Of a DNA stretch of 39,598 bases, positions 1 to 39,598 are shown one piece after another. Made by a program: the position numbers and the translations under genes. This DNA comes from Paracoccaceae bacterium (GTDB taxonomy: Bacteria > Pseudomonadota > Alphaproteobacteria > Rhodobacterales > Rhodobacteraceae): assembly GCA_030950185.1 (NCBI GenBank), contig JAUZRU010000064.1, positions 1-39,598 of the forward strand, given 5' to 3'. The notes beneath the pieces were generated by a model. That model had not been told where the DNA came from. It saw only the letters and a list, made by a program, of their open reading frames with translations, and did not search any database. Every line of letters begins with the position of its first letter. The first letter of the stretch is position 1.

Positions 1-3000
1 GTTTCCGTACGGGTCTTTTCCGGTTCTGTTGCAGGTTGGTTGGAAGATGCTGCGCGTTGGCCACTGGTGGAGGCAGCCGTTTTCTTTTTGGCCGGGCCGG
101 TTGCGCCATACCCTGCCTTCCCTGTTGCTGCGTTTCCGGTCACGCCGCGTCGCACTGTCTGCCTGCGCTTGTTTCCGCTTGCCGCGCCGCCAGAACGGTT
201 GGCCGGTTGCGCTGCTTTCGGCCCAGCGCCCGAGGGCCTTGCACTCGTGGGAACGGCCTTTCCGATCTTGCGATACGGTGTAACAACCCCCCCTCCCCTT
301 GACAGTTGAACCTTCTGCGGCGGGGGCAAGGGTGTGCCGGGCATGCCAAGTGGCTGAAACCATGCCTGGCCGTTCAGGTCACGATAGACCCAGCCGTTTT
401 GATCGCCATTGCTGTCCACGACCTTGTGCCATTTTCCTTGGATGTTGGCGGGCTCGTGATTGGCCTTGTCATCCTTCTGCCCACCCGGCGGGCCCGAACC
501 GGCGCCCCGTGCCCTATGCGTTTTACCCGCTGCCGATCTGCCGCCGGTGGGTTCGGTGCTTATCGCTTTGGCCTTGGGTTGCGGCGGGGGTTGTTTGCGG
601 GGCTGAACAATCAACACAGGCGCTTTTCGGTATACTTCGCCCGTCAGCCATTCCATCGCCTTGCGCACATCGCGGGCAAATTCGGCTGCCTTTTCACCCG
701 GCAGCAATTCCGCCAGCTTTTCGGTATTGCCACGATCCTTTTCGACCTTCACGGTCAATTCAACCAGCTTTTCTATGGGGCGCAGATCGACGCCGGAAAG
801 ATGGGCCGCATCCAGCATCCTGAGGAAGTATTTTGACAGCTTGCCGGCCAGCTTGACCGCCTTTTCGGGAGTCTTTTCATACCCCTGATAATGGGAATAC
901 TGGTGCAACAGATATCCAAGCTGTTCAAACAGTGACTGGCGTGCCTCGTTTTTGGTCATTGGCAGTTCCAGCTTTTCAATCTTTGCGCTCAGCAGAGTTT
1001 CGGCAGTGATCTTGCGCCCTGCCATTTGTGTATTGAAAACGATGTGGTTGATCGCGGCCTCGGTCAGATAGGCCTCGCTGGCAAAATACAGGGCCTTGGC
1101 TTGGGTGTCGCGAATCTGCTGCGCAATCCTGCTGCGCTCGGCCTCGGTTTTTGCGTTGGCAAAATTTTCCCGCAACTCGATGATGCGCTTGAGAGACTTC
1201 CCGTAAAGCGTATTGGCCGCAAAGGTTCTGGCATTTTCACCCCCGCCGGCGGAGAGTTTTTCAAGCTTGCGCTGGGCCTCGGCATAACCCTGTTCGACAC
1301 GGTCCAGAATGTCACGCATCTGCGCCTTTTTCGTACCTTCCAATGCGTCGAGAACACGCTTGCGGTGGGCCTGCCATTCTGCATCGGTAGAATAGCGACG
1401 CACACCCAGCTGGGCGGCGGTTTCCTGTGAAACCACGTCTTTTTCATTTCCGACATATTCGCGGTACCGGGGATAGGTATAGACATTCGTATCCAGCCGC
1501 CCGGCGGATTCCACCCCGCCGATGCCAAAAGCCTTGCCCCAGCGCGCCCGAAAGCGTTCGTTGAACAACAGAACCGCAAGTTCCGCCTTTTCGCCCTTGA
1601 AGCTGAGGTCATAATCGCTGGTCAGATTGACCGATCCAACGGCATCCCACAGTTTTTCGCGGGCCATGCGATCAAGCCCATAGATGTTCAACACCACCTC
1701 GTCGGCCAGCGCGTCGACGATTTCCTTGCGCATGCGGGTCAACTCTCGCATCGTGGTTTCGGGCACCTTTCCGGCCTTGAACGCATCGACAAGCTGGTGC
1801 CAATCGCCGTTGTATTCCTTCATGAGAACCTGAAGCGCGCTATCCCTTTCCCGCTGACGTCTTTTCAGGTCGCGCGCGTTTTCACGCGGGGCGCCCCCCC
1901 CTTTCAAGGCGTCAAAGGCCTTGTTGAAGGGCAAACCAACCGCCTTGAGCTCGGCCAGAAAAACCAGGTTCCGCAACAGACCTTCGCCATTGATTTCGCT
2001 GCCGTTGAAAACTCGGTCTATCGCCTGAAGGGTTGCGGCCTCGATGCCCACCTTGCCCGCCCCACCCAGCAGGAACCACTTCCATTCCCGACGCGTTACC
2101 TCGCGCAGCTGGGACAGGGGCATATTCATGATATCGGCAGCACCATAACGCAAAGGGGCGCCGTCGCGCACCAACTCGCCAAATTTGGTCGCGCCCAGAC
2201 CCGACACCTGCAGACCGCCCATGACAACAACGTTATGGGCATAGTCCTTGAGCCAGGTCTTGAGACTCCAGTAATCTTTTTCCAGGGCAAGGGAGGGGTC
2301 CAGCATCAACGCGCCGGCGCGGCTGTAGCCGGTAAAAAACGCGGCCTCGACGCCAAGCCGTCCGAGCGCGTTCATGGCAATCCAGCGGCTGGCGACATAT
2401 TCCGTGGCTGCAAAGGAAAGGCGTCCGGGGATAATGACTGTCAGCAAGGCCTCGCCCACACTTTTGGCATTGACGAGATCGTCCAGCGCGGTGCGCTTGC
2501 TCGCCTTGTCAAGATCGGTGCCCGCGTGAAAAGTGAACCCGCGGGGGATCACATATTTCGCGCCGGTTTTATCCTCTTCGATGAACCCCCGCTGCCTGAG
2601 CAGGTCATATGCGCGGCGATGTTTCTTTTTCAGCTGCTCGACCGTCATTCGCGAGGCCGACTTGAGCGCCGCATTGAAGCTGCCGGTTTCGTTGATCTGC
2701 TTTGTGAATCGGTCAAGAACCTTGTCATAACCCCATTCGTTGCCAAGCCCCAGGTAACCGCTGGCAAGGTAATAGGCCTGCGACGCCCCCAGACGGTACC
2801 ACGGCGTTTCAAGATACTTGTTATAGCTGGCCAGGCCCTTGTCGAGTTCGATGTCCTGAAGCTTGGCAAGAAGGGCAAAGAATTTCTGCGGGCTGGCGCG
2901 GCGGCTTTGATAGATCAGTTGGTCGACCAAAGTCGGTGTTTCACCATACCGCAAGTCGCGCTCCAGCTTTTCGGCATAGGCACGCTGATCCCTGCCCAGA

Positions 3001-6000
3001 TCGAACGGCCCGTAGGAAAGGCGTTTCCCCTCGCCCTTCCAATAGGCCTTTTCACGATTCAGCTCGCGCAGATAGGCGGCAACGTTTTCAGATGGGTCGC
3101 GGTTGGGGTTTTCCACAATCACGGCCCGGCGCCGGGCCCGGAGGTAGCGCAGCTTGTCCTTCAGGATAATTGCGGTCAGCCCGCTGTCATCGTCGTCGGT
3201 GAACAGTTCCTGCATCACCCCATGCTTGCGCAGCCGTTCATTGGGCCGGTCTGGCCGGCCATTTATTTCGTCGAATATATCGCGGGCAATCTGTTCACGC
3301 CGGGTGCGGACCCCATTGATGCCGGGGTAAAGATCCATCAACAGATCCTGCGCCGCATCGCGCTCGGCGCGCAGAACATTCAGGCCGGCCAGTTCGATCA
3401 TCAGCCTCTGTCTCAGGTGGTTATTCGCCTCTTCAGGGTCGCCCGCCTTTCCCTTGAGGGCAGAAATACGTTGTTCCTGCTGGGCAATCCTGGCATTCAG
3501 TTCGTTCAGTCGCCTCTCAATCGTCGCGCGATCCGTCTTGCCCAGCTCAAGCTGGCGACGCTTGAGCATGCGCAGCTTCTTGAGGGCGACCAATTGCTTG
3601 CGGCGCAGATGCTCCAGCTTTTTCGCGCGCTCTCCAGTTGCATCTTCCGGCAAGGCAATAATGCCGTTTGTGGTTTCCCTGACGATGACTTCAAGTTCGC
3701 CGGCCTCCGCCTTGCCCAGCGCCTTGACATATTTCTTTTTCAGCCATTTCCGAAATTTCTCCAGCGCCTTGCGCTCGGTCTTGCCGATTTTCAAAAGCCT
3801 TTCCCGTCCCTCGGGGTTTGCATGTGCCAATGCGGCAAGCCTTGCCTTGCCGAGTTTGCCCGAAAGCATCGCGTCGCCCAAAAGGATGGGCAAATCGCTT
3901 TGTATCTGCCTGTTCACCAGACGCAACATCGCCGCAACAAGCGAACGGGTGCGTTCATCGCTGTCGTTCTGCTCTGAAAGCTCTACCGCCCTTTGAAAGG
4001 CCTTGGCCGCATTGCGAAAATTTCCTGCCCTGAACTGCGTGAAGGAAAACCTGATCAGCTTGTCGATATCGTATGTCCGCGCAAGATCGCCGTGTTCCAA
4101 CTGGGCCCTCGCCTTGGCCCTGTCAGCCAGAATCTGCATGACGGAACGTGCAAAGCCGGTGACACCGGCATATCGGGGCCGCTCTTTTTCTGGCAGGCGG
4201 TCGATCCAGTACCGCAGGTTCGAAATTACCCGATCAACCTCGGAAATATTGGTCGATGCTGCGTCAGCCAGCAGGAAATCGGGATCATTCAGAAAATAGT
4301 GGCCCAGATAGCTGTGATAATGTGCAATCGCCGCCCGGATCAGCCGGTTTCTTGCGGCTTCGTCCTTTTCCTTTCTCAGCATGCGCCAGAACAGGCTTTC
4401 GGCGGCAAGGGCCAGGTCCTTTCGCGCGTCAGGTTTCAGATCAGCCGAAAAGATCAACTGGCCAAGAGCGACCAGCGTTGCCGGTTTGGCGCCGATGATG
4501 CGCTCCAGAACGTCGGCGCGATTGCGTGGATCGATCTTTTCCGATGGCCACTTTCCCAGCGCCTCCCACGCCGCAAGAAGGGGGGGTATGCTTGCCTGAT
4601 TTTCGCGGGCCTCGGCCAGCATCCGGTTCAGGATCTCTTCCGCCTTTTTTCGGGCATCGGGGGCGCCCTGTTGCCAAAGGGTCAGGCCGGCCCTCAGCCT
4701 TGTTCCGGTTTCTGCCGCGCTGTCATTGATTATCCTGATCAAGGTGGCGTCGATGCCGTTGCGAATTCTTTCGGAAACCTTTGTGCCCTGCCCGTGCAGA
4801 ACAATGATGCGCCTTTCCGTATCCGACAGCAGGGCCTCGCGCGCCTTGAGATCTTTCAGAACCAAAATTTGCAGGGATCGCGCACCCAGCCTGATGGCCG
4901 CATCGCCGGCTTGCTCGGCCAAACTTGCCTGTGCAAGGGCGCGCGCCCTGTCGCCAGCCAACAGAAACGCACGCGCCGCTGCCAGGCGCAGTGCCGAAAC
5001 CTTGTCGTCCGGCACATTCACCAGATCGGCCTGCGCAACCAGCCCTTTGGCCAGCGACTGCGCGACAAGCCCCGACAACCGGCGCGCAAAGGGCGACTCG
5101 GCCCGCCCGGCAAGCAGGATCAAATGGCGTAATCTTTTGGCATGTCGATTCCAGAAGGCAACGGCCGCCTTGGTATCCTTTGGGGCCTTCTGGCGTGTCA
5201 GCTTTTCAAGTTCTGCAACGGATTCTGCAATCCGGTTTTCCTGATCAAGGCGGCTCTTGCCTTTTGTCAGGCTCGCCTTCAGCAACTGGAGTTCGATCAG
5301 CTCATAGGCAGAGCGCAGGCTTCGTTCTGCTTTCAGGCGGGCCCTGTTGTCGCCGATTTGTTGATCCAGCTCCTTTATTGCGCGTTCCCGCAAGGGTGCC
5401 ATATCTGCATGTTCCAGCCCCCACAATCTGGCGCGTTCCGGGTCTCTCAGGATGCCTGTGATTATTCTCAGATAATCCTGTTCAATTCCCTTGTTCAGGC
5501 TTGTCGTGGCAGGGGTGTTGTTCTTGATCCAGCGCCGCAAAAAGCCCAGAAACCCTACCGGCGTTTTCGTGTCGGCCCGTTGTTTGAATTCGGCAATGAT
5601 CCGGTCAACGGTATCGATGCCAACCGCGCGCTCGAGAAACACGATCAGCTCGGTTATGGGCGGTTTCGGGGGATGTGACCGGTCGCGGTACAGTTCCCTG
5701 ACAAAGGCGGCTAGCCTGCTTCGCCGCCGCTGTTCGCGGGCAAGTTCGCGCGCTTTGGGCAGCCCCTTGCGCGCCTCGACCAGTGCATCACGCAGGCGAT
5801 CAAGACGATCAAAGTGTCGGGCCTGCTGTTTTCGCAGCTTTTCCCAATGCGCCTCGAGCTTGCGAACCCGCTGGTTGATCTCTTGTTCCGCGGAAAGATC
5901 CCCGCTTTTGAGCAGCTGCAGAATTCGGGCATGGATCCGGTTTTTTTGCCGTTGCAACTGTTGAATTCGGGAACGGGTGATGGATCTTGCCCTTTTCAGC

Positions 6001-7223
6001 GCCGTGATATGATCCAACGCGGCCTGTTCTGCATCCACCGGCATTGCGGGTGCTTCCGTCCTGGTGGTTTCGGGGCGCCTTGCGGGCACATTGTGGGTTT
6101 CCCTGCTTGGCGCGCTCTTCTTACGGGCCACTGGGCGCTTGTTCAGGCTGCCGATCCTGCGCCCGGCCCACATGATGGTGCCGTCCGGGAATCTTTCGAC
6201 AAGCAGAGGTTCGGCCGGCATCGCACCTGGCGGGACCTGGGGCGCAAAATAGCTCTGCCCGTCAGGCCCGGTCATCAGATGGCCGGTGATCTGCCCGTCC
6301 TTGCCGTAAACCGGTTTTCCTGCCGGATCCTCGACAGTGGGCTTTGCGGGGCGGGTTGTCGGGGGCTCTTCCGCGGCGATTTTTCCGATCCTGATAGTGC
6401 CCCAGACGATATGACCGCCCGGCAATAGTTCGACACGCTGAGGTTCGGCCGGCGTGGCCCCATCGGGGGTTACAGGTGTGAACCATGCGGTGCCTGTGGG
6501 ATCCGTTTGAACATGTCCGGCAAGCCGCCCGTCCTTGCCCAGAACGGGCTTGCCCGCGGGGTTTGGTGTCTTGTTCGCCGCGCCTGTACGCAGACCGGGC
6601 GCGTTACCGATGGGTGTTCCGCCGGTCACGATGTCGCCCCCGGGCAGGCGTGCGATGCTTTCGGGGCGTTTGCGGGGATCGGCCGGTATCAACAGATTTC
6701 GACCTGTCGGCCCGGTCTTGATTGTGCCCTGCGGAAGCTTTTGAACAACCGTGTAGGGGGTAGAGGAAATGACCTTTTCAATGTGGCTGCGTATGACCGC
6801 CCAGCTTTCGATATCATGGCAGGGCTGAATGATTTTCCGCCCCGGTGCCGGAACGGTAATCGCGGGGTTTGCGATTATCTTGATACCGCCCACTTTCTGC
6901 AGGGCATCGCGCAGATCCAGCCCCAACAAGGCGGGGCGCATGCTGTAGGGGGTTCTTTCAAGCTTTGCCGTCAGGCGGGCAATCGCCTGATCAAGATCGC
7001 CCTCGATGCACACCCAACCCTGAAGGTTGAAGGTAACCGGCCGTGGTTTGTCGGGCGGGACGGTGAAAACAACCTCGGCATTTCGCTGAGGTGCCTGCAC
7101 GACCTCGGATCTTGCCAAGGCAGAAAAACCCAGGCTTGCCGCAAGAACAGCCAACGGCCAGCCCGTTAATGGCGTTCTCGCCCGCTTTCGAAAAAGACCG
7201 GTATTTCCGAAGCTTCGCTTCAC
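1..7223 (-). CDS. Giant exported repeat protein, at least 2407 aa, C-terminus beyond the left edge
   Basis: An unbroken frame of 2407 codons runs from a GTG at 7223 to the window edge without a stop. The start is set by AAGGA (7235-7231) seven bases upstream and by an in-frame stop at 7259-7257. Visible parts: a signal peptide with a basic N-region and the core LAVLAASLGFSALA; an N-terminal region with two cysteines; three repeats of about 58 residues (166-206, 224-281, 302-359) and a fourth at 2263-2322; coiled coil around 395-510 and again near 1190-1270; helical TPR-like stretches between; a hydrophobic glycine-rich zone near 1590-1740; a nucleotidyltransferase-like motif at 1862-1875 with another Asp at 1911; then a Pro/Gly/Lys-rich tail. 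It is last in the visible order of a cluster with a VWA protein and a concanavalin-like protein, 33 bases after the latter. I do not recognise the family. That it is a coding, exported protein is well supported; its function is unknown. Confidence 0.9.
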   Translation of the reverse strand, partial: MKRSFGNTGLFRKRARTPLTGWPLAVLAASLGFSALARSEVVQAPQRNAEVVFTVPPDKPRPVTFNLQGWVCIEGDLDQAIARLTAKLERTPYSMRPALLGLDLRDALQKVGGIKIIANPAITVPAPGRKIIQPCHDIESWAVIRSHIEKVISSTPYTVVQKLPQGTIKTGPTGRNLLIPADPRKRPESIARLPGGDIVTGGTPIGNAPGLRTGAANKTPNPAGKPVLGKDGRLAGHVQTDPTGTAWFTPVTPDGATPAEPQRVELLPGGHIVWGTIRIGKIAAEEPPTTRPAKPTVEDPAGKPVYGKDGQITGHLMTGPDGQSYFAPQVPPGAMPAEPLLVERFPDGTIMWAGRRIGSLNKRPVARKKSAPSRETHNVPARRPETTRTEAPAMPVDAEQAALDHITALKRARSITRSRIQQLQRQKNRIHARILQLLKSGDLSAEQEINQRVRKLEAHWEKLRKQQARHFDRLDRLRDALVEARKGLPKARELAREQRRRSRLAAFVRELYRDRSHPPKPPITELIVFLERAVGIDTVDRIIAEFKQRADTKTPVGFLGFLRRWIKNNTPATTSLNKGIEQDYLRIITGILRDPERARLWGLEHADMAPLRERAIKELDQQIGDNRARLKAERSLRSAYELIELQLLKASLTKGKSRLDQENRIAESVAELEKLTRQKAPKDTKAAVAFWNRHAKRLRHLILLAGRAESPFARRLSGLVAQSLAKGLVAQADLVNVPDDKVSALRLAAARAFLLAGDRARALAQASLAEQAGDAAIRLGARSLQILVLKDLKAREALLSDTERRIIVLHGQGTKVSERIRNGIDATLIRIINDSAAETGTRLRAGLTLWQQGAPDARKKAEEILNRMLAEARENQASIPPLLAAWEALGKWPSEKIDPRNRADVLERIIGAKPATLVALGQLIFSADLKPDARKDLALAAESLFWRMLRKEKDEAARNRLIRAAIAHYHSYLGHYFLNDPDFLLADAASTNISEVDRVISNLRYWIDRLPEKERPRYAGVTGFARSVMQILADRAKARAQLEHGDLARTYDIDKLIRFSFTQFRAGNFRNAAKAFQRAVELSEQNDSDERTRSLVAAMLRLVNRQIQSDLPILLGDAMLSGKLGKARLAALAHANPEGRERLLKIGKTERKALEKFRKWLKKKYVKALGKAEAGELEVIVRETTNGIIALPEDATGERAKKLEHLRRKQLVALKKLRMLKRRQLELGKTDRATIERRLNELNARIAQQEQRISALKGKAGDPEEANNHLRQRLMIELAGLNVLRAERDAAQDLLMDLYPGINGVRTRREQIARDIFDEINGRPDRPNERLRKHGVMQELFTDDDDSGLTAIILKDKLRYLRARRRAVIVENPNRDPSENVAAYLRELNREKAYWKGEGKRLSYGPFDLGRDQRAYAEKLERDLRYGETPTLVDQLIYQSRRASPQKFFALLAKLQDIELDKGLASYNKYLETPWYRLGASQAYYLASGYLGLGNEWGYDKVLDRFTKQINETGSFNAALKSASRMTVEQLKKKHRRAYDLLRQRGFIEEDKTGAKYVIPRGFTFHAGTDLDKASKRTALDDLVNAKSVGEALLTVIIPGRLSFAATEYVASRWIAMNALGRLGVEAAFFTGYSRAGALMLDPSLALEKDYWSLKTWLKDYAHNVVVMGGLQVSGLGATKFGELVRDGAPLRYGAADIMNMPLSQLREVTRREWKWFLLGGAGKVGIEAATLQAIDRVFNGSEINGEGLLRNLVFLAELKAVGLPFNKAFDALKGGGAPRENARDLKRRQRERDSALQVLMKEYNGDWHQLVDAFKAGKVPETTMRELTRMRKEIVDALADEVVLNIYGLDRMAREKLWDAVGSVNLTSDYDLSFKGEKAELAVLLFNERFRARWGKAFGIGGVESAGRLDTNVYTYPRYREYVGNEKDVVSQETAAQLGVRRYSTDAEWQAHRKRVLDALEGTKKAQMRDILDRVEQGYAEAQRKLEKLSAGGGENARTFAANTLYGKSLKRIIELRENFANAKTEAERSRIAQQIRDTQAKALYFASEAYLTEAAINHIVFNTQMAGRKITAETLLSAKIEKLELPMTKNEARQSLFEQLGYLLHQYSHYQGYEKTPEKAVKLAGKLSKYFLRMLDAAHLSGVDLRPIEKLVELTVKVEKDRGNTEKLAELLPGEKAAEFARDVRKAMEWLTGEVYRKAPVLIVQPRKQPPPQPKAKAISTEPTGGRSAAGKTHRARGAGSGPPGGQKDDKANHEPANIQGKWHKVVDSNGDQNGWVYRDLNGQAWFQPLGMPGTPLPPPQKVQLSRGGGVVTPYRKIGKAVPTSARPSGAGPKAAQPANRSGGAASGNKRRQTVRRGVTGNAATGKAGYGATGPAKKKTAASTSGQRAASSNQPATEPEKTRTE
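258..437 (-). repeat. Repeat D of the giant protein (C-terminal copy)
   Basis: Residues 2263-2322. It carries the same elements as B and C (NGDQNGWVY, GQAWFQP, a proline run, VQLSRGGGVV, RKIGK), some 1900 residues after repeat C. The copy flanks the helical body on its C-terminal side. Confidence 0.75.
6147..6320 (-). repeat. Repeat C of the giant protein
   Basis: Residues 302-359, also 58 residues and alignable with repeat B without gaps: GKPVYGKDG, GHLMTGPDG, SYFAP, MPAEP, FPDGTIMWAG, RRIGS. The conserved aromatic-Phe-x-Pro and the G-x-I-x-W segment suggest a small beta-rich module. Confidence 0.85.
6381..6554 (-). repeat. Repeat B of the giant protein
   Basis: Residues 224-281, 58 residues. 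It shares with repeat C the pattern GKPV-x-GKDG, then G-H at the turn, AWFTP, a PAEP block, V-E, PGGHIVWG and a final RIGK. B and C start exactly 78 residues (234 bases) apart. Confidence 0.85.
6606..6728 (-). repeat. Repeat A of the giant protein (degenerate)
   Basis: Residues 166-206 of the giant protein. It keeps the frame of the better copies: a G-x-I-x-TGP-x-G opening, an aromatic-poor middle, then LPGGDIV and a closing PIG. It is shorter and lacks the aromatic-Phe-x-Pro core, so it may be a partial or decayed copy. Confidence 0.55.
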
Positions 7224-7256
7224 CTCCCCATCCTTGGTTCTTCCAGCGATGCAGGA

Positions 7257-8009
7257 TCAGGGTGTTTCGATTCTGACCCAATCGACCGCTATCAACGCCT
7301 CGCCATCGTGAGGCAGGTAGTCAGAGCTCCAGCTGCCGAAGGTCATGAAAAACTTGTCGCCTGGCTTGCGCAGTGAGGTCAGTTTCTGCACTTCACGCCA
7401 CTTGCCGTCGGGCGCGCCTTCGGTGCCGGGGTTGACCGGCTCCAGCCGCATTCGCGCAATGTAGTTGTGTTTCCTTTTTTCAAGTTGCAGCTCGACCGCA
7501 GCGATGTTCGCGGGAAAAACCGATGCGCGCCCATCAATGTTTCGGCCGCTGATCGTGTATAATGTGCGGTTGAAATATGTCTGCTTGCCTTTGGTGACCT
7601 TCTTGCCGGTCAGGTTGACATCGGTCACGACATTGTTGCGCGTGTACATATCGAAGATGGAAAACAGGCCGTTGTCCTTGTCCTTTGCCACACCGGCCTG
7701 AAAGATCTCGCCCAGCGTCTGCGGGGCAAAGATCAGCCGGACGGTCATTTTCCAGTCGCCCTTGGGAATCGGTTTGTTCAGCACCAGGGTGTTGGGCGCC
7801 TCGCCAAACCAGGCCGAGGTGCGATCCGGAACCAGCAGGGTCAGCACGCCATCTTCGACAAGATATGTTTCGGGGTTTTCATTCACGACCGTCCAGTCTG
7901 AAGACAGCTGCGGGCCATCAAAATTGTCTTCGAAATATACCTCGGCAGCGGCGGATGTCGCGACCAGGCTGGCAGCAAGGGCCAGAAGCGTGTTCTTGAG
8001 ATTGTTCAT
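7257..8009 (-). CDS. Secreted concanavalin-like (LamG/DUF1349-type) domain protein
   Basis: 250 residues. The ATG at 8009 was chosen because it follows a GGAGAAGGA ribosome site and opens a clean signal peptide (cleavage expected after AAA at residue 22); a longer frame upstream has neither. The mature protein is a single predicted beta-sandwich with the pattern FEDNFDG, W-x-V-x-NE, YLVEDGVLTLL, then PKGDWKMTVRL, and it ends in AVDWVRIETP. This is the same domain, in the same order, as the C-terminal half of the VWA protein just upstream, which points to duplication. Such folds often bind carbohydrate or mediate surface contacts, but no ligand can be named here. It lies 46 bases after the VWA gene and 33 bases before the giant gene, as expected for one operon. 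Confidence 0.85.
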   Translation of the reverse strand: MNNLKNTLLALAASLVATSAAAEVYFEDNFDGPQLSSDWTVVNENPETYLVEDGVLTLLVPDRTSAWFGEAPNTLVLNKPIPKGDWKMTVRLIFAPQTLGEIFQAGVAKDKDNGLFSIFDMYTRNNVVTDVNLTGKKVTKGKQTYFNRTLYTISGRNIDGRASVFPANIAAVELQLEKRKHNYIARMRLEPVNPGTEGAPDGKWREVQKLTSLRKPGDKFFMTFGSWSSDYLPHDGEALIAVDWVRIETP

Positions 8010-8055
8010 TTCCTTCTCCTCAACAACGGGTTTTCGGTCTTCTTGTGGGCCGCGC

Positions 8056-9438
8056 TCAGGGGCGTTCGATTCTGACCCAATCGATCTGCACGACACCTTC
8101 ACCATTGTCAGGCAGGTAATCCGATGCCGAACCGCCAAACGAAATGTAGAATGCATCGCCCGGTGTTTTCAGCGAACTGAGTTTTTGAACCTCTATCCAT
8201 TTGCCATTGGGTGGCGCCTTTGCGCCGGGACGGGGTTCAAGCCGGACACTGGCAATGTACTTGCGGCCTTTTTTGGTCAGGCGCAGCTGTATCGCGGCGA
8301 TGTTTCTGGCAAAAAATGCTGCCCGCGCCTGCAGGTTACGGCCTTCGACATAATAGACCATCCTGTCAAATCTGGCGTTCTTGCCCTTGGCGCTGGCAAT
8401 TTTCTCGCCGACAAGCGTCAGGTCCGTGCGCACATTGTTATAAGTGTTGAAAAAGACCGACGAATAGATGCCGCGGCCATCTTCACGGCCTATGCCGATA
8501 CGAAATGCTTCGCCCAGATAGCGGGGCTCTATCAACACACGCGCCGTGATCTGCCAGTCACCTTTCGGAACCGGCTTTTCAAGTTTCAGAATGTTCGGCC
8601 CGACCGGCTGTGCAACCGGTGTTCCGTCAGGGGCAACGATGGTCAAGATCCCGTCTTCGACCAGGTAATTGTTTTCGTCGGGGTTGATGACCTGCCAATG
8701 CGGGGCAAGATTGCCGCCGTCAAAATCATCCGAGAAATACATCTCTGGCGTCTTGGGCGCCGGGGGCGGTGGCGGTGGCGGTGGGGCAGGCTTTTCAACC
8801 TGTTTCTGAACCTCGGCAACCGCAACCTTGAAATCATTTGCATTTCGCGCATCGAAATACTGGCCCTTGCCCGCCCGCGCGATACATTGCAGTTGTGCCC
8901 GGGCCTTGGCGTCAACATCAAAGCCAACCACATTGACGCGCAGGTTGATGCCACGCCTGGTCAGTTCGGCCGCCACCGCGCATGGATCGCCGCCGCAGGT
9001 CTCGATCCCATCTGATATCAGAAGAACCGAATTGTTTTCCTCAAGCCTGTCCTCAAAAGCCCGTCCGGCCCGTTCCAGGGCGGCGGCAATCGGCGTCTTG
9101 CCCCGTGGAGTGATGTTTTTCACAAGGCCCGCGATTGCCTTGGGCGAGGCGCTGCCAAACGGGGCCACCAGCTGAACATCGCCACAATCATTCTTTTGCC
9201 GATGCCCATAGACCATCAGCGCGGGGGTTACCCCCTTGGGTAAAGAGGAAACAGACCCCTGCAAGACGGACTTGGCCGTATCAATCTTGGTCTGCTTGCC
9301 CACATGCCCCCACATGGAATTGGAAGCATCAAGTATATACAGAAGGTTGGTCTTTGCCGCGCCCGGTGCGGCCATGAAGATGGCGGCCACGAAACCGGTT
9401 GCTGCGGTGACAAAGATCTTGCCAACACGGATACGCAC
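8056..9438 (-). CDS. Secreted von Willebrand factor A protein with C-terminal concanavalin-like domain
   Basis: About 460 residues. A GTG at 9438 is preferred because AAGGGG lies six bases before it; a GTG at 9444 would add two residues but sits against that site. After a signal peptide (TAATGFVAAIFMAAPGAA) comes a VWA domain with a complete metal-ion-dependent adhesion site: DASNS at 37-41, a Thr in PRGKTPIAAAL and an Asp in ISDGIETCGG. A run of prolines near 216-226 links it to a beta-sandwich domain (about 232-460) closely matching the neighbouring 250-residue protein. VWA domains with an intact site usually bind protein ligands through Mg or Mn, so an extracytoplasmic adhesive or scaffolding role is inferred. 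It is first in the cluster that includes the giant protein. The domain calls are firm, the role is not. Confidence 0.88.
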   Translation of the reverse strand: MRIRVGKIFVTAATGFVAAIFMAAPGAAKTNLLYILDASNSMWGHVGKQTKIDTAKSVLQGSVSSLPKGVTPALMVYGHRQKNDCGDVQLVAPFGSASPKAIAGLVKNITPRGKTPIAAALERAGRAFEDRLEENNSVLLISDGIETCGGDPCAVAAELTRRGINLRVNVVGFDVDAKARAQLQCIARAGKGQYFDARNANDFKVAVAEVQKQVEKPAPPPPPPPPAPKTPEMYFSDDFDGGNLAPHWQVINPDENNYLVEDGILTIVAPDGTPVAQPVGPNILKLEKPVPKGDWQITARVLIEPRYLGEAFRIGIGREDGRGIYSSVFFNTYNNVRTDLTLVGEKIASAKGKNARFDRMVYYVEGRNLQARAAFFARNIAAIQLRLTKKGRKYIASVRLEPRPGAKAPPNGKWIEVQKLSSLKTPGDAFYISFGGSASDYLPDNGEGVVQIDWVRIERP

Positions 9439-9542
9439 AAGCACCCCCTTGCAACAATCAGAAGATATCTTACCAGTAACACGGGTATTCTTGTCGCGAG
9501 ATCCGGCTTTGTCGAGTCAAAAGTTACCCTAGGTCAACTGCG

Positions 9543-10163
9543 TTACCCCGTGCGGCGGCGGCGCAGATACACGTAATATGCCCCCGCGCCGCCGTGGCGG
9601 CGGTGGGCCTGATTGACCTGCAATATCAGGGGCGCCAGGGGTGGTTGTGCCAACCAGCGGGGAACCTGATGTTTCAGGATGCCTCTGGGGGTGGGCATGA
9701 TGTCGTCATTTTCGCCATCCCGCCCCTTGCCGGTAATCACCAGCAGCAGGCGTTTGCCCGAGGCGTGCGAATCCCGAACAAAAATGCTTAGCGCCGCCTG
9801 GGCGCGGGCCTGGGTCATGCCATGCAGATCAAGCCGCGCATCTATTGCCAGCTTGCCCCGTTTCAGCTTTTCAAAGCGCTTCCGGTCCATTGCCGGTGCC
9901 TTGTTGCCACCCGACAGCGCAAAGCTTTCCTCAAGACTTGGCGCCAGATCCCGGCGTTGCGGTGGAACGGGCCCGGCCTGGCCAATACGAAAATATGTGA
10001 TGCTATGGCCGGGCTTTGGCGGCATCGGCCTTGCCGGTGGGGTGTCTGCTGTCGTCGGGGGTTCGGCGGTCTGGCGCATCGGCGCGGCGCGTGCCACGAC
10101 CTTTTCCCAAAGCGCGCGTTCGGCCGGGGTCAAGCTACGCCTGGTCTTTTTCTTTCCCGACAC
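9543..10163 (-). CDS. Smr (MutS2 C-terminal type) domain protein
   Basis: 206 residues starting at a GTG only three bases after the mltA stop, with AAGGA upstream. The N-terminal half is basic and proline-rich and looks disordered. The C-terminal half is an Smr domain: the LDLHGMTQARAQA signature near residue 115, then LLVITGKGR and GILKHQVPRWL. Smr domains are found in endonucleases and RNA/DNA-binding proteins; stand-alone forms are common in proteobacteria and their substrate is generally unclear. Translational coupling with mltA and the Tim44-like gene suggests a three-gene transcription unit. Confidence 0.88.
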   Translation of the reverse strand: MSGKKKTRRSLTPAERALWEKVVARAAPMRQTAEPPTTADTPPARPMPPKPGHSITYFRIGQAGPVPPQRRDLAPSLEESFALSGGNKAPAMDRKRFEKLKRGKLAIDARLDLHGMTQARAQAALSIFVRDSHASGKRLLLVITGKGRDGENDDIMPTPRGILKHQVPRWLAQPPLAPLILQVNQAHRRHGGAGAYYVYLRRRRTG

Positions 10164-10166
10164 GGT

Positions 10167-11204
10167 TCATCCTTCCGGCACCAGTCTTTTCGCAATCTGG
10201 TTAGGCAATAGAACAACAAGCCGGCCACTGTCCATCACCTGCCCGGCCAGCGTTCCCGCCGCAGGGCCCGCGCCGAAAAATATATCGGCCCGTTGGGGCC
10301 CCTTTATGGCAGATCCGGTATCCTGCGCGACAACAAGGCGGCGCATGACGAAACTGCCGCCCTTTTCGATCCACACCGGCGCGCCCATCTGAACGAAACG
10401 CGGATCCACCGCGATAGAGCGCATGCCGGTCAGGGGCCTGTCCAGCGCGCCAAAGGTGGCGTCGCTGTCATCCTTGAGCTCGCGGAAAAAGACATAGGAC
10501 TTGTTGAATTCAAGCGCCCTGATTCCGCGCGCCGGGTCTTGCATGAACCATTTCTTGACGCCTTCGATTGACGCGCTCGGAAAATCAAGCACGCCCCGGC
10601 GGACGAGCTCGCGCGCGGCCGAACGGTATACATGCCCGTTTTCGCCCGCATATCCCACACGGATGATTGTGCCATCCTGCAACCGCACACGGCCCGAGCC
10701 CTGGATATGCAGATAATACAGGTCAACCGGGTCTTTCACCCAGGCAATCTCAAGCCCCCTGCCCGCCAACGCGCCGTTGTCGATGGCTTCGCGTGTCAGC
10801 ATCGGATCGCGTGGTTTGAGGTTGGGCGGCTTTCGGTAGATCGGGTAGCGATACAGGTCGGTCGGAGCTCTTGATCCCTCGAGTATCGGGTCGAAATATC
10901 CGGTGAAAAGCGCGTTGTTTTCGGGCGCAATCACGACCGGGGTAAAGAAAAGCTCGAAAAACTGGCGTGCCGGAGGGTTGGTTTTCGCGAATTTGCAGAT
11001 CGGCGCCCATTCAGGGGCCGATATGTCCTGACATGATTTCTGAAATGCCCTTAGCGCGGCAAGATGATCATCCTGTTGCCAGCCAAGAAGCTGATCAAAC
11101 CTGACGGCCTGATATTTATGGCCAGCAACCGCGGAAAATGCAGAAAGAAAGAAGGCCAGAACCCCGACGCACAGGGCGCCACGGTTTGGCAAGCGTCGGC
11201 TCAC
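10167..11204 (-). CDS. mltA: Membrane-bound lytic murein transglycosylase A
   Basis: 345 residues. The GTG start overlaps the stop of the upstream Tim44-like gene (GTGA). A hydrophobic N-terminus (CVGVLAFFLSAFSAVAG) acts as export signal; I see no clear lipobox. The MltA barrel includes FTGYFDP and YRYPIYRKPP, and the C-terminal 3D domain carries SIAVDPRF and AQDTGSAIKGPQRADIFFG, which contains the family's catalytic aspartate (the Asp of DTG). It should cleave the MurNAc-GlcNAc bond of peptidoglycan with 1,6-anhydro product formation in the periplasm. Confidence 0.95.
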   Translation of the reverse strand: MSRRLPNRGALCVGVLAFFLSAFSAVAGHKYQAVRFDQLLGWQQDDHLAALRAFQKSCQDISAPEWAPICKFAKTNPPARQFFELFFTPVVIAPENNALFTGYFDPILEGSRAPTDLYRYPIYRKPPNLKPRDPMLTREAIDNGALAGRGLEIAWVKDPVDLYYLHIQGSGRVRLQDGTIIRVGYAGENGHVYRSAARELVRRGVLDFPSASIEGVKKWFMQDPARGIRALEFNKSYVFFRELKDDSDATFGALDRPLTGMRSIAVDPRFVQMGAPVWIEKGGSFVMRRLVVAQDTGSAIKGPQRADIFFGAGPAAGTLAGQVMDSGRLVVLLPNQIAKRLVPEG

Positions 11205-11866
11205 AGGCCCGTGGCGACCAGTATCCAGTTGGGGTCGCTACTGCCCATGATGCGGGAAAAGGTCCAGACATCCTTTTGCCGCTTGATCTGCTTGGGATCG
11301 CCTTCAATGATTTCACCGCTCTTGTTGCGCACGACCGAGGTCAGTTCGGCAACGAACTGAACGGTGATTTCCCCTTCCCGGGTGTCGGGGTCGAGATTGG
11401 CGTCGATGATCTTGCTGTCGCGCAGGCCGATAAAGCTGGCATCAATGTGAATACCTTCGGCGGCGCGGGCATCTATGACCTGGGAAAAGCTGTCATATAC
11501 CTCGTCGGCCAGAAAACGGCGCAAGGTCTGCTTGTCTCCGTTTTCAAACGCCATCAGCAGCATTTCATAGGCGGCGCGTGCGCCCTCCATGAAATGTGTG
11601 ACATTGAATTCGGGATCGAAGTGTTTCATTTCGGCCAGCGCAAGCCCCGCCTTGCTGTTCAAATCGACATGATCGGCAATGTCCTTGTCGATTCCGCCCT
11701 GAATGACCTCGAACTCGCGCCGGTTGACGGTCGGGCCTGTCTGCGGGGGGAGCGGTGCGGGCGGTTTTTCGAATCCGTCCCTCGTGCCAAGAACCTTGGA
11801 CAGGCGGACGATCAGGAAAATGGCTATCCCTGCAAGCACGATCAGTTGGATGACGGCTGAACTCAT
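11201..11866 (-). CDS. Tim44-like / TimA domain protein, N-terminally membrane-anchored
   Basis: 221 residues from the ATG at 11866, chosen because it opens directly into a single membrane segment (AVIQLIVLAGIAIFLIVRL); the longer frame from 11923 adds 19 polar residues with no support. After a short proline-rich linker comes a Tim44-like domain (about 95-221): FMEGARAAYEMLLMAFENGD, then LADEVYDSF, and a beta-rich end with VWTFSR and WILVATGL. In mitochondria Tim44 ties the import channel to Hsp70; bacterial forms are inner-membrane proteins of poorly defined function, sometimes associated with respiratory or export complexes. It leads the tim44-mltA-smr unit. Confidence 0.85.
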   Translation of the reverse strand: MSSAVIQLIVLAGIAIFLIVRLSKVLGTRDGFEKPPAPLPPQTGPTVNRREFEVIQGGIDKDIADHVDLNSKAGLALAEMKHFDPEFNVTHFMEGARAAYEMLLMAFENGDKQTLRRFLADEVYDSFSQVIDARAAEGIHIDASFIGLRDSKIIDANLDPDTREGEITVQFVAELTSVVRNKSGEIIEGDPKQIKRQKDVWTFSRIMGSSDPNWILVATGL

Positions 11867-11920
11867 TTTTGGGACGGCTCCTGAAATATAACTGTCGGAC
11901 GTGGTATCCGGGTCCACAAG

Positions 11921-11948
11921 CACATATGTATGTTACGGCTGTGGTCAA
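11921..11948 (-). promoter_or_regulatory. Possible sigma70 promoter for the tim44-like/mltA/smr unit
   Basis: On the minus strand TTGACC (11948-11943) is followed after 16 bases by TATGTG (11926-11921). The -35 is near consensus, the -10 is weak (three of six), and the spacing is one short of optimal. It lies about 55 bases upstream of the preferred start. Confidence 0.3.
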
Positions 11949-11993
11949 GTCCACCACACTACATTGCGAGAATGACAGGCAAGGAACAAGAAA

Positions 11994-12476
11994 ATGTGGC
12001 TGTTTCTGATATTCGTGGCGGTTCCGATCATTGAAATCGCACTGTTCATACAGGTCGGCGGTGTGATCGGCCTGTGGCCAACCCTTGCCATCGTGGTGCT
12101 GACGGCGTTTGCCGGAACCTGGCTGATGCGTCAACAGGGGATGATGACCCTTGCGAAACTGCAGAAATCTCTGGCCGAGGGGGGCAACCCGGCTGATCCG
12201 ATGGCACAGGGGGCGATGATCCTGGTCGCCGGTGTTCTGTTGCTTACGCCGGGGTTTTTTACCGACACGATCGGCTTTATGCTGTTGCTGCCGCCGGTGC
12301 GGGCTGCCCTGATCAAATGGATTTCTGCACGTATCGTTGCCAGTGGCTCTGTTCACTTCTCGTCCACGACCTCGGCGTCAGAACACGGCGCAAGCACCAC
12401 GATAGAAACCGATTACATCATCATTGACGAGGATTCCGAGCCGCGCGAAGGCCCGTCCGGCTGGACCAAACATTAG
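11994..12476 (+). CDS. fxsA: FxsA family membrane protein
   Basis: 160 residues, divergent from the Tim44-like gene. A ribosome site (AAGGAAC) lies just upstream. The first 30 residues form one membrane helix with the FxsA-typical VPIIEIALFIQVG, a second follows at about 30-45, and the conserved AGVLLLTPGFFTDTIGFMLLLPP forms a third hydrophobic block near 80-105. The acidic C-terminal tail is probably cytoplasmic. In E. coli FxsA affects exclusion of phage T7 by the F plasmid when overproduced; its normal role is unknown. Confidence 0.92.
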   Translation: MWLFLIFVAVPIIEIALFIQVGGVIGLWPTLAIVVLTAFAGTWLMRQQGMMTLAKLQKSLAEGGNPADPMAQGAMILVAGVLLLTPGFFTDTIGFMLLLPPVRAALIKWISARIVASGSVHFSSTTSASEHGASTTIETDYIIIDEDSEPREGPSGWTKH

Positions 12477-12542
12477 ATTGTGGCCGCCGGTATGACCTGC
12501 TAGTCATTGCCGCAAAATTTGCAAGTTTACAGGAGTCTCTTG

Positions 12543-13040
12543 ATGGCCGACGAAAACAACAGCCAGAATGACCAGGCACCCCAGCCCCCGCGCCTTCAGG
12601 TGCTGGGCCAGTTCATCCGTGATCTGTCGTTTGAAAACGTCGCGGCCCAAAAGGGCGTGATGGGTGAAGGGCAACCGGATATTCAGGTTCAGGTCAATCT
12701 TGATGCCACGCGTCGTGAATCAGACAAGAATTACGAAGTCATCCTCAAGCTGAACATCGAATCCCGGCTAAAGGAAATGGATGCCACGCTGTTCATCCTT
12801 GAAATCGAATATGCCGGAATCTTTCAGGTCGAAAACGTGCCCGACGATCAGCTGCATCCGTTCCTGCTGATCGAATGTCCGCGCATGATCTTCCCCTATC
12901 TGCGCCGGATCGTGAGCGACATCACCCATGATGGTGGCTACCCGCCGTTGAATCTTGAAAACATCGACTTCCTGTCGCTGTACCAGCAAGAGCTTCAGCG
13001 CCGCGCCGAGGCCGAAAAGGCCGGCCAGCCCGTCGCCTGA
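12543..13040 (+). CDS. secB: Protein-export chaperone SecB
   Basis: 165 residues. The ATG at 12543 has AGGAG nine bases before it and gives the usual acidic SecB N-terminus, while the frame from 12507 lacks such a site. The body matches SecB: QFIRDLSFENV, then KLNIESRLKEMDATLFILEIEYAGIFQV, the ECPRMIFPYLRRIVSDITHDGGYPP region, and a C-terminal helix. SecB is a homotetramer that holds presecretory proteins unfolded and passes them to SecA. It lies 66 bases after fxsA and faces dnaQ tail to tail. Confidence 0.97.
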   Translation: MADENNSQNDQAPQPPRLQVLGQFIRDLSFENVAAQKGVMGEGQPDIQVQVNLDATRRESDKNYEVILKLNIESRLKEMDATLFILEIEYAGIFQVENVPDDQLHPFLLIECPRMIFPYLRRIVSDITHDGGYPPLNLENIDFLSLYQQELQRRAEAEKAGQPVA

Positions 13041-13052
13041 CCAGCTGCGCGG

Positions 13053-13085
13053 AAAAATCAGCTCTGGCCGAATTTCGACCAGAGC
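13053..13085 (-). terminator. Rho-independent terminator of the maf-aroE-coaE-dnaQ unit
   Basis: Read on the minus strand, GCTCTGG and CCAGAGC pair and extend through a U-G wobble and CGAA/TTCG, with the dnaQ stop codon immediately after the stem, followed by five T (13057-13053). The hairpin therefore overlaps the last dnaQ codons. In the plus direction no T run follows, so it serves the leftward unit. Confidence 0.7.
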
Positions 13086-13759
13086 GCATTCTCGCCCATC
13101 GACTTGATGAATTCTGCGTGCCTCGCCTGTTCGTCCGCACTCAGGCGTGGTGGCAATGGTCTTGGTCGTGGCGGTGCCCTCCAGCTACCCTGGCCCGTTT
13201 CCGACGACGTGTCGCGCCCCGCCCCCGTATCAAGACCAAAGCCGGGCTGCCGGCCTCCCATGAGTTCAAGATAGACTTCGGCCAGAAGTTCCGAGTCCAG
13301 CAACGCGCCGTGTTTTTCGCGGCCGGAATTGTCCACCGAAAACCTGCGACAAAGCGCGTCCAGCGAGTTCTGCGCGCCCGGATAGCGTTTGCGCGCAATT
13401 TCAAGCGTATCGATCGCACGCGCCATGGGCAGGGGTTGCCGCCCGGTCTTGAGCAGCTCGGCATTGATAAAGCGCATGTCGAAGCTGGCATTGTGGATGA
13501 CCAGCGGATCCTCGGCAATGAATTCAAGGAAGGCATCGACGATTGCGGCAAAAACCGGTTTGTCGGCAAGAAATTCGTCGGACAGCCCGTGAACCGCCTC
13601 GGCCTCTTTGGGCATGGATCGTTCCGGGTTGATATACTGGTGATAGGTGCGGCCGGTCGGGACGTGGTTCAACAGTTCGACCGCGCCGATTTCGACGATC
13701 CGGTCGCCATTGTCCGGGTTCAGGCCCGTCGTTTCGGTATCCAGCACGATTTCACGCAT
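13058..13759 (-). CDS. dnaQ: DNA polymerase III epsilon subunit (3'-5' proofreading exonuclease)
   Basis: 233 residues. DEDDh exonuclease motifs are all present: Exo[10 protein letters not shown] (Asp7, Glu9), Exo[11 protein letters not shown], and ExoIII with [19 protein letters not shown] holding the catalytic His and Asp. The C-terminal 60 residues are arginine/proline-rich and probably contact the alpha subunit. It edits mismatches for the replicative polymerase. Its start overlaps the end of coaE by eight bases, an arrangement common in alphaproteobacteria. Confidence 0.96.
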
Positions 13760-14363
13760 CCGTTTCGATCCTTTTGCGAAGCTGCTCTATGATGCGGCTG
13801 ACCTCGGCGCGTGCCCATTCGGGCGTGCGGGTTTCGATGACAAAATCAGCGCGTGCGCGCTTGTCGGCATCGCTCATCTGGTTTGCAAGGATTTTCTGAA
13901 AATGCTTTTCGTTCATGCCTGGCCGGGCCATGACCCTGGCACGCTGGACGTCCGGCGGCGCGGTTACGACAAGTGTGGCATCAACTGCCCGGTCACCCCC
14001 GGTTTCAAACAGCAGAGGAACATCGACAACCACGATATCCCGCCCCTGCCGTGCCGCCTGTTCGATAAAGGCGGCACGATCCCGCGCAACAAGGGGATGA
14101 ACCACCTTTTCGATCTGTTCCAGGGCTGTTTCATCGCGGCCTATCCATTCACGCAGCACCGCGCGGTCAACCTGCCCGTCAACAACTGCCTTGGGGCAGA
14201 TCCTGCCAATCGCCGGAACCCCTGCCCCGCCGGGCCCATAGATACGGTGCACGGCCGCGTCCGCATCCCAGACCGGAATGCCGAATTCCCGGAAAAAACC
14301 GGCGGTCGTCGATTTTCCCATGCCGATGGATCCGGTCAGGCCCAGAATCAGCGGCCGCGTCAT
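13752..14363 (-). CDS. coaE: Dephospho-CoA kinase
   Basis: 203 residues. The P-loop GSIGMGKST is at 11-19, followed by [14 protein letters not shown], the lid region and [12 protein letters not shown]. It phosphorylates the ribose 3'-OH of dephospho-CoA with ATP, the last step of coenzyme A synthesis. Start and stop overlap its neighbours (ATGA with aroE, eight bases with dnaQ). Confidence 0.96.
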
Positions 14364-15196
14364 GCGTTCAACACCTCTTGCCGCAGGTCCTCATCAACAT
14401 CGGGGCGGATCCCGAACCAGTTTTCAAAACCCGGCACCGCCTGGTGCAACAGCATTCCCAGCCCGTCAACCGTTTGGCAACCCATTTTTTCGGCCTCGAC
14501 AAGAAGGGGCGTGCGCAAGGGGGTATAAACGATATCGGTCACCAATGTTCCCTTGCGCAGCTTGGCCAGGGGCAGGTTCAGCGGTGGCTGACCGGTCATG
14601 CCAAGCGAAGTGGTGTTGACCAGCATATCGACCTTGGCCATCGCCGCGCCCGCCTTTGTCCAGTCAACCACCTTGATGCGCGCGCCGAAATGTTCGGCCA
14701 GCATCTCGGCCCGGCTGCGGGTACGATTGACAAGATAGATTTCAGGCACCCGTTCAGACAAAAGCGATGAAAGGATCGCACGAGACGCGCCGCCCGCCCC
14801 GATAACCATGGCCGGGCCGGTAGAGGCAGACCAGGCTGGCACATGCTGTTTGATATTGGCGATGAATCCATATCCGTCGGTGTTGTCGGCCTGAATGCGC
14901 CCGTCCTTGCGAAATGTCAGGGTATTTGCCGCACCTATCAACGCGGCCCGGTCGGTAATGACATCGGCAAGGCCAACAACCGCCTCTTTATAAGGGATCG
15001 TCACATTTGCGCCCCTGAAGCCAAGGCGGATCAGTGCCTCGATCCCATAGGCAAGATTGTCTTGTGACAGCTCGATGGGGATATAATGGCCCCGCAGGTC
15101 GTATTTTCTCAGCCAGTAACCATGAACGCGCGGTGACAGGCTGTGCGCGATCGGCGAACCTATCACTGCCGCAAGCGGTATTGATTCAGTGCTCAT
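14360..15196 (-). CDS. aroE: Shikimate dehydrogenase (NADP)
   Basis: 278 residues. The substrate pocket is seen in GSPIAHSLSPRVHGYWL and NVTIPYK (catalytic Lys70). The NADP-binding turn is GAGGASRAILSSL with VNRTRSRAEML after it. The C-terminal GLGMLLHQA is also typical. The enzyme reduces 3-dehydroshikimate in aromatic amino acid synthesis. It overlaps maf and coaE by four bases on either side. Confidence 0.96.
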   Translation of the reverse strand: MSTESIPLAAVIGSPIAHSLSPRVHGYWLRKYDLRGHYIPIELSQDNLAYGIEALIRLGFRGANVTIPYKEAVVGLADVITDRAALIGAANTLTFRKDGRIQADNTDGYGFIANIKQHVPAWSASTGPAMVIGAGGASRAILSSLLSERVPEIYLVNRTRSRAEMLAEHFGARIKVVDWTKAGAAMAKVDMLVNTTSLGMTGQPPLNLPLAKLRKGTLVTDIVYTPLRTPLLVEAEKMGCQTVDGLGMLLHQAVPGFENWFGIRPDVDEDLRQEVLNA

Positions 15197-15792
15197 CTTT
15201 CCAGCAGCCCCGCCTGTTCAAGGTAGCCCAGGACGTCGATCAAGGGCATCCCGAGAATTGTGAACCAATCACCTTCTATCGCGGAAAACAATCTTACGCC
15301 AATATCTTCAAGCTTGTAACAACCGACTGTTGTCAAAACGTCCTCACCGATTCGCGCAAGATAGCTGTCGAGAAACCTGTCGGAAAAGGGTTTCATTTCC
15401 AGTCTGGCCACCCCAACCTTGCGCCAGACCGGCTGACCGTTGATGGCAATGACGGCGGCTGCCAGCAATCGGTGCCGCTTGCCGCGCAAGGTTTTCAGGT
15501 GCTGTCGCGCCTGATCCATATCCTTGGGCTTGTCGAAAATCACGCCGTCAAATTCAAGCACCTGGTCAGACCCGATGACCGCCACATCGGCGTTCCGGTT
15601 CGAAACCTGCACCGCCTTGGCCTCGGCCAGGGCATCGGCAATATCAAAAGGCGCCAGCCCTTCGGCCAGCAGCGCCGCCTTGATCGCAGTTTCATCGACG
15701 CGCGCGGGTCGAACGCCAAAAGCAACGCCAGCACGTGCAAGCATTTCCTGTCTTGCTGTCGAGCCAGAGGCAAGGATGATGTGTTCAACCAT
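15193..15792 (-). CDS. maf: Maf-family nucleoside triphosphate pyrophosphatase
   Basis: 199 residues. The ATG at 15792 begins the family N-terminus MVEHIILASGSTARQEML; the longer frame to 15912 has no family similarity and would run into the origin region. Further motifs are VDETAIKA, IGSDQVLEFDG and, at the C-terminus, EGDWFTILGMPL. Maf proteins hydrolyse non-canonical or modified nucleotides to monophosphates. First gene of the leftward unit beside the origin. Confidence 0.94.
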   Translation of the reverse strand: MVEHIILASGSTARQEMLARAGVAFGVRPARVDETAIKAALLAEGLAPFDIADALAEAKAVQVSNRNADVAVIGSDQVLEFDGVIFDKPKDMDQARQHLKTLRGKRHRLLAAAVIAINGQPVWRKVGVARLEMKPFSDRFLDSYLARIGEDVLTTVGCYKLEDIGVRLFSAIEGDWFTILGMPLIDVLGYLEQAGLLER

Positions 15793-16221
15793 TGTAGAAC
15801 CCTGTGGAAAAGAATTGCGCAGAGCGGGGCAGTTTGTCGAAAATCGGACGATAGCCCGAAATCCTGCATAACATGCCCGGTTGTAAAGCCGCTCGGCGCT
15901 GGTTGTCCACAAGGCATGGTTTTTTCCCGCTTATGTGGATATGCCGTTTACGCCGCGATAACCGTTGATTCATACCATGCAGTCCACAGAGATATCCACA
16001 ACAAAGGATTTTTTAAATATATGAAAAACAACGATAAATATCACTTATATCGACATGTTGATCAATCTTTTCATCGGGAACGGTATAAATTTTATTTTGA
16101 ATTATTGTGGATGAAAACCTTGATCCCGATGTTTCCACTGTATCTAAAACAACAACGTCTTTCTCTTTAATATTATTTGTTTTAGGAAGCGGGGAACCGT
16201 CTGTGCAAAATCCGGAACCAA
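15793..16221. other. oriC: Chromosomal replication origin (oriC) region
   Basis: A 429-base stretch without a credible gene between divergent maf and hemJ, visibly more AT-rich on its right half (about 16005-16185) than the surroundings. Five 9-mers differ from the DnaA box TTATCCACA by a single base: 15803-15811 (minus), 15903-15911 (plus), 15934-15942 (minus), 15992-16000 (plus) and 16106-16114 (minus). One GANTC methylation site (CcrM type) is at 15967. Genes on both sides run outward, and parA/parB and parS sites are nearby. The gene neighbourhood (maf side against hem/rho side) matches the known origin location of several alphaproteobacteria. hemE, often next to this origin, is not in the window. 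Confidence 0.85.
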
Positions 16222-16677
16222 ATGATGGCCGAAACGCTTTCCAACCTGTATCCTTGGATAAAGGCGCTACATATCATTTCGGTGATCACATGGATGGCCG
16301 GCATCTTTTACCTGCCACGCCTGTTTATCTATCACGTCGAACTGACAGCGAATTCCGACGTTCCGGCTAAAACATTCGAGACGATGGAACGCAAGCTTTT
16401 GCGGATGATCATGAACCCGGCGATGATCGCGACCTGGACATTCGGGGGTTTGCTTATCTCTACCCCGGGGATCGTTGACTGGTCGCAGGGGTGGCCATGG
16501 GTCAAGGCGACGATGGTTCTGATCATGACGTGGTTCCACCATTGGCTGGGCCGTAGGCGTAAAGAGCTTGCCAATGGCACATGCCAGACAACATCGAAAA
16601 CCTTCAGATTGATGAACGAGGTCCCTACCCTGCTGATGATCGTCATCGTGTTGATGGTGGTCGTCAAGCCGTTCTGA
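16222..16677 (+). CDS. hemJ: HemJ-type protoporphyrinogen IX oxidase
   Basis: 151 residues; tandem ATG codons at 16222 and 16225 leave a one-residue ambiguity. Four predicted membrane helices. The conserved histidine is seen in WIKALHIISVITWMAGIFYLPRL (split over the first helix), followed by FETMERKLLRMIMNPAM, the heme/substrate-related region. HemJ (UPF0093) oxidises protoporphyrinogen IX to protoporphyrin IX in heme synthesis and replaces HemG/HemY in most alphaproteobacteria. It is the first gene to the right of the origin. Confidence 0.93.
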   Translation: MMAETLSNLYPWIKALHIISVITWMAGIFYLPRLFIYHVELTANSDVPAKTFETMERKLLRMIMNPAMIATWTFGGLLISTPGIVDWSQGWPWVKATMVLIMTWFHHWLGRRRKELANGTCQTTSKTFRLMNEVPTLLMIVIVLMVVVKPF

Positions 16678-16685
16678 GCGCCTGT

Positions 16686-16715
16686 TTGACTTACCCCCTG
16701 GCAATGCGGTAAAAG
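16686..16715 (+). promoter_or_regulatory. Possible sigma70 promoter of rho
   Basis: TTGACT (16686-16691) and TAAAAG (16710-16715) are separated by 18 bases. The -35 is five of six; the -10 is four of six. A transcript would begin almost at the base of the following hairpin. Confidence 0.4.
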
Positions 16716-16720
16716 CCGTG

Positions 16721-16748
16721 ACGTCTGGCCGTCCGGCCGTCAAGACGT
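16721..16748 (+). promoter_or_regulatory. Hairpin in the rho 5' leader
   Basis: ACGTCT (16721-16726) pairs with AGACGT (16743-16748), and inside it GGCCG pairs with CGGCC around a two-base loop, leaving a four-base bulge on one side. It lies 60 bases before the rho start. It could stabilise the leader, act in rho autoregulation, or end hemJ transcripts, though no T run follows. Confidence 0.5.
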
Positions 16749-16810
16749 TTCCTGAGCATAGCCCATAGCATCGACAGGTCATTGCACCTGCCGTCGATAC
16801 GGAAGTTCCC

Positions 16811-18082
16811 ATGACACTAGAAAAGATGTTCCTTTCGGAACTGAAAAAGAAAAGCCCCGCCGACCTTTTGAACATGGCCGAGGAACTCGAGATCGAGAAC
16901 GCCTCGACGATGCGCAAGGGCGATATGCTGTTTGCCATCCTCAAGGAACTGGCCGAAGAAGGCGTCGAAATTTCCGGCGACGGTGTGCTTGAGGTGATGC
17001 AGGATGGTTTTGGTTTCCTGCGTTCGCCCGAGGCGAACTATCTGCCGGGCCCCGACGACATTTATGTCAGCCCGGAACAGATCAGAAAGTTTTCACTGCG
17101 CACCGGCGATACCGTCGAGGGCGTCATCCAGGCGCCGCGCGAAAACGAGCGGTATTTTGGTCTGGTAAAGGTTTCCCAGATCAACTTTGAAGATCCCGAG
17201 ATGGTCAAGCACAAGGTCCATTTCGACAACCTCACACCGCTTTACCCGGATGAGCGCCTGAAGATGGAGGTCGAAGACCCCACCATAAAGGACAAGACCG
17301 CGCGAGTGATCGATCTGGTCGCGCCTATCGGCAAGGGCCAGCGGGGGCTGATCGTGGCACCGCCACGCACCGGTAAAACAGTGATCCTGCAAAACATCGC
17401 CAACTCTATCGCGCATAACCACCCCGAGGTCTATCTTATCGTTCTGCTGATCGACGAACGGCCCGAGGAAGTCACCGACATGCAGCGCAGCGTCAAGGGC
17501 GAGGTCATCTCTTCGACATTTGACGAACCCGCAACACGCCATGTGGCGGTGTCGGAAATGGTGATCGAAAAGGCCAAACGCCTGGTGGAACACAAGCGCG
17601 ACGTGGTGATCCTGCTGGATTCAATCACCCGTCTGGGCCGCGCGTTCAACACGGTTGTGCCCAGCTCGGGAAAGGTGCTGACGGGTGGTGTGGATGCAAA
17701 CGCATTGCAAAGGCCCAAGCGGTTCTTTGGCGCCGCGCGAAATATCGAAGAGGGCGGTTCATTGACCATCATCGCGACCGCGCTGATCGACACCGGCAGC
17801 CGTATGGACGAGGTGATTTTCGAAGAATTCAAGGGAACCGGCAACAGTGAACTGGTGCTGGATCGCAAGGTCGCCGACAAGCGCGTATTCCCGGCAATCG
17901 ACATCCTCAAATCCGGTACCCGGAAAGAAGAGCTGCTGGTTGACAAGGGCGATCTGACCAAGACCTATGTGCTGCGCCGGATTCTCAATCCGATGGGCAC
18001 GACCGATGCAATCGAATTCCTGCTCAGCAAGCTCAAACAGACCAAGAGCAACGCGGAATTCTTTGACTCGATGAACACCTGA
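16811..18082 (+). CDS. rho: Transcription termination factor Rho
   Basis: 423 residues. The N-terminal domain starts [21 protein letters not shown], followed by the cold-shock-like RNA-binding domain with [23 protein letters not shown] (primary site, about 57-80). The ATPase core has Walker A APPRTGKT near 182-189, [13 protein letters not shown], Walker [15 protein letters not shown], the Q-loop region [20 protein letters not shown] and an R-loop end. It is a hexameric RNA-dependent ATPase that releases RNA polymerase from untranslated transcripts. Full length, with no unusual insertion. Confidence 0.98.
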
Positions 18083-18113
18083 TACGCGGCGCAGGTCGCG
18101 CAAGGGGAATGTC

Positions 18114-19409
18114 ATGGATACGATTTTTGCGCTCGCTTCGGCCCGCGGCAAGGCCGGGGTCGCGGTCATACGCGTTTCCGGCCCTGCGGCGACAGATGCC
18201 GGCAAGACCGTCGCCGGGGATGTAGGCGTGCCATTTCGTACATCCTTGCGCTGGCTGAGGGACAAGCAAGGCAACCCGTTGGACCAGGGGTTGGTGTTGT
18301 TTTTCCCGCACGGGCAAAGCTTTACCGGCGAAGACATCGTTGAATTTCATGTCCATGGCAGCATGGCCGTCATCAACGCTGTTCTCAAACGTCTGTCGCA
18401 GATCAAGGGCCTCAGACCCGCGGAACCTGGTGAGTTCACGCGCCGCGCCCTGGAAAACGGCCGTCTGGACCTCGCACAGGTAGAGGGCCTGGCTGACCTT
18501 GTAGAGGCCGAAACCGAGGCACAGCGCCGACAGGCCCTGCGGGTATTCGAAGGGCGCCTGGGGCAGCTTGTGGACGGCTGGCGCAACAATCTGATCCGTG
18601 CAGCGGCGCTGATCGAAGCAACAATTGATTTTGCCGACGAGGATGTGCCCGTTGATGTGTCGCCCGAGGTGACGAACGCAATTGGCGAAACACTGAAATC
18701 GCTGAAGGCCGAGGTGGAAGGCAGCCGCGTTTCCGAGCGGATCCGCGAAGGATTTGAAGTGGCAATCATCGGCAAGCCGAATATCGGAAAATCGACCCTT
18801 CTTAACCGCCTGGCCGGACGAGAGGCGGCGATAACGTCGGAAATTGCGGGCACGACACGGGATATCGTCGAGGTCAGGATGGACCTGGGCGGCCTTCCCG
18901 TGACGTTGCTGGATACGGCGGGCATAAGAGAAACGCAGGACCACGTTGAAAAGCTCGGCGTCGCGCGCGCAATAGAACGGGCCGAAAGCGCGGATCTGAG
19001 GGTGCTATTGATTGACGAGGAAGGCGCGTCAGCGATCGGGCGGCAGGTTGGGGAAGATGACATCGTCGTGCGAGCGAAGGCAGATATATCACGGAAAAAC
19101 AATGGCTTAGCAATATCTGGAAAAACGGGTCAGGGGGTTGATGAGCTGGTGGCAGAGATCGCGGCCAGGCTCGAACGCAAAAGCCTTGGCGCCGCAACGG
19201 CAACGCGGCTGAGACACCGCATCGCGATGGAAACCGCAATTTCCTGTTTGGAGCGCGCCCTGGATCATGTAAACAACGGCTCAGGCCTTGCGGAACTGGC
19301 GGCAGAAGAGCTGCGCTCGGCAACAAGGGCGCTGGATTCACTGATCGGCAAGGTTGGGGTCGAGAACTTGCTGGACGAAATTTTCGCCAGCTTCTGTATT
19401 GGCAAGTGA
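18114..19409 (+). CDS. mnmE: tRNA uridine-5-carboxymethylaminomethyl modification GTPase
   Basis: 431 residues. The N-terminal tetrahydrofolate-binding domain opens with [20 protein letters not shown]. The helical domain contains [17 protein letters not shown]. The inserted G domain has G1 GKPNIGKST near 221-229, [15 protein letters not shown] and a diverged G4. The essential C-terminal FCIGK is intact. With MnmG it forms the (c)mnm5 modification of wobble U34 in certain tRNAs. It is followed three bases later by mnmG. Confidence 0.97.
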
Positions 19410-19412
19410 GGA

Positions 19413-21290
19413 ATGTTTCACGTGAAACATGGCGGGTTCGATGTTGTGGTAATCGGGGGCGGGCATGCGGGCGCTGACGCCGCCCATGCCGCTGCCAGAA
19501 TGGGCGCCAATACGGCACTGGTCACGCACCGTTTTGACAGAATTGGCGAGATGTCCTGCAATCCGGCCATTGGCGGCCTGGGCAAGGGTCACCTTGTTAG
19601 GGAAATTGACGCGTTGGATGGTCTGATGGGCCGTGTCGCTGATCGGGCGGGAATTCAGTTCCGGTTGTTGAATCGCCGCAAGGGCCCGGCCGTTCGTGGC
19701 CCGCGCGCCCAGGCCGATCGGGCGTTGTATCGCGCGGCGATGCAGGGCGAGATCGCGAACACGCCGAACCTAACTGTGATCGAGGCCGAGGTCGCGGATC
19801 TGAGGGTAGAGGTTGGCAGGGTCACTGGCGTCATACTGGGTGACGGGTCCGTTATTCCGGCCAATGCGGTTGTACTGACAACCGGCACATTTTTGCGCGG
19901 CGTTATTCATATCGGCAACGAACAAAAGCCCGGCGGCCGCATGGGCGACAGGCCCGCTATTCCCCTTGCCGAGCGCATTGACGATCTGGGCCTTCCCATG
20001 GGCCGGCTCAAGACCGGGACTCCCCCTCGGCTGGACGGCAGAACCATCAACTGGGATATTCTGGATTCCCAGCCGGGCGACGAAAACCCCGTGATGTTTT
20101 CATTTTTGTCAAAAGGCCCGTCAGTTCGGCAGGTTTCATGCGGGATCACCCACACAAATGAGAAGACGCATGAGGTAATAAGAAAAAACCTTGAAAAATC
20201 CGCGATGTATGGCGGGTATATCGAGGGTGTCGGCCCGCGCTACTGCCCATCTATAGAAGATAAGGTTGTGCGGTTTTCCGAAAAAGCCTCGCATCAGGTG
20301 TTTCTGGAACCCGAGGGTTTGAACACGACCACAGTCTATCCGAACGGTATTTCGACATCGCTACCGTTTGAGGTTCAGCAGGAATATGTGGCCTCTATCA
20401 AGGGGCTAGAAAATGCGCGGATCACGCAGCCCGGCTATGCTATTGAATATGATTACGTAGATCCCCGCGCGCTGACGCCGACGCTGATGGTCAGGACGCT
20501 GCCAGGGCTTTACCTTGCAGGCCAGATCAACGGCACCACCGGTTATGAAGAGGCCGCGGCGCAAGGCTTGGTTGCCGGCCTTAACGCTGCGTGTGCCGCA
20601 AAGAGCATGGAGCCGGTGATTTTCAGGCGCTCTGACGCATATATTGGTGTCATGATTGACGATCTGGTCACAAGAGGGGTGACAGAACCCTACAGAATGT
20701 TCACCTCGAGGGCAGAGTTCCGACTATCGCTGCGAGCCGATAACGCGGACCAACGGCTGACCCCAAAGGGTATCGAGATCGGCTGTATAAGCGCGGAAAG
20801 GAAAATCGCGTTCAACGAGAAGATGGACAAGCTTCAAAAGGCCCAGGAGCTGTTGAAATCCCTTACACTTACCCCGCAAGAGGCTGAAAAATACGGTATA
20901 AAGGTAAACCGCGACGGTACACGCCGAAATGGCGTTGATCTGCTGTCCTTCCCCGAGGTTACCTTCGAGTCATTGAAGAGCGTCTGGCCCGATCTTGCAC
21001 AAGTCGAACCCGCGACAGCGGAGCAAGTCGAATGCGACGCGGTCTACGCCAATTATATCGAAAGGCAGCGGCGCGATGTCGAGGCGCTTGAAAAAGACGA
21101 GGCGCTGAAGATTCCCGACGATTTCGACTATACAACGATCTCGGGGCTTTCGAACGAGTTGAAGGGAAAGCTTGCAACGATTCGCCCGCAGACATTGGGG
21201 CAGGCGGGGCGGATTGATGGCATGACGCCGGCGGCGCTCACACTGATCCTTTCACGAATTCGTCGAGAATCGGGAAGACAAAGCGCATGA
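19413..21290 (+). CDS. mnmG: tRNA uridine-5-carboxymethylaminomethyl modification enzyme, FAD subunit
   Basis: 625 residues. The dinucleotide-binding turn GGGHAG is at 15-20. Other family signatures are [23 protein letters not shown] (split: two conserved cysteine-containing loops are expected, and CG in [10 protein letters not shown] is the second), [11 protein letters not shown], and [18 protein letters not shown] near residue 370. It binds FAD and NADH and partners MnmE. The first codons ATG TTT CAC GTG AAA CAT lie within a parS site, which fixes the N-terminus MFHVKH. The stop overlaps the rsmG start (ATGA). Confidence 0.97.
19414..19429. promoter_or_regulatory. parS: parS centromere site 1, at the mnmG start codon
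   Basis: TGTTTCACGTGAAACA, a perfect 16-bp palindrome identical to the consensus ParB-binding site; flanking A and T extend it to 18 bp. It begins at the second base of the mnmG start codon, so ParB binding and spreading would cover the translation start of mnmG. Confidence 0.95.
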
Positions 21291-21922
21291 GGGGGCATAA
21301 TCACGCCATTCAGCGCCTGAAAAACGTGGCCGATGTTTCACGTGAAACAATCGCGGCGCTTGAAACATATGAAAAGCTGCTGAGAAAGTGGAATCCTGCG
21401 ATAAACCTTGTCAGCGCCTCTACGCTGAACGACATCTGGCATCGGCATTTCCTAGACTCCGCCCAGATATGGCGGCTTTGCCCCCCGGGCGCTACAAAAT
21501 GGGTTGACCTCGGCAGTGGCGGAGGGTTTCCAGGGCTCGTCGTGGCCGTTATCGCCAAAGAGGTTGCGCCAGAGCTGGAATTGGTTCTGGTCGAATCCGA
21601 CGTCAGGAAGGCAACCTTCCTGCGCGAGGCGAGTCGCGCCCTGTCGCTCAAAACCACCATCCACGCGACACGCATCGAAGCGCTTGAACCGCAGAATGGT
21701 GATGTGGTTTCGGCCCGTGCGTTGGCGCCGCTGCCGAAATTGTTGCCATTGGCAGCCCGGCATTTAGGAAATTCCGGAATCTGCTTGTTTTCCAAGGGTG
21801 AATCTGTCGAAACGGAATTGACTGACGCAAGGAAATGCTGGAAATTCACCTTGGAAAAATCGCCCAGCATCACCGGATCTGGCGGGATCATACTGAAAAT
21901 CGGAGGTCTTGGGCGTGTCTGA
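21287..21922 (+). CDS. rsmG: 16S rRNA (guanine527-N7)-methyltransferase
   Basis: 211 residues. The Rossmann methyltransferase fold shows the SAM loop [17 protein letters not shown] near 73-89, and the [17 protein letters not shown] strand-helix typical of RsmG follows. NLVSAS and HRHFLDSAQ before it are conserved in the family. It methylates G527 of 16S rRNA. Upstream ATGA coupling with mnmG and an eight-base overlap with parA place it in the mnmE-mnmG-rsmG-parA-parB array. It contains the second parS. Confidence 0.96.
21334..21349. promoter_or_regulatory. parS: parS centromere site 2, inside rsmG
   Basis: A second exact copy of TGTTTCACGTGAAACA, 1920 bases from the first and about 570 bases before parA. 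Here it is read in another frame (codons for V-S-R-E-T) than in mnmG (F-H-V-K-H). Confidence 0.95.
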
Positions 21923-22718
21923 CCCAAAGAAATCGGGATCAAAAACCAAAATCATTGCAATAGCAAACCAGAAAGGCGGCGTTGGAAAGACAACAACCGC
22001 GATAAATCTGGGAACCGCGCTGGCGGCAGTTGAAAAAAACGTGTTGCTGATCGACCTTGATCCACAAGGAAATGCGTCAACCGGCTTGGGGATTGAGCCA
22101 ACCGAGCGAGAAACCACCACCTACGACTTGTTGCTTGGCGATGCCAGGCTGCAAGATGTTGTGTGCGAAACGCAGGTGCCTTACTTGTTGGTTTCTCCGG
22201 CAAATACCGATCTGGCCTCGGCAGACATAGACCTGGCAAATACCGACAACCGAACGACCAGGCTGCGCGATGTGCTGAACAGGGCAGAGGTCAAGGACTA
22301 TAACTTTGACTATATCCTTATCGACTGTCCGCCGTCCCTCAATCTGTTGACGGTTAACGCGATGGCGGCCGCAGATTCCGTTCTTGTCCCCCTGCAATCG
22401 GAATTCTTCGCATTGGAGGGGCTTTCACAGTTGATGCTGTCCATCCGCGAGGTCAGGCAGGCGTTAAATCCCACGCTGCGCATCGAGGGGGTTGTCCTGA
22501 CCATGCATGACAGCAGGAACAACCTTTCAAAGCAGGTTGAAAAGGATGTGCGCGACAATCTGGGCGCCCTGGTCTTCAAGACCGTGATTCCGCGAAATGT
22601 CAGACTGTCGGAGGCGCCTTCTTATGCCATGCCCGCGCTGCTATATGATCATAAAAGCGCCGGCAGCATCGCCTATCAAAAGCTGGCCGCCGAGGTCCTG
22701 CGCCGGAACCACAGATAA
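21915..22718 (+). CDS. parA: Chromosome partitioning ATPase ParA (Soj)
   Basis: 267 residues from the GTG at 21915, which has GGAGG eight bases upstream; a TTG at 21909 in the same frame is too near that site. Deviant Walker A KGGVGKTTT is at 20-28, Walker A' is in LLIDLDPQGNASTGLG, and Walker B in ILIDCPPSLNLLTVNAM. The protein binds DNA as an ATP dimer and moves ParB-parS complexes apart. It directly precedes parB. Confidence 0.97.
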   Translation: MSDPKKSGSKTKIIAIANQKGGVGKTTTAINLGTALAAVEKNVLLIDLDPQGNASTGLGIEPTERETTTYDLLLGDARLQDVVCETQVPYLLVSPANTDLASADIDLANTDNRTTRLRDVLNRAEVKDYNFDYILIDCPPSLNLLTVNAMAAADSVLVPLQSEFFALEGLSQLMLSIREVRQALNPTLRIEGVVLTMHDSRNNLSKQVEKDVRDNLGALVFKTVIPRNVRLSEAPSYAMPALLYDHKSAGSIAYQKLAAEVLRRNHR

Positions 22719-22749
22719 CGGATAAGATTAATATAAGGGGTTGAAAACA

Positions 22750-23658
22750 ATGGCGAAAAAATCTCCTCCGAAAAGGGGCCTGGGGCGCGGCCTGTCGGCC
22801 CTTATGGCCGACGCGGATATTGTTTCGCCGGCCGCCCCCACCGCGGACAAGGCGAACAGCCCGGATTTGCTGGTCCCGATCGAAAAACTGCGCCCGAATC
22901 CCGATCAGCCCCGGCGCGATTTCTCGCCCGAGGATCTTGACGAGCTGGCCGCCTCGATCAGGGAAAAGGGGATCATTCAGCCCCTTCTGGTGCGCAACGA
23001 CCCCCAGCACCCCGGCGAATACCAGATCGTGGCGGGCGAACGCCGCTGGCGGGCGGCCCAGCGTGCCAATCTGCACGACATTCCGGTTCTCGTTCGCGAG
23101 CTGAACGATACCGAAGTGATTGAAATAGCCATCATCGAAAACATCCAACGCGCCAATCTGAACGCGGTGGAAGAGGCCATGGGCTATCGCCAATTGATGG
23201 ATCGTTTTGGCCATACCCAGGAAAAGCTGGCCGAGGCATTGGGGAAAAGCCGATCGCATATCGCAAATCTGCTGCGGCTTTTGACTCTGCCTGAAGAGGT
23301 GCTGACATGGCTTCGTGAAGGCAAGCTGACCGCAGGGCATGCGCGCGCGCTTATTACCGCAGAAAACCCGACCGAACTGGCGCGCAAGGTCATCACAAAG
23401 GGCCTGTCCGTTCGCCAGACCGAGGCGCTAGCCAAAAATCCCAAGGTGGAAACAAAGGAAAGAAAGCCCAAGGAAAACAAAGCGGAAAAAGACGCCGATA
23501 CCAGGGCGCTCGAGCTTGATCTAACGGCAAGCCTGGGGATGGAGGTCAGGATAGACCACCGGGCAGGCGGGGAATCCGGCGTTGTCAGCATCCAGTACAA
23601 AAACCTGGAAGAGCTGGACGAACTGTGCCAGATCCTTGCCCGGACGCATCCCGCCTAG
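22750..23658 (+). CDS. parB: Chromosome partitioning protein ParB
   Basis: 302 residues from the ATG at 22750 (AAGGGG nine bases before). The N-terminal RGLGRGLSALM is the ParA-contact region. The CTPase/ParB domain follows with PNPDQPRRDF, LLVRNDPQHPGEYQIVAGER and GERRWRAAQRANL near 95-107, and ENIQRANLNAVEEAMGY. The HTH, KLAEALGKSRSHIANLLRLL, is near 165-184, and a C-terminal dimerisation domain ends the protein. It loads at parS and spreads as a CTP-dependent clamp. The stop codon overlaps hemW, which comes from the other strand. Confidence 0.97.
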   Translation: MAKKSPPKRGLGRGLSALMADADIVSPAAPTADKANSPDLLVPIEKLRPNPDQPRRDFSPEDLDELAASIREKGIIQPLLVRNDPQHPGEYQIVAGERRWRAAQRANLHDIPVLVRELNDTEVIEIAIIENIQRANLNAVEEAMGYRQLMDRFGHTQEKLAEALGKSRSHIANLLRLLTLPEEVLTWLREGKLTAGHARALITAENPTELARKVITKGLSVRQTEALAKNPKVETKERKPKENKAEKDADTRALELDLTASLGMEVRIDHRAGGESGVVSIQYKNLEELDELCQILARTHPA

Positions 23659-24809
23659 ACGGCCAACAATTCCCGCAGGATAGAATTCAGAACCATCCGC
23701 CCATTGGTGGTGGCGCGGATTGTTGAATTCGACATGGATACCAGCCCCAGATCCTGTAGATCGCTAACCTTTTTGTGATCGAGCTGAAATCCCAGCGCCG
23801 ACAGGCGTTCAAGATCGGTGCCTTCTGCCAGCCTGAGCGACATCATCAGATATTCGAGCGCCACCTCATGTGGCGGCAGGGCCGTTCGTTGCGATTCCCC
23901 GCAAGATTTCAGTGTCTTCGCCAGCCACTCTTGAGGGTCGCGCGGTGTTTCCGTTGCATAGCGCGTGCCGGAAAGGGTCAACCTGCCATGTGCGCCGGGG
24001 CCAATACCGATGAAATCGCCGCCGCGCCAATAAATAAGGTTATGCCGCGACTGGGCCCAAGGTTTGGCGTGGTTGGATACTTCATATGGCGGCAAATTGG
24101 CCTCTTCACACAATATCTGGGTGACTTCATAAAGATCGGCTGACAGATCATCGTCGGGTAGTCCCCGCAGGTTGCCGGCGGCGTGCCGTTTGCCAAAGGC
24201 GGTGCCGTCCTCGATCGTTAGCTGGTAAAGCGAAAGATGCTCGGTTCCCAGAGACAACGCAAAGGCAAGCTCTTGCCGCCAGTTCGCGATGGTCTGGTCT
24301 TGTCGTGCATAGATCAGGTCGAAACTTACACGCGGAAAGTTTTTTTCAGCAATATCAATGGATTGCAGGGCTTCCTGTGCGCTGTGCAAACGCCCGAGTG
24401 CGCGTAGGTCCGTATCGTTCAACGCCTGCACGCCAAGCGACACCCGATTGACGCCCGCGGCACGATAATCGGCAAAGCGACCGGCCTCGACCGATGAGGG
24501 GTTGGCCTCGAGCGTGATTTCCACGTCGCGGTCGATCTTCCAGTTTTCAACGATGCACCATAGAACGGTTTCGACAATTTCCGGTTCCATCAGGCTAGGC
24601 GTGCCGCCGCCGAAAAATATCGAATTTACAACACGATCACCTGTTTCCTGCGCGTAATGGGTAAGCGCGCGGGTATATGCGCGCGCCCAGGCGCGGTGGT
24701 CGATATGCGCCGCAACATGCGAGTTGAAATCGCAATAGGGGCATTTTGACTGGCAAAACGGCCAGTGGATATAGATGCCGAATCCGGCGTCTTGTGTGTC
24801 AGGCCGCAT
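23655..24809 (-). CDS. hemW: Radical SAM protein HemW (coproporphyrinogen oxidase-like heme chaperone)
   Basis: 384 residues. The radical SAM cluster ligands are Cys19, Cys23 and Cys26 in [32 protein letters not shown] and [12 protein letters not shown] follow. The C-terminal part holds [10 protein letters not shown]. The CxxxCxxC followed by DFNS is characteristic of HemW rather than the true oxygen-independent oxidase HemN, which has an extra Cys. HemW is thought to insert heme into respiratory enzymes. It overlaps rdgB by 11 bases and is the last gene of rph-rdgB-hemW. Confidence 0.93.
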
Positions 24810-25410
24810 CGAGCGCCTTGACCAGCTTGGCGAAGGCCACGGCGCGGTGGCTCATCGCGTGTTTTTCGGCCGGATCCATCTCGCCAAAGGTCTGGTCCTT
24901 GCCGACGGGTTGAAACATCGGGTCAAAGCCGAAACCGCGTTCGCCACGCAGGGGCCAGACCAGCCGGCCTTCGACGGTGCCTTCAAATATCTGGTCCTCA
25001 CCATCCGGCCAGGCAAGGCACAGGGTGCAACAGAACCGTGCGGTGCGGGGCTCGGGCGCCCGTTTTTCCTCGAGCAGATCCCAGACCTTGCGCATGGCCA
25101 TATGAAAATCGCGGCCATTCGGGGTTTCGGCCCAATTGGCGGTGTAAACGCCGGGCGCACCGTCAAGTGCATCGACCATCAGCCCGCTATCGTCGGAAAG
25201 CGCCGGCAGGCCGCTGGCGCGGGCGGCGAAATGGGCCTTGATGCGAGCGTTTCCGGCAAAGCTGTCTTCGGTTTCTTCCGGCTCTTCCAGCCCCAGATCA
25301 GCGGCCGAGACGGTTTCGATGCCCAAGGGGTGCAGAAGATCCGCGATCTCGCGCAGCTTGCCCTTGTTGTGGCTGGCGATAACCAGTTTTCGCCCCTTGA
25401 GGTTGCGCAT
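24799..25410 (-). CDS. rdgB: dITP/XTP pyrophosphatase
   Basis: 203 residues. SHNKGK at 13-18 and the [18 protein letters not shown] core are the Ham1/RdgB substrate and Mg-binding motifs; GFGFDPMF and [11 protein letters not shown] complete the set. It hydrolyses deaminated purine triphosphates to keep them out of DNA. It starts three bases after the rph stop. Confidence 0.96.
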
Positions 25411-25413
25411 CTC

Positions 25414-26130
25414 TTAGCCCTCGATCGCCTTGGATTGTGCCTCGACCAACCCCTTGATACCGCGCTCGGCCAGATCCATCAGCTGGTTGAACTCGTCGCG
25501 CGAAAAAGTGGCGCCTTCGGCCGAGCTCTGAATCTCGATCAGGCCGCCGGTGCCGGTCATCACGAAATTGGCGTCGGTTCCGGCCTCGCTGTCCTCGGCA
25601 TAGTCGAGGTCAAGCACGGGTTGCCCGCCATATATCCCGCAAGACACGGCCGCCACATGGTCGGTCAGCGGGTCCGAGGAGATATCGCCGGCCTTCAGCA
25701 GCTTGTTCACGGCAAGGCGCAGCGCGACCCATCCGCCGGTGATCGAGGCGCAGCGCGTGCCGCCATCGGCCTGAATCACGTCGCAGTCGATGGTGATCTG
25801 GCGCTCGCCCAGGGCAACGCGATCGACCCCGGCCCGCAGTGACCGCCCGATCAGGCGCTGGATTTCCTGCGTGCGGCCCGATTGCTTGCCGGCCGCGGCC
25901 TCGCGCCGGTTGCGGGTGTTGGTCGCGCGTGGCAGCATGCCGTATTCGGCTGTGACCCAGCCCAGGCCGGTGTTGCGCAGAAAGGGGGGAACGCGCTCTT
26001 CCAGGCTGGCGGTGCACAGAACGTGGGTGTCACCGCATTTGATCAGGCAAGAGCCCTCGGCATGTTTTGTCACGTTGATTTCTATTGAAATCGGGCGAAG
26101 TTGATCTACATCTCGACCAGAAGGGCGCAT
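25414..26130 (-). CDS. rph: Ribonuclease PH
   Basis: 238 residues from the ATG at 26130, preceded by AAAGGA; the frame to 26214 lacks support. It shows the family N-terminus [14 protein letters not shown], then [21 protein letters not shown], the [15 protein letters not shown] phosphate site, [20 protein letters not shown] and [18 protein letters not shown] with metal-binding aspartates. The enzyme trims tRNA 3' ends phosphorolytically. It is divergent from hrcA across a 134-base gap. Confidence 0.97.
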
Positions 26131-26264
26131 TTGTTTTCCTTTGCATTTCCGATCTCGCCCAATACCCTGCCTTTGGCAGGTGGACAAGGCCCCCGGGCGG
26201 AAGGCTGCGCGCAAGCCTCCACTTTGGTAGAGATCGGCAAACAGAATGCTGGTATGAATGCGAC

Positions 26265-27329
26265 ATGACCGAAAGCGTAAACCCGTTTGAAGAGTTGAAC
26301 GACCGTAGCCGCGATGTATTTCGCCGGCTGGTCGAGGCCTATATCGAAACCGGCGAGCCCGTGGGCTCGCGCACCTTGGCGCGTTCGCTGACCGAAAAGA
26401 TCTCGGCCGCGACCGTGCGCAACGTGATGCAGGATCTCGAACATCTGGGCCTGCTCAGCAGTCCGCATGTTTCGGCCGGCCGCGTGCCCACCGAAACTGG
26501 CCTGCGCCTGTTCGTGGATTCGCTGCTTGAGGTCAGCGATCTTTCCCTGACCGAGCGGAAAAAGATCGAAAGCACGATTGATGCCGACAAGGGCGACGTC
26601 ACCCGCATGCTTGACCAGGCCAGCGCGGTGCTCAGCGGGCTTACCCGCGGTGCCGCGCTGGTGTTGGCGCCAAAATCCGAGGCGCCGATCAAGCATATCG
26701 AATTCGTGTCGCTGTCACCCGACCGCGCACTGGTGGTTCTGGTCACTGCCGACGGCAATGTTGAAAACCGCCTGTTCGCGCCGCCGCCGGGGCAAACCCC
26801 CTCGGCCATGCGTGAGGCCGCGAATTTTCTGAACGCCATCGTGCAGGGGCGCACCCTGTCGGAACTTGGTCGCGTGGTGGCGCATGAAATCGAACGTCAC
26901 CGCCAGGAACTTGACGTGCTGGCGCGCCAGCTTGTCGAAAGCGGCGTGGCCGTGTGGGACGGGCAGGGCGAAGATTACGAACGCCTGATCGTGCGGGGCC
27001 AGTCGAATCTGATCGACGACGAAACCATCGGAGAGGATCTGGAACGTATCCGAAACCTGTTTGACGACATCGAGCGCAAGTCGGATCTGGTCGAATTTCT
27101 GGAACTGGCCGAGCAGGGCGACGGTGTGCGCGTTTTTATCGGCTCGGAGAACAAACTTTTTTCACTTTCGGGTAGCTCTTTGGTGGTTTCTCCATATATG
27201 AACTCTGACCGGAAAATCATTGGCGCCGTCGGCGTCATCGGGCCGACCCGTCTGAACTATGGGCGGATCGTGCCGATTGTTGATTACACGGCACAGTTGG
27301 TCGGGCGATTCCTGTCCGGCATGAGCTAA
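26265..27329 (+). CDS. hrcA: Heat-inducible transcription repressor HrcA
   Basis: 354 residues from the ATG at 26265; a longer frame from 26085 is antisense to rph and was dropped. The N-terminal winged helix (about 10-80) has [15 protein letters not shown] and [18 protein letters not shown] with [16 protein letters not shown]. The GAF-like and dimerisation part ends in [25 protein letters not shown]. HrcA represses chaperone operons through the CIRCE operator; I found no CIRCE inverted repeat in this window. grpE follows after 13 bases. Confidence 0.96.
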
Positions 27330-27342
27330 CAAAGAGGCGTAG

Positions 27343-27978
27343 ATGTCCGAGGAAAAGAAAAACCCCGAGGTCGATATTGACGAGCAAGCGCAACAACCCT
27401 TCGATCCGGCGGAAATGAACGATCCGGATCCGCTGGCGCTGGACGAGCAGGACGACGAGCTTGAAAAGCTGATCGCCGAGCGGGACGAGCTGCGCGACCG
27501 CCTGATGCGGGCATTGGCCGAGGCCGAAAACATCCGCAAGCGGGGCGAGCGCGACCGCCGCGACGCCGAGCTGTATGGCGGCACCAAACTGGCCCGCGAC
27601 ATGCTGTCGGTTTACGACAACATGAAACGCGCGCTGGAAACCGTTGACGACCAGCAGCGCGAGGTCGCCAAGGCCCTGATCGAGGGGATCGAGCTGACCA
27701 TGCGTGAAATGCTGTCGGTTCTGGCCAAGCACAAGATCGAACGCGTCGCGCCCGAGGTGGGTGAAAAATTCGACCCCAACCTGCACCAGGCCGTGTTCGA
27801 GGCACCGGTTCCAGGTATTGATGCCGGAAATATCGTGCAGCTGATGGCCGAAGGCTTTGTCATAGGCGACCGTTTGCTGCGCCCGGCACAGGTGGGTGTG
27901 TCGTCCACGCCCGCGACCAAATCCGAAACGGCGAAGGCCCCCGCGCCTGACGCGCCGGAAGCCGAGCAACAGCAATAA
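27343..27978 (+). CDS. grpE: Nucleotide exchange factor GrpE
   Basis: 211 residues. An acidic disordered N-terminus leads to a long coiled coil (about 40-95, with ERDELRDRLMRALAEAENIRKR) and the C-terminal beta domain with GEKFDPNLHQAVFEAPVP, NIVQLMAEGFVIGDRLLRPAQVGVS. It releases ADP from DnaK. It is in a unit with hrcA, while dnaK and dnaJ are about 6-9 kb away. Confidence 0.97.
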   Translation: MSEEKKNPEVDIDEQAQQPFDPAEMNDPDPLALDEQDDELEKLIAERDELRDRLMRALAEAENIRKRGERDRRDAELYGGTKLARDMLSVYDNMKRALETVDDQQREVAKALIEGIELTMREMLSVLAKHKIERVAPEVGEKFDPNLHQAVFEAPVPGIDAGNIVQLMAEGFVIGDRLLRPAQVGVSSTPATKSETAKAPAPDAPEAEQQQ

Positions 27979-27984
27979 CCAAAA

Positions 27985-28009
27985 AAACGCCCGCCTCGTG
28001 CGGGCGTTT
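27985..28009. terminator. Bidirectional Rho-independent terminator between grpE and mutS
   Basis: AAACGCCCGC (27985-27994), a five-base loop CTCGT and GCGGGCGTTT (28000-28009) form a 10-bp stem. Seven A precede it and a T-rich tract follows, so it can act for both convergent genes. The mutS stop codon is the next base on its side. Confidence 0.92.
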
Positions 28010-30667
28010 CTATTTCAGCCGCGACTTCAGTTCATAGATCAAGTTCAACGCTTCGATCGGGGCCAGCTCGTCCGGGTGGAGATCTTGCAGAATCTTCTCG
28101 ATTTCCGAGGTGCCCTTGGCCGGTTCGCGCGGTGGGGCAGGGGGCACGGAAAACAAGGGCAGATCATCAATCAGCGCAGCTGCCTTGCCGCCGCCGTCAC
28201 GTTCGCCCTGTTCAAGCTGTTCCAGAACCTCGCGTGCGCGGTTGACGACGGATTCGGGCAGGCCGGCAAGGCGGGCGACCTGAACACCGTAAGAACGGTC
28301 AGCGGCGCCTTTGTGCACCTCGTGCAGAAACACGACATCGCCTTCCCATTCACGCACGGTGACGGTTGCGTTCGTCATTCCATCAAGTTTTGAACTTAGC
28401 GACGTAAGCTCGTGATAATGCGTGGCAAACAAGGTTCGGCACTTGTTGACCGCATGCAGGTGTTCAAGCGTCGCCCAGGCGATCGACAGCCCGTCATAGG
28501 TGGCCGTTCCCCGGCCGATTTCATCCAAAATCACCAGCGCCCGAGGGCCGGCCTGGTTCAGAATGGCGGCGGTTTCAACCATTTCCACCATGAATGTCGA
28601 ATGACCGCGGGCCAGATCATCCGACGCGCCCACCCGCGAAAACAGCTGTGTCACAAGCCCGATGCGTGCGCTGCGGGCGGGCACAAAGCTGCCGCATTGG
28701 GCCAGCAGCGCTATCAGTGCATTCTGGCGCAGAAACGTCGATTTCCCCGCCATGTTCGGGCCCGTCAGCAGCCAAATGGCGGCAGATTCGCCGGATTCCG
28801 GGGTGAGATCACAGTCATTTGCCACAAAAGGCCCGGAACCGGCCTGCTTCAGCGCGGCCTCGACCACGGGGTGTCGGCCCTCGACAATTTCAAAGTCACG
28901 CGAGTTGTCTATAACGGGGCGCGTCCAGCCTTCGCCACGGGCGAGATCGGCAAGCGAGGTCGCAACGTCCAGCTCGGCAAGCGCGCGGGCGGCGTGGCTG
29001 ATGCGGGCAGCGTGTTCAAGGACGGCCTCGCGCAACTCGGCGAAAATGCGCAGCTCGATTTCCTGCGCGCGATTGCCGGCATTCAGAATGCGGGTTTCAA
29101 GCTCGGACAGTTCGACCGTGGTAAAGCGCACGGCGTTGGCTGTCGTTTGCCTGTGGATGAAGGTCTCTGAAAGAGGCGCGCCAAGCATCTTTTCCGCATG
29201 TGTGGACGGGGTCTCAACAAAATAACCCAACACATTGTTATGCTTTACTTTCAGAGAGTTGATACCAGTCAGTTCCTGATAGTCTTTCTGCAAACCGGCA
29301 ATGACCCCGCGTCCCTCGTCGCGCAGGGTTCTGGCCTCGTCAAGATCAGCGTCAAAACCTGCCGCGACAAAGCCCCCGTCGCGCGCAAGCAGGGGCGGTT
29401 CCTCGACAAGGGCCGATGCGAGATGCCCAACAAGCGGGCCAAACCCTTGCAACGCATCTGCCATCTGCGACAAGCCTTGCGGCATGCCTGGCAGTTGCAG
29501 CTGGTCGGCAAGGCTATCCGCCTGCGCCAGCCCCTGCCTTATGGCGCCGATATCACGCGGTCCGCCGCGATCGAGCGCCAGCCGCGAAAGCGCGCGGTCG
29601 ATATCGGGGACGCGGCGCAGATGATCGCGCAAACTGTCGGCAAGGGCCTGGTTATCGTGAAAAAATGCCACCACCTCTTGGCGTCGCGCGATTACCTCAA
29701 GCCGGGTCGAAGGGCTGGACAGCCGCTTTTCAAGCAAACGCGCGCCGGCGCCGGTTATGGTGCGATCGACAACGGACAGAAGAGAGCCCTCTTTATGGCC
29801 GGCAAGTGATTGAACAAGCTCAAGATTCCGCCGGGTCGAGGCGTCGATCTGCATGACCTCGTCCTGCGCCTCCACCGCTGGCGGCTTTAGCAGCGGCAGC
29901 TTGCCCTTCTGGGTCAGTTCCAGATATTCGATCACCGCTCCCATGGCCGAAAGCGCGGCGCGGTCAAACTGACCAAACCCATCGAGGCTGGTGACCCCGT
30001 AAAGTTTGCACAGCCGCCTGGCCGCGCTTTCGGAATCAAAGCTTGCGCGGGCCAGTTCGGTCAGGGCGGCACCGTGTTCCTCGACCAGGGGCCGCAGCTC
30101 GGCCGCGGTGGCTTCCGACAACAGCACCTCGCGCGGGGCAAGACGGGCGAATTGCGGCCCCAGCGCGACACGGGGGCAGGGCGCCACGGTGAAATCGCCC
30201 GTGGAAACATCGACCCAGGCCAGCGCAGCCTGGCCCCTGACCTGCGCCCAGGCGGCCAGAAAATTGTGCCGGCGGGCATCAAGCAGGGAATCTTCGGTCA
30301 GGGTGCCCGGTGTGACGACGCGCACGACCTCGCGTTTGACAACGGCCTTGGAGCCGCGCTTTTTCGCCTCTTTCGGGTCTTCCATCTGTTCGCAAACTGC
30401 AACGCGGAAGCCTTTGCGAATCAATGATAAAAGATAACCCTCGGCCGAATGAACCGGCACCCCGCACATGGGGATGTCCTGACCCAGATGCTTGCCCCTT
30501 TTGGTCAGGGCGATGTCCAGCGCGGCGGCGGCCTGAACCGCGTCGTCAAAGAACATCTCGTAGAAATCGCCCATGCGATAGAACAGCAGCGCATCCTGAT
30601 GATCCTGCTTGATCTCAAGATACTGCGCCATCATCGGCGTCACATTGGCATTGGCGACGTTCATCAT
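28010..30667 (-). CDS. mutS: DNA mismatch repair protein MutS
   Basis: 885 residues; tandem ATG codons at 30667 and 30664 leave a one-residue uncertainty behind a G6 run. The mismatch-recognition Phe-x-Glu is at 35-37 in GDFYEMFFDDA. The connector, lever and clamp domains follow. The ATPase has Walker A GPNMAGKSTFLRQ near 640, SDDLARGHSTFMVEM and Walker B ILDEIGRGTATYDG, then an ATHYHELT histidine. The C-terminal tail holds the tetramer/beta-clamp region. It finds base mismatches and recruits MutL. Confidence 0.98.
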   Translation of the reverse strand: MMNVANANVTPMMAQYLEIKQDHQDALLFYRMGDFYEMFFDDAVQAAAALDIALTKRGKHLGQDIPMCGVPVHSAEGYLLSLIRKGFRVAVCEQMEDPKEAKKRGSKAVVKREVVRVVTPGTLTEDSLLDARRHNFLAAWAQVRGQAALAWVDVSTGDFTVAPCPRVALGPQFARLAPREVLLSEATAAELRPLVEEHGAALTELARASFDSESAARRLCKLYGVTSLDGFGQFDRAALSAMGAVIEYLELTQKGKLPLLKPPAVEAQDEVMQIDASTRRNLELVQSLAGHKEGSLLSVVDRTITGAGARLLEKRLSSPSTRLEVIARRQEVVAFFHDNQALADSLRDHLRRVPDIDRALSRLALDRGGPRDIGAIRQGLAQADSLADQLQLPGMPQGLSQMADALQGFGPLVGHLASALVEEPPLLARDGGFVAAGFDADLDEARTLRDEGRGVIAGLQKDYQELTGINSLKVKHNNVLGYFVETPSTHAEKMLGAPLSETFIHRQTTANAVRFTTVELSELETRILNAGNRAQEIELRIFAELREAVLEHAARISHAARALAELDVATSLADLARGEGWTRPVIDNSRDFEIVEGRHPVVEAALKQAGSGPFVANDCDLTPESGESAAIWLLTGPNMAGKSTFLRQNALIALLAQCGSFVPARSARIGLVTQLFSRVGASDDLARGHSTFMVEMVETAAILNQAGPRALVILDEIGRGTATYDGLSIAWATLEHLHAVNKCRTLFATHYHELTSLSSKLDGMTNATVTVREWEGDVVFLHEVHKGAADRSYGVQVARLAGLPESVVNRAREVLEQLEQGERDGGGKAAALIDDLPLFSVPPAPPREPAKGTSEIEKILQDLHPDELAPIEALNLIYELKSRLK

Positions 30668-30800
30668 TCCCCCCGGCGTGGATGAGCCTGAAAACTACAA
30701 TGACCTGACAGCAGGTAAAAGACAAAACCGGCTGTTTTTGTTGTCGCGCCGCGGGCCGGGATGTAAGAAGTTGGGGTAACACGAAAAAACAGGGCAAAAC

Positions 30801-33059
30801 ATGTCAGATAACGCCAAGTTCACCGACGAAGAAGCGCTGGCCTATCACCTTGAACCCAAGCCCGGCAAGATCGAGATCAGCGCCTCTACCCCCATGGCCA
30901 CCCAGCGTGACCTGTCGCTGGCCTACAGCCCCGGCGTGGCGGTGCCGGTGCGGGCGATCGCCGACAACCCCGCAGCGGCCTATGATTACACGACCAAGGG
31001 CAATCTGGTGGCAGTTATCACCAACGGCTCGGCCATTCTGGGGATGGGCAATCTCGGCGCCTTGGCCGCCAAGCCCGTGATGGAGGGGAAGTCTGTTCTT
31101 TTCAAACGGTTCGCAGATGTAAATTCGATCGACCTTGAACTTGATACAGAAGACCCCGAGGCTTTTATCAATGCGGTCAAGCTGATGGGGCCAAGCTTTG
31201 GCGGTATAAACCTTGAAGACATCAAGGCGCCCGAATGTTTTATTATCGAACAGCGCCTCAAGGAAGAGATGGACATTCCCGTCTTTCACGACGACCAGCA
31301 CGGCACCGCGGTAATCTGTCTTGCCGGCCTGATAAATGCGCTGCACCTGACGGGCAAGAAGATCGAGGACTGCAAGATCGTCCTTAACGGGGCAGGGGCC
31401 GCGGGCATCGCCATCATCGAGCTGATAAAGAGGCTGGGCGCCAAACACGACAACTGTATCGTGTGCGATACCAAGGGCGTCGTCTATCAGGGCCGGAAAG
31501 AAGGCATGAACCAGTGGAAATCGGCCCACGCCGCCAATACCGACGCCCGCACCCTGCAAGAGGCCATGGTTGATGCAGATGTCTTTCTTGGTGTTTCGGT
31601 CAAGGGGGCGGTGACGGCCGAAATGGTGAAATCCATGGCGCCCGATCCGGTGATCTTTGCGCTGGCCAATCCCGACCCGGAAATCACCCCGGAAGAGGTT
31701 CACGCGATACGCCAGGATGCAATCATCGCAACCGGCCGATCAGATTACCCCAATCAGGTCAACAATGTGCTGGGCTTTCCTTATCTTTTTCGCGGGGCGC
31801 TGGACATCCATGCGCGCGCCATCAATGACGAGATGAAAATCGCCTGCGCCAACGCCCTGGCCGAGCTTGCCCGCCAGGACGTGCCAGACGAGGTTGCGCT
31901 GGCCTACGGCACCAAGCTGCGCTTTGGGCGTGACTATATCATTCCGACGCCGTTCGACCCCCGCCTGATTCATGTGGTGCCGCCGGCGGTTGCCAGGGCC
32001 GGCATGGATACCGGGGTTGCCCGTCGGCCGATCATCGATATGGAGGCCTACGAGCTGTCTCTCAAGGCGCGGCTTGATCCGACGGCCTCGATCCTTCAGT
32101 CGCTTTATACACGCGCCAAGAATGCGCAGGCCCGGATGGTGTTTGCCGAAGGTGATGACCCGCGCGTGCTGCGCGCGGCGGTGGCCTATGTGCGCTCGGG
32201 GTTGGGCCACGCTATCGTTGTCGATCGCGAGGCAAGCGTTCGGCAAAAGCTGGAAGAGGCTGGCATGCCCGAGGCCTTTGACGAGATCGAGGTTGTCAAC
32301 GCCGCCAACACGGCGCATCTCGAAGAATACAAGGAGTTTCTTTACAAACGCCTGCAAAGAAAAGGTTTTGACCAGCATGATTGCCACCGGCTGGCCTCGC
32401 GCGACCGCCATGTATTCGCGGCGCTGATGGTTGCGCATGGGCATGGCGATGCGATGGTTACGGGGGCAACACGCAAGTCGGCACAGGTGTTGCAGCTGAT
32501 CAACCATGTGTTTGATGCCGACGCCGCCCATGGCGCGGTGGGGGTCACTGCCGTTCTTTTGCGCGGGCGGCTGGTGCTGATCGCCGACACTTTGGTGCAT
32601 GAATGGCCCGAGGAAGAGGACCTTGCCGATATCGCAGAACGTGCCGCGCAGGTGGCCCGCGGCCTGGGCCTGACGCCACGAGTGGCCTTTGTCAGCTTTT
32701 CGAATTTCGGCTATCCGGTATCCGAGCGCGCCGAAAAAATGCATCTGGCGCCCGAGGTTCTGGACAGGCGCGGCGTGACCTTTGAATATGATGGCGAGAT
32801 GACAGCAGATGTTGCGCTCAACCCCGATGTGATGGCGCAATATCCGTTCTGCCGCCTGTCGGGACCAGCGAATATTCTGGTGGTTCCGGCACGGCATTCG
32901 GCCTCGATCTCGGTCAAGCTTCTGCAAGAGATGGGCGGGGCAACCGTGATCGGCCCAATCCTGACCGGGCTTGAGAAATCGGTTCAGCTTTGTGCAACAA
33001 CTGCAACCGAAACCGACATTTTACACATGGCGGTCATGGCGGCATGCAAGGTGGCGTGA
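30801..33059 (+). CDS. maeB: NADP-dependent malic enzyme with phosphotransacetylase-like C-terminal domain
   Basis: 752 residues. The first 430 or so form the malic enzyme: AYSPGVAVPVRAI, TTKGNLVAVITNGSAILGMG, the metal-binding DDQHGTAV, and a dinucleotide fold with LNGAGAAGIAIIEL. The rest resembles phosphate acetyltransferase (VFAEGDDPRVLRAA, GATRKSAQVLQLI, GPILTGLEKSVQL) but in such fusions it is usually regulatory. It decarboxylates malate to pyruvate with NADP reduction. Divergent from mutS over 133 bases; ribosome site AGGG just upstream. A sugar kinase begins at the next base after its stop. Confidence 0.95.
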   Translation: MSDNAKFTDEEALAYHLEPKPGKIEISASTPMATQRDLSLAYSPGVAVPVRAIADNPAAAYDYTTKGNLVAVITNGSAILGMGNLGALAAKPVMEGKSVLFKRFADVNSIDLELDTEDPEAFINAVKLMGPSFGGINLEDIKAPECFIIEQRLKEEMDIPVFHDDQHGTAVICLAGLINALHLTGKKIEDCKIVLNGAGAAGIAIIELIKRLGAKHDNCIVCDTKGVVYQGRKEGMNQWKSAHAANTDARTLQEAMVDADVFLGVSVKGAVTAEMVKSMAPDPVIFALANPDPEITPEEVHAIRQDAIIATGRSDYPNQVNNVLGFPYLFRGALDIHARAINDEMKIACANALAELARQDVPDEVALAYGTKLRFGRDYIIPTPFDPRLIHVVPPAVARAGMDTGVARRPIIDMEAYELSLKARLDPTASILQSLYTRAKNAQARMVFAEGDDPRVLRAAVAYVRSGLGHAIVVDREASVRQKLEEAGMPEAFDEIEVVNAANTAHLEEYKEFLYKRLQRKGFDQHDCHRLASRDRHVFAALMVAHGHGDAMVTGATRKSAQVLQLINHVFDADAAHGAVGVTAVLLRGRLVLIADTLVHEWPEEEDLADIAERAAQVARGLGLTPRVAFVSFSNFGYPVSERAEKMHLAPEVLDRRGVTFEYDGEMTADVALNPDVMAQYPFCRLSGPANILVVPARHSASISVKLLQEMGGATVIGPILTGLEKSVQLCATTATETDILHMAVMAACKVA

Positions 33060-33941
33060 ATGGCAATCTATAATCTTGGCTCTATCAACGCGGATCATTT
33101 CTATCGCCTCCCACATCTGCCGCAGCCCGGTGAAACGCTGTCGGCAAGCGAATATTCGCGCGGGCTGGGCGGCAAGGGCGCGAACCAGTCGGTGGCAGCG
33201 GCCCGCGCCGGGGCGCAGGTGGTTCACATCGGGGCCGTTGGCCAGGATGGCGACTGGGCCATCGCGCGACTGGCGGAATTCGGGGTGAATACCGACCATA
33301 TTACCAAGCTCGACTTGCCGACCGGACATGCGATCATCAACGTCGATGACGCGGGCGAGAACGCCATCGTGATCTATAGCGCCGCGAATATGGCGCAGGA
33401 CAAGGGCCGCATTCGCACGGCACTGATGGCGGGTGGCGAGGGCGATTTCTGCATCTTGCAGAATGAAACCAACCTTGTCGCCTATGCCGCTGAAATTGCG
33501 CAAAACAAGGGGATGAGGGTGGTTTATTCCGCGGCCCCGTTTCAGGCCAAGATGGCGCGCGAGGTTCTGCCCTTTGTCGATATCCTTGTGCTCAACGAAG
33601 TCGAGGCCGCGCAGCTGGCCGACGCGCTGGGCGTGGCATCGGCACATCTGCCGGTGTCCGAGGTCGTCGTGACACGCGGCGCGCGTGGGGCGGTATATGG
33701 TGCAGCGGGAACCGAGATCGAAGTTCCCGCGTTCGATGTCGAGGCGGTTGATACCACCGGCGCCGGCGATACCTGGCTGGGGTTCTTTGTTGCCGGGCTG
33801 GATGCTGGCATGCCGGTCAAGGGCGCGATGAAATTCGCCGCCGCCGGCGCGGCCCTGCAAGTGACAAGGCCCGGCACCGCCGAGGCAATACCGGACCTTC
33901 ACGAAGTAAAAGTGTTTCTGGAACAGCGGCTGGCAAGCTGA
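33060..33941 (+). CDS. rbsK: Ribokinase-like PfkB family carbohydrate kinase
   Basis: 293 residues, starting immediately after the maeB stop, with AAGGTGG inside the end of maeB as ribosome site. It has the PfkB signature 1 in GLGGKGANQSVAAARAGA (37-54) and signature 2 DTTGAGDTW near 231, with the catalytic Asp. The ribokinase assignment follows the overall order NLGSINADHFYRLPHLPQPGET; substrate specificity cannot be fixed from sequence, so ribose is a likely but not certain substrate. It faces dnaJ tail to tail with two bases between. Confidence 0.83.
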   Translation: MAIYNLGSINADHFYRLPHLPQPGETLSASEYSRGLGGKGANQSVAAARAGAQVVHIGAVGQDGDWAIARLAEFGVNTDHITKLDLPTGHAIINVDDAGENAIVIYSAANMAQDKGRIRTALMAGGEGDFCILQNETNLVAYAAEIAQNKGMRVVYSAAPFQAKMAREVLPFVDILVLNEVEAAQLADALGVASAHLPVSEVVVTRGARGAVYGAAGTEIEVPAFDVEAVDTTGAGDTWLGFFVAGLDAGMPVKGAMKFAAAGAALQVTRPGTAEAIPDLHEVKVFLEQRLAS

Positions 33942-33943
33942 GG

Positions 33944-35104
33944 TCAGCTGGTCATTCCATCCCAGAACGTCTTGACCTTGCTGAAGAAATTCTTGCTTTT
34001 CGGGTTGTTGTCCTTACTCAGATTTTCGAATTCCCGCAGCAGTTCCTTTTGACGGGATGTCAGGTTTACAGGGGTCTCAACGACAAGTTCGATATACATG
34101 TCGCCGGCAGGTCCACCGCGAAGTGCGGGCATGCCCTTGCCGCGCAGACGCATCTGCCGACCTGATTGGCTGCCTGCCGGGATCTTGACTCGTGCGCGCC
34201 CGCCGTCGATAGTGGGCACTTCGACTTCGCCACCCAAGGCCGCGGTCGTCATGGAAATCGGCACCCTGCAAAACAGGTTCTGACCTTCGCGTTCGAAAAT
34301 CGGGTGATCCTTGACCTCGATAAAGATGTAAAGGTCACCCGGCGGACCACCACGCAGCCCGGCCTCGCCCTCGCCGGCCAGGCGGATGCGGGTGCCGGTT
34401 TCGACGCCCGGCGGGATGTTGACGCTGAGGGTGCGCTCTTTCTGCTGCCGGCCCGATCCACCGCACGCCTTGCAGGGGTTGTTGATGATCTGGCCGCGGC
34501 CTCCGCAGGTGGGGCAGGTGCGCTCGACCGTGAAAAAGCCCTGCTGTGCCCGGACCTTGCCCATGCCCGAACAGGTGGGGCAGGTCATGGGTTCCGAACC
34601 ACCTTCGGCGCCGGTTCCCTGACAGGATTCACAGGCGACCGAGCTTTGAACGCGAATGGTTTTCTGCTTGCCGGTATAGGCCTCTTCCAGCGAGATGCGC
34701 AGATTATAGCGCAGGTCAGACCCGCGCGTGGCGCGATTGCCGCCGCCGCGTCCGCCACCCATGAAGTCGCCGAACAGGTCTTCGAACACGTCGGAAAAGG
34801 CGCTGCCAAAGTCGCCATTGCCCGGATGTCCGCCGAAACCACCGCCGCCAAAGCCGCCGGGCCCAGCGCCATTGCCACCCTCAAAGGCCGCGTGGCCGAA
34901 ACGGTCATAGGCCGCACGTTTTTCAGGGTCTTTCAATATGTCATAGGCCTCGTTCACTTCCTTGAACTTGGCTTCTGCGTCGGGGTTGTCCTTGTTGCGG
35001 TCGGGGTGAAGCTCCATCGCCTTCTTGCGATAGGCCTTCTTCAATTCCGCCTCAGACGCCCCCTTGGACACCCCCAGAACGTCGTAGTAATCGCGCTTGG
35101 ACAT
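33944..35104 (-). CDS. dnaJ: Chaperone protein DnaJ
   Basis: 386 residues from the ATG at 35104 ([12 protein letters not shown]); a TTG at 35113 would add three. The J domain has HPD at 33-35, then a Gly/Phe-rich linker, four CxxCxGxG zinc motifs ([32 protein letters not shown]) and the two C-terminal beta domains. It stimulates the DnaK ATPase and delivers substrates. It is the second gene after dnaK on the same strand. Confidence 0.97.
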
Positions 35105-35127
35105 CTGTTTCAACCTGCCGTAAACGG

Positions 35128-35153
35128 ATGTCGGCCCATGAGAGGGCCGACAT
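35128..35153 (-). promoter_or_regulatory. Hairpin between dnaK and dnaJ
   Basis: ATGTCGGCCC (35128-35137) and GGGCCGACAT (35144-35153) form a perfect 10-bp stem around a six-base loop. On the minus strand no T run follows, so it is more likely an RNA processing, stabilising or attenuation element, reducing dnaJ relative to dnaK, than a strong terminator. Confidence 0.7.
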
Positions 35154-35176
35154 TGTGAGCATCATTTCGACCGCGA

Positions 35177-37087
<1,911 letters not shown>

Positions 37088-37193
37088 TCCTAAAGTCCTT
37101 TCCTAGCGGCGATAATGCGATGACAGGTCCGTTCGCGGCCCCTGCCACCTGATCCCAATGGTCGGACATGATCGGACCGACCATCATTCCAGC

Positions 37194-37225
37194 CGTATAT
37201 AGGTTCGCGAATTTTCCGCTGCAAC
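37194..37225 (-). promoter_or_regulatory. RpoH (sigma32)-type heat-shock promoter of dnaK
   Basis: On the minus strand GTTG (37225-37222), 18 bases, then CCTATATACG (37203-37194). The -10 is an exact fit to the alphaproteobacterial RpoH pattern CyTATnTnnG; the -35 differs from CTTG at one base. The same bases allow a sigma70 reading (TTGCAG, 17 bases, TATATA). A transcript would have a leader of about 100 bases. Confidence 0.65.
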
Positions 37226-37317
37226 CGTGGCCGGGTGCAAAAAAGCGGCTTTGGCGGGCATTTCGGCAACAAGAATCGCGGTTTTGCCTAAAACTCGGAA
37301 GATGTTAGGGTTTTCAC

Positions 37318-37947
37318 ATGGTCAAAGAAGCGGAAAAGACCTTGGGCAAGCCACTTTGTGTTGCGGGCTTTCGCATTTTTCAGGCGGCGCTGGAACGCGG
37401 TGTCCGATCAAAGGTGCTTGCCGACGTCTTGCAGATCATCGAACTGGCGCCCCTGTTTTCGCCAATGACGCCATATGGCCGCAAGATGTCGGTGCAGATG
37501 ACATCGGCGGGAAGGCTTGGCTGGTATTCTGACAGGTCCGGCTATCGCTATGCCGAAAGGCATCCCTCAGGCACGACCTGGCCGCAGATCCCGGCCAGCG
37601 TTCTGGAAATATGGCAGGCGTTTCTGCCGGACGCGCCGCCACCTGATTCATGTCTTGTCAATTACTATGGCGAAGGCGCGCGGATGGGCCTGCATCAGGA
37701 TCGCGATGAGGGGGATTTTTCCTTTCCCGTGCTGTCGGTTTCACTGGGGGATGATGCGCTGTTTCGTATGGGCGGCACTGTGCGACGGGGCAAGACATCG
37801 TCGGTGTGGCTGAAATCCGGCGATGTCGTCGTGATTGGCGGCGCGGCGCGTCTGGCCTATCACGGCATAGACCGCATCCGCTTTGGCAGCTCTTCCCTTG
37901 TGCCGGGCGGCGGCAGGATCAATCTGACCTTGCGGGTCGTGCGCTGA
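37318..37947 (+). CDS. alkB: AlkB-type Fe(II)/2-oxoglutarate-dependent DNA repair dioxygenase
   Basis: 209 residues. The iron triad is His126 and Asp128 in MGLHQDRDE and His182 in AYHGIDRI; 2-oxoglutarate is held by the RINLTLR motif (Arg200, Arg206). QMTSAGRLGWYSDRSGYRY is the AlkB nucleotide-recognition lid region. It oxidatively removes alkyl groups from 1-methyladenine and 3-methylcytosine. AGGG lies seven bases before the ATG. No ada-type regulator is adjacent. Confidence 0.95.
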   Translation: MVKEAEKTLGKPLCVAGFRIFQAALERGVRSKVLADVLQIIELAPLFSPMTPYGRKMSVQMTSAGRLGWYSDRSGYRYAERHPSGTTWPQIPASVLEIWQAFLPDAPPPDSCLVNYYGEGARMGLHQDRDEGDFSFPVLSVSLGDDALFRMGGTVRRGKTSSVWLKSGDVVVIGGAARLAYHGIDRIRFGSSSLVPGGGRINLTLRVVR

Positions 37948-38037
37948 TCAGTCGGCGCCGATCTGGCAGCACCCGGTCAGGAGTGTCGCCTTGCCCCTCG
38001 TCGCGCGTCCGATCTTTTCTGAAAGATTCCGCCAAGA

Positions 38038-38859
38038 TTACCGCCGGCTGTACCAACTTATCGACACGAACTTGCGGGCATAGAATTCCCCCATCATTCC
38101 GATGACCAGCACCGCCAGGCTGAAATACAGCGGGTACCACATCGATGTCACATGCGGGGTGTAGTTTATGAAAGCGGCGCCCCGCGCCTGGTCGATGGTG
38201 TGAAACAGTGGATTCCATGAAAAGAAGGGCAGGATGGCAGAGGGAAGGTTGTTTGCCGCAAACATCTTGCCGCTGGCGATCATGTTGGCGCGTGAATAGA
38301 TTGTCGTGGCGATCCGTGCTGTGCCGGGCGAAAAGGGTTTGATCCCCAGAAACACCAGACCGACAGCGATACCGCTGAACCAGGCCAGCAGAAACGCCAG
38401 AAAGAATTCTCCGGGGTTTTCGATCTCGACGGGGTTGATGGCCACATGGGTGATGAACAGGATCACCACCATCGAAAGCAGCTGCAGATAAAGCGTGGCA
38501 AGTGCCGAAGATGAAATGGCCAGAAACGTTGTCATCGGCGCGTGTTTCATGATGGGCGAAGCCGGCCCTTCCGAGGTGACCACTGCACCAACGGTTTTCA
38601 CATGCGTCATGAACAGGAAGATGCCCGACATCAGGAAAATCAGGAAATCGCCACGGATGGCGGCCGAGCGGCGGCCAAAGACCGCGAACATGATGTAAAA
38701 CACCATGATGAACATGACCGACTGGAAAATGCTGGATGTCAGGCTGGCAATCGGGCTGCTGCTGGATTTTCGCACAACGCGCACCGTCGTGTGAAACAGC
38801 ATGTCGGCGAACCGATAGATCGCCCAGATGCCCCTGTGGCCGTTTTCATTTTGAAGCAT
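38038..38859 (-). CDS. ABC-2 type transporter permease (polysaccharide-export KpsM/Wzm-like)
   Basis: 273 residues from the ATG at 38859, which has AGG eight bases before it; a GTG at 38892 would add 11 residues without a ribosome site. Six hydrophobic segments are visible, from SIFQSVMFIMVFYIMFAVFG to LYFSLAVLVIGMMGEFYARKF, with an N-terminal amphipathic part before the first, as in KpsM-type permeases. Such permeases export capsular or O-antigen polysaccharide with an ATPase partner. No ATPase is found next to it in the window: downstream is the convergent alkB, upstream the divergent cysQ. Assignment to the family is good, substrate unknown. Confidence 0.8.
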   Translation of the reverse strand: MLQNENGHRGIWAIYRFADMLFHTTVRVVRKSSSSPIASLTSSIFQSVMFIMVFYIMFAVFGRRSAAIRGDFLIFLMSGIFLFMTHVKTVGAVVTSEGPASPIMKHAPMTTFLAISSSALATLYLQLLSMVVILFITHVAINPVEIENPGEFFLAFLLAWFSGIAVGLVFLGIKPFSPGTARIATTIYSRANMIASGKMFAANNLPSAILPFFSWNPLFHTIDQARGAAFINYTPHVTSMWYPLYFSLAVLVIGMMGEFYARKFVSISWYSRR

Positions 38860-39006
38860 TTTCGTTGCCTGCCCTTGTTCGGTGGTTTCCACATGTTTTT
38901 ATCGCGGGAAACCTTGCCGATTGTCTGATCGCCGATCATAAGAAGAAAACGTGGATTTTTCAAGAAACCGGTCAACAGGGCCGAGGGAATGATTGGGGGC
39001 AGAGCT

Positions 39007-39598
39007 TTGGATTTCGAAAAGATGGTAATGGTTTTCCGCGATCTGGCGCTGGCAGGCGGCGAACGGATCATGGAAATCTACCAAGGTGGCGACATGGACG
39101 TTCGCGCAAAAGCCGATGAAAGCCCCGTGACTGCCGCTGACGAGGCTGCCGACCGCGTGATTTCCCAAGGGCTGCGCGCGGCATTTCCCGATATCCTGCT
39201 GGTTACCGAGGAACAGGCCGCAACCCATGGGCACAGCGCGCGGGACTTCATCATTGTCGATCCGCTTGATGGTACCAAGGAATTCATAAAGAGGCGCGGC
39301 GATTTCACCGTGAACATCGCCTTTGTTCAGGACGGCGTGCCAGTGCGCGGGGTTGTCTATGCGCCGGCAAGGGGCAGGCTGTTCTATACCGATGCCTCTG
39401 GCCGCTCGATAGAAGAGACCGGTGACCACAAGGCCGGGCAGCCCGGAGAAACGCATCCGATCGCGGTTTCAAAGCCTGATAACGATGCGCTGATCGTGGT
39501 TGCTTCGAAATCCCACCGCGATAAGGCAACGGATGATTACATCGCAAGATACAAGGTCAAAGACAGCCGTGCTGCAGGGTCTTCGCTGAAATTCTGTC
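39007..39598 (+). CDS. cysQ: 3'(2'),5'-bisphosphate nucleotidase CysQ, truncated by the right edge
   Basis: The frame is open to the window end (197 complete codons). A TTG at 39007 is preferred: GGGGG lies seven bases before it and the resulting N-terminus has the family length before RDLALAGGERIMEIY. In-frame ATG codons at 38989 and 39022 are alternatives. Inositol-monophosphatase-type metal sites are seen in DESPVTAADEAAD, LVTEEQ and IVDPLDGTKEF. It removes PAP/PAPS-derived phosphate in sulfate assimilation. The C-terminal third is outside the window. Confidence 0.94.
   Translation, partial: MDFEKMVMVFRDLALAGGERIMEIYQGGDMDVRAKADESPVTAADEAADRVISQGLRAAFPDILLVTEEQAATHGHSARDFIIVDPLDGTKEFIKRRGDFTVNIAFVQDGVPVRGVVYAPARGRLFYTDASGRSIEETGDHKAGQPGETHPIAVSKPDNDALIVVASKSHRDKATDDYIARYKVKDSRAAGSSLKFC

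Follow-up and report, generated by a model that had tools for sequence, protein, structure and literature searches.

The 429-bp intergenic region between maf and hemJ is almost certainly the chromosomal origin of replication (oriC) of a Rhodobacteraceae bacterium, an assignment that we base on a cluster of DnaA boxes, the GC-skew minimum, gene order and conservation in relatives. Within this region the window, the whole stretch of 39,598 nucleotides that was analysed, carries a conserved element at 16121-16189 that the earlier note did not contain and that emerged from an alignment of the DNA before hemJ across relatives. Judged by its layout, the element is a module resembling the BUS/DnaA-trio. 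This module and its decay in one genus, that of the window, are the part worth following, the origin itself being mostly expected. We consider the full explanation very likely, namely an oriC at which DnaA on the outer boxes would form an oligomer reaching the hemJ-proximal module and opening the duplex there; taken by itself, the module is the probable opening site. The locus is laid out as follows.

15793-16221, unstranded: putative oriC, the maf-hemJ intergenic region of 429 bp, recognised by box cluster, skew minimum and conservation in relatives
15193-15792, minus strand: maf (Pfam PF02545), with its start codon at 15790-15792
16222-16677, plus strand: hemJ (UPF0093; Pfam PF03653)
16811-18082, plus strand: rho

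In other genera, the module comprises a DnaA box (sometimes two) followed by CCCTAC, ATC triplets and CTTTTCTTT; in Celeribacter halophilus (L013) it reads TAATCCAGA-TTATCCACA-GGCC-CTACTAA-ATCATCATC-CTTTTCTTTT and continues into an AT tract. The corresponding parts in the window are these.

16121-16129, plus strand: decayed upstream box TGATCCCGA, three mismatches, in the place of TAATCCACA or TAATCCAGA in other genera
16131-16139, plus strand: decayed downstream box GTTTCCACT, three mismatches, in the place of TTATCCACA in, for example, Celeribacter
16144-16167, plus strand: trio-like tract CTA-A-(AAC)3-GTC-TTTCTCTT, with the matrix core at 16148-16167, a core found before hemJ in relatives and before rho where hemJ is absent
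16168-16189, plus strand: AT tract ending TTTTAGGAAG, the distal part of the module, from the alignment of relatives

As far as the consulted parts of PMC8287927 and PMC10721633 describe the BUS/DnaA-trio of Bacillus subtilis, the module of other genera shares with it a box, a short GC-rich spacer, CTA (3'-GAT-5' on the opposite strand), a trinucleotide tract and an AT tract; the B. subtilis trios are 3'-GAT-5', whereas those of other genera are mostly ATC (3'-TAG-5'). No description of the module was found in the open-access literature searched, a body of text exclusive of subscription journals and supplements, and a BUS table covering the family may exist.

HemJ had matches in 117 family genomes, from which the comparison took only the 30 best loci, the window's own included, a sample that leans to close HemJ. 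The final set held 58 loci, eight from the genus (window included) and 50 others. It was reached by dropping L030 (no comparable region), L133 and L147 (duplicates of L007 and L012), L004, L006 and L046 (on the same contigs as L045, L047 and L005) and L031-L043 (Devosia, Kaistia and other non-family records, among which a box with one mismatch lay within 900 nt in L039 alone, L043 holding only 134 nt there). The 20-base core was scored with a position matrix whose training set was the same 58 loci; it gave a mean of 21.6 and a lowest score of 5.0, reaching at least 10 in 54 of the 58 and exceeding the best shuffle in 50. The same matrix averaged -7.0 on coding stretches (maximum 7.5) and 0.9 on one shuffle per locus (maximum 15.3). 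Four loci with core scores below 10 (L129, L135, L141 and L154) were left out of the box and triplet counts.

To judge by mismatches, the strongest departure from high-affinity DnaA boxes is the hemJ-proximal pair at 16121-16139, and it is characteristic of the genus. Across the 46 other loci, the best box in the 45 nt before the core has zero, one, two, three or four mismatches in 4, 28, 12, 1 and 1 cases, whereas the best module box in the genus has three in 6/8 and four in 2/8, at a shuffle level of 3.5 (genus versus others, Mann-Whitney p = 4e-6 with relatedness ignored). A second module box with at most two mismatches is present in 15 of the 46 other loci. The triplets have changed as well: in the three that precede the T tract, the middle base is T in 107/138 cases in other genera versus 3/24 in the genus, the prevailing type being ATC in the former (94/138) and NAC in the latter (21/24). 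The final C of the triplet is found in 125/138 and 24/24, respectively.

Set against the B. subtilis BUS, the genus thus carries boxes with three to four mismatches and, in its 21/24 NAC triplets, T in place of A as the middle base of the read strand. In B. subtilis, according to the relevant part of PMC10721633, replacing the middle A of a trio by G or T lowered strand separation and C was tolerated. With a read-strand middle T, in the ATC phase, in 21 of its 24 triplets, the module of the genus would therefore be weak by the B. subtilis standard. Deviant trios without a middle adenine are suspected to exist, in the wording of the part of PMC8287927 that treats them.

The decay of the module boxes could be neutral drift, with the AT tract alone needed and the outer boxes sufficing, a reading that we take seriously while leaning against it. 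All of the decay lies in one clade and so counts as one event. Moreover, PMC8287927 reports that the B. subtilis module needs only its upstream DnaA box for strand separation in vitro, and that the E. coli BUS score is relatively weak, so that origins can leave this layout. Drift alone sits poorly with the final C of the triplets, which is kept in all 24 of the genus despite the loss of the boxes; the tract seems to be still constrained.

We also applied the BUS rule as stated in the portion of PMC8287927 that defines it (a box with at most two mismatches, a spacer of at most 16 and at least three 3'-NAN-5' triplets). At the module, it was satisfied in none of the eight genus loci, the window included, and in 23 of the 50 others. 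Anywhere in 450 nt, it was satisfied in 8/8 genus loci and 47/50 others, but also in 26% of the others' shuffles. When the best candidate of each genus member was compared with 200 shuffles, the counts were 0 for the window, 2 for L047 and 22 to 84 for the other six. The window's best candidate lies on the minus strand, a box at 16056-16064 with seven triplets; the best match in L045 is a different one, with a run of three triplets. Read along the minus strand, the stretch 16024-16064 consists of TGATCAACA, 11 bases and then seven triplets with middle T, and it is a possible second opening site.

The outer boxes, whose positions relative to the trio core recur in the genus, and the central AT-rich stretch of the intergenic region are as follows.

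15803-15811, minus strand: DnaA box 1, TTTTCCACA; a minus-strand box lies at -342 to -346 from the trio core in 5/8 genus members
15903-15911, plus strand: DnaA box 2, TTGTCCACA; a plus-strand box lies at -241 to -245 in 6/8 genus members
15934-15942, minus strand: DnaA box 3, ATATCCACA; a minus-strand box lies at -212 to -214 in 3/8 genus members
15992-16000, plus strand: DnaA box 4, ATATCCACA; a plus-strand box lies at -154 to -168 in 5/8 genus members
16106-16114, minus strand: DnaA box 5, TCATCCACA; a minus-strand box lies at -41/-42 in 3/8 genus members
16000-16050, unstranded: central AT-rich stretch, the least stable 50 bp of the intergenic region and a second candidate melting site

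The earlier note had remarked on an AT-rich half of the gap, and the composition agrees: GC content falls from 58% in the window to 41% in the intergenic region and 23% in its leanest 60-bp step, at 16001, which places an easily melted AT-rich segment beside the boxes. The stability profile averaged over relatives has two weak places, one at the module and a second roughly -150 to -120 relative to the core. The weakest 50-bp segment falls at the module in 6/8 genus loci and 25/42 others (42 of the other loci entered this comparison, in which windows far beyond the core are hardly covered).

These data bear on the proposal that the element is a hemJ promoter or leader and no part of the origin, melting being confined to the central AT-rich stretch between boxes 4 and 5. 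We regard this as unlikely, although several observations are in its favour. Across the 58 loci, 44-103 bp separate the start of the core from the hemJ match that follows it; in the window, the weakest 50 bp begins at 16000, within the central stretch and not at the module, and in 17/42 other loci the least stable stretch is found at -154 to -116; and the minus-strand box at 16056-16064, with two mismatches, is joined to seven triplets in NAN phase, an arrangement seen in 0/200 shuffles. That minus-strand candidate, however, was not found by the BUS rule in the nearest relative, L045, and the average stability minimum of both groups, genus and others, lies at the element. In 44/46 loci of other genera, in addition, the element is joined to a DnaA box that has two mismatches at most.

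Genomes that lack a close hemJ argue further against the promoter. Among 120 sampled family genomes, 21 had only a remote HemJ match (27-34% identity) and three had none. We searched for maf in these 24 and used the 21 with a close maf, dropping G078, G098 and G121 (remote maf). Beside maf, the core matrix, applied as it stood and not retrained, beat all 20 shuffles in 17/21; the misses were L215, L225, L230 and L231, and the match in L219 is oddly placed and doubtful. Within the 45 nt before the best core, 17/21 had a DnaA box with no more than two mismatches, and rho, recognised by a nine-residue motif, was the next gene in 20/21. Since the module persists in 17 of 21 genomes without hemJ at this place, it is hardly a hemJ promoter.

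A bolder proposal concerns the protein as well as the DNA. According to the part of PMC10721633 on trio capture, the residues of B. subtilis DnaA involved are Asn187, Ile190, Ile193, Arg202 and Glu228. Aligning the genome's own DnaA with the B. subtilis DnaA of entry 8btg and counting along the alignment, we found Tyr197, Val200, Leu203, Lys212 and Glu238 as their respective equivalents. Tyr197, which stands where B. subtilis has Asn187, is not specific to the genus, being present in 10/10 genus proteins and 25/26 others. Relative to the 26 proteins of other genera, 32 DnaA positions distinguish the genus, many of them common to Amylibacter, and four fall within 197-212 (202, 205, 207 and 210). 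At 205, beside the pocket that reads the single strand, Phe replaces Asp/Glu in the genus, two Amylibacter genomes and the MAG NORP153, and the carriers form one clade of 11 (FastTree support 1.0). In this clade, 10/11 have no more than one middle T among their triplets, vs 7/37 others, and 9/11 have a best module box with at least three mismatches, vs 1/37; this comparison (11 vs 37) used rounded core scores, so L135 was kept. Because all of these changes lie in one clade, the joint change of module and DnaA amounts to one event and not a correlation, and co-evolution of the two is a hypothesis suggested by the sequences. Its strong form seems quite unlikely to us: that the clade uniting the genus with Amylibacter rewrote the opening code, through genus-wide loss of the anchor box, a shift from ATC to NAC triplets and a DnaA changed beside its pocket (Phe205 in all of the clade, with Ser202 and Gly210 confined to the genus), such that its DnaA would open its own module and not that of the family. 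Two dnaA genes in the set appear broken: in G015 (Paracoccus cavernae; L210 and L211) the gene is split over two frames, possibly by sequencing errors, and in G002 (L164 and L165) it is interrupted by a stop, possibly also a sequencing error.

Returning to the module as the probable opening site, its anatomy and conservation can be read off the sequence, and from them we infer DnaA occupancy, oligomer reach and strand parting. DnaA would fill the five outer boxes (15803-16114), and its oligomer would extend to the hemJ-proximal module. In other genera, one DnaA box, or sometimes a tandem pair, would anchor the oligomer, the ATC-repeat tract being the single strand that it grips. The duplex would then part over the triplets and the AT tract, perhaps with help from the central AT-rich stretch, and helicases would load and send forks in both directions. 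In the genus, with its anchor boxes decayed and its triplets changed, recruitment probably proceeds by cooperative spreading from the outer boxes and not by direct strong binding. Box 5 lies 6 bp from the module, in the opposite orientation. Two readings remain for the genus: its DnaA reads another code, or the central stretch opens first and the module is a relic under other constraints.

An opening module that can be aligned suggests where Rhodobacteraceae DNA melts, and the genus offers a natural variant that has lost both features of the B. subtilis BUS, the anchor and the read-out. Should the module of the genus still be the first to melt, the BUS model would have to admit another recruitment mode; otherwise melting has shifted by about 150 bp.

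We then consider the evidence that the gap is an origin at all. The earlier note had reported five single-mismatch boxes in both orientations within about 310 bases, and we recovered all five at 15803-16114, as one-mismatch matches to TTATCCACA in 312 bp. Such matches number 10 in the whole window, against a mean of 3.68 (sd 1.97, largest 9) in shuffles. The DnaA box is not enriched across the genome itself (2,547,815 bases in 167 contigs), which has 240 matches with zero or one mismatch vs 261 for a reversed control. At that density, a Poisson scan expects 7e-6 clusters of five within 312 bp in the genome, so the cluster exceeds chance. Near-boxes per 450 nt average 3.12 in the genus, 3.16 in other genera and 0.07 in coding stretches of the same loci. 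A shifted box consensus in the genus was also considered; one-mismatch matches to TTATCCACA are no less frequent in its origins than in those of other genera.

None of the boxes in the intergenic region is perfect, as the earlier note had observed, and a perfect box is present in 28/50 origins of other genera vs 1/8 of the genus; the other contigs of the genome hold nine perfect boxes, vs eight for the reversed control. The suggestion attached to that observation, that the five boxes bind with low affinity, fits the module pair at 16121-16139 better. The positions of the outer boxes (-345, -245, -214, -156 and -42 from the core) recur in three to six of the eight genus members, and near-box counts equal those of other genera. 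One genus member, L050, had no one-mismatch box in the region.

The cumulative GC skew, whose minimum had been predicted to lie here, largely agrees. The minimum in the window is at 16377. In two contigs of the same genus it falls just before the hemJ match, at 79449 in G008:C52 (147 kb; match at 79498, 49 bp after) and at 110764 in G009:C29 (152 kb; match at 110787, 23 bp after). On chromosome 1 of Paracoccus kondratievae (2.26 Mb), followed through 40 sampled 20-kb stretches, the minimum is at about 20 kb and the maximum at about 1.16 Mb, with hemJ at 26.6 kb, an agreement within sampling error. The prediction failed in G006:C11 of the same genus (327 kb): hemJ, at 205 kb, has only a local dip at 180-200 kb beside it, and the curve reaches its overall lowest point at 320.6 kb, close to where the contig ends. 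Candidate causes are an assembly error, islands or a rearrangement. The window's own genome, being in 167 contigs, was followed within the window. The minimum thus falls at this locus in the window, two of three same-genus contigs and one Paracoccus chromosome. Gene-strand bias near hemJ gave no clean signal in three contigs.

That the gap only serves divergent promoters and has its boxes by chance, with the origin elsewhere, is highly improbable: it could appeal to the displaced minimum of G006:C11 and to the want of a perfect box, against which stand the tiny expected number of such clusters, the skew minima in the window, two same-genus contigs and Paracoccus, the excess of near-boxes over coding stretches (3.1-3.2 in origins) and the published placing of Rhodobacteraceae oriC next to maf (PMC4793288, in the part that concerns oriC). 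An origin between maf and hemJ, as first proposed, is accordingly well supported by box cluster, skew minima, gene order and conservation.

The location is ordinary for the family and not new, because the Ketogulonicigenium vulgare genome paper, in its passage based on DoriC, already reports a maf-adjacent oriC as conserved in Rhodobacteraceae (PMC4793288). That oriC resembles ours in its maf flank and DnaA boxes and differs in being an Ori-Finder location prediction, with no distal conserved module described in that passage. Ori-Finder assigned oriC in 101 Rhodobacteraceae strains by skew, GC minimum and nearness to parAB, leaving eight further strains unassigned for want of boxes or skew (PMC6699656, relevant section). 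Those origins share with this one the DnaA boxes, the minimum of GC disparity, the local GC minimum and the nearness of parAB, and differ in that the section describes no module. The remaining features of the neighbourhood are the following.

19414-19429, unstranded: parS TGTTTCACGTGAAACA, at the first codons of mnmG
21334-21349, unstranded: parS TGTTTCACGTGAAACA, within rsmG
21909-23658, plus strand: parA and parB

Genes run outward from the gap, as had been described, with maf, aroE, coaE and dnaQ leftward on its left and hemJ, rho, mnmE, mnmG, rsmG, parA and parB rightward on its right. The claim that parS and parAB are nearby also held: the genome has no exact parS palindromes other than those at 19414 and 21334, and parA and parB follow at 21909-23658. 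The gap is an intergenic region upstream of maf that holds boxes and has parAB close by, the arrangement of a maf-adjacent oriC. Both parS sites lie inside coding sequence, the first beginning at base 2 of the mnmG start codon (ATGTTTCACGTGAAACA).

The locus does not match a Caulobacter-type origin. The origin of Caulobacter and Rickettsia lies between hemE and COG1806, as the part of PMC1914354 on origin location states, whereas the flanks here are maf and hemJ. The region resembles Cori of Caulobacter crescentus as an alphaproteobacterial origin with DnaA boxes and an adjacent heme gene; it differs in lacking a hemE flank (the hemE match is on C139) and TTAA-N7-TTAA, the CtrA site, for which no match with zero or one mismatch occurs in the intergenic region.

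Scans of the window for tRNA and Rfam families gave no matches. The intergenic region has a single GANTC (CcrM) site, at 15967, and a single IHF-like site (16048, one mismatch); an E. coli-like 13-mer pattern has two one-mismatch matches and one two-mismatch match. The dnaA gene is on another contig of the genome (C25), and in G006 it shares a contig with hemJ, at a distance of about 185 kb. In Paracoccus kondratievae (G010), hemJ and the origin are in the chromosome 1 record, and the dnaA match (C2:1316466-1317806) is on another replicon or contig.
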